45,870 nt of DNA from Clostridia bacterium. Its GTDB lineage: Bacteria > Bacillota > Clostridia > Oscillospirales > Acutalibacteraceae. Position 1 is the stretch's first letter, and each line of letters opens with the position of its first letter. The position numbers and the translations under genes were made by a program. Under the pieces are notes generated by a model, which had not been told where the DNA came from, ran no database searches, and saw only the letters and a list, made by a program, of their open reading frames with translations. Positions 1-45,870 of the stretch are shown here, piece after piece. The stretch lies in contig JAFQKB010000057.1 of the NCBI GenBank assembly GCA_017397125.1, forward strand, positions 1 to 45,870. The letters are read 5' to 3'.

Positions 1-375
1 GCCTTCTCCGGCAAGGATCCCACTAAGGTGGACCGCTCCGCCTGCTATATGGCTCGCTACGCCGCCAAAAACGTGGTAGCCGCCGGCCTGGCGGACCGCT
101 GCGAGATCCAGCTGGCCTATGCCATCGGCGTGGCCCATCCTATGTCCGTGCTGGTGGACACCTTCGGTACCGGCGTGGTGCCGGACGGCCAGATCGCTGA
201 GGCGGTACAGCAGGTGTTCGACTTCCGCCCCGCCGCCATCATCGACACGCTTCAGCTGCGCCGCCCCATCTACCGCCAGTTGGCTGCCTATGGTCACATC
301 GGCCGGGAGGAACTGGGCGTTTTGTGGGAACGCACCGACAAGGTCCAGGATCTCCGGGAAGCTGCTGGCGTATAA
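1..375 (+). CDS. metK: S-adenosylmethionine synthetase, C-terminal part (5' end outside window)
   Basis: The reading frame is open from base 1 and gives about 124 residues that match the C-terminal domain of methionine adenosyltransferase, the cytosolic enzyme making S-adenosylmethionine from methionine and ATP. Recognisable are the start [13 protein letters not shown], which carries the conserved GKD..KVDRS active-site strand, then [12 protein letters not shown], and the family-typical tail with FDFRPAAII and YGHIGR. The N-terminal two thirds lie before the window. The gene ends with TAA and is followed at once by a strong hairpin terminator. No frameshift is seen in the part present. Confidence 0.95.
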
Positions 376-385
376 CGATTCTTAT

Positions 386-413
386 AAAGCCTGCCGTGCG
401 CACGGCAGGCTTT
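386..413 (+). terminator. Rho-independent terminator of metK
   Basis: Near-perfect inverted repeat, with arms AAAGCCTGCCGTG and CACGGCAGGCTTT about ten bases after the metK stop. The T-run is short (CTTTACATGTTTCTT). Confidence 0.8.
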
Positions 414-427
414 ACATGTTTCTTAAT

Positions 428-456
428 TTGACAGTTTATCCATATTGATGTATAAT
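428..456 (+). promoter_or_regulatory. Consensus sigma-A promoter of the C39-like lipoprotein gene
   Basis: TTGACA (428-433), a 17-base spacer, then TATAAT (451-456): a perfect match in both boxes with ideal spacing. The coding ATG lies 29 bases after the -10 box, leaving a short leader with the SD GGAGGG at 474-479. Confidence 0.9.
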
Positions 457-484
457 GACAGCAAAACCATACGGAGGGATAAAA

Positions 485-1315
485 ATGCACAGACAGCAGC
501 TCGTTTCGATTTGCGCCGCAATATTAATGATTCTCGGCCTATGCGGCGGCTGTGGTTTTCGATCGGACGGTCCACCCTCCTTTTTTGTACCTCCCCAAAG
601 CACTACCACTACTTCTGCAGCGACCACCTCAACTACGGACACCGCCATCAGTACCACGACAAGCAGAATCACGAATGCCACCAAGACCTCCACGACCAAA
701 CGCTCCAACCTAACCGGTTCGCACAAGATCGACGTGCCGGTCCTGGCACAAAAACCGGAATACCCTTCGGGCTGTGAGTCGGTCAGCGCCGTTATGGCGC
801 TTCAATATTTCGGTGAACCGGTTCGGGTCTATCAATTCATAGACGCTCACCTTCCTATGAACTCCCGCTTCCACTATAAAGGCGGTATGCGTTACGGCCC
901 GAGTCCCTATGAATACTTCATCGGTCACCCCACGTCCGAGCAATCCTATGGATGCATGGCGCCGGTCATCGAAAAAGCGTTGGTGTCCTATTTCGGCGAC
1001 GACAGCCGCGTGATCAACGCCACCGGCGCCTCGCTGCCTGAGCTGTGCGCGCGGTACATCGATAACGACCTGCCGGTGCTCGTATGGGTCACCATCGCCA
1101 TGCTAGAGACCTATACCAGCGCAGAGTGGTATCTGGAGGACGGATCCCTATTCGAGTGGCCGGCCAACGAGCATTGCATGGTGCTGGTAGGCTATGATAA
1201 AAATAATTATATCTTCAACGATCCCTACTCCGGGAAGATCGTCAAGCATCGCAAAGCCCTCAGCGAGGACCGCTACGCCGCCCTGGGGCAGCAATCCATC
1301 GTCATAACCCGATAA
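485..1315 (+). CDS. Secreted C39-like cysteine peptidase family lipoprotein
   Basis: A 276-residue protein. Residues 1-23 form a lipoprotein signal (basic start, hydrophobic core, LCGGC with C20 or C23 as lipid site). Residues about 38-78 are a Thr/Ser-rich spacer as expected for a wall-spanning linker. Residues 80-276 resemble the peptidase C39-like (C39_2, papain-fold) family: catalytic Cys97 in PSGCESVSAVMAL and the His in NEHCMVLVGYD followed by an Asn/Asp (FNDPYSGK). The substrate is unknown; relatives are often surface proteins. The ATG at 485 is chosen over one at 455 because GGAGGG sits five bases upstream and the signal peptide then begins properly. It is monocistronic, between its own promoter and a terminator. 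Confidence 0.82.
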   Translation: MHRQQLVSICAAILMILGLCGGCGFRSDGPPSFFVPPQSTTTTSAATTSTTDTAISTTTSRITNATKTSTTKRSNLTGSHKIDVPVLAQKPEYPSGCESVSAVMALQYFGEPVRVYQFIDAHLPMNSRFHYKGGMRYGPSPYEYFIGHPTSEQSYGCMAPVIEKALVSYFGDDSRVINATGASLPELCARYIDNDLPVLVWVTIAMLETYTSAEWYLEDGSLFEWPANEHCMVLVGYDKNNYIFNDPYSGKIVKHRKALSEDRYAALGQQSIVITR

Positions 1316-1350
1316 AACAAGCCTCCGGCATCACGCCGGAGGCTTGTTTT
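1314..1350. terminator. Bidirectional terminator between convergent genes
   Basis: Arms AAAACAAGCCTCCGGC and GCCGGAGGCTTGTTTT give a 16-bp perfect stem with a five-base loop. It has T or A runs on both sides, so it can serve the C39-like gene (+) and the serine dehydratase gene (-). Confidence 0.92.
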
Positions 1351-2567
1351 TATACTTGCAGAGTGGCCAGACCGCCCTCTGCGGTCTCTTTGTATCGATG
1401 AGAAATATCCAGGCCGGTCTGCTTCATAACCGCAATACAGTCATCCAGCGAGATCTTGCGGGAATCGCTGAGAAAGCTGGCCAGACTGACCGCGTTGATG
1501 GCCCGCATAGCCGCCACGGCGTTGCGCTCGATACAGGGGATCTGCACCAGTCCACAGATGGGATCGCAGGTCAGTCCCAGATGATGCTCAATGGCGATCT
1601 CAGCGGCGTATTCGATCTTATCCAGATCCAACTGGAACAGTTCGCCCAGCGCGGCTGCCGCCATGGCGCAGGCGCTTCCCACCTCCGCCTGGCATCCGCA
1701 CTCACTGCCGGAGATGGACGCATTGGTCTTGATCAGATTGCCCACGATGCCGCCGGTAGCCAGGGCGCGCACGATCTCCTCGTCGGAAAATCCCCGCTTC
1801 TGCTGCTGATAGTACAGCACCGCCGGCATCACGCCGGCCGAGCCGCAGGTGGGCGCTGTGACGATGCGCTCGCCGGCGGCGTTTTGCTCGCTGACCGCAA
1901 AGGCAAAGGCGCACACCATCCGGTTCTCCCGGGTTTCAGCGCTCTCGTCGATGTGCTGTCGATCCATGAGCTGTTTCGCCTTGCGCTGAACCTCCAGGCC
2001 CCCGGGTAATGTGCCGGTGGTGTTCAGACCGATGCGTATACTGGCCTTCATCGCGTCCCAAATGGTGTAGAGATGCGCCCATAGGGCCTCGCCCTCCACC
2101 TGTCTAGCGTACTCCCAAAGGCGCAGTCCGTGCTCACGGCAATAGGAGGCGATGTGCGCAAAGGAGGCGATGTCGTACACGTCCGGCGGCACCGCCAAAG
2201 GAGTTCCTTCAAAACATATCTCGCCGCCGCCCACGCTCATCACCCGCAGGCGGTCCACCTCCTGACCATCGCGATAGGCATACAGCTCCATCGTGTTGGG
2301 ATGCGGAAGCGGGACGTCCTCATAATTAAACTCCACCTCGCAGGACATAGGCTCCATGGTCTCCCGCACAATGCGATCGGTGCCGTGTCCAACCCCGGTT
2401 TTGGCCAGAGAGCCAAACAGCACCACACGAAACCGGTCGGCGGTATGATTCTTTTTGCGGAACAACAGGCAGGCTTTTTCCGGCCCCATAGTGTGAGAGC
2501 TGGAGGGACCACGGCCCATGCGGTACAGTTCCGTTAAGGATTGCATGGCTTTGCTTGATTCGTTCAT
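1350..2567 (-). CDS. sdaA: L-serine ammonia-lyase (L-serine dehydratase), iron-sulfur, single chain
   Basis: About 405 residues, the length of one-chain SdaA enzymes that deaminate L-serine to pyruvate and ammonia. The N-terminal domain starts with the signature GPSSSHTMGPEKA. The C-terminal catalytic domain has TCGSAGVMPAVL, SISGSECGCQAEVGSACAMA and LTCDPICGLVQIPCIERNA, whose cysteines fit the [4Fe-4S] ligands of the family. The ATG at 2567 is used; a GTG at 2576 in the same frame is possible. Both overlap the 3' end of the upstream PstS-like gene, so the two are probably translationally coupled. No separate beta subunit is needed. Confidence 0.92.
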   Translation of the reverse strand: MNESSKAMQSLTELYRMGRGPSSSHTMGPEKACLLFRKKNHTADRFRVVLFGSLAKTGVGHGTDRIVRETMEPMSCEVEFNYEDVPLPHPNTMELYAYRDGQEVDRLRVMSVGGGEICFEGTPLAVPPDVYDIASFAHIASYCREHGLRLWEYARQVEGEALWAHLYTIWDAMKASIRIGLNTTGTLPGGLEVQRKAKQLMDRQHIDESAETRENRMVCAFAFAVSEQNAAGERIVTAPTCGSAGVMPAVLYYQQQKRGFSDEEIVRALATGGIVGNLIKTNASISGSECGCQAEVGSACAMAAAALGELFQLDLDKIEYAAEIAIEHHLGLTCDPICGLVQIPCIERNAVAAMRAINAVSLASFLSDSRKISLDDCIAVMKQTGLDISHRYKETAEGGLATLQV

Positions 2568-2568
2568 A

Positions 2569-3726
2569 TCAATCACCCATTCCTACATAACCGATTTCTT
2601 CGATGATATACTGTCCTTCCTCAGACAACATCCAGTCGATGAGCTTATCCACGTTTTGGTTGGTGTTTTCGGCATAGGTGACAGCAAACACAGGTGCTAC
2701 AATGGGATACCGGTGGTTTACGATATTCTCAACCGTGGGGGCAACACCATCAACCGCCAGCATTTTGATGTCAGGATGCTGAACGATCCCCTCAATGTAG
2801 TAACGGAAGGAATAGCCGATGGATCCGGCCTTATTCTGATAATCCACCACCCATTCGACCATCCCTCCCATACCCTGGACGGTCTCAACCTCTGCGTCAA
2901 CAATAGGGGTATCCCCCATAAAGCGAAGCATCATACTTTGGCTACCGCTACCTGCATCTCGCTGGAAGGGCTCAATTTTTGTATTTCTGCCGCCAACCTG
3001 GTTCCAATTGGTGATCTCACCCGAATAGATCCCTCGGATCTGCTCCGGCGTCAAGGTCTCGATGGGGTTGTCCTTGTGCACGATAAAGACAAAGGCCTCC
3101 CAACCGATCTGCGTGTATTCAAAGGTGGTTCCGCATTTCTTTGCATACTCTATCTGTTCCTTAGATGGTTGCGCACCGATAAAAATGTCCGTCTTTTTCT
3201 CCGCCAGCATCTCGTATCCTTCGTCAGTGCTATGGTACTCAAACACGCCGTCGTACAGCTCGGTGGTATCGGGATAAACCGCGTTTACAAATGCGGAATA
3301 GACAGGAAAGGCCGCAGTTGCGCCATCGATTACAGGCAGATTCTCGGTAAGCTTCAAGGTCTGACTGTCCAGCTTAACGATTTTGGAATCCTCAGTAAAG
3401 GGCAGATATTCATACGTTCGAATGTTGGGAGTGACGTCAATTGTGATTTTCTCTTCATACAGCGTCATACCGAGATTGATGCCGAAAACAAGCGCGAACA
3501 GAACAAACGCAGCACAATAACACGCTGCATATTTCTTTTTGTTACGTATCCACATCATGGGAATGATTGCGGGTATCAATAGCAACGGTAGTGCGTACAA
3601 AGCATGACCGAATACAAGAAGAACCAAAGTTCCCATAGCTGCAAGGCAAGATAAGAAAATGATTCCCACGGTCAGTACGATTTTGAGCACCGTTTTGACT
3701 CGTTGACTAAGTCTAGCCATTGCCAC
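2569..3726 (-). CDS. Membrane-anchored PstS-like solute-binding protein
   Basis: About 385 residues. Instead of a signal peptide it has three predicted membrane helices (roughly residues 12-33, 38-58 and 66-90), then an extracytoplasmic domain of about 290 residues of the phosphate-binding (PBP-like) type: LPVIDGATAAFPVYSAFV, then GWEAFVFIVHKDNP and FQRDAGSGSQSMML, the last resembling the phosphate-contacting loop of PstS. No pstCAB genes are near. The GTG at 3726 is preferred because AAGGAG lies six bases upstream; the ATG at 3732 touches the SD and the ATG at 3720 is twelve bases away. The stop overlaps the start of the serine dehydratase gene. The ligand may be phosphate or another anion; transport is not shown. 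Confidence 0.75.
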   Translation of the reverse strand: MAMARLSQRVKTVLKIVLTVGIIFLSCLAAMGTLVLLVFGHALYALPLLLIPAIIPMMWIRNKKKYAACYCAAFVLFALVFGINLGMTLYEEKITIDVTPNIRTYEYLPFTEDSKIVKLDSQTLKLTENLPVIDGATAAFPVYSAFVNAVYPDTTELYDGVFEYHSTDEGYEMLAEKKTDIFIGAQPSKEQIEYAKKCGTTFEYTQIGWEAFVFIVHKDNPIETLTPEQIRGIYSGEITNWNQVGGRNTKIEPFQRDAGSGSQSMMLRFMGDTPIVDAEVETVQGMGGMVEWVVDYQNKAGSIGYSFRYYIEGIVQHPDIKMLAVDGVAPTVENIVNHRYPIVAPVFAVTYAENTNQNVDKLIDWMLSEEGQYIIEEIGYVGMGD

Positions 3727-3756
3727 CGTCATCTCCTTACAATTCTAAGTATAAGC

Positions 3757-3785
3757 AGTATAGCACAGAACGGATAAAATGGCAA
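3757..3785 (-). promoter_or_regulatory. Promoter of the PstS-like gene and sdaA
   Basis: On the minus strand TTGCCA (3785-3780), a 17-base spacer, then TATACT (3762-3757). SD AAGGAG follows at 3738-3733. Confidence 0.7.
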
Positions 3786-3841
3786 CATTTAATAAATGAT
3801 GGATAGAGTATAAACACAAACAATCTAAAGCAAAATGTGAG

Positions 3842-3941
3842 ATTTAATCCACCTACTCGCCGGCGAGGCGTATTTCACAGGCCGCAGGCACATTTCACAT
3901 TGAAAAGCAATATATCACCCACCCGTAAGAGTGGATTTAAT
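3842..3941. repeat. Hairpin-ladder repeat, ATTTCAC type
   Basis: A 100-bp element bounded by imperfect inverted repeats ATTTAATCCAC (3842-3852) and GTGGATTTAAT (3931-3941). Inside, the 7-mer ATTTCAC recurs at 3872 and 3892, with the variant ATATCAC at 3912, exactly 20 bases apart. Each pair of 7-mers encloses a 13-base stretch able to form a small hairpin (CGCC..GGCG; GCC-GCA-GGC; ATTG..CAAT). There is no coding potential. The layout matches the larger element at 4044-4211, so both are read as members of one repeat superfamily. Confidence 0.6.
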
Positions 3942-3942
3942 T

Positions 3943-3978
3943 GAAAGCGGCAGATCCCTGTCGGAATCTGCCGCTTTC
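3943..3978. terminator. Strong orphan hairpin, terminator-like
   Basis: Arms GAAAGCGGCAGAT (3943-3955) and ATCTGCCGCTTTC (3966-3978), 13 bp perfect, loop CCCTGTCGGA. Shape and loop resemble the tRNA-Gln terminator at 4213-4249 (loop CTGTCG), but no gene or tRNA precedes it on either strand. It may be a duplicated terminator or the end of an unseen small RNA. Confidence 0.45.
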
Positions 3979-4043
3979 GTGGCTATGAGCTATGAAATAG
4001 ATATTTTTGCCGTTTTCGCATATGACTTAGAACTCTTGCAAAA

Positions 4044-4211
4044 ATGATATATTGCTGCGCAATATGATATACGGCGTTGCCGTATGATATACTTGCCTGC
4101 GGCAAGCATGATATAATATCCGTTCCTCCATATGCCGAAGGCATATATCATCGCACGAAGTGCGATATCATACCGAAGGTATAAAACCGTTCCGGCAGGA
4201 ACGGATATCAT
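4044..4211. repeat. Hairpin-ladder repeat, ATGATAT type
   Basis: A 168-bp imperfect palindrome. The left half carries ATGATAT at 4044, 4064, 4084 and 4108; the right half carries its reverse complement ATATCAT at 4145, 4165 and 4205. Between them lie mini-hairpins, mostly 13 bases with a 5-bp stem and 3-base loop: ATTGC-TGC-GCAAT, ACGGC-GTT-GCCGT, CTTGC..GCAAG, ATGCC-GAA-GGCAT, CGCAC-GAA-GTGCG. In the right half the loops are GAA. ATATCCGTTCC (4116-4126) can also pair with GGAACGGATAT (4198-4208). The element ends next to the tRNA-Gln terminator. Short ORFs across it only reflect the repeats. Confidence 0.7.
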
Positions 4212-4212
4212 T

Positions 4213-4249
4213 GAAAAACGACAAGTTTCTGTCGAAACTTGTCGTTTTC
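4213..4249 (-). terminator. Terminator of tRNA-Gln
   Basis: Stem AAAACGACAAGTTT / AAACTTGTCGTTTT, with a U-run on the minus strand, starting directly after the encoded CCA end of the tRNA. Confidence 0.85.
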
Positions 4250-4323
4250 TGGCTGGGCTGGATGGAGTTGAACCATCACGGCGTGAGTCAAAGTCACGTG
4301 TCCTACCGCTAGACTACAGCCCA
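4250..4323 (-). tRNA. tRNA-Gln (anticodon UUG), CCA encoded
   Basis: The minus strand folds into a full cloverleaf: acceptor TGGGCTG/CAGCCCA, D-arm GTCTAGCGGTAGGAC, anticodon arm CGTGA-CTTTGAC-TCACG with anticodon TTG, T-arm GATGG-TTCAACT-CCATC, discriminator G and genomic CCA. It reads CAA and, by wobble, CAG. It stands alone with its own promoter and terminator. Confidence 0.95.
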
Positions 4324-4342
4324 ATATTTACTTGTCTGCGGT

Positions 4343-4371
4343 ATTCTACCCTATTTTCATTAAAAAGTCAA
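4343..4371 (-). promoter_or_regulatory. Promoter of tRNA-Gln
   Basis: Minus strand TTGACT (4371-4366), 17-base spacer, TAGAAT (4348-4343), about 20 bases before the tRNA 5' end. Confidence 0.75.
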
Positions 4372-4386
4372 GAGAACCGGCAAAGA

Positions 4387-4426
4387 AAAACGCCCAAATG
4401 AAAAATTCGCATCATTTGGGCGTTTT
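4387..4426 (-). terminator. Terminator of the aromatic operon
   Basis: Arms AAAACGCCCAAATGA and TCATTTGGGCGTTTT form a 15-bp stem with a U-run on the minus strand, 22 bases after the DAHP synthase stop. It closes the operon that starts near 12994. Confidence 0.88.
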
Positions 4427-4448
4427 AATTTTGTTAAGTTCTTTTGCT

Positions 4449-5477
4449 TTATAGCTTATCAGCCAGGTCCAGGATCAGTTTTTCGGTCTTTTCCCAGCCA
4501 AGGCAGGGATCGGTGATGGACTGGCCGTAAACATGCTCACCGGCACCCTGTGCACCATCCTCAATATAGCTTTCGATCATCAGGCCCTTGACCAGGCGCT
4601 TGATATCCTGATTATGGTTGCGGCTGTGGATGATCTCCTTGGCGATACGCACCTGCTCCAGCGGCTTTTTGCCGGAGTTGGCGTGGTTGGTGTCCACCAC
4701 CACTGCAGGATTGCTCAGGCCGGTATTCTGATACAGGTCGTTCAGCTTGACCAGATCCTCATAGTGATAGTTGGATACGTTTTTACCGGCAAAATCCGTA
4801 TAACCCCGCAGAATTGCGTGAGCATAGGGATTGCCCTCGCTCTTGACCTCCCAGCCGCGGTAGATAAAGGTGTGACTGTGCTGACCTGCCTTGATGGCGT
4901 TCATCATAATGGACAGATCGCCGCCGGTGGGATTCTTCATGCCCACCGGCACGTCGATGCCACTGGCGGTCAGACGATGCTGCTGATTCTCTACCGAGCG
5001 GGCTCCCACCGCCACGTAGGCCAGCAGATCCGACAGATAGCGGTAATTCTCGGGATACAGCATCTCGTCGGCGCAGGAAAAGCCATAATCCCGCAGTGCG
5101 GACATATGCAGGTCCCGGATAGCCACAATGCCCTTAAACATATCCGGATCCCGGTCCGGGTCCGGTTGATGCAGCATTCCCTTATAGCCATCGCCGGTGG
5201 TGCGGGGCTTGTTGGTGTAGATGCGCGGAATGATGATGATCTTGTCCGCCACCTGATCCTGCACCTTGCGCAGACGGCCGATATAATCCAGCACCGGCTC
5301 ACGATGATCCGCCGAGCAAGGACCGATGATCAGTAAAAATTTATCCGATTCTCCCGAGAATACCGCCTTGATGGCTGCGTCACGCTTCTGCTTGACAATC
5401 TCCATAGCCGCTGTGACGGGATACATCTCCTTAACCTCCATAGGGATCGGGAGCTTTCTATAAAAATTCATACTCAT
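4449..5477 (-). CDS. 3-deoxy-7-phosphoheptulonate (DAHP) synthase, AroG/AroF/AroH-type
   Basis: A 342-residue type I DAHP synthase, condensing phosphoenolpyruvate and erythrose 4-phosphate, the entry step of the shikimate pathway. Landmarks are IGPCSADHREP (about 51-61), KPRTTGDGYKG (90-100), AVGARSVENQQHR, VGMKNPTGGDLSI, DTNHANSGKKP and ESYIEDGAQGAGE. It aligns with the E. coli AroG class rather than the shorter AroF-beta class; which inhibitor it senses cannot be read. The ATG at 5477 overlaps the 3' end of aroA by 20 bases. It is the last gene of the operon, although its reaction is the first. An in-frame TTG at 5495 is less likely as start. Confidence 0.93.
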   Translation of the reverse strand: MSMNFYRKLPIPMEVKEMYPVTAAMEIVKQKRDAAIKAVFSGESDKFLLIIGPCSADHREPVLDYIGRLRKVQDQVADKIIIIPRIYTNKPRTTGDGYKGMLHQPDPDRDPDMFKGIVAIRDLHMSALRDYGFSCADEMLYPENYRYLSDLLAYVAVGARSVENQQHRLTASGIDVPVGMKNPTGGDLSIMMNAIKAGQHSHTFIYRGWEVKSEGNPYAHAILRGYTDFAGKNVSNYHYEDLVKLNDLYQNTGLSNPAVVVDTNHANSGKKPLEQVRIAKEIIHSRNHNQDIKRLVKGLMIESYIEDGAQGAGEHVYGQSITDPCLGWEKTEKLILDLADKL

Positions 5478-6678
5478 TGTCAGATACAACTCCAATCTGT
5501 AAAACTTTCAGTATATCGAAGAAATCCGGATAGCTCTTGGCCACCGCCTGCGCACCGTCGATCGTACCGCCGGTGATGCTGCACAGCAGGCTCAACGCCA
5601 TCACGATGCGATGGTCGTTATGCCCCCACAGATCCTCTACTGGCCGGCGCAGTGTACTAGGCAAAACATCCACCAGATTATCCTCAACACGGACGGTAAT
5701 GCCGAATTTAGCCAGTTCGGCGGCCATAGCGGCACCACGATCGCTCTCTTTGATGCGCAGGCGGGCTGTGCCCGTAAAGCGGGCACAGCCCAGCACCGCC
5801 GCCACAGAAAACAGCACCGGCGCCAGATCCGGACAGTCCGACAGATCGAATTCACGCCTACCGGCAGCCAGAGAAGCAAATATATCCTTATACACTCGAT
5901 CGCCCTGCTGCGTATTCTCGGCAAGGCCATCCACCTGCACATCACCGCCGATGTAGTTGAACGCTTCCAGGAAAGCGGCATTAGAGCAGTCGCCTTCAAC
6001 GGTGTAATCGGCGGACGTATAGGTTTGTCGCCCCGGTATGAGATAGCAATCATTCTGCTTATCGATCTTAATACCGTAATGTCTCATTACCGACAGCGTC
6101 AGTTCTATATAGGAGGCACTTTCCAGCGTGCCAGTGATCTCCAGCGTGCTGTCCCCATCCAGCAGGGGTAAAGTGAACAGCAGGCCGGTGATAAACTGGC
6201 TGGACACATTGCCGGGCACCGAGTAGTGACCCGGCCGCAGACGTCCGCACACCAGTATCGCATCCTCTCTGCGCTCAAAAATAATCCCCTGCCGTGAACA
6301 GATGGACTCATACACACCCAGAGGGCGCTCCAGCAGCCGTCGGCTGCCACGCAGCAGCACCGGCCGATCGCACAAAAGGCACAGAGGCAGCATAAACCGC
6401 AGGGTACTGCCGCTTTCGTTGCATTCCAGTACCGCATTTTCATTCACGGACGCCGGCGTAAAGCTACCCAGCTTTACACAATCTCCATGCTGCTCTACCG
6501 AGCAACCAAGAGATTGCAAGCAACCAAGGGTGGCCAAAACGTCTTGTGACCACGCCAAATTATGAATCGTGCTGTTTCCGGCCAACGCCCCACAGATCAG
6601 CGCCCGATGGGCCATACTCTTGGAGGGCGGGGCGCACACACAGCCGCTCGCTTTGGATGGTGTGATGACAACCTTCAT
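5458..6678 (-). CDS. aroA: 3-phosphoshikimate 1-carboxyvinyltransferase (EPSP synthase)
   Basis: A 406-residue EPSP synthase joining shikimate 3-phosphate and PEP. Seen: APPSKSMAHRALICGAL (K20, S21, R25 region), CNESGSTLRFMLPL (about 86-98), GNVSSQFITGLLF, SDCPDLAPVLF with the catalytic Asp, and IKESDRGAAMA. The length is slightly below the usual 420-430. Its ATG overlaps the aroQ stop by four bases (ATGA). The motif at residues 89-94, GSGSTLRF-like with Ser-Gly-Ser, fits the family, but glyphosate class was not resolved. Confidence 0.95.
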   Translation of the reverse strand: MKVVITPSKASGCVCAPPSKSMAHRALICGALAGNSTIHNLAWSQDVLATLGCLQSLGCSVEQHGDCVKLGSFTPASVNENAVLECNESGSTLRFMLPLCLLCDRPVLLRGSRRLLERPLGVYESICSRQGIIFERREDAILVCGRLRPGHYSVPGNVSSQFITGLLFTLPLLDGDSTLEITGTLESASYIELTLSVMRHYGIKIDKQNDCYLIPGRQTYTSADYTVEGDCSNAAFLEAFNYIGGDVQVDGLAENTQQGDRVYKDIFASLAAGRREFDLSDCPDLAPVLFSVAAVLGCARFTGTARLRIKESDRGAAMAAELAKFGITVRVEDNLVDVLPSTLRRPVEDLWGHNDHRIVMALSLLCSITGGTIDGAQAVAKSYPDFFDILKVLQIGVVSDNEYEFL

Positions 6679-7115
6679 CGGACATCCTCCATCCGTTGGA
6701 TCAGATGGTCCATAGCCTCCATGTATCCGGCAAAGCCGTGGCCGGATATGGTCATTTCGCAGTATTCCCGCACATAGCTCACCTGACGGAAGGCCTCCCG
6801 CCGGGACACATCCGTGATATGCACCTCCACCGCCGGGATACCCACAGCCTTAAGCGCATCCAAAAGCGCCACGCTGGTGTGGGTATAGGCCGCCGGATTG
6901 ATCACGATACCGTCCACCGCCCCATAGGCCTGCTGGATCTTATCCACCAGGTCGCCCTCGTGATTGGACTGGTATAGTTCTACCTCCACGCCGCGGGCGG
7001 CAGCATGAGCCTCTATATCGGCGCATAGCTGGCCGTAGCTTGTCTTTCCGTATACGTCCGGCTCGCGAATGCCCAGCATATTCAGATTGGGGCCGTTAAT
7101 CACCAGAATTTTCAT
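6675..7115 (-). CDS. aroQ: 3-dehydroquinate dehydratase, type II
   Basis: A 146-residue type II dehydroquinase of the small dodecameric family, converting 3-dehydroquinate to 3-dehydroshikimate. NGPNLNMLGIREPDVYG holds the Asn/Arg/Tyr active-site loop; SNHEGDLVDKI, INPAAYTHTSVALLDAL and EVHITDVSRREAFR follow, the last carrying the catalytic His. The start at 7115 lies inside the 3' end of the aroE/aroK fusion gene (20-base overlap) with GAGAGG upstream; a longer frame from 7184 adds 23 residues unlike the family. Confidence 0.95.
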   Translation of the reverse strand: MKILVINGPNLNMLGIREPDVYGKTSYGQLCADIEAHAAARGVEVELYQSNHEGDLVDKIQQAYGAVDGIVINPAAYTHTSVALLDALKAVGIPAVEVHITDVSRREAFRQVSYVREYCEMTISGHGFAGYMEAMDHLIQRMEDVR

Positions 7116-8349
7116 GGTTAAGATCCTCTCTAATCCAACGTACAATTTCGTCAACCGTGCCGTCCGCCTCCACGTGACGGTCACAACAGCCGGTATAGAT
7201 TTCGTATCGCTCCCGATACCGACGCTCCAGATCCGCCCGATTGGAGGATAGGGGCCGGTCGTCGGTAGTCACCAGTTTATCTAAAGAACGATCCAAAAAG
7301 TAGATGCGGCCATTCTCTTTTAATAACTGCACGTTTTCGGGCCTTAGCACCGCACCGCCGCCGGTGGCAATCACCGTGCGCTGGCAAGTTGCCAGGCCCC
7401 GAATCGCCGCCGTCTCCAGATCTCTGAATCCGCGCTCCCCCACCGACGCAAAAATCTCCGGTATGGGGCGCTTTTCCTCCGCCACGATATAGGCGTCTGT
7501 ATCCGCAAAATCATAGTCCAGGGCCTGTGCCAGACGCTTGCCAACCGTGGTTTTGCCGCAGCCCGGCATACCCACCAGCACCACGTTCTGCTTTTCGCGC
7601 AGTAGCTCCTCATATACGGTGTTTATCTTATCCTGGTCGATGGCTTCCCCGGTGAACAAGCCGGCCGCATACACCGCCTGTGCAACCAGCATATACAAGC
7701 CGCCCCGGGCCGGAATGCCCCGTGCCAGCGCATCGCAAACCAATTTGGTGCGCAGAGGATTATACACCACATCAAACACTCCCTCCAGAGAGGGAAAGTC
7801 CGCAACGTCCACGGCACTTACACCTATATGGGGATACATACCGCAGGGCGTGGTGTTGATGATAAAAGCTGCATCGCCATGCCGTTGCTTGGCCTGGGCA
7901 TAGGTGATACAACCCTCCCGGGCCGTGCGGGACACGCGAACAGCCAGTCCGCAGCCCAACGACTGCGCCGCGGCGAAGGCCGTCTTAGAAGTACCGCCGC
8001 TGCCGAGGATCAAAACCTTCTTGCCCGTCAGGTCAGCGCCGCAATGACGGATCAGCGCACACAGTCCGGGAAGGTCCGTGTTATAGCCGTACAGCACCCC
8101 ATCCCGATTGACAACGGTGTTCACCGCGCCGATGCAGCGGGCCGTTTCGTCCACGCGGTCGAGGTGCGGAATCACCGTTTCCTTATACGGTATGGTGACG
8201 TTGATGGCACTGAAATCGCGACGGGATAGAAAATCCGCGATTTCACTTGGGGCTATTTCTTTCAATTCGTATTCATAATCGTACAACCGATTGTGTATTT
8301 CCTTGGAAAAGCTGTGAGAAAGTCGCTCTCCGATCAGTCCGTACCTCAT
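7096..8349 (-). CDS. aroE/aroK: Bifunctional shikimate dehydrogenase / shikimate kinase (AroE-AroK fusion)
   Basis: One 417-residue chain with two pathway enzymes. Residues 1 to about 250 are shikimate dehydrogenase: SHSFSKEIHN (11-20), NVTIPYKET with catalytic K56, GAVNTVV, NTDLPG with D92, and the NADP loop GSGGTSKTA (117-124). Residues about 253-417 are shikimate kinase: Walker A GMPGCGKTT (260-268), DTDAYI (284-289), GERGFRD, ATGGGAVLRPENV, and the lid DDRPLS. Linker residues 240-255 are helical-looking, and there is no stop or internal SD between the domains, so the fusion seems genuine. The ATG at 8349 overlaps the aroC stop (ATGA). It catalyses two consecutive steps from 3-dehydroshikimate to shikimate 3-phosphate. 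Confidence 0.93.
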   Translation of the reverse strand: MRYGLIGERLSHSFSKEIHNRLYDYEYELKEIAPSEIADFLSRRDFSAINVTIPYKETVIPHLDRVDETARCIGAVNTVVNRDGVLYGYNTDLPGLCALIRHCGADLTGKKVLILGSGGTSKTAFAAAQSLGCGLAVRVSRTAREGCITYAQAKQRHGDAAFIINTTPCGMYPHIGVSAVDVADFPSLEGVFDVVYNPLRTKLVCDALARGIPARGGLYMLVAQAVYAAGLFTGEAIDQDKINTVYEELLREKQNVVLVGMPGCGKTTVGKRLAQALDYDFADTDAYIVAEEKRPIPEIFASVGERGFRDLETAAIRGLATCQRTVIATGGGAVLRPENVQLLKENGRIYFLDRSLDKLVTTDDRPLSSNRADLERRYRERYEIYTGCCDRHVEADGTVDEIVRWIREDLNHENSGD

Positions 8350-9440
8350 ACCGCACCCAACCAATCCGTGCCATAACGACCAGCCAGCAGATCGCAAAGA
8401 GCCAACGCTACCACACAGTCCGCCACTACGGCGGCCCGATGGACGATGCACGGGTCATGGCGTCCCTTAGCTTCCAACTGGGCATTGGTGCCGTCGATCA
8501 GATCCACCGAGTCCTGACAGAGGCCGATGGTGGGAGTGGGCTTCACCGCGCAACGCACCACCACCGGCATACTGTTGGTGATGCCACCGTTGATGCCGCC
8601 GTTGTGGTTGGTGACGGTGACGATCCGGCCATCCACCACGCGAAACGCATCGTTGGCGGCAGAGCCGGTCGTATCCGCCAGGGCAAAGCCGTCGCCGAAT
8701 TCCACGCCCTTGATGGCCGGAATGGAAAACAATGCGTGGGAGAGAACGCCCTCCACGGTGTCAAACCAGGGCTCGCCCACTCCGACGGGCAAGCCGGTGA
8801 CCACCGTCTCCAGCACGCCGCCGACACTGTCCTTGTTTTCTCTAGCATTCAAAATCCGCTCGGTCATAGCCGCCTCGGCGGACGGGTCCAAAACCGGAAA
8901 TCCACCGGCAGCAAGCCTATCCATATCCACACACAGATTCTCAAAAGGTCGGTCCTCTACTCCGCCCAGGCGAGAGACGTGGGTCGCCACACGGATACCT
9001 TTAGCGGCCAGCGCCGGAATCACAAGGGCGCCGGCGGCCACCAGCGCCGCCGTAACGCGGCCGCTGAAATGGCCACCGCCCCGGTAATCCTCATAACCAT
9101 GGTATTTGCAGGCAGCCGTATAGTCCGCATGTCCGGGGCGGACCAGACGGCGTTGGGCCGTATAATCGGCAGAGCGGGTGTCCTCGTTGGGGATGCGAAT
9201 GCACACCGGGGTGCCGGTGGTCTTACCTTCAAACACGCCACTCTCGATGACAAAGCGGTCCGCCTCCTGCCGGGCAGTCGAAATCCTACCCTGAGGACGG
9301 CGCCGGGTCAGCATAACCGCAATGAAATCCTCATCCACCGGCAGACCGGGAGCCAAGCCGTCCACGACAGCACCGACAGAGGCGCCGTGGCTCTCGCCAA
9401 ACAGCGTTACCGATACGTTATGTCCGAATGTGTTTTTCAT
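8346..9440 (-). CDS. aroC: Chorismate synthase
   Basis: A 364-residue FMN-dependent chorismate synthase, making chorismate from EPSP. Signature stretches: GESHGASVGAVVDGLAPG, RRRPQGRISTARQEAD, HADYTAACKYHGYEDYRGGGHFSGR with its conserved Arg/His, and NHNGGINGGITNSMPV, followed by the C-terminal RHDPC. It overlaps its neighbours by four bases on both sides: aroB upstream and aroE/aroK downstream. Confidence 0.96.
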   Translation of the reverse strand: MKNTFGHNVSVTLFGESHGASVGAVVDGLAPGLPVDEDFIAVMLTRRRPQGRISTARQEADRFVIESGVFEGKTTGTPVCIRIPNEDTRSADYTAQRRLVRPGHADYTAACKYHGYEDYRGGGHFSGRVTAALVAAGALVIPALAAKGIRVATHVSRLGGVEDRPFENLCVDMDRLAAGGFPVLDPSAEAAMTERILNARENKDSVGGVLETVVTGLPVGVGEPWFDTVEGVLSHALFSIPAIKGVEFGDGFALADTTGSAANDAFRVVDGRIVTVTNHNGGINGGITNSMPVVVRCAVKPTPTIGLCQDSVDLIDGTNAQLEAKGRHDPCIVHRAAVVADCVVALALCDLLAGRYGTDWLGAV

Positions 9441-10456
9441 GCTCCCAGCACCTCCCGAATCAGCTTTTCATATTCCATAAACGATATGTTTTTCAATTCA
9501 TACGTACCGATTTGCGGCACGTACACCACCGTAATGGTGTCGCCGGCCATCTTTTTATCATGCCGACAGGCATCCAAAACAGCCTCTGCGTCTCCCGCAA
9601 TTTCGGTGGGCAACCCTAGCCGCAGCAACAACGGAAGCAGCCGCTCCCGCACCGCCGGAGCGCACATAGGCACCATTCCCAGCGCCACACACTCACCGTG
9701 ATAATAGGTATCCATATCATTAACACACTCTATGGCGTGGGCCAGCGTGTGACCGAAATTGAGAATCTTACGCAGTCCTGCTTCGTGCTCGTCCTCTTCC
9801 ACCACCTGTTTCTTAATCAGCAATGCACGGTGGATGATCTCATCCAGCACCGAAGGCGATGACAGATCGGCAGTCTCAAACAATGTGAACAACTCGCTAT
9901 CGCTGGTCAGAGCCATTTTGACCGCCTCGGCCAGGCCGTTGGATACCTGTCGAGCAGGCAGTGTAGACAACGTATCCGGGTCGATCAGCACCGCCTTAGG
10001 CGGATAGAAAGCGCCCACCAGGTTTTTGAGCCCCATAAAGTCAATGGCGGTTTTTCCGCCAATGGAAGAATCCACCTGGGACAGAACGGTGGTGGGAATG
10101 TTATAATAATCAATACCGCGCATATAGGTGGCGGCCGCAAAGCCGGCCAGATCACCCACCACGCCACCGCCTACAGCCACCACGCAGTCCGTACGTGAGA
10201 ACCGATTCTCCACCAGCTTCTCCAGCAGCGCAGTGTAGGTGTGTATCTGCTTGGACTGCTCACCCTGGGGAATGGTGCACACCACCGGGTCGGCGCACTG
10301 TGACGCCACCGTTTGGGCATACACGGCCGGTACACCGCTGTCCGTGACGATCAGCACCTTACGCCGCAGATGGAGATATTGCCCGGAGCGGTTTAGAGCC
10401 CCACGCTCCAATCGGATGTCATAGGTGCCTTGTGAAGTTTTGACACAGAGAGTCAT
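9437..10456 (-). CDS. aroB: 3-dehydroquinate synthase
   Basis: A 339-residue NAD- and metal-dependent enzyme cyclising DAHP to 3-dehydroquinate. Seen: IPQGEQSKQ, VAVGGGVVGDLAGFAA, the hallmark PTTVLSQVDSSIGGKTAID, NGLAEAVKMAL (metal Glu) and ILNFGHTLAHAIE (metal His). The ATG at 10456 is preferred over an in-frame GTG at 10465 because GAGGA lies about nine bases upstream. It starts 12 bases after pheA and overlaps aroC by four. Confidence 0.95.
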   Translation of the reverse strand: MTLCVKTSQGTYDIRLERGALNRSGQYLHLRRKVLIVTDSGVPAVYAQTVASQCADPVVCTIPQGEQSKQIHTYTALLEKLVENRFSRTDCVVAVGGGVVGDLAGFAAATYMRGIDYYNIPTTVLSQVDSSIGGKTAIDFMGLKNLVGAFYPPKAVLIDPDTLSTLPARQVSNGLAEAVKMALTSDSELFTLFETADLSSPSVLDEIIHRALLIKKQVVEEDEHEAGLRKILNFGHTLAHAIECVNDMDTYYHGECVALGMVPMCAPAVRERLLPLLLRLGLPTEIAGDAEAVLDACRHDKKMAGDTITVVYVPQIGTYELKNISFMEYEKLIREVLGA

Positions 10457-10468
10457 AGTCAGCACTCC

Positions 10469-11557
10469 TCAGATATGTATCTCTTTCTCATAGCTGCCCA
10501 GCACCTTTACATGGCTGCAGCAGGTTTTCAGCTTGTTGAGCATCCGAGCGCCGTCCTCGCTGCTGAGATCGCCCTCGCCCTCGGCATAGAAATAATAATC
10601 CCAGATCAGCTCTTTGGTGGGACGACTCTTAAGAGCCCGAAGGTTGAAGCCATGCTCGCCGATCACCGAGATCGCCTTACCCAGCGAGCCGGCGGTGTTA
10701 TTCACCGTGAACAGCATGATGAAATGGTTGTCCTTGGGGCTGGGCGCCCGTCGTGCCCGGGAAAACACCGCAAAGCGGGTGGTGTTTTGGCTGCTCTCGT
10801 TGATGTGACCCTCCAGCTTGTTCAGGCCGAACTTGGCAGCAGCCTCCAGACTGCCGATGGCGGCCGTGTCCGGTCGTCCCATCTCCGCCACCTGGCGCAC
10901 CGCCACAGCGGTATTCACCGCCTCCACGGTGGCAAACCCATGGCGTTCAATAAAATCAGCGCACTGGCCCAGGGCCTGAGGATGGCTGATAACGGTTTTG
11001 ATATCCTCCAGAGCGGCACCCTTCACCGCCAGAAGATTCTGTACGATCTCCGCCTCATACACACCGGTCACGTACAGATTGCCGAAAAAGGCCAGATCCA
11101 GCACCTTGCTCACGTCGCCGTTATAGCTGTTCTCTACCGGAAGCAGCGCACAGTCGCAGGACCCATCCTCAACCGCCTTGTAGGCGGCGGCAAAATCGCC
11201 GTAGGGAACCGCCGTCGCGTCCGGGAATATCCGTTCGGCTGCTATGTTGGCAAAGGCGCCCTCCACACCGCTATACGCGACCCGCATGCCGTCCATCAGG
11301 CGGCGCTGCATATCCTTAGAGACCTCCATGGTGGAGCGCAAAAAACGCACGTAATGGGAACGGTATTCCTCGTTTTTGACAAGGGCGGAGTTTTTACGGA
11401 TCAGGTGCTCTTCGCGAGCCGGATCCTCCACCGGCACGCCGTGTTCCTTTTTATAAGCGGCAACGAGGCGCACCGCATCCATACGCTTTTCAAATAATTC
11501 TGCCATATCCCGGTCTACGTCGTTGATGAGCAGCCGGGCTTTTTCCAAATCGGTCAT
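10469..11557 (-). CDS. pheA: Bifunctional chorismate mutase / prephenate dehydratase (P-protein)
   Basis: A 362-residue enzyme committing chorismate to phenylalanine. Residues 1-85 are an AroQ-type chorismate mutase helix bundle (LINDVDRDMAELFEKRM). Residues 92-265 are prephenate dehydratase (AYSGVEGAFA, PVENSYNGDV, and the catalytic TRF at 260-262). Residues about 277-355 form an ACT regulatory domain with GSLGKAISVIGEHGFNL and KSRP in place of the common ESRP, pointing to feedback by Phe. It starts six bases after the aminotransferase stop, AAGGGG serving as SD. No prephenate dehydrogenase (tyrA) is in the operon. Confidence 0.96.
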   Translation of the reverse strand: MTDLEKARLLINDVDRDMAELFEKRMDAVRLVAAYKKEHGVPVEDPAREEHLIRKNSALVKNEEYRSHYVRFLRSTMEVSKDMQRRLMDGMRVAYSGVEGAFANIAAERIFPDATAVPYGDFAAAYKAVEDGSCDCALLPVENSYNGDVSKVLDLAFFGNLYVTGVYEAEIVQNLLAVKGAALEDIKTVISHPQALGQCADFIERHGFATVEAVNTAVAVRQVAEMGRPDTAAIGSLEAAAKFGLNKLEGHINESSQNTTRFAVFSRARRAPSPKDNHFIMLFTVNNTAGSLGKAISVIGEHGFNLRALKSRPTKELIWDYYFYAEGEGDLSSEDGARMLNKLKTCCSHVKVLGSYEKEIHI

Positions 11558-11563
11558 GATCCA

Positions 11564-12754
11564 TTACCCCTTGTTGTATTCCTCATACAGCGCCCGGAAG
11601 GCCGGCAGCGAGCGGCGAATCTGGTCGTTACTGACGCAATAGGCGATACGCACATATCCCGGCACGCCAAAATCGTCGCTGGGTACCAGCAGCAGCTCGT
11701 ACTTCTTAGCACGCTCGCAGAAGGCGGCCGCATCCGACTCCAACGCCCGAACGAAAAGATAAAAAGCACCGTCGGGTCGCACCGCCTCGTAACCCATCTC
11801 GGTCAGAGAGGAATACAACAGCGTGCGATTGGCGTCGTAAGCGGACAGATCCGGGGCCGTGCCGTCACAGGCGCCCACCGTCAGCTGCAGCAGACTGGGG
11901 GCACACACAAAGCCCAGACTGCGGCCGGCACCGCAGATGGCGGCGTACACGTCCCCGGCGCCCTCCATGCGGGGCGATACCAAAATATAGCCGATGCGCT
12001 CGCCGGGCAGAGACAGGGATTTGCTGTAGGAATAACACACCAGCGTATGATCGTAGTAGCAGGGAATGTACGGCACGTCCACGCCGCCGTACACCAGCTC
12101 CCGATAGGGCTCGTCGGCAATGATCGCAATCGGGCGACCGTACTGTGCGGATTTTTCGGTCAGCACATCCGCCAGGCGTCGGATACAGATCTCATCCAGC
12201 ACCACACCGGAGGGATTGTTGGGGGAATTGACGATGACGGCCCGGGTCTTCTCATTGATTGCCTCTGCCAACGCGCCAAAATCAATATCAAAGGTCCCCA
12301 TTCGTCCGGGCACGATCACCGGCACAGCGCCGGCATTGCGTACAAACACCTGGTACTCAGGGAAAAAGGGTGCCAGCAGGATCACCTCGTCCTCCGGACA
12401 GCAGATCGCCCGCAGAGAAATGGTCAGCGAAGCGGCAGCGCCGCAGGTCATATAGATGAGCGCCGGATTTACCTCTATACCAAAACGCTCGGAGACGTGG
12501 CCGGCGATGGTCTGACGCACGCCCATATCACCGGGCGCAGAAGTATAACCGTGCAGCAAAACGGGGTCGGTGTCAGCTATAAGCTTTTGCATAGTCTCCC
12601 CAACCACCGCCGGAGCGGGGATGCTGGGGTTGCCCAGGCTGAAATCAAATACGTTCTCTGCACCGATCTGGGTGCGGCGCACCTTGGCGTATTCAAATAT
12701 TTCACGGATAACGGAGCTCTTTTTGCCCAGAGCCAGCATTTCTTTAGATACCAT
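11564..12754 (-). CDS. PLP-dependent aminotransferase (class I/II), probably aromatic or aspartate type
   Basis: A 396-residue fold-type I aminotransferase. Seen: HGYTSAPGDMGVRQ, NSPNNPSG (177-184), ADEPYRELVY with D214, PLP lysine K245 in CYSYSKSLSLPGERIGYI, and R253. As first enzyme gene of the operon and just upstream of pheA, it most likely transaminates phenylpyruvate to phenylalanine, perhaps also prephenate or 4-hydroxyphenylpyruvate; sequence alone does not settle the substrate. The ATG at 12754 has AGGAG nine bases upstream; the ATG at 12763 touches the SD. The attenuator terminator lies only about 20 bases before the start. Confidence 0.88.
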   Translation of the reverse strand: MVSKEMLALGKKSSVIREIFEYAKVRRTQIGAENVFDFSLGNPSIPAPAVVGETMQKLIADTDPVLLHGYTSAPGDMGVRQTIAGHVSERFGIEVNPALIYMTCGAAASLTISLRAICCPEDEVILLAPFFPEYQVFVRNAGAVPVIVPGRMGTFDIDFGALAEAINEKTRAVIVNSPNNPSGVVLDEICIRRLADVLTEKSAQYGRPIAIIADEPYRELVYGGVDVPYIPCYYDHTLVCYSYSKSLSLPGERIGYILVSPRMEGAGDVYAAICGAGRSLGFVCAPSLLQLTVGACDGTAPDLSAYDANRTLLYSSLTEMGYEAVRPDGAFYLFVRALESDAAAFCERAKKYELLLVPSDDFGVPGYVRIAYCVSNDQIRRSLPAFRALYEEYNKG

Positions 12755-12773
12755 ATTACACATCTCCTAAAAT

Positions 12774-12825
12774 AAAAAAATCCGCACACCCTATACGCCG
12801 CACAAACGGCATAAATGGCTGCGGA
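12774..12825 (-). terminator. Attenuator terminator of the aromatic operon leader
   Basis: Minus strand: TCCGCA (12825-12820) pairs with TGCGGA (12786-12781), with an inner stem TATGCCG/CGGCGTA, followed immediately by seven U (12780-12774). It lies between the leader peptide and the aminotransferase gene. The first three bases of its 5' arm are also needed by the competing pairing at 12823-12833. Confidence 0.85.
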
Positions 12826-12890
12826 CTGTCCGTTGATTTGGTCACACAGAGGTGATCTCTCACATCTGTGCAGCCGAGCACGGACAGCCC
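12823..12890 (-). promoter_or_regulatory. Putative antiterminator structure of the aromatic leader
   Basis: On the minus strand GGGCTGTCCGT (12890-12880, inside the leader-peptide codons) can pair with ACGGACAGTCC (12833-12823), 11 pairs with one G-U. The loop between them holds a second perfect hairpin (12845-12870: CACAGA..TCTGTG with an inner GTGA-GAGA-TCAC). The distal arm takes TCC away from the terminator stem, so the two structures exclude each other. A ribosome waiting at the Phe/Tyr codons would leave the proximal arm free; one at the stop codon would cover it. Confidence 0.7.
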
Positions 12891-12928
12891 TTTGTAAAGC
12901 AATAATAAAAACCACTCTTAAAGAACAT
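12860..12928 (-). CDS. Phe/Tyr-rich leader peptide of the aromatic operon
   Basis: A 22-codon ORF ending in TGA. It begins M-F-F-K-S-G-F-Y-Y-C-F: Phe at positions 2, 3, 7 and 11 and Tyr at 8 and 9, so six of the first eleven codons are for the pathway's products. AAAGGAG (12944-12938) stands nine bases before the ATG, and a consensus promoter lies upstream. The second half (T-K-G-C-P-C-S-A-A-Q-M) is coded by the bases that form the proximal arm of the antiterminator. This is the design of pheA/trp-type attenuator leader peptides; the peptide itself probably has no other role. It overlaps no other plausible gene. Confidence 0.85.
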   Translation of the reverse strand: MFFKSGFYYCFTKGCPCSAAQM

Positions 12929-12965
12929 TGTTCCGCACTCCTTTCTAACGAACTTGATGCAAACA

Positions 12966-12994
12966 ATTTTATTACAATGACAAAAAAATGTCAA
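12966..12994 (-). promoter_or_regulatory. Promoter of the aromatic operon
   Basis: Minus strand TTGACA (12994-12989), 17-base spacer, TAAAAT (12971-12966). The expected start lies near 12959, giving an RNA leader of about 200 bases before the aminotransferase gene. Confidence 0.82.
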
Positions 12995-13040
12995 GTCACT
13001 ATCGCAAAAAAACACACATTTATTCACTTTTTGTGCAAGC

Positions 13041-13074
13041 AAAAAGGAGGTATGCCATAAAACGACATACCTCC
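13041..13074 (-). terminator. Terminator of the cytosolic SGNH hydrolase gene
   Basis: Stem GGAGGTATG/CATACCTCC with a U-run on the minus strand, eight bases after the gene's stop. It separates this gene from the aromatic-operon promoter. Confidence 0.85.
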
Positions 13075-13081
13075 TCCGCAA

Positions 13082-14176
13082 TTAAGACACAAACAAGCCG
13101 CCGCACCAGACGGTGTCCCCATTGGGAAGGATCTCGACAGTGTGCTCAGCCGCCTCGGCATCATCCAGAATAACAAAATTGGTGTAAATGCCACCGCGGA
13201 TCACGTACGGGGGCAGAGCCTTTTCCACGCCGTCCACCCGTACGGTCATTTTCAGATCGTCCGAATACGGTGTGCAGATGGGCAGGATCAGCCGCTTACC
13301 GGTGGCTTTCAGTACCAGGGGCTCCTCCCCCTCGTTTTGCCAGGAGCAGCACTCCTCCGTGAACACCTTAAAGCTGCCCATAGACAGCGGGGTTGTGTTT
13401 TCGCAGTGGAGCCACTTAGCATCCTTATACACATAAGGACGGAACGGCTCGGGAATCGGGAACTCTTCATTCTTGAGGGTATCCATAGCCGCATATACAT
13501 CGTTGAGATAGCTGGTGATAAACTCGCCTACAATGGCATGACCCTTGTCGGTTGGATGTACCCAGTCGGCGCAGATATCTCTCCACAGATACTGACCGTC
13601 GGGATTCTTCTCGGTTTTGACCTCCGGCCACACCGCATCAAGATAACTGATCATCGGCAGATTGTAGTGATTGCAGATCGGAATCTGATCCTCCTGAGCA
13701 TTGATCGGGCCCTCGCTCATCACAAACAGAACCAGCACAGCCGGCTTCGACTCGGCAGTAAGAATCTTATGGATCAAGCTGGCATACGCCTCTGCCTGGA
13801 AGTCCATGACCACGTCGTTAACGCCGAACTCAACAAGGATAAAATCCGGATTGTGGGACAGAAGCATCTCGTCCACGCGGTGAACACCCAGCAGACTGGA
13901 GGTGCCGCTGTAGCCGGCGTTAATGTAGGAAACGGTGGATCCCGGGAATGACTGTTCCCACCAGGTACGCAGAATACCGGCGTAGCTCTTCTCCTTAGTG
14001 GAAGCACAGGCGCCGTGGGTCACACTACCGCCAATAACACCAATGGTGATGGGTTTGCCGCTGTTAGCCTTGTCCATCACACGGGCGATACGGGCGGCAT
14101 TGCCGGCGGAAACCAGGGCGGTATCCAGCATATCCTGTCGAATACCCAAAGAAATGGCATTTTCGGTTAGTTTCAT
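13082..14176 (-). CDS. SGNH/GDSL-family hydrolase, no signal peptide
   Basis: A 364-residue putative esterase. The SGNH blocks are clear: GGSVTHG with nucleophile Ser51, the Gly block near NAGYSGTSS (86-94), GVND (118-121) with the oxyanion Asn, and DWVHPTDKGH with D204 and H207. The last 130 residues look like a beta-rich accessory domain. No signal peptide or membrane helix is present, so it should act in the cytosol, perhaps deacetylating imported sugars or oligosaccharides; the substrate is inference. AAGGAG lies eight bases before the ATG. It is close in sequence, blocks and C-terminus to the neighbouring lipoprotein (14326-16383), so the two arose by duplication. Confidence 0.85.
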   Translation of the reverse strand: MKLTENAISLGIRQDMLDTALVSAGNAARIARVMDKANSGKPITIGVIGGSVTHGACASTKEKSYAGILRTWWEQSFPGSTVSYINAGYSGTSSLLGVHRVDEMLLSHNPDFILVEFGVNDVVMDFQAEAYASLIHKILTAESKPAVLVLFVMSEGPINAQEDQIPICNHYNLPMISYLDAVWPEVKTEKNPDGQYLWRDICADWVHPTDKGHAIVGEFITSYLNDVYAAMDTLKNEEFPIPEPFRPYVYKDAKWLHCENTTPLSMGSFKVFTEECCSWQNEGEEPLVLKATGKRLILPICTPYSDDLKMTVRVDGVEKALPPYVIRGGIYTNFVILDDAEAAEHTVEILPNGDTVWCGGLFVS

Positions 14177-14209
14177 AGCAAATACTCCTTCCGGTGGATG
14201 TTTTTTACC

Positions 14210-14238
14210 ATTGTACCATTAAATTCCGCATTTTGCAA
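14210..14238 (-). promoter_or_regulatory. Promoter of the cytosolic SGNH hydrolase gene
   Basis: Minus strand TTGCAA (14238-14233), 17-base spacer, TACAAT (14215-14210). Confidence 0.7.
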
Positions 14239-14267
14239 ATCTTTTATTAATTTTTTATATACAAATA

Positions 14268-14299
14268 CAGCCCCGGACACCCATTGGTGTCCGGGGCTG
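14268..14299 (-). terminator. Terminator of the SGNH lipoprotein gene
   Basis: Arms CAGCCCCGGACACC and GGTGTCCGGGGCTG, 14 bp perfect, 26 bases after the stop. The U-run is weak. The core AGCCCCGGACAC is shared with the hairpin at 16553-16588. Confidence 0.75.
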
Positions 14300-14325
14300 A
14301 CTAACCTTTCGTTTCTTAATGCAGA

Positions 14326-16383
14326 TTACGATACAAACAGGCCGCCCAGATACAGGGTACCGCTGTTGCAGGTGATCTCAACGGTGTGCTCACCAACAGT
14401 ATCCTCGTCAAAGACCAGGAAGTTGGTGTAGCGACCGCCGCCAAACAGCTTGCTTTCAATATCCAGCTTGACAACCTTGCCACCGTCGATGCGAACGGAA
14501 ACGTCCAGATTCTCCGCCTGGGTGGAGGGCACCGGAATGATCAACCGCTTGCCGGTGAACTTAAACACGATGGGCTTGTTGCCGCTGCTCTTCCAAGAAG
14601 CGTTGTGCTGGTTATTCACCGAGAAGCTGCCCAGAGACTGAGGCGTGATATTCGTATTGTTGTACCATTTGGCATTCTTAAAGTTGTCCGGGCGCTCCGG
14701 TGCAGGCACAGCGGGCACATTGGTAGAGATTTTAGACAGATTCTCATAAGTCTTCTGCAGATAACTGATGATCAGATCACCGATGATGGCATGGCCCTTA
14801 TCGGTGGGATGCACGTAGTCGGCGCCAATATCGCTCCACAGATACTGACCGTAGATATTGTTCTTGGTGTTGACCTCCGGCCACACAGCATCACGGTAGC
14901 TGATCATAGGAAGGTCATAATACTGACCGATGGGCTGCTGCCAACTCTGTTGGTTGCCGCCAGAATCACCCATAACGAACAGAAGCAGAACCGCAGGCTG
15001 AGACTTGTGCTCCATAACGCGGCGCAGCAGGCTGGCGTACGCCTCATACTGGATATTATTCGTCGTATCGTTGACACCGAACTCGATGATCACAAAATCG
15101 GGATCGTAGCTCAGTACATCCTCCTGCACACGGTGGACGCCATACAGGCTGGAGGTACCGCCGATACCGGCGTTAACGAACTTTACGTTGGACTGGGGGA
15201 AGGTCTTTTTCAGCCAGGTGTGGGTCAGACCAGCATAGCTTTTGGTCTTGTAATCGGAAGCGTACGCACCCTCGGTAACACTGCCGCCGATGGACACGTA
15301 GGTGATATCCTCGCCGTTCTTAGCTTTGTTCATCACCTTGGCCAGACGAGCCTGGTTGCCCAGGTTCACCAACGCCTTATCCAGCATATCCATACGAATA
15401 CCCAGAGCAGCAGCGTTATCGGTGACTGCCATATAGTTCGTGATACGCTCCGGATTTTGCACACAGTGCTCACACTTAGATTCGTTCAGTTTGGTCGCAA
15501 CCTTTTTGGTGCTGTTGATGCTACTTTTAACAGCGGTAGCCGCAAAGGTTACAAACTCGTCCGGCGTGTAGCAGGCCATTTCATACACACCGACCTCTTC
15601 TCTATCAAAGACATTGCCGGCGGGCAGCGCCTCAAACTTATCCAGGAAGTCAGACAGGTCGGCCTCGGGAAGATTCAGAGACTGGTAGATATAAAAAGAG
15701 AAAACCGCGAACATGAATTCATAGTTTTTGCGTACACAGTTCAGCAGAGCACCAGTAACCATGCTGTCTTTGTCACAATACAGGTGCATGCAATACTCCG
15801 CACCGGACTCAGCATCCTGGATAAAATACAAGTAAACCGTTTCGTTGGCAGAGGTCTTGGTAGAACCGCTGCTGGTCACCTTATAATCGGTGATGCTGAC
15901 GCACTCATTAAAAAAGGACATGAAAAAATCCTTATCCACCAAGGCCTTACCGGCAGGCTTGGTGGTATTGATTATGTTGGTACGGGATACCGTACTGATG
16001 TTGCTGGGACGAGTGGTCTTGGTGGTGGAACTGGTCCCACTGGTTCGGTTGCTCGTGGTGAGCTGCGTCTTGGACGACGTGGTCCGGTTCGTGGTAGTAT
16101 TACCGGTGGTGTTGTTACCGGTCGAACCGGTAGAACCATTGGTAGAGCCATTCGTTACAGAACTGGTATCACCGGTGGTGTCAGACCCATCCGTGCTGTC
16201 TGTGGTTCCGTCGGCGGTGCTGTCGGTGGTGGAGTCTCCGGTATCAGAGACGCCCGGGTCGGACAGATCCGGGGTGCTTTCATCACCGACCGGCTTTTTG
16301 CCGCAGGCGGTGGCCAGCAGCATAGACGCCACCATCAGCAACGTAAGCAGCAGGGTGAGAATTCGTTTGCAGTTTGTACGCAT
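14326..16383 (-). CDS. Surface lipoprotein with SGNH-hydrolase domain
   Basis: A 685-residue protein. Residues 1-27 are a lipoprotein signal (LLATAC, lipid Cys27). Residues about 35-145 are almost only Thr, Ser, Gly, Asp and Asn, a wall-spanning linker. Residues about 147-315 form a domain I do not recognise, with a CEHC pair (305-308). Residues about 320-685 repeat the architecture of the neighbouring cytosolic esterase: GGSVTEG with Ser369, NAGIGGTSS, FGVNDT, GADYVHPTDKGH, and a beta-rich end closing with the same GLFVS. It probably removes ester groups from extracellular glycans; the substrate is inferred only from the family. AAAGGAG precedes the ATG. Confidence 0.85.
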   Translation of the reverse strand: MRTNCKRILTLLLTLLMVASMLLATACGKKPVGDESTPDLSDPGVSDTGDSTTDSTADGTTDSTDGSDTTGDTSSVTNGSTNGSTGSTGNNTTGNTTTNRTTSSKTQLTTSNRTSGTSSTTKTTRPSNISTVSRTNIINTTKPAGKALVDKDFFMSFFNECVSITDYKVTSSGSTKTSANETVYLYFIQDAESGAEYCMHLYCDKDSMVTGALLNCVRKNYEFMFAVFSFYIYQSLNLPEADLSDFLDKFEALPAGNVFDREEVGVYEMACYTPDEFVTFAATAVKSSINSTKKVATKLNESKCEHCVQNPERITNYMAVTDNAAALGIRMDMLDKALVNLGNQARLAKVMNKAKNGEDITYVSIGGSVTEGAYASDYKTKSYAGLTHTWLKKTFPQSNVKFVNAGIGGTSSLYGVHRVQEDVLSYDPDFVIIEFGVNDTTNNIQYEAYASLLRRVMEHKSQPAVLLLFVMGDSGGNQQSWQQPIGQYYDLPMISYRDAVWPEVNTKNNIYGQYLWSDIGADYVHPTDKGHAIIGDLIISYLQKTYENLSKISTNVPAVPAPERPDNFKNAKWYNNTNITPQSLGSFSVNNQHNASWKSSGNKPIVFKFTGKRLIIPVPSTQAENLDVSVRIDGGKVVKLDIESKLFGGGRYTNFLVFDEDTVGEHTVEITCNSGTLYLGGLFVS

Positions 16384-16411
16384 AGCAGTTTCTCCTTTTC
16401 AATTAACTATG

Positions 16412-16434
16412 TGTCACTGCAAGTCGCAGTGACA
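16412..16434 (-). promoter_or_regulatory. 5'-UTR hairpin before the SGNH lipoprotein gene
   Basis: TGTCACTGC-AAGTC-GCAGTGACA, a perfect 9-bp stem in the untranslated leader between the promoter and the SD. There is no U-run, so it is not a terminator. It may protect the mRNA 5' end or bind a protein. Confidence 0.55.
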
Positions 16435-16445
16435 TACGCACTCAC

Positions 16446-16474
16446 ATTTTACATAATTAAATGCGAAAAGTCAA
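16446..16474 (-). promoter_or_regulatory. Promoter of the SGNH lipoprotein gene
   Basis: Minus strand TTGACT (16474-16469), 17-base spacer, TAAAAT (16451-16446). Confidence 0.75.
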
Positions 16475-16490
16475 CAAGATTTGAAAAATC

Positions 16491-16600
16491 CTACACTTTA
16501 CGACATATTGCTACGCGTCTGAATCGCTTCTTCACAGCAGTCTCCGACATGAATAGCCCCGGACACACGGGTATGTGTCCGGGGCTATTGGTGCCGCTGA
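16491..16600 (-). pseudogene. Fragment of a tRNA-Leu 3' end with terminator and conserved 3' flank
   Basis: Minus strand order: CAGCGGCACCA, the last acceptor bases with CCA of the intact tRNA-Leu (16589-16600 reads TGGTGCCGCTGA on plus); then a 14-bp terminator-like stem (16553-16588, arms AGCCCCGGACACAC / GTGTCCGGGGCT); then a 29-base flank (16525-16553) that matches the flank of the intact locus at 17412-17440 with two differences. The flank opens a 19-codon ORF (16550-16491) starting M-S-E-T-A-V-K-K-R, compared with M-T-A-T-A-V-K-K-R at the intact locus. The tRNA body is missing. 16611-16785 holds nothing else I can name. Confidence 0.65.
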
Positions 16601-16785
16601 TAAGCATTGAACATTTATTCATTTTCTAAATGATTACAGATTAGGTCGCCTCTAACTTTAATTTTCTTAGCCTTGATATTATCAGTGCCGGCAATTACAT
16701 ACAAAATAGTGCAGGAAAATCGCGCTCACACCACTGGTGTCAGTTTAGTGATTAGCACCTCACAGGTCTTTGAGTTTATAATAAC

Positions 16786-16808
16786 AAAAAGACTGTGTTT
16801 CAAACACA
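16786..16808 (-). terminator. Terminator of the small membrane-protein gene
   Basis: TGTGTTT-C-AAACACA with a U-run (CUUUUUG) on the minus strand, ten bases after the stop codon. Confidence 0.65.
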
Positions 16809-16817
16809 AATGATGAA

Positions 16818-17240
16818 TTAATCAATTCCTCTTCCGTAGAATCGATTGAGAAGTTCTGTTGTTCTTCTTGTTTTTGGAATTTGCTTTTTCACAAAGAAAG
16901 GTTGCTTTTCTTTCTCAGGCGAAACAATCACATAGTGAGATGGACCTCTCGCTCGATCAACCTTATAAATATTTACCACATCACACCAGCAGATACGACG
17001 TCTCAAACGAAAGCAATACACAATTTCCACCCATTCATCTGAGAATACAATATATTGTGGCGAAGTGAGAAACAAAAACACAGTGAGAAATGTGAGCAAG
17101 ACGAATGATATACCAACGCTAAGATCATTCAACACAAATGACAGTATGCTAAGGAAGACAAACACGAAGAAAAGCAAAACAAATGAAATGAGGTGCGTAT
17201 TCCAAGCGACAGAGGAACGGGTGTACATCTGATTGTTCAT
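16818..17240 (-). CDS. Small AT-rich membrane protein, possible bacterial PH-like domain
   Basis: About 140 residues. Residues about 14-38 and 44-62 are two strongly hydrophobic helices with a short loop, followed by a basic cytosolic part (FRLRRRICWCDV, then IYKVDRARGPSHYVIVSP). The order of two helices followed by a beta-rich segment of the type QYIVFSDEWVEIVY resembles bacterial PH-like membrane proteins, but the match is only by shape. The ATG at 17240 has AAGGAG eight bases upstream. Base composition is much more AT-rich than all neighbours, and it lies between tRNA-Leu fragments, which suggests acquisition by transfer. Function unknown. Confidence 0.65.
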   Translation of the reverse strand: MNNQMYTRSSVAWNTHLISFVLLFFVFVFLSILSFVLNDLSVGISFVLLTFLTVFLFLTSPQYIVFSDEWVEIVYCFRLRRRICWCDVVNIYKVDRARGPSHYVIVSPEKEKQPFFVKKQIPKTRRTTELLNRFYGRGID

Positions 17241-17259
17241 TTGATCATCTCCTTCGCAA

Positions 17260-17288
17260 ATAATACCACAGTCAAAAACAAAAAGCAA
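17260..17288 (-). promoter_or_regulatory. Promoter of the small membrane-protein gene
   Basis: Minus strand TTGCTT (17288-17283), 17-base spacer, TATTAT (17265-17260). Confidence 0.55.
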
Positions 17289-17304
17289 GAAACAATCATA
17301 CAAG

Positions 17305-17411
17305 AAACACCCACGAGCGTAGGGCGAAGGTGTTTGATGCCGCTGACCGGGGTCTGAACCGTCGAGTTTGGCTGCGCCAACCTCGTTGTAGTTTGCTAAC
17401 GCAAACTAGAC
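17305..17411 (-). pseudogene. Decayed tRNA-Leu copy with terminator and two inserted hairpins
   Basis: 17335-17360 is a copy of the tRNA-Leu 3' end (plus strand TGATGCCGCTGACCGGGGTC then TGAACC), with one inserted base in the T-loop and CCA changed to TCA. It is followed on the minus strand by a terminator-like stem (AAACACC 17305-17311 / GGTGTTT 17329-17335). Where the anticodon half should be, 17361-17411 holds two hairpins, TAGTTTGC-TAAC-GCAAACTA and CGAG-TTTGGC-TGC-GCCAAC-CTCG. It cannot fold as a tRNA. Confidence 0.65.
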
Positions 17412-17438
17412 CGCTTCTTCACAGCAGTCGCCGTCATG

Positions 17439-17476
17439 AAACGCCCCCGGCGCACGGATGTGCGCCGAGGGCGTTT
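17439..17476 (-). terminator. Terminator of tRNA-Leu
   Basis: Arms AAACGCCCCCGGCGCA / TGCGCCGAGGGCGTTT, one mismatch in sixteen pairs, starting at the CCA end of the tRNA. The U-run is short. Confidence 0.75.
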
Positions 17477-17562
17477 GGTGCCGCTGACCGGGGTCGAACC
17501 GGTACGGTATTGCTACCGAGGGATTTTAAGTCCCTTGTGTCTGCCTATTCCACCACAGCGGC
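17476..17562 (-). tRNA. tRNA-Leu (anticodon UAA), CCA encoded
   Basis: Class II tRNA on the minus strand: acceptor GCCGCTG/CAGCGGC, anticodon arm AGGGA-CTTAAAA-TCCCT with anticodon TAA, long variable arm CGGTAGCAATACCG, T-arm ACCGG-TTCGACC-CCGGT, discriminator A and genomic CCA. It is the only intact copy; two fragments of its 3' end lie just downstream. Confidence 0.96.
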
Positions 17563-17593
17563 AAATGTATGGGGTATGGAATCCACGCCCCAT

Positions 17594-17622
17594 ATCATAG
17601 CCTTTTTCGGGCTATTTGTCAA
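17594..17622 (-). promoter_or_regulatory. Promoter of tRNA-Leu
   Basis: Minus strand TTGACA (17622-17617), 17-base spacer, TATGAT (17599-17594). It starts only eight bases after the stop of the zinc-ribbon gene. Confidence 0.75.
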
Positions 17623-17629
17623 TGGTAAA

Positions 17630-18109
17630 TCACGAATTGGTGTTTCGATCAAACAGACCACGCCGCGTTTTACCCTCTTTGATCCAACGGCTCATCTTCC
17701 GTTTTACCGTCGGGTCATCGGTGGGATTGACCGATGCCACATAGGCCGCTCCGCAATGAGAACAGCGGGTTGTATCTGTTTTATTCACAGTGGTACATTT
17801 GACACATTCCCATACGTTCTGTGAGGTTTCTGCAGGTGCCTCAATCGGATATACTACCTCTTCGGGCGGCTCGACCACATTCTGAAGCTGACGCACCGCG
17901 CCACGCAGACGATAGATCTCGTCCCAAATATCTTCTATCTCATCACAATGACGAATAACGGCTACCGTAAGGACGATCTGCAAAATCGCAATAGCTAGCC
18001 ACACAAGCGCCAAAATAATTGACGACGGTAGAAAAGCAAAGAAAACAAAGCCGCCGGCAAGTATTTGCAATATCAACAGAATGATCAGCAAGACTTTCAT
18101 AGCCTTCAT
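17630..18109 (-). CDS. Small membrane protein with C-terminal zinc ribbon
   Basis: A 159-residue protein. Two hydrophobic helices (about 4-28 and 30-52), a charged helix that may form a short coiled coil (about 55-78, CDEIEDIWDEIYRLRGAVRQL), a Pro/Glu linker, then a zinc-ribbon WECVKCTTVN...RCSHCGA with two CxxC pairs (about 108-128) and a basic tail. Four-Cys ribbons of this kind bind zinc and usually nucleic acid or protein. The gene starts 20 bases after the tex stop with AAGGAGGG as SD, so it is co-transcribed with tex. No family name is claimed. Confidence 0.75.
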   Translation of the reverse strand: MKAMKVLLIILLILQILAGGFVFFAFLPSSIILALVWLAIAILQIVLTVAVIRHCDEIEDIWDEIYRLRGAVRQLQNVVEPPEEVVYPIEAPAETSQNVWECVKCTTVNKTDTTRCSHCGAAYVASVNPTDDPTVKRKMSRWIKEGKTRRGLFDRNTNS

Positions 18110-18128
18110 TTATTTTCCCTCCTTGGTT

Positions 18129-20264
18129 TTATTCTTTCGGCTTTTTCATAGTCAAACCGATGCGCTTTTTGGGGATGTCCACCGACAGCACCCACACCTT
18201 GACGATGTCCCCCACCTTCAGCACCTCAGAGGGGTGCTTGATAAACCGGTTGGTGATCTGAGAGATGTGCACCAGACCGTCCTGGTGAACGCCGATATCC
18301 ACAAAGGCACCGAAATCAATGACGTTGCGCACGGTGCCGGTCAGCTCCATACCGGTCTTCAGCGACTCGATGCCGAGTATATCCTTGCGCAGCAGCGGTG
18401 CCGGCAGCTCGTCACGGGGATCCCGGCCGGGGTGCTGCAGCTCCGCGATGATGTCGGTCAGGGTAGGCACGCCCACCTCCAGCTTCTCCGCCAGATTGGC
18501 TATGCCAAAGGCATCCACCTTGCCCTGCAGGGGCGACAGGTCCTTCACCGTGACCTCGCACAATTCCAGCAGGCCCTTTGCCACCGGGTAGCTCTCCGGA
18601 TGGACAGCGGTGTGGTCCAGCATATTCTTGCTCTCCGGCACCCGCAGGAAGCCGGCGCACTGCTCAAAGGCTTTGGGACCCAGTTTAGGCACCTTTTTCA
18701 GCGCCGCACGGGAGGTGAACATACCGTTATCCTCGCGATACGTGACGATATTCTTGGCCACGGCGGCGTTGATGCCCGCCACCTGCTCCAACAGGGGCGC
18801 CGAGGCGGTGTTCAGATCCACACCCACAGCGTTCACGCAGGATTCCACCACGCCGCCCAGCGCCTCGGACAGCCGGGATTGGGGCAGATCGTGCTGGTAC
18901 TGGCCTACGCCAATAGCCTTGGGGTCGATCTTCACCAGCTCCGCCAGAGGATCCTGCATACGGCGGGCAATAGACACCGCCGAACGGAGATTAACGTCAT
19001 AGTCGGGAAATTCCTTGGCCGCCAGTTTGGAGGCGGAATACACGGAGGCGCCGGCCTCGCTGATGACCATATAGGACACGTCGGTCAGGTTATTCTCCCG
19101 GATCAGGTCGGCGGTGAACACCTCGGTTTCGTGAGAAGCGGTGCCGTTGCCGATGGCGATGACCTCCACCTTATGCTTCTTGATGAAATTCAGCACCGTC
19201 TTCTGCGCCTGCTCCATGCGCTTGAACTGAGGTACCGGGTAGATGATACCGGTGTCCAGCACCTTACCGGTAGGGTCGATGACCGCACACTTACAGCCGT
19301 GCTGATAGCCGGGGTCCAGACCCAGGGTCACCCGCCCCTTGACCGGCGGCTGCATCAGCAGCTGCCGCAGATTGACCGAAAACACCTTGATAGCGGCCTC
19401 GCCGGCGGTGTCCGACAGAGCATTGCGCATCTCACGCTCCAGGGAGGGAAAGATCAAACGGTCGTAGGAGTCCTCAGCCGCCGCCTGCACCTGCGCCGTA
19501 GCCGGGCAATCCGCCTTGAGATGCTCGGAATAGACGATGCGCAGAGCGTGGGCCGGATCAAACTCCACGTGGACCTTCAAAAACTCCTCCCGTTCGCCAC
19601 GGTTAATGGCCAGCACCCGATGGCCGGGCACCTTGTTCAGCGGCTCACGGAAATCGTAGTAGTTGGCGTATACGCTGTCCTCCTCCTTGGCGGCCTTGGA
19701 GGTCAGAAAACCGTTGGCAAAGCACACCACACGAAGACGCTTGCGCACGTTGGCGTCGTCGGCAATCAGCTCGGCGATGATATCCCTGGCACCGGCCAGG
19801 GCATCCTCCACAGTGGGAACGTCTTCGGTAACGTAGGCCTCTGCCAGCACGTAGGGGTCCTCCCCTTTCGGCTCCTGGGCGTACAGGGCGTCCGCCAGGG
19901 GCTGCAGGCCGCGTTCCTTGGCCACGGTGGCGCGGGTGCGGCGCTTGGGGCGATAGGGGCGATACAGGTCGTCCAGCTCGGTCATGGTCACCGCCGCATC
20001 CAGTGCCGCCGCCAGCTCCTCGGTCAGCACCCCCTGCTCCTCGATGGTGGCCCGGTATTTCTCACGGGTCTCGTTAAGATTACGCAGATAGGTCAGCCGC
20101 TCCGCCAGCTCCCGCAGCACCTGGTCGTCCAGAGATCCGGTCTGCTCCTTACGGTAACGGGCAATGAACGGAATGGTATTGCCGTCGTCCAGCAGCTGTA
20201 TTACATTCTCCACCTGTGCCTGGCGCAGATGGAATTCATTGGTGAGTGTCAGCAGAATATCCAT
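18129..20264 (-). CDS. tex: Tex family RNA-binding transcription accessory protein
   Basis: A 711-residue Tex protein, a cytosolic nucleic-acid-binding factor (YqgF/RuvX-like, helix-hairpin-helix and S1 domains). N-terminal Tex fold: IPFIARYRKEQTGSLDDQVLRELAERL. YqgF-like domain at about 320-450 (GLDPGYQHGCKCAVID, IGNGTASHETE). HhH part with LNTASAPLLEQVAGIN and KKVPKLGPKAFEQCAGFLR. S1 domain at about 635-705 (GMELTGTVRNVIDFGAFVDIGVHQDGLVHIS). The ATG at 20264 has AAAGGAG upstream; extension to 20324 would run into the promoter. Confidence 0.95.
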   Translation of the reverse strand: MDILLTLTNEFHLRQAQVENVIQLLDDGNTIPFIARYRKEQTGSLDDQVLRELAERLTYLRNLNETREKYRATIEEQGVLTEELAAALDAAVTMTELDDLYRPYRPKRRTRATVAKERGLQPLADALYAQEPKGEDPYVLAEAYVTEDVPTVEDALAGARDIIAELIADDANVRKRLRVVCFANGFLTSKAAKEEDSVYANYYDFREPLNKVPGHRVLAINRGEREEFLKVHVEFDPAHALRIVYSEHLKADCPATAQVQAAAEDSYDRLIFPSLEREMRNALSDTAGEAAIKVFSVNLRQLLMQPPVKGRVTLGLDPGYQHGCKCAVIDPTGKVLDTGIIYPVPQFKRMEQAQKTVLNFIKKHKVEVIAIGNGTASHETEVFTADLIRENNLTDVSYMVISEAGASVYSASKLAAKEFPDYDVNLRSAVSIARRMQDPLAELVKIDPKAIGVGQYQHDLPQSRLSEALGGVVESCVNAVGVDLNTASAPLLEQVAGINAAVAKNIVTYREDNGMFTSRAALKKVPKLGPKAFEQCAGFLRVPESKNMLDHTAVHPESYPVAKGLLELCEVTVKDLSPLQGKVDAFGIANLAEKLEVGVPTLTDIIAELQHPGRDPRDELPAPLLRKDILGIESLKTGMELTGTVRNVIDFGAFVDIGVHQDGLVHISQITNRFIKHPSEVLKVGDIVKVWVLSVDIPKKRIGLTMKKPKE

Positions 20265-20294
20265 TGGGTTTCTCCTTTGTTCCATAATGCGGTT

Positions 20295-20324
20295 ATTATA
20301 CCAAATCCAGTACGATAATGTCAA
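20295..20324 (-). promoter_or_regulatory. Promoter of tex
   Basis: Minus strand TTGACA (20324-20319), 18-base spacer, TATAAT (20300-20295). It lies back to back with the promoter of the phosphopantetheinyl transferase gene. Confidence 0.82.
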
Positions 20325-20334
20325 CCGAGATGCG

Positions 20335-20364
20335 TTGACAAAAGCGGATTTTTTGTGCTAGAAT
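20335..20364 (+). promoter_or_regulatory. Promoter of the phosphopantetheinyl transferase gene
   Basis: TTGACA (20335-20340), 18-base spacer, TAGAAT (20359-20364). Only ten bases separate its -35 box from the -35 box of the tex promoter. Confidence 0.78.
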
Positions 20365-20394
20365 GAGCAATAAAGTTGAGAGAGGAGGATGCCT

Positions 20395-21030
20395 GTGATT
20401 GCCGTTTATGCTGTGGACTGCACACCACTATTGAACGACGATGCCATAGTCTCTGCCCTGCCCCGACTGGACGAAAAACGCCGATCCCGTGTGCGTCGGC
20501 TACGGGTACCGCTCAAGCGGGCTCAATGCGTAGCCGCCGGCCTCCTGCTCACCCATCTGTTTGGCTGTGACGACGTTCCCCCTGCGCTCACATACGGCGA
20601 AAACGGCAAGCCGTACCTGGCCGACAGTAGCGGCCCCCATTTCAGCATCAGCCATACGGACGTGTGGGTATTCTGCGCCGTATCCGGGCACGAGATCGGC
20701 CTGGATGCCCAGACCCGTCGCCGGGTCTGTCCGCGTCTGGCGGCCCGTTCCCTTTCCCCGGAGGAGCTGTCCTGGGCAAGGCAGGATATAGAACTCCACT
20801 TCGCCCGTCTATGGACAATGAAGGAGGCGTACCTCAAATACACCGGCACCGGGCTGTCGGTACCGATTCGCTCTGTGACCGTTTCTGTCCCACCCACGGA
20901 AGGACGCGACGGAAAGCACGACCTGTTCTGGCATTATCCATATTTTTCTGATCCGAACATAGCGATCACCGTGTGTGGCAGAGAGGATACCTGCAGTCCG
21001 GTACACGTGCTGCGCATTGAGGATCTCTAA
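20395..21030 (+). CDS. 4'-phosphopantetheinyl transferase superfamily protein (Sfp-like)
   Basis: About 211 residues. Enzymes of this group move phosphopantetheine from CoA to a serine of carrier proteins. Seen: PHFSISHTDVWV, GLDAQ (where the family mostly has G-I/V-D-x-E), SPEELSW, and WTMKEAYLKYTGTGLS with the magnesium-binding WxxKEA. The Gln in place of the usual Glu is conservative but affects a metal-site residue. The GTG at 20395 is preferred because GGAGG then stands seven bases upstream; the ATG at 20389 directly abuts the SD. No NRPS/PKS gene is in the window, so the carrier protein is unknown. It stands alone between its promoter and a terminator. Confidence 0.85.
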   Translation: MIAVYAVDCTPLLNDDAIVSALPRLDEKRRSRVRRLRVPLKRAQCVAAGLLLTHLFGCDDVPPALTYGENGKPYLADSSGPHFSISHTDVWVFCAVSGHEIGLDAQTRRRVCPRLAARSLSPEELSWARQDIELHFARLWTMKEAYLKYTGTGLSVPIRSVTVSVPPTEGRDGKHDLFWHYPYFSDPNIAITVCGREDTCSPVHVLRIEDL

Positions 21031-21035
21031 ATAGC

Positions 21036-21067
21036 AACGCCCCGGCGAAAAATCCCGCCGGGGCGTT
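21036..21067. terminator. Bidirectional terminator
   Basis: AACGCCCCGGCG / CGCCGGGGCGTT, 12-bp perfect stem between convergent genes. Confidence 0.85.
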
Positions 21068-21073
21068 ACGTCT

Positions 21074-21400
21074 TTACGACATTTTGGTGATCTCGTGCGT
21101 GTCCGCATCCATGGATACAACTTCAACGGTGCGCCAACCATCCTCCACCGCTTTGGACAAAACCAGGATGAATGTGTTATCCTCCTCTGTGGGGGTCTTA
21201 ACGACAGTAATATGATACATTTCCCCGGTGGAAGTGTCCTTCACGCCGTCTTCAACCTTCCAATAGTCTTCTGCGGCATAGACGGCCCGGTCTTCTGCGC
21301 TGATCTCGGTCTGCCCCGGACTGTTGTCCTTCGTGTGGTTATCCTTGCAGCCAACAATCAAAAGACACAGCAACAATCCGATAGTCAATACTTTTTTCAT
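21074..21400 (-). CDS. Small lipoprotein of unknown function
   Basis: A 108-residue protein. Residues 1-18 are a lipoprotein signal (MKKVLTIGLLLCLLIVGC, lipid Cys18), followed by a polar Lys/Asp/Asn spacer and about 75 residues of acidic, beta-rich sequence (TSTGEMYHITVVKTP, then FILVLSKAVEDGWRTVEVV). No family is recognised. The ATG at 21400 has GGAGG five bases upstream. It begins 11 bases after the stop of the preceding 107-residue gene, so both form a two-gene unit. Confidence 0.7.
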   Translation of the reverse strand: MKKVLTIGLLLCLLIVGCKDNHTKDNSPGQTEISAEDRAVYAAEDYWKVEDGVKDTSTGEMYHITVVKTPTEEDNTFILVLSKAVEDGWRTVEVVSMDADTHEITKMS

Positions 21401-21411
21401 ATATACCTCCA

Positions 21412-21735
21412 TTATTGTCTGGCGGAGTAATACACCACAATGGTGTCCTCGTGACCAGTCAGTTCGTTGTATCCGGTGAAGATCGCGCCGCCCAGGGACA
21501 TCAGCTCACCGCACTGCACGGTAGAGATGTCGTGGTTGACAAACACCTCGCCCTTGTCGTTGCTGAGTATCACGTGCCCGTTGGCGGTGTTGATGCGACC
21601 GCCACGGCCCAGCCCCTCCTCCTGCGGACTGCCGTTTTCGTCCATATAGCGGCGCGCCAGCAGGGTCAGCTCCCGTCCATCCAGCTTCAGGGCCGTAGGG
21701 CTGATAACAGGCTTTTGCTTTCTTCTCCAGAACAT
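21412..21735 (-). CDS. Conserved-looking hypothetical protein
   Basis: A 107-residue protein with no signal or membrane segment. A basic N-terminus (MFWRRKQKPV) is followed by a compact mixed alpha/beta sequence with the stretches GRGGRINTANGHVILSND, VNHDISTVQCGELMSLGG and AIFTGYNELTGHEDTIVVYY, which read like a small beta-sandwich or PH-like fold. I cannot place it in a family. The ATG at 21735 has GAGG upstream. It is the first gene of a pair with the small lipoprotein. Confidence 0.65.
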   Translation of the reverse strand: MFWRRKQKPVISPTALKLDGRELTLLARRYMDENGSPQEEGLGRGGRINTANGHVILSNDKGEVFVNHDISTVQCGELMSLGGAIFTGYNELTGHEDTIVVYYSARQ

Positions 21736-21756
21736 CGTTTTCACCTCTGTTCATCT

Positions 21757-21785
21757 ATTTTATTAAACAATTCACAAAATGTCAA
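21757..21785 (-). promoter_or_regulatory. Promoter of the two small unknown genes
   Basis: Minus strand TTGACA (21785-21780), 17-base spacer, TAAAAT (21762-21757). Confidence 0.78.
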
Positions 21786-21814
21786 GGAACAAACTGCGAA
21801 ATGTTTCGGCAGAC

Positions 21815-21843
21815 TTGTAATTCTCTGGAAAACGTGGTAGAAT
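21815..21843 (+). promoter_or_regulatory. Promoter of the flippase gene
   Basis: TTGTAA (21815-21820), 17-base spacer, TAGAAT (21838-21843), divergent from the preceding promoter. Confidence 0.68.
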
Positions 21844-21883
21844 AAATATTTAGTGAAACAAACCAGCAGAAAGGAGGTCTCCC

Positions 21884-23299
21884 ATGGGCAAGGTCGATCG
21901 TTACAAGCGATTATTTTCCTTTACCCTGATCCTGGGTATCGGAACGGTTATCTCCAAATTGATGACCTACGTAGTGCTGACCCCCCTATATACCAAATAT
22001 CTTGCCCCGGATGAATACGGTATCGTGGATCTGGTGGTGCAGACCGCCAATCTGTTGATGCCGCTGGTCTCCCTTGGCATTAACCAGGCGGTTCTGCGCT
22101 TCGGTATGGACGGTGAGACCGACCGTGGCTCTGTACTGACCACCGGCCTGGCGGTCAACCTGTTGGGCTTTATGGCCTTTTTGCTGTTCTACCCCCTGGT
22201 GCGTATGATCCCTGCCTTTGGCGAGTACGCACTGCTGGTTTACGTGTTTATCTTCTGCTCCATCACCCACTATCTGTTCGCCTATTGCGTCAAGAGCATG
22301 CACAAGGCGAAGCTGTTCACCATCTGCGTGATCATAGGCACCGCCATCACCGTACTGCTGGATATACTCTTCCTGGCTGTGCTGGATATGGGCATTGTGG
22401 GCTACATTCTGGCCATCGCCCTGAGCGATCTGACCTGCTCGGTCATCCTGATCGTCACCGCCAAGCTGTACAAGCTCATTCGCCTGGACAAGCTCAAAAA
22501 AGCCATCACCCAATCGATGCTGCGTTATTCCATCCCGCTGATTCCCAACTCGGCGCTGTGGTGGATCACCGACTACTCCGATCGGTATATGGTCACTTTG
22601 TTCGTCAGCGAGGCCGCCAACGGTCTGTATTCTCTGGCCTATCGGCTGCCGAATATGCTGATCATGGTGTGCGGCATCTTCATGGACGCCTGGCAGATGT
22701 CGGTGCTCACCGAAAAGAGCCGTCTGGAGCGTCAAAAATTCTTTACCAACGTCTTTTCCATGTATCAGTCCATCATTTTTGTGGGTGCTTCCGGACTGAT
22801 TCTGTGTGCTAAGCTGATTACGCGCATTATGGCCCAGGATCCGGCGTATTACCCCTCCTGGCAGTACATCCCCACCCTGGTCATCGCTACGGCACTATCC
22901 TGCTTTGTCACCTTCCTGGGCACCATCTATATCGTGGAGAAAAAGAGCAAGAGCTCGCTGGTGACCACCGTCATCGGCACCGCGTTTAACCTGGTGGGCA
23001 ACCTCATTCTCATCCCGCGGATGGGCGCCCACGGTGCGGCTCTGTCCACCGCACTCAGCTACGGTCTGGTGCTGCTGCTGCGTGCGTTCCATACCCGCAA
23101 GTTTATTCCCATCGGCTGGAATATGCCCCGCTTCTCTCTTAATATGTCGCTCACTCTGATCCAGTGCTTCATCATGGTATTCGAGGTGCCGGGTTGGGTG
23201 TATACAGAGATCGTTCTGTTCGGTGTGATCCTGGTGACAAACTTCCGTCCGCTCCTGGGTAGCCTGCGCCAGGTTGTCCAAAGCCGCAAGGGAGGCTGA
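21884..23299 (+). CDS. Polysaccharide/oligosaccharide flippase (Wzx/MATE-type membrane protein)
   Basis: A 471-residue protein with about 12-14 hydrophobic helices. The start LFSFTLILGIGTVISKLMTY and the stretch TKYLAPDEYGIVDLV are typical of the oligosaccharide flippase (RfbX/Wzx, MurJ/MATE-like) superfamily, which moves lipid-linked glycans across the cytoplasmic membrane. The central SIPLIPNSALWWITDYSDRY and SLAYRLPNML, and the late GAAFNLVGNLILIPRMGAHGAA-like stretch (TAFNLVGNLILIPR), are also typical. The cargo is unknown; no glycosyltransferase is adjacent. SD AAAGGAGG precedes the ATG by seven bases, and the TtcA-like gene follows after three bases. Confidence 0.88.
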   Translation: MGKVDRYKRLFSFTLILGIGTVISKLMTYVVLTPLYTKYLAPDEYGIVDLVVQTANLLMPLVSLGINQAVLRFGMDGETDRGSVLTTGLAVNLLGFMAFLLFYPLVRMIPAFGEYALLVYVFIFCSITHYLFAYCVKSMHKAKLFTICVIIGTAITVLLDILFLAVLDMGIVGYILAIALSDLTCSVILIVTAKLYKLIRLDKLKKAITQSMLRYSIPLIPNSALWWITDYSDRYMVTLFVSEAANGLYSLAYRLPNMLIMVCGIFMDAWQMSVLTEKSRLERQKFFTNVFSMYQSIIFVGASGLILCAKLITRIMAQDPAYYPSWQYIPTLVIATALSCFVTFLGTIYIVEKKSKSSLVTTVIGTAFNLVGNLILIPRMGAHGAALSTALSYGLVLLLRAFHTRKFIPIGWNMPRFSLNMSLTLIQCFIMVFEVPGWVYTEIVLFGVILVTNFRPLLGSLRQVVQSRKGG

Positions 23300-23302
23300 C
23301 CT

Positions 23303-24118
23303 ATGGACCGCTGTCAGCAGATCGAGCGCAGTATCATCAAAAAATACCGCAAGACGATATGGAACAATTTCATCGGCAGTCTGAAGGACTATAAAATGAT
23401 CCAGGCCGGGGACCGCATCGGCGTGTGTATCTCCGGCGGCAAGGACTCCTTCTTATTGGCCAAGTGCCTGCAGGAGCTGCAGCGACATGGCAGCGAGGAG
23501 CCCTTTGAACTGGAATTCATCGTCATGGACCCCGGCTATAGGCACGAAAACCGCCAGCAAATCGAAAACCTGCTGAATATCCTACAGCTGCCGGCGCATA
23601 TATTCGAAAGCCCCATCTTCCCGGTGGTGGAAAAGCAGGAGGGTACCCCTTGCTATCTGTGCGCCCGGATGCGCCGGGGATATTTGTACAAATACGCACA
23701 GAGCTTGGGATGCAACAAGATTGCCTTAGGACACCACTTTGACGACGTGATCGAAACCATCCTGATGAGTATGCTGTACGGGGCCGAAATGCGCACCATG
23801 ATGCCCAAGCTACACAGCCAGAACTATCCCGGCATGGAGTTGATCCGACCGCTGTATCTGGTGCGGGAGCGGGACATCACCGCCTGGTCCCGGTATAACG
23901 ACCTGGAGTTCATACGCTGTGCCTGCTCCGTATCCGACAGTCGGGAAAACAGCTCCAAGCGAGCTGAGATAAAGGCTCTGCTGGAGAGTCTTCGCACAAC
24001 GAATCCCCAAGCGGACATCAACATCTTCCGCAGTGCGGAAAACGTCAATTTGGAAACCATCATCGGGTATCGTAAGGGCGATCAACACGTGTCGTTTTTA
24101 GATGAATACGATCAATAA
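23303..24118 (+). CDS. TtcA-like PP-loop ATPase (tRNA 2-thiolation type)
   Basis: A 271-residue protein of the TtcA/TtuA group, which adenylates tRNA for sulfur insertion in the cytosol. PP-loop CISGGKDSF (43-50), a CxxC pair in TPCYLCARMRRG (C117, C120), GHHFDDVIETILMSML, and further cysteines in RCACSVSDS (about 207-210), the pattern by which TtcA proteins bind an Fe-S cluster. The exact target base is not clear; Firmicute members are often of uncertain role. SD GGGAGG lies seven bases before the ATG. It shares the flippase transcript and ends at a strong terminator. Confidence 0.85.
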   Translation: MDRCQQIERSIIKKYRKTIWNNFIGSLKDYKMIQAGDRIGVCISGGKDSFLLAKCLQELQRHGSEEPFELEFIVMDPGYRHENRQQIENLLNILQLPAHIFESPIFPVVEKQEGTPCYLCARMRRGYLYKYAQSLGCNKIALGHHFDDVIETILMSMLYGAEMRTMMPKLHSQNYPGMELIRPLYLVRERDITAWSRYNDLEFIRCACSVSDSRENSSKRAEIKALLESLRTTNPQADINIFRSAENVNLETIIGYRKGDQHVSFLDEYDQ

Positions 24119-24160
24119 GCAAACAGGCGAGAGCAACGGTTGCTCTCGCCTGTTTGCTTA
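24116..24160. terminator. Strong bidirectional terminator
   Basis: A 21-bp perfect stem (TAAGCAAACAGGCGAGAGCAA and its complement, loop CGG), with a T-run after it, between the convergent TtcA-like and zinc-ribbon genes. Confidence 0.93.
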
Positions 24161-24163
24161 TTT

Positions 24164-24520
24164 TTAGTTGAGTTTATTTCCGCAACGGTTGCAAAAGGCC
24201 GCGTCCGCCGGATTCGTCCCGCCACAGGAGCAGGTCTTGCAGCCACAGGCGTTGTCGATGGTGGCCTGCAGTTCCTCATTAGCTGCCTTAAGCTCGTCGA
24301 TCTGGCAGACCAACTCATTGACCAGTTCGCCGTTCAAAGGGTCACCCTTACAGTTATCGTAATACAGGTGACCCAGCGCCTCCATGGCGTCGCGAATGGC
24401 ACGCTCATTCTCGGCCAGTTTCAATTTCTGCTTGGTCAGGTCGGCTACGTCCGCTACCTTACGGCCGGCCGCATCCGCCAATTCCTTTGCTTTACACACT
24501 ACGTCTTCCCACGTTGCCAT
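24164..24520 (-). CDS. Small coiled-coil zinc-ribbon protein
   Basis: A 118-residue soluble protein. Residues about 1-88 are helical and charged (WEDVVCKAKELADAAGRKVA, then KLAENERAIRDAMEALGHLYYDN). Residues 92-118 hold a zinc-ribbon with CGCKTCSCGG and AAFCNRCGNKL, ending the protein. Such proteins with a helical body and a terminal ribbon are frequent in Clostridia, but the role is unknown. The ATG at 24520 has AAAGGAG about ten bases upstream; a GTG at 24529 is too close to it. Confidence 0.75.
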   Translation of the reverse strand: MATWEDVVCKAKELADAAGRKVADVADLTKQKLKLAENERAIRDAMEALGHLYYDNCKGDPLNGELVNELVCQIDELKAANEELQATIDNACGCKTCSCGGTNPADAAFCNRCGNKLN

Positions 24521-24556
24521 ATTGCACACGCTCCTTTACAATGTTTCACTACTTTT

Positions 24557-24585
24557 ATTATACGCAGACACACAAGAGATTGCAA
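24557..24585 (-). promoter_or_regulatory. Promoter of the coiled-coil zinc-ribbon gene
   Basis: Minus strand TTGCAA (24585-24580), 17-base spacer, TATAAT (24562-24557), just after the hemZ stop. No terminator is visible between, so read-through from the recJ-hemZ operon is possible. Confidence 0.7.
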
Positions 24586-24592
24586 TCCCCAA

Positions 24593-26074
24593 TTACAGAC
24601 AACCGTATTTTTCATAGAAGATAGGTACACCGTCCTTACGGGCCAGCATCTCATCCAGTCCACTGTTGTACTCATAGGGGAATTTGTAATTGAAAATGCG
24701 CTCCAGATAGTCGGTGCCGGGCTGCTTGAGCTTGCTGACCGCGCCGGCGCCGCAACCCAGTATGGTGTGGGTCTCGTCCATGATGTACACGTTATACAAG
24801 CCCTCACAGCCGGGCTTGGCCCAGCCTACGTTCTCCTGGTTGCCGACGGTGCGGCTTTGGCGGTAGAGATAATAGGGTGCATAGCCGGCCGACGGCAAAG
24901 CCTGTGCAGAATGACGCACCATCCGCACCGCGTCGTCCTCTACGCCAAAATCGGGGCGATGCTGCAGCATAATGTTGGAGGCCCGCTTCATAGACAGGGT
25001 GTGCACCGTAACGCTCTCCGGCGCCAGGGCGAGGATCTTATTCATCGTGTCCGCAAAGCCCTCGTATGTATCCCCGGGCAAACCGGCAATCAGGTCGGTG
25101 TTTATGTTGGTGAATCCCGCATGGCGAGCCATCTCAAAGGCGTCGTAGAACTGCTCCACCGTGTGCTTGCGGCCGATACCGGCCAGCACAGCCGGCTGCA
25201 GGGTCTGGGGATTAATGCTCACCCGCCCTACGCCGGCGGCGTATATAGCCGCCATCTTCTCCGGTGTGACGGTGTCGGGACGACCCGCCTCCACCGTGTA
25301 TTCCCGCACCGTGGATAGGTCAAAAGAGGCTTCCACTGCCCGGAACAAGGCCGTCAGCTGCTCCGCCGACAGTGTGGTGGGGGTGCCTCCGCCGAAATAG
25401 ACGGACTCCAGCCGCAGTCCCAGCCGCCGGGCAAGCTCGCCGGTATAGGCGATCTCACGGCACAGCTGCTCTACGTAGGTGGGGATGAGTTTTTTCGCCT
25501 GCACCACCGTCTGGGACACAAAGGAGCAATAGTCACATCGTGTGGGACAGAACGGAATGGAAACGTACAGACTGAAGGACTCCGGCCGGGACAGGGCCAG
25601 CAGCTTGTCCTCCGCCTGCAACGTGGTGTGGCACAGAGCACGCTTTTCGTCACCCACCAGCAGCTTATCCCGGAAATAGCCCAGCGCAGCCTCCTCACCC
25701 ATCTCCCGGGTCAGGCGACGCAGCAGTTTTACCGGCCGAACGCCGGTGATCAGGCCCCATCCATGTGTAAAGCCGAGCAGCTTTACAAGCAAGCGGTACA
25801 ACAACGTGCACAGTTCCAGCTCGCAATCGTCCCGGTGGTTGTCTGAGCGTTTACTCACCGAGGACCGGGCGGTTTTATCAAAGCCGTCCAGCCGCACCCG
25901 GCAGGCAAGCGAAGCCTCCTTCGGGCCGTCTGTGACGATACATTCCACCGTCAGTCCCTCGAACGCATCCGGCGTTTCCTCCCGGTGGGTTATGATCTTT
26001 TCCAGAGGCAGAAATAACCGGCAAACGTTTTCCAGTTCAAAATGAAAATCGTTGCCACGCAAATAGAGATGCAT
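24593..26074 (-). CDS. hemZ: Radical SAM coproporphyrinogen III dehydrogenase-like protein, HemZ type
   Basis: A 493-residue radical SAM protein. An N-terminal region of about 165 residues peculiar to HemZ (GWGLITGVRPVKLLRRL) precedes the HemN-like core: SIPFCPTRCDYCSF with cluster Cys176, Cys180 and Cys183, then VYFGGGTPTTLS, YTVEAGRPDTVT, VGRVSINPQTLQ, and INTDLIAGLPGDT. The family is named for oxygen-independent coproporphyrinogen III oxidation, but no other haem gene is in the window and its true substrate in such anaerobes is uncertain. It is the last gene of the recJ operon, 11 bases after the MBL hydrolase. Confidence 0.9.
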   Translation of the reverse strand: MHLYLRGNDFHFELENVCRLFLPLEKIITHREETPDAFEGLTVECIVTDGPKEASLACRVRLDGFDKTARSSVSKRSDNHRDDCELELCTLLYRLLVKLLGFTHGWGLITGVRPVKLLRRLTREMGEEAALGYFRDKLLVGDEKRALCHTTLQAEDKLLALSRPESFSLYVSIPFCPTRCDYCSFVSQTVVQAKKLIPTYVEQLCREIAYTGELARRLGLRLESVYFGGGTPTTLSAEQLTALFRAVEASFDLSTVREYTVEAGRPDTVTPEKMAAIYAAGVGRVSINPQTLQPAVLAGIGRKHTVEQFYDAFEMARHAGFTNINTDLIAGLPGDTYEGFADTMNKILALAPESVTVHTLSMKRASNIMLQHRPDFGVEDDAVRMVRHSAQALPSAGYAPYYLYRQSRTVGNQENVGWAKPGCEGLYNVYIMDETHTILGCGAGAVSKLKQPGTDYLERIFNYKFPYEYNSGLDEMLARKDGVPIFYEKYGCL

Positions 26075-26085
26075 GGTCTTCTCCT

Positions 26086-26703
26086 TTATCGAATGTACGG
26101 ATTATACGCTTTTTCGCGGCGGATGGTAGTAGACGGTCCGTGACCGGAATAGACAGCCGTGGCCGCCGGCAACTCCATCAGACGCTGCAGCGACCGCTGC
26201 ATAGCCGATATGTCTCCGCCGGGAAAATCCAGACGCCCGATGCTGCCGAAAAACAGCGTATCGCCGGAAAACAGCACGCCATCGCACCACAGACAGATGC
26301 AACCGGGTGTGTGGCCCGGGGTCTCCAACACCGCAAAGGACATATCCCCTACCGTCAGCGCATCCCCCTCGTGCAGAACGCGGTCGCAGTCCAGAGTCAG
26401 CGGAGCGCCGGGTGAAAACAAACCGGACAGATTGCGCACGGGATCGCCCAAGGCCGGCACGTCACCCGCCCCCACGTACAGAGGGGCTCCGGTGGCGGCA
26501 CAAACCGCTTCGGCTGCCAGCATGTGATCGAAATGGGCATGGGTCAGCACCACCGCCTCGATACGCAAGTTCTCTTGCTTGATCAAGGTCAGTATCTCCC
26601 CCGCCTCGTCCGCCGGGTCGACAATCAGACCGCGACCGGCGCGGTCCCACACCACGTAGCAGTTGGTGTCCAGCTCACCCAAGGATAAACAGCGCAGATT
26701 CAT
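26086..26703 (-). CDS. Metallo-beta-lactamase-fold hydrolase (glyoxalase II-like)
   Basis: A 205-residue MBL-fold protein. Metal site: [12 protein letters not shown] (the HxHxDH motif), [32 protein letters not shown] and the closing YSGHGPSTT. The pattern is that of short YcbL-like glyoxalase II relatives, which cleave S-acyl-glutathione or similar thioesters; in this organism the substrate is unknown. A methylglyoxal synthase gene elsewhere in the window makes a detoxifying role conceivable, but this is speculation. It overlaps the dtd stop by four bases. Confidence 0.88.
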
Positions 26704-27167
26704 CGCTTTTCTCCTTTTTTCCAGGTGTCGGTGTCCAGCAGAATGGTCACCGGGCCGTCATTGAGCAGCCGCACCTGCATGTCGGCGCCGAATTCGCCGG
26801 TCTGCACGTCGGTTACACCGGCCTCCCGCAGGCAGGCGGTGAAATACTCAAACAGCGGCTTGGCCACCTCCGGACGGGCCGCCGCCATAAAGTCAGGGCG
26901 TCGACCCCGGGCCGTATTGGCGCACAGTGTGAACTGGGATACCGCCAGCACAGCGCCGCCAATATCCAGTACAGAGCGATTCATTTTATCGTTCTCGTCG
27001 CAAAAAACACGCAGCTGGGCCACCTTTTTGGCCAGCAGCGCGGCCTCCTGCTGGGTGTCGCCGTCGCAGATACCCACCAGAAGCAGCACGCCATCCCCAA
27101 TGGAAGCGATGGTCGCACCATCCACGGTGACAGAGGCCTCTGTCACCCGCTGAAATACAGCCTTCAT
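26700..27167 (-). CDS. dtd: D-aminoacyl-tRNA deacylase
   Basis: A 155-residue protein, the usual length, that frees tRNA charged with D-amino acids or wrongly with glycine. Start [17 protein letters not shown], the active-site loop [19 protein letters not shown], and the cross-subunit motif [13 protein letters not shown] are diagnostic. It follows the RSH gene by 17 bases, the classic relA-dtd order of Firmicutes. Confidence 0.95.
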
Positions 27168-27184
27168 TTGAAATCTCCTTACAT

Positions 27185-29395
27185 TTACATACCGGTGCGC
27201 TGTACATCGTCCACGCCGGGCACCGCACGCAGCTTTTGAATCACGTATTGCAGATGCTCCACGCTATTAACTGCAACGGTCATGGTCAGCACCGCACCGC
27301 TCTCCTGGTCGCGGGCATTGATGGAATGGACCGGAATGTGCAGATTGGACAGAGTGGTAGCGATCTTCAACAGCAGATTGACTGAGTCATGGGCCTGGAT
27401 GCGCAGGTTGGCATTGAATTCGGTGTTTACCGACTGCTGCTCCCACTGCACCGCGACCCAGCGCTCTTTATTGGCGGCCATAGTTACGTCCGCCGGTACG
27501 TTGGTGCAATCCCGGCGGTGAATGGAAACACCGTAGCCACGGGTGATAAAGCCAATGATGGGGTCACCGGGCACCGGGTTGCAGCACTGGGCAAACTTCA
27601 CCAGGCAATCATCCATGCCATCGATGATGACACCGCCCTGATGGGAACGGCGACGAGGCGGCGGCGTGATGGGCTGCAACGGCATAGCCGCCACCTGCTC
27701 CTCCCGCTGCATGCGGTTGTACTCCTCTTTAATGCGGGGGATCAGACGGGACAGCATCACACCGCCATAGCCGATAGCTGCATAAAAATCATCAAGAGAG
27801 GCGCAGTGTTGCTTTTTGGCCTGATTTATCAGGAACTGCTCCATACGCTCCTCCGGCAGACGAATGAGGTTACGGGACAATTCACGCTCCAATTCGGCAC
27901 GCCCCTGCTGAATATTCTCTTCCCGGCGCTCCTTTTTGAACCAGCTGCGGATTTTATTCCTCGCCTCGCCGGTGTGCACGATGTTCAGCCAGTCACGGCT
28001 GGGGCCGTGATTGGCAGCCGAGGTGGTCAGCACCTCCACGATCTCGCCGGTCTTGACCTTATAGTCCAGCGGCACGATGCGACTGTTGACCTTGGCACCC
28101 ACCATACGGTTGCCCACTGCCGTGTGGATGGCATAGGCAAAATCGATGACGGTGCTGCCCTCCGGCAGGGTGATCACATCGCCCTTAGGTGTAAACACAA
28201 ACACGTCCTCGATATCCAGGTCGGTCTTGATGCTGCGGACGATATCCTCCGCATCATCCACGTCCTGCTGGCTCTCGATGAACTGGCGTACCCAGGCCAG
28301 GCGCTCCTCCAACTTATCTTTCTTCTGGATGCCGGCCTTATACTTCCAATGGGCCGCGATACCGTATTCCGCCGTATAGTGCATATCCCAGGTACGGATC
28401 TGCACCTCAAAGGGGATTTTCTCCTTGCTCACCACCGTGGTGTGCAGAGACTGGTACATATTGGGCTTGGGGGTAGAGATATAATCCTTAAACCGATTGG
28501 GCAAGGGGCGGAACATCTCGTGGACGATACCCAAGGCATTATAGCAATCGTTGACGTTATCCACGATCACACGCACAGCATAGATATCAAAAATCTCGTC
28601 AAAGGCACGGCCACGCATATACATTTTACGGTAGATACCGGCAAAGCTCTTCACACGGCCGGAGATATGGGCCTCGATGCCATACTCCGCCAGATGACCG
28701 TGGATACGCTCCCGGATACTTTGCAAAAAGGCTGTGCGCTCATCTGCATGCAGCGCCAGATTGTCCTCAATCTCCTTGCAAGCCACAGGGTCCAGCACCC
28801 GCAGAGACAGGTCCTCCAGCTCCTCTTTGATCGTACGGATACCCAGCCGGTGCGCCAGAGGCGCATAGATATCCAGGGTCTCCCGGGCCTTATCCCGCTG
28901 CTTTTGAGGCTTCCATCCCTCACTGGTGCGCATGTTGTGCAGTCGGTCCGCCAGCTTGATGATCATCACACGGACGTCCTTGGACATGGCCAGCAGCATT
29001 TTGCGGACGTTCTCCGCCTGCTGCTCCTCACGGGTGGAGAAATCCATCTTGGTGATCTTGGTAACACCGTCCACCAGATCGGCTACCTCCTGGCTGAAGC
29101 GGCGGGCGATCTCGGACAGCTCTATATCGGTGTCCTCCACCACGTCATGCAACAGCGCTGCCGCCACCGCATCGCTGTCCATACCGATCTCTACCAGTAT
29201 GCAGGCCACGTGCAGCGGATGACAGACGTATTCTTCGCCGGACTGGCGCAGTTGCCCGTCGTGGGCGCTGACCGCCATATCAATGGCGTCCCGGATGCGG
29301 ACAATGTGATAGGTCTTATCGCTGTTATTAATCAGTTCCAACAAAGTGTCAATTACGTCTTCTTTTCGTTCAATCATTGCTTGTTCAGACATCAT
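27185..29395 (-). CDS. relA/spoT: Bifunctional (p)ppGpp synthetase/hydrolase (RSH, Rel)
   Basis: About 736 residues with the full Rel domain order. HD hydrolase (about 30-190): [27 protein letters not shown], so hydrolase residues look intact. Synthetase (about 230-350): [44 protein letters not shown] (about 390-455): [27 protein letters not shown]-terminal ACT (about 660-735). It governs the stringent response on ribosomes. The start is uncertain: ATGs at 29401, 29395 and 29392 stand close behind AAGGGG, and all overlap the recJ stop region. Confidence 0.95.
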
Positions 29396-31436
29396 CCTCA
29401 TCCCCTTTCGTAATGTATTGCCACAAGGGCGTGGCGGTCAGGTCCGCCTTGCCCTCGGTGGGTAATAGGCAGATGCGTATTCTCTCACCCCGGTCGTACC
29501 AGCGGATGAGTCCCGCCTGCTGCCACAGCTCCAGCGCCACCAGCATCTGCAGGCACGTGGGCGCATCAACTCCCAATGCGTGCTGTAGCTGCTCCGGCGT
29601 ACCATTCCATTCTTTGCAGACACGCAGCAGGTTATACAGGCGACCCAGCTGTTCACGGGATGCCAGTGCTGAATCCGCTGCCGGGCGCAGCTCACGGCGC
29701 AGTATCGCCTCAAAGGCGGCAATTTCCGTCTGCAGCTGCTCCCGGTCGGTATCTGCATAAGAAATATCCTGCAGCCGCACACTCACAGAGGCGTTGCCAC
29801 GGTATTCATTGCGATCAAGGCTTACCACGCAATTGACCACCGAGCCGCAGGGAATCGGAAACTCCTCCGGTGCGGTCTGGAATTTGACCGCGCTGATGCG
29901 CACGCCATCCCGGCTGAGGGACAGGCGCAGATGCTTGCCGTTGCCCATGGCCGTGATGTTATCCAGCTGCATGCGGAACAGCCCGAACAGCGGCGCCGGA
30001 TTACCGGAGCCGAAAGGCTCCAGCACCTGTAGCAGGGTTAATTTTTCCATGTTGTTCTGGTCCGGGCGCAGACGCACCGCAATATCCAGAGCCGCGACCG
30101 GCATCTGGGGACAAGCGGTGGCCACATAGGCATTGATTGCGTCGCGGAAAGCGTCCACATTAGCCACCGGCAGAGTGATGCCGGCCGCCAGCTCGTGGCC
30201 GCCAAAAGCAGTCAGGTGACTCTCGCAGGCGGTAAGGGCATCAAATATAGAAAAGCCCTCCAGGCTGCGGCAGGAGCCGTGGGCAATGCCATCCGCACCG
30301 ACAGACAGAACAATGGTTGGTTTTCCATATCGATCCAACAGACGGGCCGCCACCAGACCCAGCAGTCCGCCGTGCCAGCCATCGCCGCATATCACCAGCA
30401 CGCGGTCACGCAGCCACTCGGGGTGCTGGATAAGCTGTTCCTCTACTTGTGCCATTATATCGTTGCCAGCCTGCTGACGCTGAGTGTTCAAGGCTTGAAT
30501 CTCCCGGGCATAGTCGGCTGCTTGCTCCGGGGTTTCGCTGAGCAGAAGCTTCATAGCAACGTCCGGGTCGGCCATACGGCCCGCCGCATTGATACGGGGG
30601 GCAAAGCCATAGGAAACAGACGCCGCGGTTAAGACCTTTTCGGTCAGTCCGGCCACCTCACGCAGAGCAATGATGCCGGGACGGCGACTCTCCTCCAACA
30701 AGGTCAGGCAGCGGCGCATCAGGTCACGGTTGAAGCCCAACAGCGGCATCATATCCGCCAGGGTACCCAACGCCAGCAGGTCACCGTATTCGGCAAATAC
30801 CGGCTCGCTGTCCTCGGCTAAGGCACAAACCAGCATAAAGGCCACGCCCACGCCGGCGAACTCCTTAAAGGGGCTCTCGCAATCCTCACGGTGAGGGTCC
30901 ACTACCGCCACAGCGGCGGGCAGCTCAGCCGGGGGCTGGTGATGGTCGGTCACCACCACGTCCATGCCTAATTCGGTGGCTAGCGCCACCTCCTGCACCG
31001 CCGCAACGCCGGTATCCACCGTCACGATCAGCTGTGCGCCCTGTTCGGCAGCCCACTGGACCATCTCCGGGTGCAGACCATATCCCTCGCTGCGCAACGG
31101 AATCCGATACAGCACGTCTGCGCCCTGCCGCTGTAAATAGGTATACAGCAGCACAGTAGCAGTTATGCCATCTACGTCGTAATCACCGTAAATTAATATT
31201 CTCTGCTTTTCGTCCAAGGCACGGCGGATTCGCTGGACTGCCGGCTCCATATCCGCAAAGGAATAGGGATCGATCTCCTCCTCAATACCCACCAAAAAAG
31301 AAAATATCTGCTCGGGGGTATCCAGGCCGCGGGACGTAAGCATCAAAGACAAAAAGGGATGGATCTCACAGGCTTCGGCCAGCTCCGCCGCCAAAGCAGT
31401 ATTCGGTTTTGTTTCATTCCAGCGTCGGATCTGCAT
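29385..31436 (-). CDS. recJ: Single-stranded-DNA-specific exonuclease RecJ
   Basis: A 683-residue RecJ. DHH domain: LIYGDYDVDGITATVLLY (about 81-98) with two metal Asp, VTVDTGVAA, and VVTDHHQPP with D164-H165-H166. DHHA1 domain: ISVGADGIAHGS-like (LSVGADGIAHGSCRS) and AFGGHELAAGITLP. A C-terminal OB-fold and extension of about 120 residues follow. It digests single-stranded DNA 5' to 3' in repair and recombination. It is first in the operon recJ-rsh-dtd-MBL-hemZ; SD GAAGGAGG. Confidence 0.95.
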   Translation of the reverse strand: MQIRRWNETKPNTALAAELAEACEIHPFLSLMLTSRGLDTPEQIFSFLVGIEEEIDPYSFADMEPAVQRIRRALDEKQRILIYGDYDVDGITATVLLYTYLQRQGADVLYRIPLRSEGYGLHPEMVQWAAEQGAQLIVTVDTGVAAVQEVALATELGMDVVVTDHHQPPAELPAAVAVVDPHREDCESPFKEFAGVGVAFMLVCALAEDSEPVFAEYGDLLALGTLADMMPLLGFNRDLMRRCLTLLEESRRPGIIALREVAGLTEKVLTAASVSYGFAPRINAAGRMADPDVAMKLLLSETPEQAADYAREIQALNTQRQQAGNDIMAQVEEQLIQHPEWLRDRVLVICGDGWHGGLLGLVAARLLDRYGKPTIVLSVGADGIAHGSCRSLEGFSIFDALTACESHLTAFGGHELAAGITLPVANVDAFRDAINAYVATACPQMPVAALDIAVRLRPDQNNMEKLTLLQVLEPFGSGNPAPLFGLFRMQLDNITAMGNGKHLRLSLSRDGVRISAVKFQTAPEEFPIPCGSVVNCVVSLDRNEYRGNASVSVRLQDISYADTDREQLQTEIAAFEAILRRELRPAADSALASREQLGRLYNLLRVCKEWNGTPEQLQHALGVDAPTCLQMLVALELWQQAGLIRWYDRGERIRICLLPTEGKADLTATPLWQYITKGDEDDV

Positions 31437-31468
31437 AATAAAGCCTCCTTCCCCTTATAATTCTTTAT

Positions 31469-31497
31469 ATTTTACCATTTTACAAATCATTTTTCAA
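31469..31497 (-). promoter_or_regulatory. Promoter of the recJ operon
   Basis: Minus strand TTGAAA (31497-31492), 17-base spacer, TAAAAT (31474-31469). Confidence 0.7.
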
Positions 31498-31530
31498 CAC
31501 CGATTTACATTTATCCTCTGTTTTTGCGCA

Positions 31531-31566
31531 AAAAAATCCCGTACCATCCGAAAATGGTACGGGATT
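31531..31566 (-). terminator. Terminator of aspS
   Basis: AATCCCGTACCA / TGGTACGGGATT, 12-bp stem, U-run of seven to eight on the minus strand, directly after the aspS stop. Confidence 0.9.
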
Positions 31567-31570
31567 GCCA

Positions 31571-33355
31571 TCAATTCTCCTGAGGCAGGATGCCGATGCC
31601 CAGGTCAATCAGCTGCTGATCGTCCACAGCGGACGGACAATCGGTCATAGGCTCGGTCATATTCTGCACCTTGGGATAGGCGATCACGTCGCGCAGCGTG
31701 GCGGCACCCAGCATCTGCATCACCAGACGATCCAGGCCGATGCCCATACCGCCGTGGGGCGGTGCGCCGTAACGGAAGGCGTCCAGCAGGAAGCCAAACT
31801 TCTGCTGAGCCTCCTCCTGGGATAGGCCCAGGGCGCTGAACATATGATTCTGCAGGTCAGGGTCGGTGATGCGGATGGAGCCGGAGGCCAGCTCGATGCC
31901 GTTGAGCACCAGGTCGTAGGCCTTTGCGTACACCTTTTCCGGAGCGGTGTCCAGATACTGGACACACTCGTCCAGCGGAGAGGTAAAGGGATGGTGCATA
32001 GCCACCCAGGTCTCGCTCTCCTCATCCCACTCGAAGAAGGGGAACTCGGTGATCCACAGCAGATTAAAGCCCTCCCGGGGAATATTCAGCTTATTGGCCA
32101 GCTCCAGACGCAGGGCGCCCAACGTAGTGAGCACGTGCTTCTTAACCGTATCGGCCACGATCAGCACTACGTCACCCTGCTCGGCACCGGCGGCGGTCAG
32201 CAGAGCCTGCATCTCATCCTCGGTCAGGAACTTACCAAAGGAAGAGGCAGGAGCCTCCTCCACCCAGCGTACCCAGGCAAGACCCTTGGCACCGATGCCA
32301 CGCACAAACTCGGTGAGCTTGTCGATCTCCTTACGGGACATGGTGGCGGCAGCGCCTTTGGCGGTCAGGCAGCGGATAGTACCGCCACCCTGGGCTGCAG
32401 AGGCAAACACGCCGAAGCCGCAATCCTTGACCGCGTCGGTCAGGTCGATGATCTCCATGCCGAAGCGGGTGTCCGGCTTGTCCGAGCCATAGCGCTCCAT
32501 GGCGTCGTTGTACTTGAGCCGAGGCAGTGCGGCAGGCAGATCCACGTCCAGCACCTCTTTGAACAGGGTGCGCATAAAGTCCTCGCCCATAGCCAGCACG
32601 TCCTCAACGTCCACAAAGGACATCTCCAGGTCGATCTGGGTGAATTCCGGCTGACGGTCGGCACGCAGGTCCTCGTCGCGGAAGCAACGGGCCAGCTGCA
32701 CGTAACGGTCAAAGCCCGCCACCATGCTCAGCTGCTTATACAGCTGGGGGGACTGGGGCAGCGCATAGAACTCACCAGGATGCAGACGGCTGGGCACCAA
32801 AAAGTCGCGAGCACCCTCGGGGGTGGACTTAATGAGCATGGGGGTCTCCAGCTCGATAAAGCCATTCTTATCGAAGAAATCGCGAATGACCTTGGTGATG
32901 CGATGGCGCATCAGCAGATTACGCATCAGATCGGGACGGCGCAGGTCCAGATAGCGGTATTTCAGGCGGGTGGCCTCTGCGGTGGCACAATTCTCGACGA
33001 TCTCAAAGGGCGGAGTCTCCGCCTTATTGAGAATACGCAGCTCCTCCACGGCGATCTCTACGTCGCCGGTGGGAATCTCCGCGTTGCGGGAGGAGCGCAC
33101 ACGCACCACACCCCGGGCTGCCACCACATACTCGCTGCGCAACGTAAAGGCCTTTTCAAACACTTCCCTGTCCGTGTCCTGATCAAAGGCCAGCTGCACA
33201 ATGCCGGTGCGGTCGCGCAGATCCACAAAAATGAGCTGACCCAGGTCGCGCTGACGCTGGACCCAACCAAACACCACGGCCTCCTGACCCGCATGCTCCT
33301 CGCGGAACTCACCGCAATAGGCGGTGCGCCGCATCCCCTTTATCGATTCAGACAT
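31571..33355 (-). CDS. aspS: Aspartyl-tRNA synthetase
   Basis: A 594-residue bacterial-type class IIb synthetase. An OB-fold anticodon-binding domain (1-110; VVFGWVQRQRDLGQLIFVDL) is followed by the catalytic core with ETPMLIKSTPEGARDFLVPSR-type motif 1-2 region, QSPQLYKQLSMVAG, RCFRDEDLRADRQPEFTQ-type motif 2, the bacterial GAD insertion (about 290-420), and motif 3 GIGLDRLVMQMLG. Whether it also charges Asn-tRNA cannot be told by eye. It follows hisS by 33 bases, the usual hisS-aspS pair of Firmicutes. SD GGGGAGAG. Confidence 0.96.
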   Translation of the reverse strand: MSESIKGMRRTAYCGEFREEHAGQEAVVFGWVQRQRDLGQLIFVDLRDRTGIVQLAFDQDTDREVFEKAFTLRSEYVVAARGVVRVRSSRNAEIPTGDVEIAVEELRILNKAETPPFEIVENCATAEATRLKYRYLDLRRPDLMRNLLMRHRITKVIRDFFDKNGFIELETPMLIKSTPEGARDFLVPSRLHPGEFYALPQSPQLYKQLSMVAGFDRYVQLARCFRDEDLRADRQPEFTQIDLEMSFVDVEDVLAMGEDFMRTLFKEVLDVDLPAALPRLKYNDAMERYGSDKPDTRFGMEIIDLTDAVKDCGFGVFASAAQGGGTIRCLTAKGAAATMSRKEIDKLTEFVRGIGAKGLAWVRWVEEAPASSFGKFLTEDEMQALLTAAGAEQGDVVLIVADTVKKHVLTTLGALRLELANKLNIPREGFNLLWITEFPFFEWDEESETWVAMHHPFTSPLDECVQYLDTAPEKVYAKAYDLVLNGIELASGSIRITDPDLQNHMFSALGLSQEEAQQKFGFLLDAFRYGAPPHGGMGIGLDRLVMQMLGAATLRDVIAYPKVQNMTEPMTDCPSAVDDQQLIDLGIGILPQEN

Positions 33356-33388
33356 TGGTCTCTCCCCTTTTCTGTATCAATCTAAAAA

Positions 33389-34705
33389 TCAAACAAACTC
33401 GGCGACGCTGCCAAAGAGATCCGCCACACCGGCCAGCTCTCTATCCAGCAGCTTCTGCCGCAATATGCTGTAAAGGCCCTCGTCCAGCGGCACCTCTTCG
33501 GTGGAGCCGGAGGTCATATCCTTCAGCTGAGCACGGCCGGTCTCCAGCTCGTTATCGCCAACCACTACGGTGTAGCGGGCTCCCAGCTTGTCCGCATATT
33601 TCATCTGCGCCTTCAGCGAGCGGCCAACGATATCACACTCCACGGTAGCACCGCCCTCCCGCAGTGCGGTAGCCAGCGCAAAACACCGCTTAGCCGCTGC
33701 CTGGCCCATAGAGACCAAGTAGAGGTCGCAGACCGGCGCCTCCGGGAACCGGGCACCCTGCTCCTCCATCACCATCAGCAGGCGCTCGATGCCCATAGCA
33801 AAGCCCAGGCCGGGCTGGGCAGCGCCGCCCAATTCGGACACCAGGCCGTCGTAGCGACCGCCGCCGGCCACCACCAGGCCCTGGTCGGAAACCAGTTCAA
33901 ACACGGTGCGGGTGTAATAATCCAGGCCACGGACGATATGGGTATCCACCACATACTGAATACCGGCGGCATCCAGGCATTCCTTGACCGATGCAAAATG
34001 CTCGGCGCAGTCGTCGCACAGATAGTCCAGCATCACCGGTGCCTCGGCAGCGATGCCGTGGCAGACGGGAGACTTACAATCCAGGATGCGCATAGGATTG
34101 CGCTCCAGCCGGCTCAGGCAGGTGCCGCAGAGGTCCGCCTTGCGTGCCTCGAAATAGGTGTGCAGCGCCTCATGATAGCGGGCACGGCAGGAAGGACAGC
34201 CGATGGAATTGATGTGCAGAGCCACGTTGGAAAGCCCCAGACCGCCCAGTATCATCATAGCCAGAGAGATGGTCTCTGCATCCGCCTGGGGCGCAGAAGC
34301 ACCAAAGCACTCCACACCGAACTGGTGGAACTCACGATATCGACCCTTTTGGCTCTTTTCGTAGCGGTAGCAGGATGTAACGTAGGATACCTTTACAGGC
34401 AACGCGCCCGCCAGCAGGCCGTGCTCCAGCACGGCACGGGCTGCACCGGCGGTGCCCTCCGGGCGCAGAGTGATGGAACGGCCGCCCTTGTCCTCAAAGG
34501 TGTACATTTCCTTTTGCACCACGTCGGTGGTCTCGCCCACCGAGCGCTGGAACAGATTGGTGTGCTCGAACACCGGGGTGCGGATCTCGTGGAATCCGAA
34601 GTCCCGGGCGATGGACAGCGCCGTCTGCTCTACGTACTGCCACTTATAACTATTCTCCGGCAGCACGTCCTGGGTGCCACGGGGAGCCTGTGTAATCAAT
34701 GCCAT
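33389..34705 (-). CDS. hisS: Histidyl-tRNA synthetase
   Basis: A 438-residue class II synthetase. APRGTQDVLP at the start, motif 2 in VTSCYRYEKSQKGRYREFHQFGVE, the His-specific VRGLDYYTRTVFE and AGGGRYDGLV, GFAMGIERLL as motif 3, and an anticodon-binding domain at about 325-425. It is the first gene of the hisS-aspS pair. The upstream 75 bases hold the mgsA terminator but no clear consensus promoter and no T-box. Confidence 0.96.
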   Translation of the reverse strand: MALITQAPRGTQDVLPENSYKWQYVEQTALSIARDFGFHEIRTPVFEHTNLFQRSVGETTDVVQKEMYTFEDKGGRSITLRPEGTAGAARAVLEHGLLAGALPVKVSYVTSCYRYEKSQKGRYREFHQFGVECFGASAPQADAETISLAMMILGGLGLSNVALHINSIGCPSCRARYHEALHTYFEARKADLCGTCLSRLERNPMRILDCKSPVCHGIAAEAPVMLDYLCDDCAEHFASVKECLDAAGIQYVVDTHIVRGLDYYTRTVFELVSDQGLVVAGGGRYDGLVSELGGAAQPGLGFAMGIERLLMVMEEQGARFPEAPVCDLYLVSMGQAAAKRCFALATALREGGATVECDIVGRSLKAQMKYADKLGARYTVVVGDNELETGRAQLKDMTSGSTEEVPLDEGLYSILRQKLLDRELAGVADLFGSVAEFV

Positions 34706-34743
34706 AACAAAACATAACCTCTCTTATTGTGAGATATACAAGG

Positions 34744-34769
34744 CAAAAGGGCACACCTGCGTGTACCCT
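34744..34769 (-). terminator. Terminator of minD-mgsA
   Basis: On the minus strand AGGGTACAC-GCAG-GTGTGCCCT (one G-U pair) followed by UUUU, ten bases after the mgsA stop. Confidence 0.8.
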
Positions 34770-34778
34770 CATACCCGA

Positions 34779-35186
34779 TTATCGGTTGCGGGGATTGACG
34801 ATGTTACGCCAATCCAGGTCACCGCGCTCCAGACCGTGGATGAGCACCTCGGCGGTGGCGATGTTGGTGGCCACGGGGATACCGCGGATGTCACACAGCC
34901 GCAGCATATCCATATCGTTGGGCTCGCTGGACTTTGCGGTCATGGGATCACGGAAAAACAGAAGCAGGTCGATCTCGTCGCAAGCGATGCGCGCCGTGAT
35001 CTGCTGGTCACCGCCCTGAGAGCCGCTCAGATAGCGGACAATATCCAGGCCGGTGGCCTCGGACACCAGTTTTCCGGTGGTGCCGGTGGCACAGAGTGTA
35101 TGACGGCTGAGAATACCGCAGTAAGCGATACAGAACTGAACCATCAGTTCTTTCTTGGCGTCGTGTGCAATCAGCGCTATATTCAT
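34779..35186 (-). CDS. mgsA: Methylglyoxal synthase
   Basis: A 135-residue cytosolic lyase turning dihydroxyacetone phosphate into methylglyoxal and phosphate, a bypass of lower glycolysis under phosphate shortage. Seen: [32 protein letters not shown] with the phosphate loop, [15 protein letters not shown] with the catalytic Asp, and [14 protein letters not shown]. It follows minD by 38 bases and ends at a terminator; the same pair is common in Clostridia. Confidence 0.95.
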
Positions 35187-35224
35187 AGCTTACAACCTCC
35201 CTGTTATAAAATTCGTGTGATTTC

Positions 35225-35965
35225 TTACATTTTCTCCAGCTTTGCCAGCGGGACGTAACCGCCCATAAAGCGCCGCGCAATGTTATCAAAGCACACCGCC
35301 GCATTGCAGGCAGCGGGCAAGGGGCGGGCGTTGGCGTTGGCCACTGCCACCTCTTCGTCCTCCGGAATGATACCCAAGAGTTGGATACCGGCAGTGTCAA
35401 TGATCTCGTCCACGTCCGGCATGGAGCCGTCCATCACCTTATTGGGGCGAAGCCGGTTGATGATCAGATGAGCAGGCATCTTCCGCTCCTCCAGCAAATG
35501 ACCGAGGATCTGCGCATCCCGGGCACACACCATATCCGGAGTGGACACCACCAGGGCGCGGTCAGCCGCCGCCACCGCCGTATCAAAGCCGGGTCCGATG
35601 CCTGCCGGGCAGTCGATGATGACCTGGTCGTAATACGAAGCAAGGCCACGGCAGAGGGCGCGCATCTCGCTAGGAGAGCACATTTCCTCCAGCCGGATGG
35701 GAGCAGGCAGAACAAACACATTCTGAAACACCGGAGACGGATAGATAGCACGCACCGGCTCACAATTGCCGGCGAACACGTCCGCCAGATCGAACATGGT
35801 GGTACCGCCAACCCCCAGCATCAGATCCAGACTGCGCAGACCTGCATCGGCGTCAATGAGCAGCACCCGCCCATTGTGCCGGGACAGAGCATAGCCAAGC
35901 CCCGCCGTGACGGTGGATTTCCCTGCGCCACCCTTACCGGATGTGACAACGCATATTTGACTCAT
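35225..35965 (-). CDS. minD: Septum site-determining ATPase MinD-like
   Basis: A 246-residue ParA/MinD ATPase. Deviant Walker A GKGGAGKST (10-18), VLLIDADAGLRSLDLMLG, IIDCPAGIGPGF, and PDMVCARDAQILGHLL fit MinD. Family members end in a basic amphipathic membrane helix; here the tail is only RRFMGGYVPLAKLEKM, short and weakly basic, so membrane binding may differ. No minC or minE lies beside it. It follows the Mre/PBP2 genes in order and is transcribed from its own promoter. Confidence 0.88.
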   Translation of the reverse strand: MSQICVVTSGKGGAGKSTVTAGLGYALSRHNGRVLLIDADAGLRSLDLMLGVGGTTMFDLADVFAGNCEPVRAIYPSPVFQNVFVLPAPIRLEEMCSPSEMRALCRGLASYYDQVIIDCPAGIGPGFDTAVAAADRALVVSTPDMVCARDAQILGHLLEERKMPAHLIINRLRPNKVMDGSMPDVDEIIDTAGIQLLGIIPEDEEVAVANANARPLPAACNAAVCFDNIARRFMGGYVPLAKLEKM

Positions 35966-36018
35966 ATTCTACCCTCACCTCCGGCACAGTATTGCAGTCG
36001 TGCGACCACTTTCAGAGC

Positions 36019-36047
36019 ATTATAACACATTAAAGCGAAAAAGTAAA
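36019..36047 (-). promoter_or_regulatory. Promoter of minD-mgsA
   Basis: Minus strand TTTACT (36047-36042), 17-base spacer, TATAAT (36024-36019). Confidence 0.7.
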
Positions 36048-36088
36048 CCCCTGTTTGGCCTGTGTTTGACAAATTTTTACACCGCTTG

Positions 36089-38137
36089 TCAGGGCAGGAG
36101 CACACCCTCCTGGGTGGGGGCCTCCCCCTTCTCTTTGCCCTCAAAATAGGCGTCCAGCACCTGGCGGGCCACCGCCGCCGAGGCGGACGAGGTACCATTT
36201 TCCATCACCACAGCCAGCGCCACCTCCGGATTTTCTGCCGGCGCATAGGCGATAAAGGTACCGTGGTCGGATGCCCCCTCAATACCGGTCTGAGCCGTAC
36301 CGGTCTTACACGCCACCGAATATGGGGCATTACCAAAAGAACCCCGGGCGGTACCGGTCTTGCCCACGGCGATCATGCCCTTGCGCACCGCCGCCATGGC
36401 CTCGTCGCTCCACTCGACCTGGGCAGCGATCTCGGTGGGGATCACCTCGTCAGTGGAGCCATCGTAACTGCGCACCGACTTAATGAGATGGGTCTTGTAG
36501 CGAGTACCGCCGTTGGCGATCATCATAGCATAGGCGGCCAGCTGAATGGGTGTGTAGGAGCCGCGCTGGCCGATAGCCAACTGCAGATAGTCACCGCCCA
36601 CCCAGGTTCCACCGATGGACTGCATATATTCAGGAGACTGCTGGACACCGGAGGACTCACCGATCTCCACGCCGGTCTTACTACCAAAGCCGTACAGACT
36701 CAGGTAGCTGAACAGACTGCCGCCCATCAAGCGACCCACGTCGTAGAAATAGTAGTTGCAGGATTTCTCGATGGCTCCCGCCACGCCCAACGGACCGTGA
36801 TGGGACATACACTTGGGCACGTAGCTGGGCGCATAATACTGATACGAATACACACAATTGATGCTCTGGGTGGGATTGATGATCTCATCCGTAATGGCTG
36901 CCAGCGCCACACCGGGCTTGAAGGTAGAACCACAGGGGAACGCACCGCCCAGCGCCCGATTAAACAAGGGATTGTCCTGATCTGCCAGCAGCTCATTATA
37001 CTTTTCGCCATAGGTGGACAGGTCATAATCCGGCCAGGAGGCACAGACGATCACGCCTCCGGTTTTGACGTCCAGCATCACCACGGAGCCACTCTTGATA
37101 TCCTTACCTTTTTCCTCCAGGCCGTTGGCTCGCAGGTCCGCCACCTTCTCCGTCATTGCGGTCTGGGCCGCCTGTTGGACCTTTGAGTCGATGCACAGCA
37201 CCACCGTGTGGCCCGGAGCCGGGGCTACAGTCTCCTCCTCCGAGGTGACGACACCCTGGGAGTTCTTGGACAATACCCGCTTGCCGGCGGTGCCCCGCAG
37301 ATATTCCTCTGCTGCCGCCTCGATGCCGCTCTTGCCCAATATATCGTTGTAGGAGTATCCTTTATCTTTCAGTTCGGCGTACTCCTCTGCGTAGATGGGA
37401 CCTACCGTGCCGATGATGTGGCAGGCCGTGCTGCCGGCCACGTATTCTCGCACCGGCACCGTGATGACGTCCACACCGGGAAAACGGCTGCCGTACTCCA
37501 ATATCCGGTACATACTGGTGCTGGATATATCGCTGGCAAAGGTGTAGGCCACCTTGGCAGAAAAGCCGGCCGAGTCCATCTCGTAATGGATACCCGCCAG
37601 AATACGCTGCTGTTCGGGTGTATACTCGGTCAGCCCGTACTGCTTGACCATCTGCTCCAGGCACTGCCCGGCCGTGGCGTAGCTGGCCATGCGGAGCATC
37701 GTCTTGAGTCGCTCAATACCACTTGCACGGTTCTCCTCAAAGGCGTACGGGGCCGCATCGGTGATGGGTAGGGTGTCGTTCCACTCCTCACCCTCTATCT
37801 GCAGCAGCGCCACCAATTCCAGCAGACAATCGTTCTGCTCCTTCAGTTTTTCCGAGCTGTTTCCGTGAGGAAAATAGTTGTAATCCAGCGTTACCGCATA
37901 GCTGGTGCGGTTAGACACCAAGGGCACCTGATTGCAATCCACAATCTCTCCACGGGAGGCGGCAATGGATATGGAGGTCTTGTAGCTTTCATCCGCCAGC
38001 TTGGCGTAGTCCTCGCCCTGTACGATCTGAATCTGGAACAGCCGTACAGAAAATATTCCCAGCACCATGGCTATGATCAACAGCAGCGCCGTAACACGAC
38101 GAAAACTAAGCTTTCCGGCATTCGACTCTCGCAGCAT
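36089..38137 (-). CDS. mrdA: Penicillin-binding protein 2 (class B transpeptidase)
   Basis: About 682 residues, the peptidoglycan transpeptidase of the elongation machinery. One N-terminal helix (about 14-36, VTALLLIIAMVLGIFSVRLF), a PBP dimerisation domain (ASRGEIVDCNQVPL and onward), and the transpeptidase with CGSTFKPG (SxxK), SCN (SxN) and KTGTAQ (KTG box). An extra KTGTARG a few residues before the KTG box is a local repeat. The ATG at 38137 has AAAGGAGG eight bases upstream, better than the GTG at 38146. It is last in mreB-mreC-mreD-PBP2; no rodA is in view. Confidence 0.93.
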   Translation of the reverse strand: MLRESNAGKLSFRRVTALLLIIAMVLGIFSVRLFQIQIVQGEDYAKLADESYKTSISIAASRGEIVDCNQVPLVSNRTSYAVTLDYNYFPHGNSSEKLKEQNDCLLELVALLQIEGEEWNDTLPITDAAPYAFEENRASGIERLKTMLRMASYATAGQCLEQMVKQYGLTEYTPEQQRILAGIHYEMDSAGFSAKVAYTFASDISSTSMYRILEYGSRFPGVDVITVPVREYVAGSTACHIIGTVGPIYAEEYAELKDKGYSYNDILGKSGIEAAAEEYLRGTAGKRVLSKNSQGVVTSEEETVAPAPGHTVVLCIDSKVQQAAQTAMTEKVADLRANGLEEKGKDIKSGSVVMLDVKTGGVIVCASWPDYDLSTYGEKYNELLADQDNPLFNRALGGAFPCGSTFKPGVALAAITDEIINPTQSINCVYSYQYYAPSYVPKCMSHHGPLGVAGAIEKSCNYYFYDVGRLMGGSLFSYLSLYGFGSKTGVEIGESSGVQQSPEYMQSIGGTWVGGDYLQLAIGQRGSYTPIQLAAYAMMIANGGTRYKTHLIKSVRSYDGSTDEVIPTEIAAQVEWSDEAMAAVRKGMIAVGKTGTARGSFGNAPYSVACKTGTAQTGIEGASDHGTFIAYAPAENPEVALAVVMENGTSSASAAVARQVLDAYFEGKEKGEAPTQEGVLLP

Positions 38138-38173
38138 CCCCGCCACCTCCTTTCAAATCAAATTTCTAAAGAT

Positions 38174-38716
38174 TTATCCCTTTCTGTGGCGGCGCAAAAA
38201 GCGAGCCATCATCAAAACCAACCAATAGACAAACGGCGCCAACACCAGTGTATACAATGCGTTGGGCAGATACACGTGCAGCAGCACCGCACCGGCTTCC
38301 TCGTGAAGGAACAGTGCATAGCACAACAACCACTCCAGCAGAGTATGGGTCAGCACGCCACCGACACACAGCAACATGGCAGACAGGAAATTGGCCCGCA
38401 ACAACCACTGGACCAGCAGGCCCACCGTAACGCTGATAAACAGCAGAATGAGCGCATTCAGGCCAAACAAGCGAAACGAGTACAGATCCCATAACAAGCC
38501 TGCAAAAATACCCACCGCGGCCCCTACCTTAGGCCCTTCAAACAGGGCCACACACACCACAAACAATAAAAGCGGCGTGGGGCGAGCGTTGAAAATCACC
38601 GGAAAGAACCGTGGTGCCATCTGCAGTAACACGATGAGCAGAACTCCCAAGCCATATATAATCCAGGATAAGTAGTTCCGTACCCAGAAGAGGCCGGTGG
38701 ATCGTTTTGTTTTCAT
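38174..38716 (-). CDS. mreD: Rod shape-determining protein MreD
   Basis: A 180-residue protein with about five to six membrane helices (start YLSWIIYGLGVLLIVLLQM), and the MreD-typical FNARPTPLLLFVVCVALFEGP and GLLWDLYS. It links MreC and PBP2 in the lateral wall-synthesis complex. It lies between mreC and the PBP2 gene with short gaps. Confidence 0.9.
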   Translation of the reverse strand: MKTKRSTGLFWVRNYLSWIIYGLGVLLIVLLQMAPRFFPVIFNARPTPLLLFVVCVALFEGPKVGAAVGIFAGLLWDLYSFRLFGLNALILLFISVTVGLLVQWLLRANFLSAMLLCVGGVLTHTLLEWLLCYALFLHEEAGAVLLHVYLPNALYTLVLAPFVYWLVLMMARFLRRHRKG

Positions 38717-38740
38717 TCTACCGGACTCCCTTCCGTTAGA

Positions 38741-39592
38741 TTATTGGCCGCCCTGACCGGCAAAAGAGGTGATGACCATCACCTGCTTGAGGTTGTAAAT
38801 ATCTGCAAACAAGTCGATATCTGCGTCCAGCGTCATGCCGTCGGTAGCACTGCGGATCTGCTGCACAGAGCCAATGAGCAGGCCGGAGGGATAAACGCCG
38901 CCGATACCGGAGGTGACCACGTAATCCCCCGCAGAGGCGCCGGAGGAACGCTCCAGGGTGGTCAGACGCAGACTGTTCTGCCGCGCCATCTCCACGGTGC
39001 TGCCCGCCGTATAGGCGGTATCGCCGGTGCGGCTGATCTGGGCCGCCACTTTGGTGGACGGATCCAGAATGGTACGTACCTTGGAATAGGTCAGCCCCAC
39101 CTCCTCCACCACGCCCACCAGCGAGCCGTCGGTGGACACCACCGGGTCATTGACCGAGATATCGGAATGACTGCCGGCAGAAATGGTAAAATTGCCATAA
39201 AAATCCGCGGGGTCACGGGCAATGACACGGCCCGCCGCAAAGGTGTATTCCGGATTTTCCTCATGCAGCCCTAAGATCTCACTGTACCAGTCATTGGTCT
39301 GCTTCAGTTCGTCGTAATCCACCAGCTGCTGACGCAATTCTGCGTTTTCCTTTTGCAGCTGCTCTAGCTGCTGTCGCAGCTCGTCTCCGCCGGTGAGATC
39401 ACCGAAAAAGCCGGACACACCGTTGGATATGGACGTGGCCAGGGTCTGGATGGGGGTCACGATCAGCCCCGTCAGCGTCTCCGGAATGGTGGCAAAACCG
39501 CCGGAGGTGGCACTGTAAATCATAACGCCCACCAACACCAGCGCCACGACACCCAATGATCGGGTCAGTACGCTCTTCAAAAACTTTTTCAA
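38741..39592 (-). CDS. mreC: Rod shape-determining protein MreC
   Basis: A 283-residue bitopic protein. One helix near the N-terminus (about 10-30), a coiled coil (about 70-105, ELRQQLEQLQKENAELRQQL), then the beta-rich MreC domain with ARDPADFYGNFTISAGSHS, VGVVEEVG and VVTSGIGGVYPSGLLIG. It scaffolds MreB, MreD and PBP2 outside the membrane. It follows mreB by 67 bases, in which a bulged hairpin (39627-39650) may trim expression. Confidence 0.93.
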   Translation of the reverse strand: MKKFLKSVLTRSLGVVALVLVGVMIYSATSGGFATIPETLTGLIVTPIQTLATSISNGVSGFFGDLTGGDELRQQLEQLQKENAELRQQLVDYDELKQTNDWYSEILGLHEENPEYTFAAGRVIARDPADFYGNFTISAGSHSDISVNDPVVSTDGSLVGVVEEVGLTYSKVRTILDPSTKVAAQISRTGDTAYTAGSTVEMARQNSLRLTTLERSSGASAGDYVVTSGIGGVYPSGLLIGSVQQIRSATDGMTLDADIDLFADIYNLKQVMVITSFAGQGGQ

Positions 39593-39659
39593 ACCAATGT
39601 CACCTTCTTACTAAAAGCGGAAAAGCGGAAGACGTATCCGTCCTCCGCCTACTCCCCTA

Positions 39660-40667
39660 TTATCTGCGATTGGAGCGGAAGTTGCTGGTCATACCCAGAT
39701 CCAGGCACTTACCGGTACCGTTGACCACGCAGTCCAGCGGATTCTCCGCCACGTGAACGGGCATACCGGTCTCACGATTGATCAGCATATCCAGACCGCG
39801 CAGCAAAGCACCGCCGCCGGTGAGCATAATGCCGTTGTCGATGATATCCGCGCTCAGCTCCGGAGGCGTGCGCTCCAGAGTGGACTTGACCGCATCCACG
39901 ATGGCACCCACCGGGTCTGCCAGGGCCTCACGCACCTCTTCGGCGCTGATGACAATGTTCTTGGGCAGGCCGTCCACCAGGTTGCGGCCCTTGACGTCCA
40001 TGGTGCTCTCGTCCTCATAGGGGAACGCAGAGCCCAGCTTGATCTTCAGCTCTTCCGCGGTGCGCTCACCGATGAGAAGGTTAAATTTTTTCTTGATGTA
40101 GGAGATGATGGCCTCGTCAAAATCGTCACCGGCCACGCGGACAGACTGAGCCGTCACGATGTCACCCAGAGAGATGACCGCCACCTCGGAGGTGCCGCCG
40201 CCAATATCCACCACCATGCAGCCGGCCGCATCCGCTACGTTCAGGCCGGCACCGATAGCGGCGGCCATGGGCTCCACGATCAGCTCCACGTCCCGGGCGC
40301 CGGCATTGCGGGACGCCTCTTTAACGGCGCGCAGCTCCACCTCGGTCACGCCGGAGGGGATGCACACGATCAGTCGGGGGCGGCTGAAAAAGGCTTTCTT
40401 CATAGCCCGCTTAATAAAATACCGCAGCATAGCGGAGGTAACCTCAAAGTCCGCAATGACGCCGTCCTTGAGAGGACGAACGGCAGAGATGGAGCCGGGG
40501 GTACGGCCGATCATCTCTTTGGCCTCCATACCCACAGCCATAACTTCTTCTTTTTTTACGTCTACGGCAACCACAGAGGGCTCCCGCATGACAATGCCCT
40601 TGCCCTGTACGTACACCAGGGTGTTGGCAGTACCCAGGTCGATACCGATATCGCGACTAAACAACAT
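39660..40667 (-). CDS. mreB: Rod shape-determining actin homologue MreB
   Basis: A 335-residue bacterial actin. [14 protein letters not shown] (phosphate 1), the MreB-typical [39 protein letters not shown] (phosphate 2) and [16 protein letters not shown] (adenosine part). Filaments under the membrane guide lateral wall growth. First gene of its operon; SD AAAGGAG about ten bases before the ATG. Mbl or MreBH identity cannot be separated by eye. Confidence 0.95.
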
Positions 40668-40730
40668 AACCCACTACTCCTTTGCTTTGATTTTTCCATA
40701 GCAATACTATTCTGTACCATATTCTGTAAT

Positions 40731-40759
40731 ATTATAAACCCTATGGAAAAAAATCTCAA
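40731..40759 (-). promoter_or_regulatory. Promoter of the mreBCD-PBP2 operon
   Basis: Minus strand TTGAGA (40759-40754), 17-base spacer, TATAAT (40736-40731), preceded by an A/T-rich tract. Confidence 0.75.
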
Positions 40760-40791
40760 TAATAAAATGCAAAAAATTCCTGAATTTTCCA

Positions 40792-41388
40792 TTAAATCTG
40801 CGGCTTTTTCAAAAATTCTTCAAAAAAGCGAAGCAGTCGGCCACCCGGCAGCCCCATCACCGTGAAAAAATCGCCGCGAATCCCTTTGACAAACCGCATA
40901 CCCTTCCCTTGAATGCCGTAGGCTCCGGCCTTGTCCATGGGCTCGCCTGTGGCCACGTATTCTGCGGCCTCGGCGGCTGTAAATCCGTAAAAATCCACCT
41001 CCGCCACATCTGTAAAGCCCTCTTCCTTTACGGCATTACCGGTCTCGTTTGTCTCGATGATCCACACACCGGTCATCACCCGATGGGTGCGCCCCTGCAT
41101 AGAGAGCAGCATATTCACGGCATCCTCTCCGCTTTTGGGCTTGCCGAGTGCCGTTTCGTCCAGTACCACCATCGTATCCGAGCCCAACACCAGGCTGTTG
41201 GGGTGGTTAGCGGCAACCTGTGCTGCCTTGCTGCGGGCCAACGCCCGCACCCGGTCATAGGGAGAAAGCCCCTCCGGCGCCCACTCTGTATCCGCAGGGC
41301 GCACAGAAAATTCCAACCCGGCAAGGGTGAGGATCTCCTGCCGCCGGGGAGAGGCAGACGCCAGGATCAGCGGTTTATGCAGTTTCAC
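40792..41388 (-). CDS. maf: Maf-type nucleoside triphosphate pyrophosphatase
   Basis: A 198-residue house-cleaning enzyme that hydrolyses dTTP/UTP or modified nucleotides to monophosphates. LILASASPRRQEIL, VLGSDTMVVLD, LGKPKSGEDAVNML and MDKAGAYGIQGKG are the Maf motifs. The start overlaps the dusB stop by four bases. It lies beside mreB as in many Firmicutes, but with its own upstream partner. Confidence 0.94.
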   Translation of the reverse strand: MKLHKPLILASASPRRQEILTLAGLEFSVRPADTEWAPEGLSPYDRVRALARSKAAQVAANHPNSLVLGSDTMVVLDETALGKPKSGEDAVNMLLSMQGRTHRVMTGVWIIETNETGNAVKEEGFTDVAEVDFYGFTAAEAAEYVATGEPMDKAGAYGIQGKGMRFVKGIRGDFFTVMGLPGGRLLRFFEEFLKKPQI

Positions 41389-42362
41389 AGCAGACCCTCC
41401 TCGTCCAATCGAATCACCCGAGCGCAGAAAGCAGCCAGGTCCTCCATAGAGGTCAGTGTGCCGGCCTGACGGCGCAACTGGGCCGCGCCGCGCAGTCCAT
41501 TCATATACCAGGCGGCGTGCTTGCGGGCCTCCAGCAGCGCCACCCTCTCCCCTTTGTGCCGGATGGTCAGCTCCACCTGGCGCATGAGAGTCGCCATTCG
41601 CTGGGCCATACCCGGGTCGGGTAAACAGACCTCGTGATTCAGATACGCTTCGATCTGCTGGAATATCCAGGGCCGGCCCAAAGCACCGCGGCCAACCATG
41701 ATCAGATCACAGCCGGTCTGTTCGTATAAGGCAGCAGCGGATTTTGCGTCCACCACGTCACCATTGCCGATAACCTTCACCGACACCGCCTGCTTGACCT
41801 GGCGGATGATATCCCAGTCTACCGGAGGTGCGTACATCTGGTCCCGGGTGCGGCCGTGGACCGTGATGGCATCCGCACCGCCCGCCTCGCAGGCCCGGGC
41901 CACATCGACAGCGTTGACCTCGTCCTTTGCGTATCCCTTGCGGATCTTGGCGGTCACTGGGATCGGGACCGCATCCTTAACCGCCTGCACCAGGCGGCGG
42001 CACAGCTCCGGCTCCCGCATCAAGGCACTGCCGCAATGATTGCCGGCAATTTTGGGCGCCGGACAGCCGAAATTGATGTCGATCCAATCGGGCTTATACG
42101 CCAGCGTCTGCCGGGCAGCCTCCGCCATAATGGCCGGATCGTCGCCAAACAGCTGGATGGCGGCGGGACGAATATCGTCGTCCAGCTCCAGCAGCTCCGC
42201 ACTTTTGCGGTCGCCATAGGTCAGCCCCTTGGCACTCACCATCTCGCCGATGACGCAGGCCGCGCCGAAATCCATACAGATCTTACGAAACGCCCGGTCC
42301 GCCACGCCCGCCATAGGTGCCAGCGCCGCTTTTCCGGTAATTTCCACGTTTCCGATACGCAC
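41385..42362 (-). CDS. dusB: tRNA-dihydrouridine synthase (DusB type)
   Basis: A 325-residue flavoenzyme reducing uridines in the tRNA D-loop. LAPMAGVADRAFR, DINFGCPAPKIAGNHCGSAL with the catalytic Cys, PVTAKIRKGY, TVHGRTRDQMY, and VIGNGDVVD and MVGRGALGRPWIF for FMN phosphate. The GTG at 42362 gives the family-typical start MRIGNVEI and has AGGAGG eight bases upstream; the ATG at 42368 (MQVRIG) is too near the SD, and TTG at 42383 is unlikely. Confidence 0.93.
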   Translation of the reverse strand: MRIGNVEITGKAALAPMAGVADRAFRKICMDFGAACVIGEMVSAKGLTYGDRKSAELLELDDDIRPAAIQLFGDDPAIMAEAARQTLAYKPDWIDINFGCPAPKIAGNHCGSALMREPELCRRLVQAVKDAVPIPVTAKIRKGYAKDEVNAVDVARACEAGGADAITVHGRTRDQMYAPPVDWDIIRQVKQAVSVKVIGNGDVVDAKSAAALYEQTGCDLIMVGRGALGRPWIFQQIEAYLNHEVCLPDPGMAQRMATLMRQVELTIRHKGERVALLEARKHAAWYMNGLRGAAQLRRQAGTLTSMEDLAAFCARVIRLDEEGLL

Positions 42363-42431
42363 CTGCATCACCTCCTTTTCCAAATACGGATATCAGTATA
42401 CACGAAAAGTTGTATTTTGGCTAGTACTAAC

Positions 42432-42460
42432 TTGTAATTTTGCAAAAGATGTATTATAAT
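42432..42460 (+). promoter_or_regulatory. Promoter of the PHP-domain gene
   Basis: TTGTAA (42432-42437), 17-base spacer, TATAAT (42455-42460), 31 bases before the ATG. Confidence 0.75.
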
Positions 42461-42491
42461 CGTTGTATTCACTTCGTCAGGAGGACTCTAT

Positions 42492-43208
42492 ATGTCCGAA
42501 TTAAATCAGTTAAAGCAAAAACTCATCAGCCAATACCCCTATAAATTCGAGCTGCACGCCCACACCAATCCCGCGAGCGGATGCTCCGAACTTTCCCCTG
42601 CCGAGATGGTGGAGCGGTGCAAGAACGCCGGCGCCTCCGGTGTGGTGGTCACAAACCATGCCATCTGGTGGATGCGGGAACAGTCCAAGGAGGATTGGTG
42701 CGCCCAATATCTCAAGGATTTTCGCGAGGCCAAAGAGGCCGGTGAGCGGCTGGGAATTAAGGTCCTGCTGGGCTTTGAGATGCATTTCCCGGAGAATAAC
42801 AACGATTATCTGTTGTTCGGCCCCGATGAGAGCTTTATCCCCCAGGCGTACGAATACATCGGCGGCAGCCAGCAGGATTTTTACGCGGCTTGCCACGGGG
42901 CTGACGTTTTGATCCTGCAGGCCCATCCCTGCCGGGATAACATGGTGCCGGCAGACCCCGCCTATCTGGACGGGTATGAGGTGTTCAATATGCACCCCGG
43001 CCACAACTCCCGTGTAGCGAAGGCGGCGAAACTGCACGCCCAGCACGGCGGCGTGGTCACCGGCGGCACCGATTTTCATCACCGCGGGCACGAGGGCAGT
43101 CTGTTCACCTGCTTCGCCGAGATGCCCCGGGACGAAAAAGACCTTGTCCGCCTGCTCCGCAGTGGTGATTACGTGTTTATGGCGGGAGATAAGGTGATAT
43201 TGGGGTGA
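42492..43208 (+). CDS. PHP-domain metal-dependent phosphoesterase family protein
   Basis: A 238-residue protein. The PHP metal-binding motifs are present: ELHAHT (H22, H24), VVTNHAIW, ILQAHPCRD and TGGTDFHHRGHEG. Members act as phosphatases or nucleases on phosphate esters; the substrate here is unknown. The sequence is compact, with no polymerase or helicase domain attached. SD CAGGAGG stands before the ATG at 42492. The next gene starts 18 bases on in the same direction. Confidence 0.85.
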   Translation: MSELNQLKQKLISQYPYKFELHAHTNPASGCSELSPAEMVERCKNAGASGVVVTNHAIWWMREQSKEDWCAQYLKDFREAKEAGERLGIKVLLGFEMHFPENNNDYLLFGPDESFIPQAYEYIGGSQQDFYAACHGADVLILQAHPCRDNMVPADPAYLDGYEVFNMHPGHNSRVAKAAKLHAQHGGVVTGGTDFHHRGHEGSLFTCFAEMPRDEKDLVRLLRSGDYVFMAGDKVILG

Positions 43209-43225
43209 AACAGAAAGGAGTATGT

Positions 43226-43801
43226 ATGCAAAAAGCATTCGTGTTAATATTTGGCCCGCATGCTGTTGGTAAAATGACCGTAGGTCAGGAACTTGCTAAA
43301 ATCACTGGATTTCGGTTGTTTCACAATCATATGTCTATCGAATTGTCTCGCAAATTATTTGCGCCTAATGAAACTGAAGAATACGAAGCACTCAACGACA
43401 TTATTCGTCAAAATGTTTTTGAGATGTTTGCATCAAGGAATCTTCCGGGTCTGATATTTACAAATATGTGTGCATTTGATGATCCTGATGATATAACTTA
43501 CTTGGTGGATGTAATCAATTTATTTCGGTCTAACGGAGCAAACTGTTACGTAGTGGAACTGTACGCTGATTTTGATGTTCGCTTGATGAGAAACAAAAGC
43601 GAAAATCGCTTGCTCCACAAAGAATCTAAACGTAACATCGAGTGGAGCGAAGCGGAAATGCGAGCCACTAGCCAAAAGTGGCGTCTCAACTCCTACGAAG
43701 ACGAGGTTTTACCTTTTGAGAACTATATCAAAATCAATAACACTACCATTCCGCCCGACAAAGTGGCAAAAATGATTGTTGAACAATTTGAACTTTACTA
43801 A
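43226..43801 (+). CDS. P-loop kinase-like protein (AAA/shikimate-kinase-like fold)
   Basis: A 191-residue protein with a Walker A loop GPHAVGKMTVG near the N-terminus and FRLFHNHMSIELSRKLF after it, then GLIFTNMCAFDD as a possible Walker B strand, and an RLMRNKSENRLLHKES lid-like helix. The layout is of small nucleoside or sugar kinases, but none is named with confidence. The ATG at 43226 has AAAGGAG five bases upstream. The coding sequence is much more AT-rich than all genes around it, and a palindromic repeat starts two bases after its stop, so recent transfer is likely. Confidence 0.7.
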   Translation: MQKAFVLIFGPHAVGKMTVGQELAKITGFRLFHNHMSIELSRKLFAPNETEEYEALNDIIRQNVFEMFASRNLPGLIFTNMCAFDDPDDITYLVDVINLFRSNGANCYVVELYADFDVRLMRNKSENRLLHKESKRNIEWSEAEMRATSQKWRLNSYEDEVLPFENYIKINNTTIPPDKVAKMIVEQFELY

Positions 43802-43803
43802 CC

Positions 43804-43943
43804 AGGCTTCCCCTCGAGGGGAAGCTGTCAGCCGTTAGGCTGACTGATGAGGTGTTCCGCGGAGCGGCAATATCAAGCAATTGCGTTCCGCACCACCTCA
43901 TCCACCGCCGTGCGGCGGTCCCCCTTCTCCTCGAGGAGAAGGT
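43804..43943. repeat. Palindromic MITE-like repeat
   Basis: A 140-bp element made of nested inverted repeats. Each end carries a 20-base self-complementary hairpin (GCTTCCCCTC GAGGGGAAGC, 43806-43825; CCTTCTCCTC GAGGAGAAGG, 43923-43942). Next inwards are GTCAGCC-GTTA-GGCTGAC (43827-43844) and ACCGCCG-TG-CGGCGGT (43904-43919), and GATGAGGTG (43846-43854) pairs with CACCTCATC (43894-43902). There is no transposase. From memory, closely similar GGGGAAGCTGTCAGCC..CTGATGAGGTG repeats are scattered in gut Clostridia genomes. Confidence 0.75.
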
Positions 43944-43956
43944 AAGATCACACAGC

Positions 43957-43991
43957 AAAAAGCCCTCTGCTGAAGCTCAGCAGAGGGCTTT
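43957..43991 (-). terminator. Terminator of the pyruvate:ferredoxin oxidoreductase gene
   Basis: AAAGCCCTCTGCTGA / TCAGCAGAGGGCTTT, 15-bp perfect stem with loop AGC and a U-run on the minus strand, 28 bases after the stop codon. Confidence 0.92.
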
Positions 43992-44019
43992 CTCTTTAGC
44001 TTAGGCTATCCTGTTCGGA

Positions 44020-45870
44020 TTACTGCACGTTCTGCGCGTACAGATCGCCCAGGCGCACCAGATGCTCGTAGCGAGCCATAGCGGTGGCCTCCGCCTTATC
44101 AAACAGCTCGTTGGCACGATCCGGGAAGGAACGGGTCAGAGACGCATAGCGGGCCTCATTCATAATGAAGTCGCGATAGCTGGTGGTGGGAGCCTTGCTA
44201 TCCATGGTGAAGGGGTTCTTGCCCTCCGCCTTGGCAGCGGGGTTAAAACGGAACATATTCCAGTAGCCGCAATCCACAGCCTTCTTCATCTCGGCCTGGC
44301 AGTTGACCATGCCACCCTTGATGGAGTGCATCTCGCAGGGAGAGTAGCCGATGATCAGAGAGGGACCCGGATACGCCTCAGCCTCAGCGATCGCCTTGAT
44401 GGTCTGGTTCATATCAGCGCCCATAGCGATCTGAGCAACGTAGACGTAGCCGTAGCTCATAGCGATCTCAGCCAGGCTCTTCTTGCTGATGGCCTTACCG
44501 GCAGCGGCAAACTGAGCCACCTGACCGATGTTAGAGGCCTTGGAGGCCTGACCGCCAGTGTTGGAGTACACCTCGGTATCGAAGACCATCACGTTGACAT
44601 CCTCGCCGGAGGCCAACACGTGGTCCAGACCGCCGAAGCCGATATCGTAGGCCCAGCCGTCACCGCCCATGATCCACACGGACTTCTTGTTCAGGTACTC
44701 CTTGTTCTCCAGAACAGCGGGAGCAACCGGGCAGCCGGCAGCGGCAGCCTTCTCCAGTTCAACCACCAGAGCGGCGGTAGCAGCGGTATTCTTCTCACCG
44801 TCGTTAACGGTATTCAGATACTCATCGGCAGCATCCTTGAACTCGGCAGAAGCCTTATCGGAGGCAGCCATCTCCTTAACCTGAGCAATCAGATTCTCAC
44901 GGATGGCCTTCTGGCCCAGATACATACCAAAGCCGTGCTCGGCGTTGTCCTCGAACAGGGAGTTCGCCCAGGCGGGACCGTGGCCGTTGGCATCGGTGGT
45001 ATAGGGAGAGGTAGCGGCGGGGCCGCCCCAGATGGAGGAACAACCGGTGGCGTTGGAGATGTACATACGATCGCCGAACAGCTGAGTGATCAGGCGGGCA
45101 TAAGCGGTCTCGGCGCAGCCGGCGCAGGAGCCGGAGAACTCCAGCAGAGGCTTCTTAAACTGGCTGGAGATGACGGTCTTGCCGCACACCTCGGGCTTCT
45201 CAGCGACCTTGGCCACGCAGTAGTCAAAGACCTCCTGCTCGGCGGCCTGGCTCTCCTGAGCAACCATCTTCAGGGAGTTGGTGGGACATACGCCGACGCA
45301 GACGCCGCAGCCCATGCAATCCAGGGGAGAAACAGCCAGAGTGTAGGTGTAGTTGGTCTTGATGACCGGCTTGGCAGCCTTCTTCATCTGAGCGGGAGCC
45401 GCAGCGACCTCGTCCTCGTTCAGAGCGAAGGGACGGATGGTGGCGTGGGGGCAGACGAAGGAGCACTTGTTACACTTGGCGCAGGTGGTGGGATCCCACT
45501 CGGGAACCATCACGGCCACGCCGCGCTTCTCATAGGCGGAAGCGCCCTGCTCGAAGGTACCGTCCGCGTGGTCGATAAAGGCGGAAACAGGCAGGCTGTC
45601 GCCGTCCATCTTGCCCACAGGCTTCATGATGGTGTCCACCATCTTGACCAGCTTGGCGGGACCCTGCTCGCACTCGGCGACAGCATTGTCCTCAGCGTTG
45701 GCCCAGTCGGCGGGCACGTCGATCTTAACAAAAGCGGTGGCACCGGCGTCGATGGCCTTGTGGTTCATCTCCACGATGTCCATACCCTTCTTGGAGTAGG
45801 ACTTGGTGGCGGCATCCTTCATATACTGGATGGCCTCCTCCTGGGGCATAACGCCGGCCAGGGTGAAGAA
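44020..45870 (-). CDS. nifJ: Pyruvate:ferredoxin (flavodoxin) oxidoreductase, C-terminal half (start outside window)
   Basis: The frame is open to the window end, giving about 616 residues of a protein that is normally near 1170. The enzyme splits pyruvate with CoA into acetyl-CoA and CO2, reducing ferredoxin, the centre of clostridial fermentation. Seen: the 2[4Fe-4S] ferredoxin domain (CAKCNKCSFVCPH and CMGCGVCVGVCP), SGSCAGCAETAYARL and NATGCSSIWGG, and the thiamine-diphosphate site GGDGWAYDIGFGGLDH with VFDTEVYSNTGGQASK. The N-terminal domains lie beyond the right edge. No frameshift is visible. Confidence 0.96.
   Translation of the reverse strand, partial: FFTLAGVMPQEEAIQYMKDAATKSYSKKGMDIVEMNHKAIDAGATAFVKIDVPADWANAEDNAVAECEQGPAKLVKMVDTIMKPVGKMDGDSLPVSAFIDHADGTFEQGASAYEKRGVAVMVPEWDPTTCAKCNKCSFVCPHATIRPFALNEDEVAAAPAQMKKAAKPVIKTNYTYTLAVSPLDCMGCGVCVGVCPTNSLKMVAQESQAAEQEVFDYCVAKVAEKPEVCGKTVISSQFKKPLLEFSGSCAGCAETAYARLITQLFGDRMYISNATGCSSIWGGPAATSPYTTDANGHGPAWANSLFEDNAEHGFGMYLGQKAIRENLIAQVKEMAASDKASAEFKDAADEYLNTVNDGEKNTAATAALVVELEKAAAAGCPVAPAVLENKEYLNKKSVWIMGGDGWAYDIGFGGLDHVLASGEDVNVMVFDTEVYSNTGGQASKASNIGQVAQFAAAGKAISKKSLAEIAMSYGYVYVAQIAMGADMNQTIKAIAEAEAYPGPSLIIGYSPCEMHSIKGGMVNCQAEMKKAVDCGYWNMFRFNPAAKAEGKNPFTMDSKAPTTSYRDFIMNEARYASLTRSFPDRANELFDKAEATAMARYEHLVRLGDLYAQNVQ

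Follow-up and report, generated by a model that had tools for sequence, protein, structure and literature searches.

A predicted Phe/Tyr leader-peptide attenuator family associated with shikimate and phenylalanine operons of uncultured Clostridia

How might an uncultured member of the Clostridia control a whole shikimate-to-phenylalanine operon from one site? The locus that raises this question lies in a 45,870-nt stretch of DNA, hereafter the window, which is contig C40 of a 1.8 Mb genome in 89 contigs that is 85.9% complete. The original prediction placed a ribosome-mediated attenuator with a Phe/Tyr leader peptide just ahead of the operon. We analysed the window, the upstream regions of related operons, and the predicted folding of the leader RNA with a ribosome placed on it. 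The window leader is very probably a ribosome-mediated transcription attenuator that would sense charged tRNA-Phe and tRNA-Tyr.

The operon and the anatomy of its leader

The operon lies on the minus strand of the window and contains the following genes, in order of transcription.

11564..12754, minus strand: PLP-dependent aminotransferase, operon gene 1 (NCBIfam NF005305, above cut-off)
10469..11557, minus strand: pheA, chorismate mutase / prephenate dehydratase (both families, below curated cut-offs)
9437..10465, minus strand: aroB, 3-dehydroquinate synthase (TIGR01357, above cut-off)
8346..9440, minus strand: aroC, chorismate synthase (TIGR00033, above cut-off)
7096..8355, minus strand: aroE-aroK fusion, shikimate dehydrogenase and shikimate kinase (two consecutive domain matches, below cut-offs)
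6675..7112, minus strand: aroQ, type II 3-dehydroquinate dehydratase (TIGR01088, above cut-off)
5458..6678, minus strand: aroA, EPSP synthase (TIGR01356, 253.8 bits against a cut-off of 287)
4449..5477, minus strand: aroF, DAHP synthase (TIGR00034, above cut-off)

Judged by family matches, these eight genes form the complete set from DAHP synthase to phenylalanine that had been proposed, with aroE and aroK fused; pheA, aroE-aroK and aroA are assigned below the curated cut-offs. A Gut-1 RNA (Rfam RF01706, 71.6 bits) is present at 3867-3943 on the minus strand, downstream of aroF and a tRNA-Gln. On the other side of the operon, upstream of the leader, there are two adjacent and visibly similar minus-strand ORFs at 13082-14176 and 14326-16383. 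The former weakly matches a lysophospholipase/thioesterase I model, and the latter has a Thr/Ser-rich stretch behind its start.

The leader occupies the region immediately upstream of the aminotransferase gene and has the following elements.

12966..12994, minus strand: sigma-70-type promoter TTGACA-17-TAAAAT, with 11 of 12 consensus bases
12938..12944, minus strand: Shine-Dalgarno sequence AAAGGAG of the leader ORF, from sequence
12932..12940, minus strand: region 1, GAGTGCGGA, from the minimum free energy fold; overlaps the Shine-Dalgarno sequence
12860..12928, minus strand: leader ORF of 22 codons, MFFKSGFYYCFTKGCPCSAAQM followed by a stop, from sequence and frame-specific Phe/Tyr enrichment
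12880..12890, minus strand: region 2, GGGCTGTCCGT, antiterminator 5' strand within the leader ORF (duplex z = -3.95; covariation)
12823..12833, minus strand: region 3, ACGGACAGTCC, antiterminator 3' strand (duplex test; covariation)
12780..12826, minus strand: intrinsic terminator hairpin, formed by the 3' part of region 3 and region 4 (fold; lower-stem covariation)
12774..12780, minus strand: terminator U-run of seven T, from sequence

The promoter, Shine-Dalgarno sequence, 22-codon Phe/Tyr ORF, exclusive pairings and seven-U terminator named in the original prediction are all present in the sequence. The sensor codons of the ORF are Phe at positions 2, 3, 7 and 11 and Tyr at positions 8 and 9. 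This clustering of cognate codons behind a Shine-Dalgarno sequence is characteristic of the attenuator class, and translation of the ORF is predicted. The terminator arms are GTCCGCAGCC (12826-12817) and GGGTGTGCGGA (12791-12781), and the bases GTCC are common to region 3 and the terminator 5' arm. Folding thus predicts a mutually exclusive antiterminator and terminator ahead of the first structural gene, again as in the attenuator class. A third pairing, predicted in the window by folding alone, joins region 1 to TCCGTGCTC (12884-12876); this 1:2 structure would form in the untranslated leader and leave the terminator intact. A simple terminator scan has no entry for the hairpin at 12780-12826, because the scan has a loop limit of 8 and the stem contains internal loops.

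We compared the window leader with shuffled sequences. The RNA from 12960 to 12774 folds with a z-score of -6.28, and 0/200 shuffles are equally stable. The z-score listed above for region 2 belongs to the pairing of the ORF's 3' portion, which contains region 2, with the downstream stretch that contains region 3; none of 300 shuffles of the ORF portion gives an equally stable duplex. Shuffling this T-rich region of the window produces an SD-led ORF with no fewer Phe and Tyr codons in 73 of 1000 cases, so the window ORF taken alone is weak evidence. A chance ORF survives this window-only test and was ruled out by conservation. Searches with Rfam at the gathering score, including the T-box model RF00230 and the leader families, give no match at the window leader, and a T-box or known riboswitch identity was rejected for that reason. 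With the threshold relaxed to E up to 5 there are four matches, none of them to a leader family; the best lax-threshold overlaps with the leader reach 16-17 bits and belong to unrelated families.

Conservation and distribution of the leader

Computation establishes the anatomy of the leader, its conservation, covariation in two stems, frame-specific Phe/Tyr codons, spacing, and a link to aromatic genes at every fetched locus. An orthologue of the aminotransferase, with 54-87% identity, occurs in 12 genomes besides G000 (60 genomes, the window's own included). The Phe/Tyr leader lies directly upstream of it in 8 of these 12 and is absent from that position in G012, G027, G048 and G050; for G050, a leader was found later by covariance model, before pheA and on a different contig (L185). 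We also examined 80 named loci, kept from 567 confirmed relatives, and the leader precedes the operon in 16 of them, one of which (L032) is the same contig as G005. The relatives' loci come from uncultured Clostridia, Oscillospiraceae and similar organisms, several from goat, deer or buffalo gut. Genomes and named loci together provide 24 distinct leaders. A run of at least three Phe/Tyr codons is present in the ORF of all 16 named loci with the leader, although they were chosen for it. Among 50 aminotransferase loci outside such operons, five have an SD-led ORF with at least five Phe/Tyr codons in the 350 nt upstream, and one has a run of three or more.

We built a covariance model, R1, from 18 leaders of clear anatomy and held out six. 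Three of the held-out leaders are matched at E < 0.05 (L012, L069 and L052) and L051 is matched at E 1.1, while L033 and L041 are missed both by R1 and by the later model R2. R1 matches (E up to 0.1) occur in 22/300 genomes of the family and 37/394 of the order, in draws that overlap. We fetched 48 model-found loci, of which 39 are new, 8 belong to R1's own set and 1 had been held out. This count leaves out about seven weaker order matches, including G401, G487, G469, G411, G501 and G605; the last consists of two overlapping matches on opposite strands and is probably spurious. At each of the 48, a Phe/Tyr ORF coincides with the match and the adjacent gene is an aromatic one, namely the aminotransferase gene (24), pheA (13) or aroF (11). 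A second aromatic gene falls within the ~1.5 kb examined at 43/48 loci, and L174 is the only locus whose ORF lacks a Shine-Dalgarno sequence from our word list. The aromatic gene match starts 168 nt (L157) and 294 nt (L149) past the attenuator at two loci, versus 15-52 nt at the other 46. The second model, R2, was built from 58 matches. It finds 7/391 genomes in the class at E up to 0.01, with four new leaders adjoining pheA or aroF, and 2/398 in the phylum, both already known; on the 50 aminotransferase loci outside such operons it gives nothing below E 4.9. The covariance model makes it possible to annotate an element that is left unmatched by Rfam 15 in the window.

The expectation that relatives with the same operon would carry the leader is borne out by the 24 distinct leaders and the 48 model-found loci, although no leader precedes the operon in 13 relatives whose gene order agrees over the length of their contigs. 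A Phe/Tyr ORF of this kind is absent from these 13 and from L086, which has another gene order, and R1 gives no match below E 2 on any of the 14. A T-box-like word was sought in the 900 nt upstream of the 13 leaderless operons, and the single instance is in L034, ~660 nt upstream. A divergent TetR-family gene lies upstream in five of the 13 (L071, L077, L099, L100 and L103; PF00440 in 5/5), and four of these five also carry GTTAACAnTGTTAAC, a palindrome, close to the promoter. The gene arrangement suggests that the TetR-flanked operons are likely to be under protein control in place of the attenuator. A TetR gene at some loci and a leader at others, beside the same operon, would represent a natural swap of control systems that is traceable on a tree.

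Both stems of the switch covary, in agreement with the compensatory changes expected across orthologous leaders. In a 58-leader alignment, A4, the antiterminator and upper terminator pairs have a covariation score of 0.264 versus 0.166 (0/500 shuffles) and 60 cells changed on both sides versus 20.5 in shuffles (0/500). Two-sided changes affect 10/14 pairs, a count equalled by 10/500 shuffles. Sliding the partner strand by 1-3 columns lowers the share of paired cells from 87% to at most 40% and the covariation score to at most 0.125. The lower terminator stem is 95.6% paired and has a covariation score of 0.289 versus 0.197 (0/500 shuffles). Alignment A4 was fitted to the R1 structure, which favours pairing, and plain MAFFT alignments are therefore the fairer test; with 24 leaders the covariation score is equalled by 3/500 shuffles for each stem, and with 18 leaders by 0/500.

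Across the 58 aligned leaders, window included, Phe and Tyr account for 66% of the codons that start 6-32 nt before region 2 in frame 0, and for 16% and 19% in the other frames. Enrichment in the coding frame only argues against a mere U-rich tract, and together with the 48 model-found loci it confirms the predicted conservation of Phe/Tyr codons. The last Phe/Tyr codon has its first base 5-14 nt ahead of region 2, and in 58/58 leaders translation would end at a stop codon 5-26 nt past region 2, ahead of region 3. As read from these sequences, all 58 have the layout of the attenuator class, with sensor codons just ahead of region 2 and the stop ahead of region 3. Both Phe and Tyr are present in 63 of 64 leaders, and there is no Trp among the 1402 residues of the 64; L196, outside this count, has one Trp near its end.

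The presence of Tyr codons was unexpected at a locus where only the Phe branch is encoded. This oddity holds for the window but not for the family, since 21 of the 24 leader-bearing operons for which enough sequence is available carry tyrA between aroA and aroF (in L032 the tyrA call is based on prephenate dehydrogenase family matches below cut-offs). The Tyr codons fit because the usual operon carries tyrA, and the leader appears to read both of the end products that such an operon normally supplies. Phe and Tyr would accordingly be sensed jointly where pheA and tyrA share an operon. The three operons that lack tyrA at this position are those of the window, L043 and L048. In the window, tyrA is cleanly absent at 5458-5495, where aroA and aroF overlap, and PF02153 finds nothing elsewhere in the genome; the absence from the genome may reflect its incompleteness. 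L043 and L048 have tyrA elsewhere in the genome, and no leader is found upstream of these tyrA matches, either by eye (500 nt) or by R2. The window leader has two Tyr codons versus three or four in its genus, and L043 and L048 keep four; a reduction in Tyr codons after loss of tyrA is only suggestive (n = 1).

A second codon-level feature precedes the sensor run. Of 63 leaders examined, 28 have an Arg codon directly ahead of the Phe/Tyr run, and it is CGA in 28/28 (for example L043:9808-10000, L008 and L035); the window leader does not carry this element. The longer word CGATTTTAY is found in 27 of these 28. CGA is a rare codon nearby, with 10/269 Arg codons (3.7%) in the aminotransferase genes next to 15 of these leaders. 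Across 24 aminotransferase sequences, the most frequent codon accounts for only 21-46% at nine conserved Arg positions, and shared ancestry alone therefore fails to explain the fixed CGA. Pairing of the CGATTTTA word with other parts of the leader was sought in 27 leaders and none was found (mean z ~+0.5 on both sides). One possible but doubtful reading is that CGA is selected as a codon or nucleotide word, not as an amino acid, and serves as a built-in timing element that slows the ribosome at a set place and keeps it in step with RNA polymerase. A fixed CGA ahead of the sensor run poses a precise and testable question about attenuator timing.

Ribosome position, proposed mechanism and rival explanations

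We next consider how a ribosome on the leader would affect the terminator. In the window, the pairing probability of the lower terminator stem is 0.97 in the untranslated leader, 0.63 with a ribosome at the start of the Phe/Tyr run and 0.97 with a ribosome at the stop codon. Shuffling region 2 under a stalled ribosome restores it to 0.95. The predicted weakening of the terminator when the 5' part of the leader is occupied therefore holds for the window, but it is not general; in equilibrium folding with a ribosome at the first run codon, only 11 of 24 leaders, window included, lose more than 0.2 of lower-terminator probability, and none of the 24 does so once region 2 has been shuffled. If the ribosome is moved to the last run codon, with 15 nt hidden downstream, the drop is kept in 2/24, the window (0.94 to 0.72) and L041, which implies stalling early in the run or co-transcriptional folding. 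Taken singly, 8 of 24 leaders are not significant at 0.05 in the duplex test. Region 2 of the window ends 17 nt ahead of the stop codon, and a ribosome at the stop would consequently block the 2:3 hairpin mainly by occupying its loop.

These features are consistent with the following mechanism, in which we infer where transcription starts, that ribosomes stall on uncharged tRNA, that read-through follows, and the relative weight of the two tRNAs. Transcription would start just below 12966. In a leader that is not translated, region 1 would pair with region 2 and the terminator would form. When both tRNAs are charged, the ribosome would pass the Phe/Tyr codons and reach the stop between regions 2 and 3. 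There it would sit on the 2:3 hairpin or in its loop, leaving region 3 to pair with region 4, and transcription would end at the U-run ahead of the aminotransferase gene. A shortage of Phe- or Tyr-tRNA would make the ribosome stall early in the run, at codons 7-11, with region 2 free. Free region 2 would then capture region 3 and break the lower terminator stem, allowing RNA polymerase to enter all eight genes.

Several other explanations of the leader were weighed against this mechanism. The same downstream RNA switch could be driven by a nascent-chain arrest peptide with an R-F-Y-Y motif, which would sense free aromatic amino acids or another metabolite instead of uncharged tRNA. The Arg ahead of the aromatic pair in 28/63 leaders is what such a peptide might show, but R-F-Y-Y is absent from the window and from five of its six leader-bearing congeners (the exception is G001), and the peptide beyond the aromatic run drifts. 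The recurring C-terminal residues (TDCLCT and similar) coincide with the antiterminator strand, which changes along with region 3. The Arg is moreover fixed as a codon and not merely as a residue, which a constraint on the peptide alone leaves unexplained. We regard an arrest peptide as improbable. Translational coupling, or sequestration of the aminotransferase ribosome-binding site with no termination of transcription, would suit a first gene that begins only 20 nt past the end of the U-run. Against it, the hairpin ends in a U-run, the aminotransferase Shine-Dalgarno sequence AGGAG (12768-12764) lies outside the terminator stem, the lower stem covaries, and the terminator is kept while the first gene varies between aminotransferase, pheA and aroF; this explanation is very improbable.

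The ORF might also be a chance product of a T-rich leader or a small gene of ordinary kind, with the hairpins as a plain terminator of the upstream gene; the 73 window shuffles and the five of 50 aminotransferase loci outside such operons described above lend this some support. Set against this are the longer runs, which are confined to one of those 50 loci and present in all 16 named leader-bearing loci, even allowing for their selection. Frame-specific enrichment, fixed spacing and two-stem covariation also hold in the model-found loci, and a promoter-like site separates the upstream gene from the hairpin. Such an origin has hardly any probability. T-boxes abound in these genomes (59/60 have a match at E up to 0.001, 53 over cut-off), and a T-box or other known riboswitch might be anticipated on that ground, but the window leader has no Rfam match at the gathering score and its best lax matches are those to unrelated families; we consider this identity extremely unlikely. 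Attenuation by a translated Phe/Tyr leader remains the explanation that we favour.

Comparison with known attenuators

The leader attenuators of the enteric pheA, trp and his operons have a short ORF with runs of end-product codons, mutually exclusive antiterminator and terminator hairpins, and a stop codon ahead of the second strand of the antiterminator. The likeness to pheA/trp-type attenuators that was originally proposed is upheld by the leader ORF, the predicted exclusive hairpins and the spacing described here, including a stop ahead of the antiterminator 3' strand.

Leader peptides have been reported in Firmicutes before. A His leader was described in bacilli by Naville and Gautheret 2010 (PMC2965389), who knew of no earlier one outside Proteobacteria and Actinobacteria, and His attenuators, together with the mechanism of his attenuation, are described for the B. 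cereus group, Eubacteriales and Erysipelotrichales in the parts of PMC9413887 consulted. In Staphylococcus aureus, a Leu leader is backed by genetic evidence (PMC5794164). As described in the consulted parts of these papers, the Firmicute His and Leu attenuators follow the same leader-peptide principle, in Clostridia too in the case of His, with other amino acids and operons. The view that Firmicutes mostly use T-boxes agrees with the abundance of T-boxes in the genomes studied here, but these published leader peptides qualify it.

Aromatic upstream ORFs have also been proposed. Stav et al. 2019 (PMC6429828) studied five genomes, Clostridium novyi among them, and their text proposes a regulatory role for two candidate uORFs that contain Phe and Tyr and lie next to shikimate genes. 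The comparison with the present family is by text only, in passages that give no organism, gene or antiterminator, and the candidates may be identical with it. At L202 (Clostridium hydrogenum) we observed a different aromatic uORF before a DAHP synthase gene, with two YYYF runs and a Trp. R2 gives no match on it, and it is possibly of the kind shown in Fig. 6b of PMC6429828. Brewer et al. 2021 (PMC8632094) describe the uORFC-13-1 motif, a predicted Phe uORF with a terminator before aroF, from 24 representatives in Acholeplasma and environmental sequences only. By its description in the portion consulted, this motif has Phe codons and a further paired substructure, with neither Tyr nor an antiterminator named. 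No aromatic uORF was seen in the part of PMC11109978 consulted. Firmicute leader peptides and aromatic uORFs having already been reported in these sources, as far as their consulted parts describe them, the present leader is less surprising than first stated. Among the matches listed in our searches, which mostly lay outside subscription journals, no paper describes an attenuator before an aminotransferase-pheA-aro operon in Clostridia.

The attenuator family is real, well supported and of a known type, and it is new as far as these searches reach, with the nearest candidates compared by description. Its members very likely allow a set of uncultured Clostridia to control the whole shikimate pathway by a leader peptide despite their many T-boxes. 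The window leader resembles the enteric attenuators in its codon-run ORF and its exclusive hairpins. Unlike them, it mixes Phe and Tyr codons, matches no Rfam family, and would govern the whole shikimate trunk together with the Phe branch and, in the usual operon, the Tyr branch as well.
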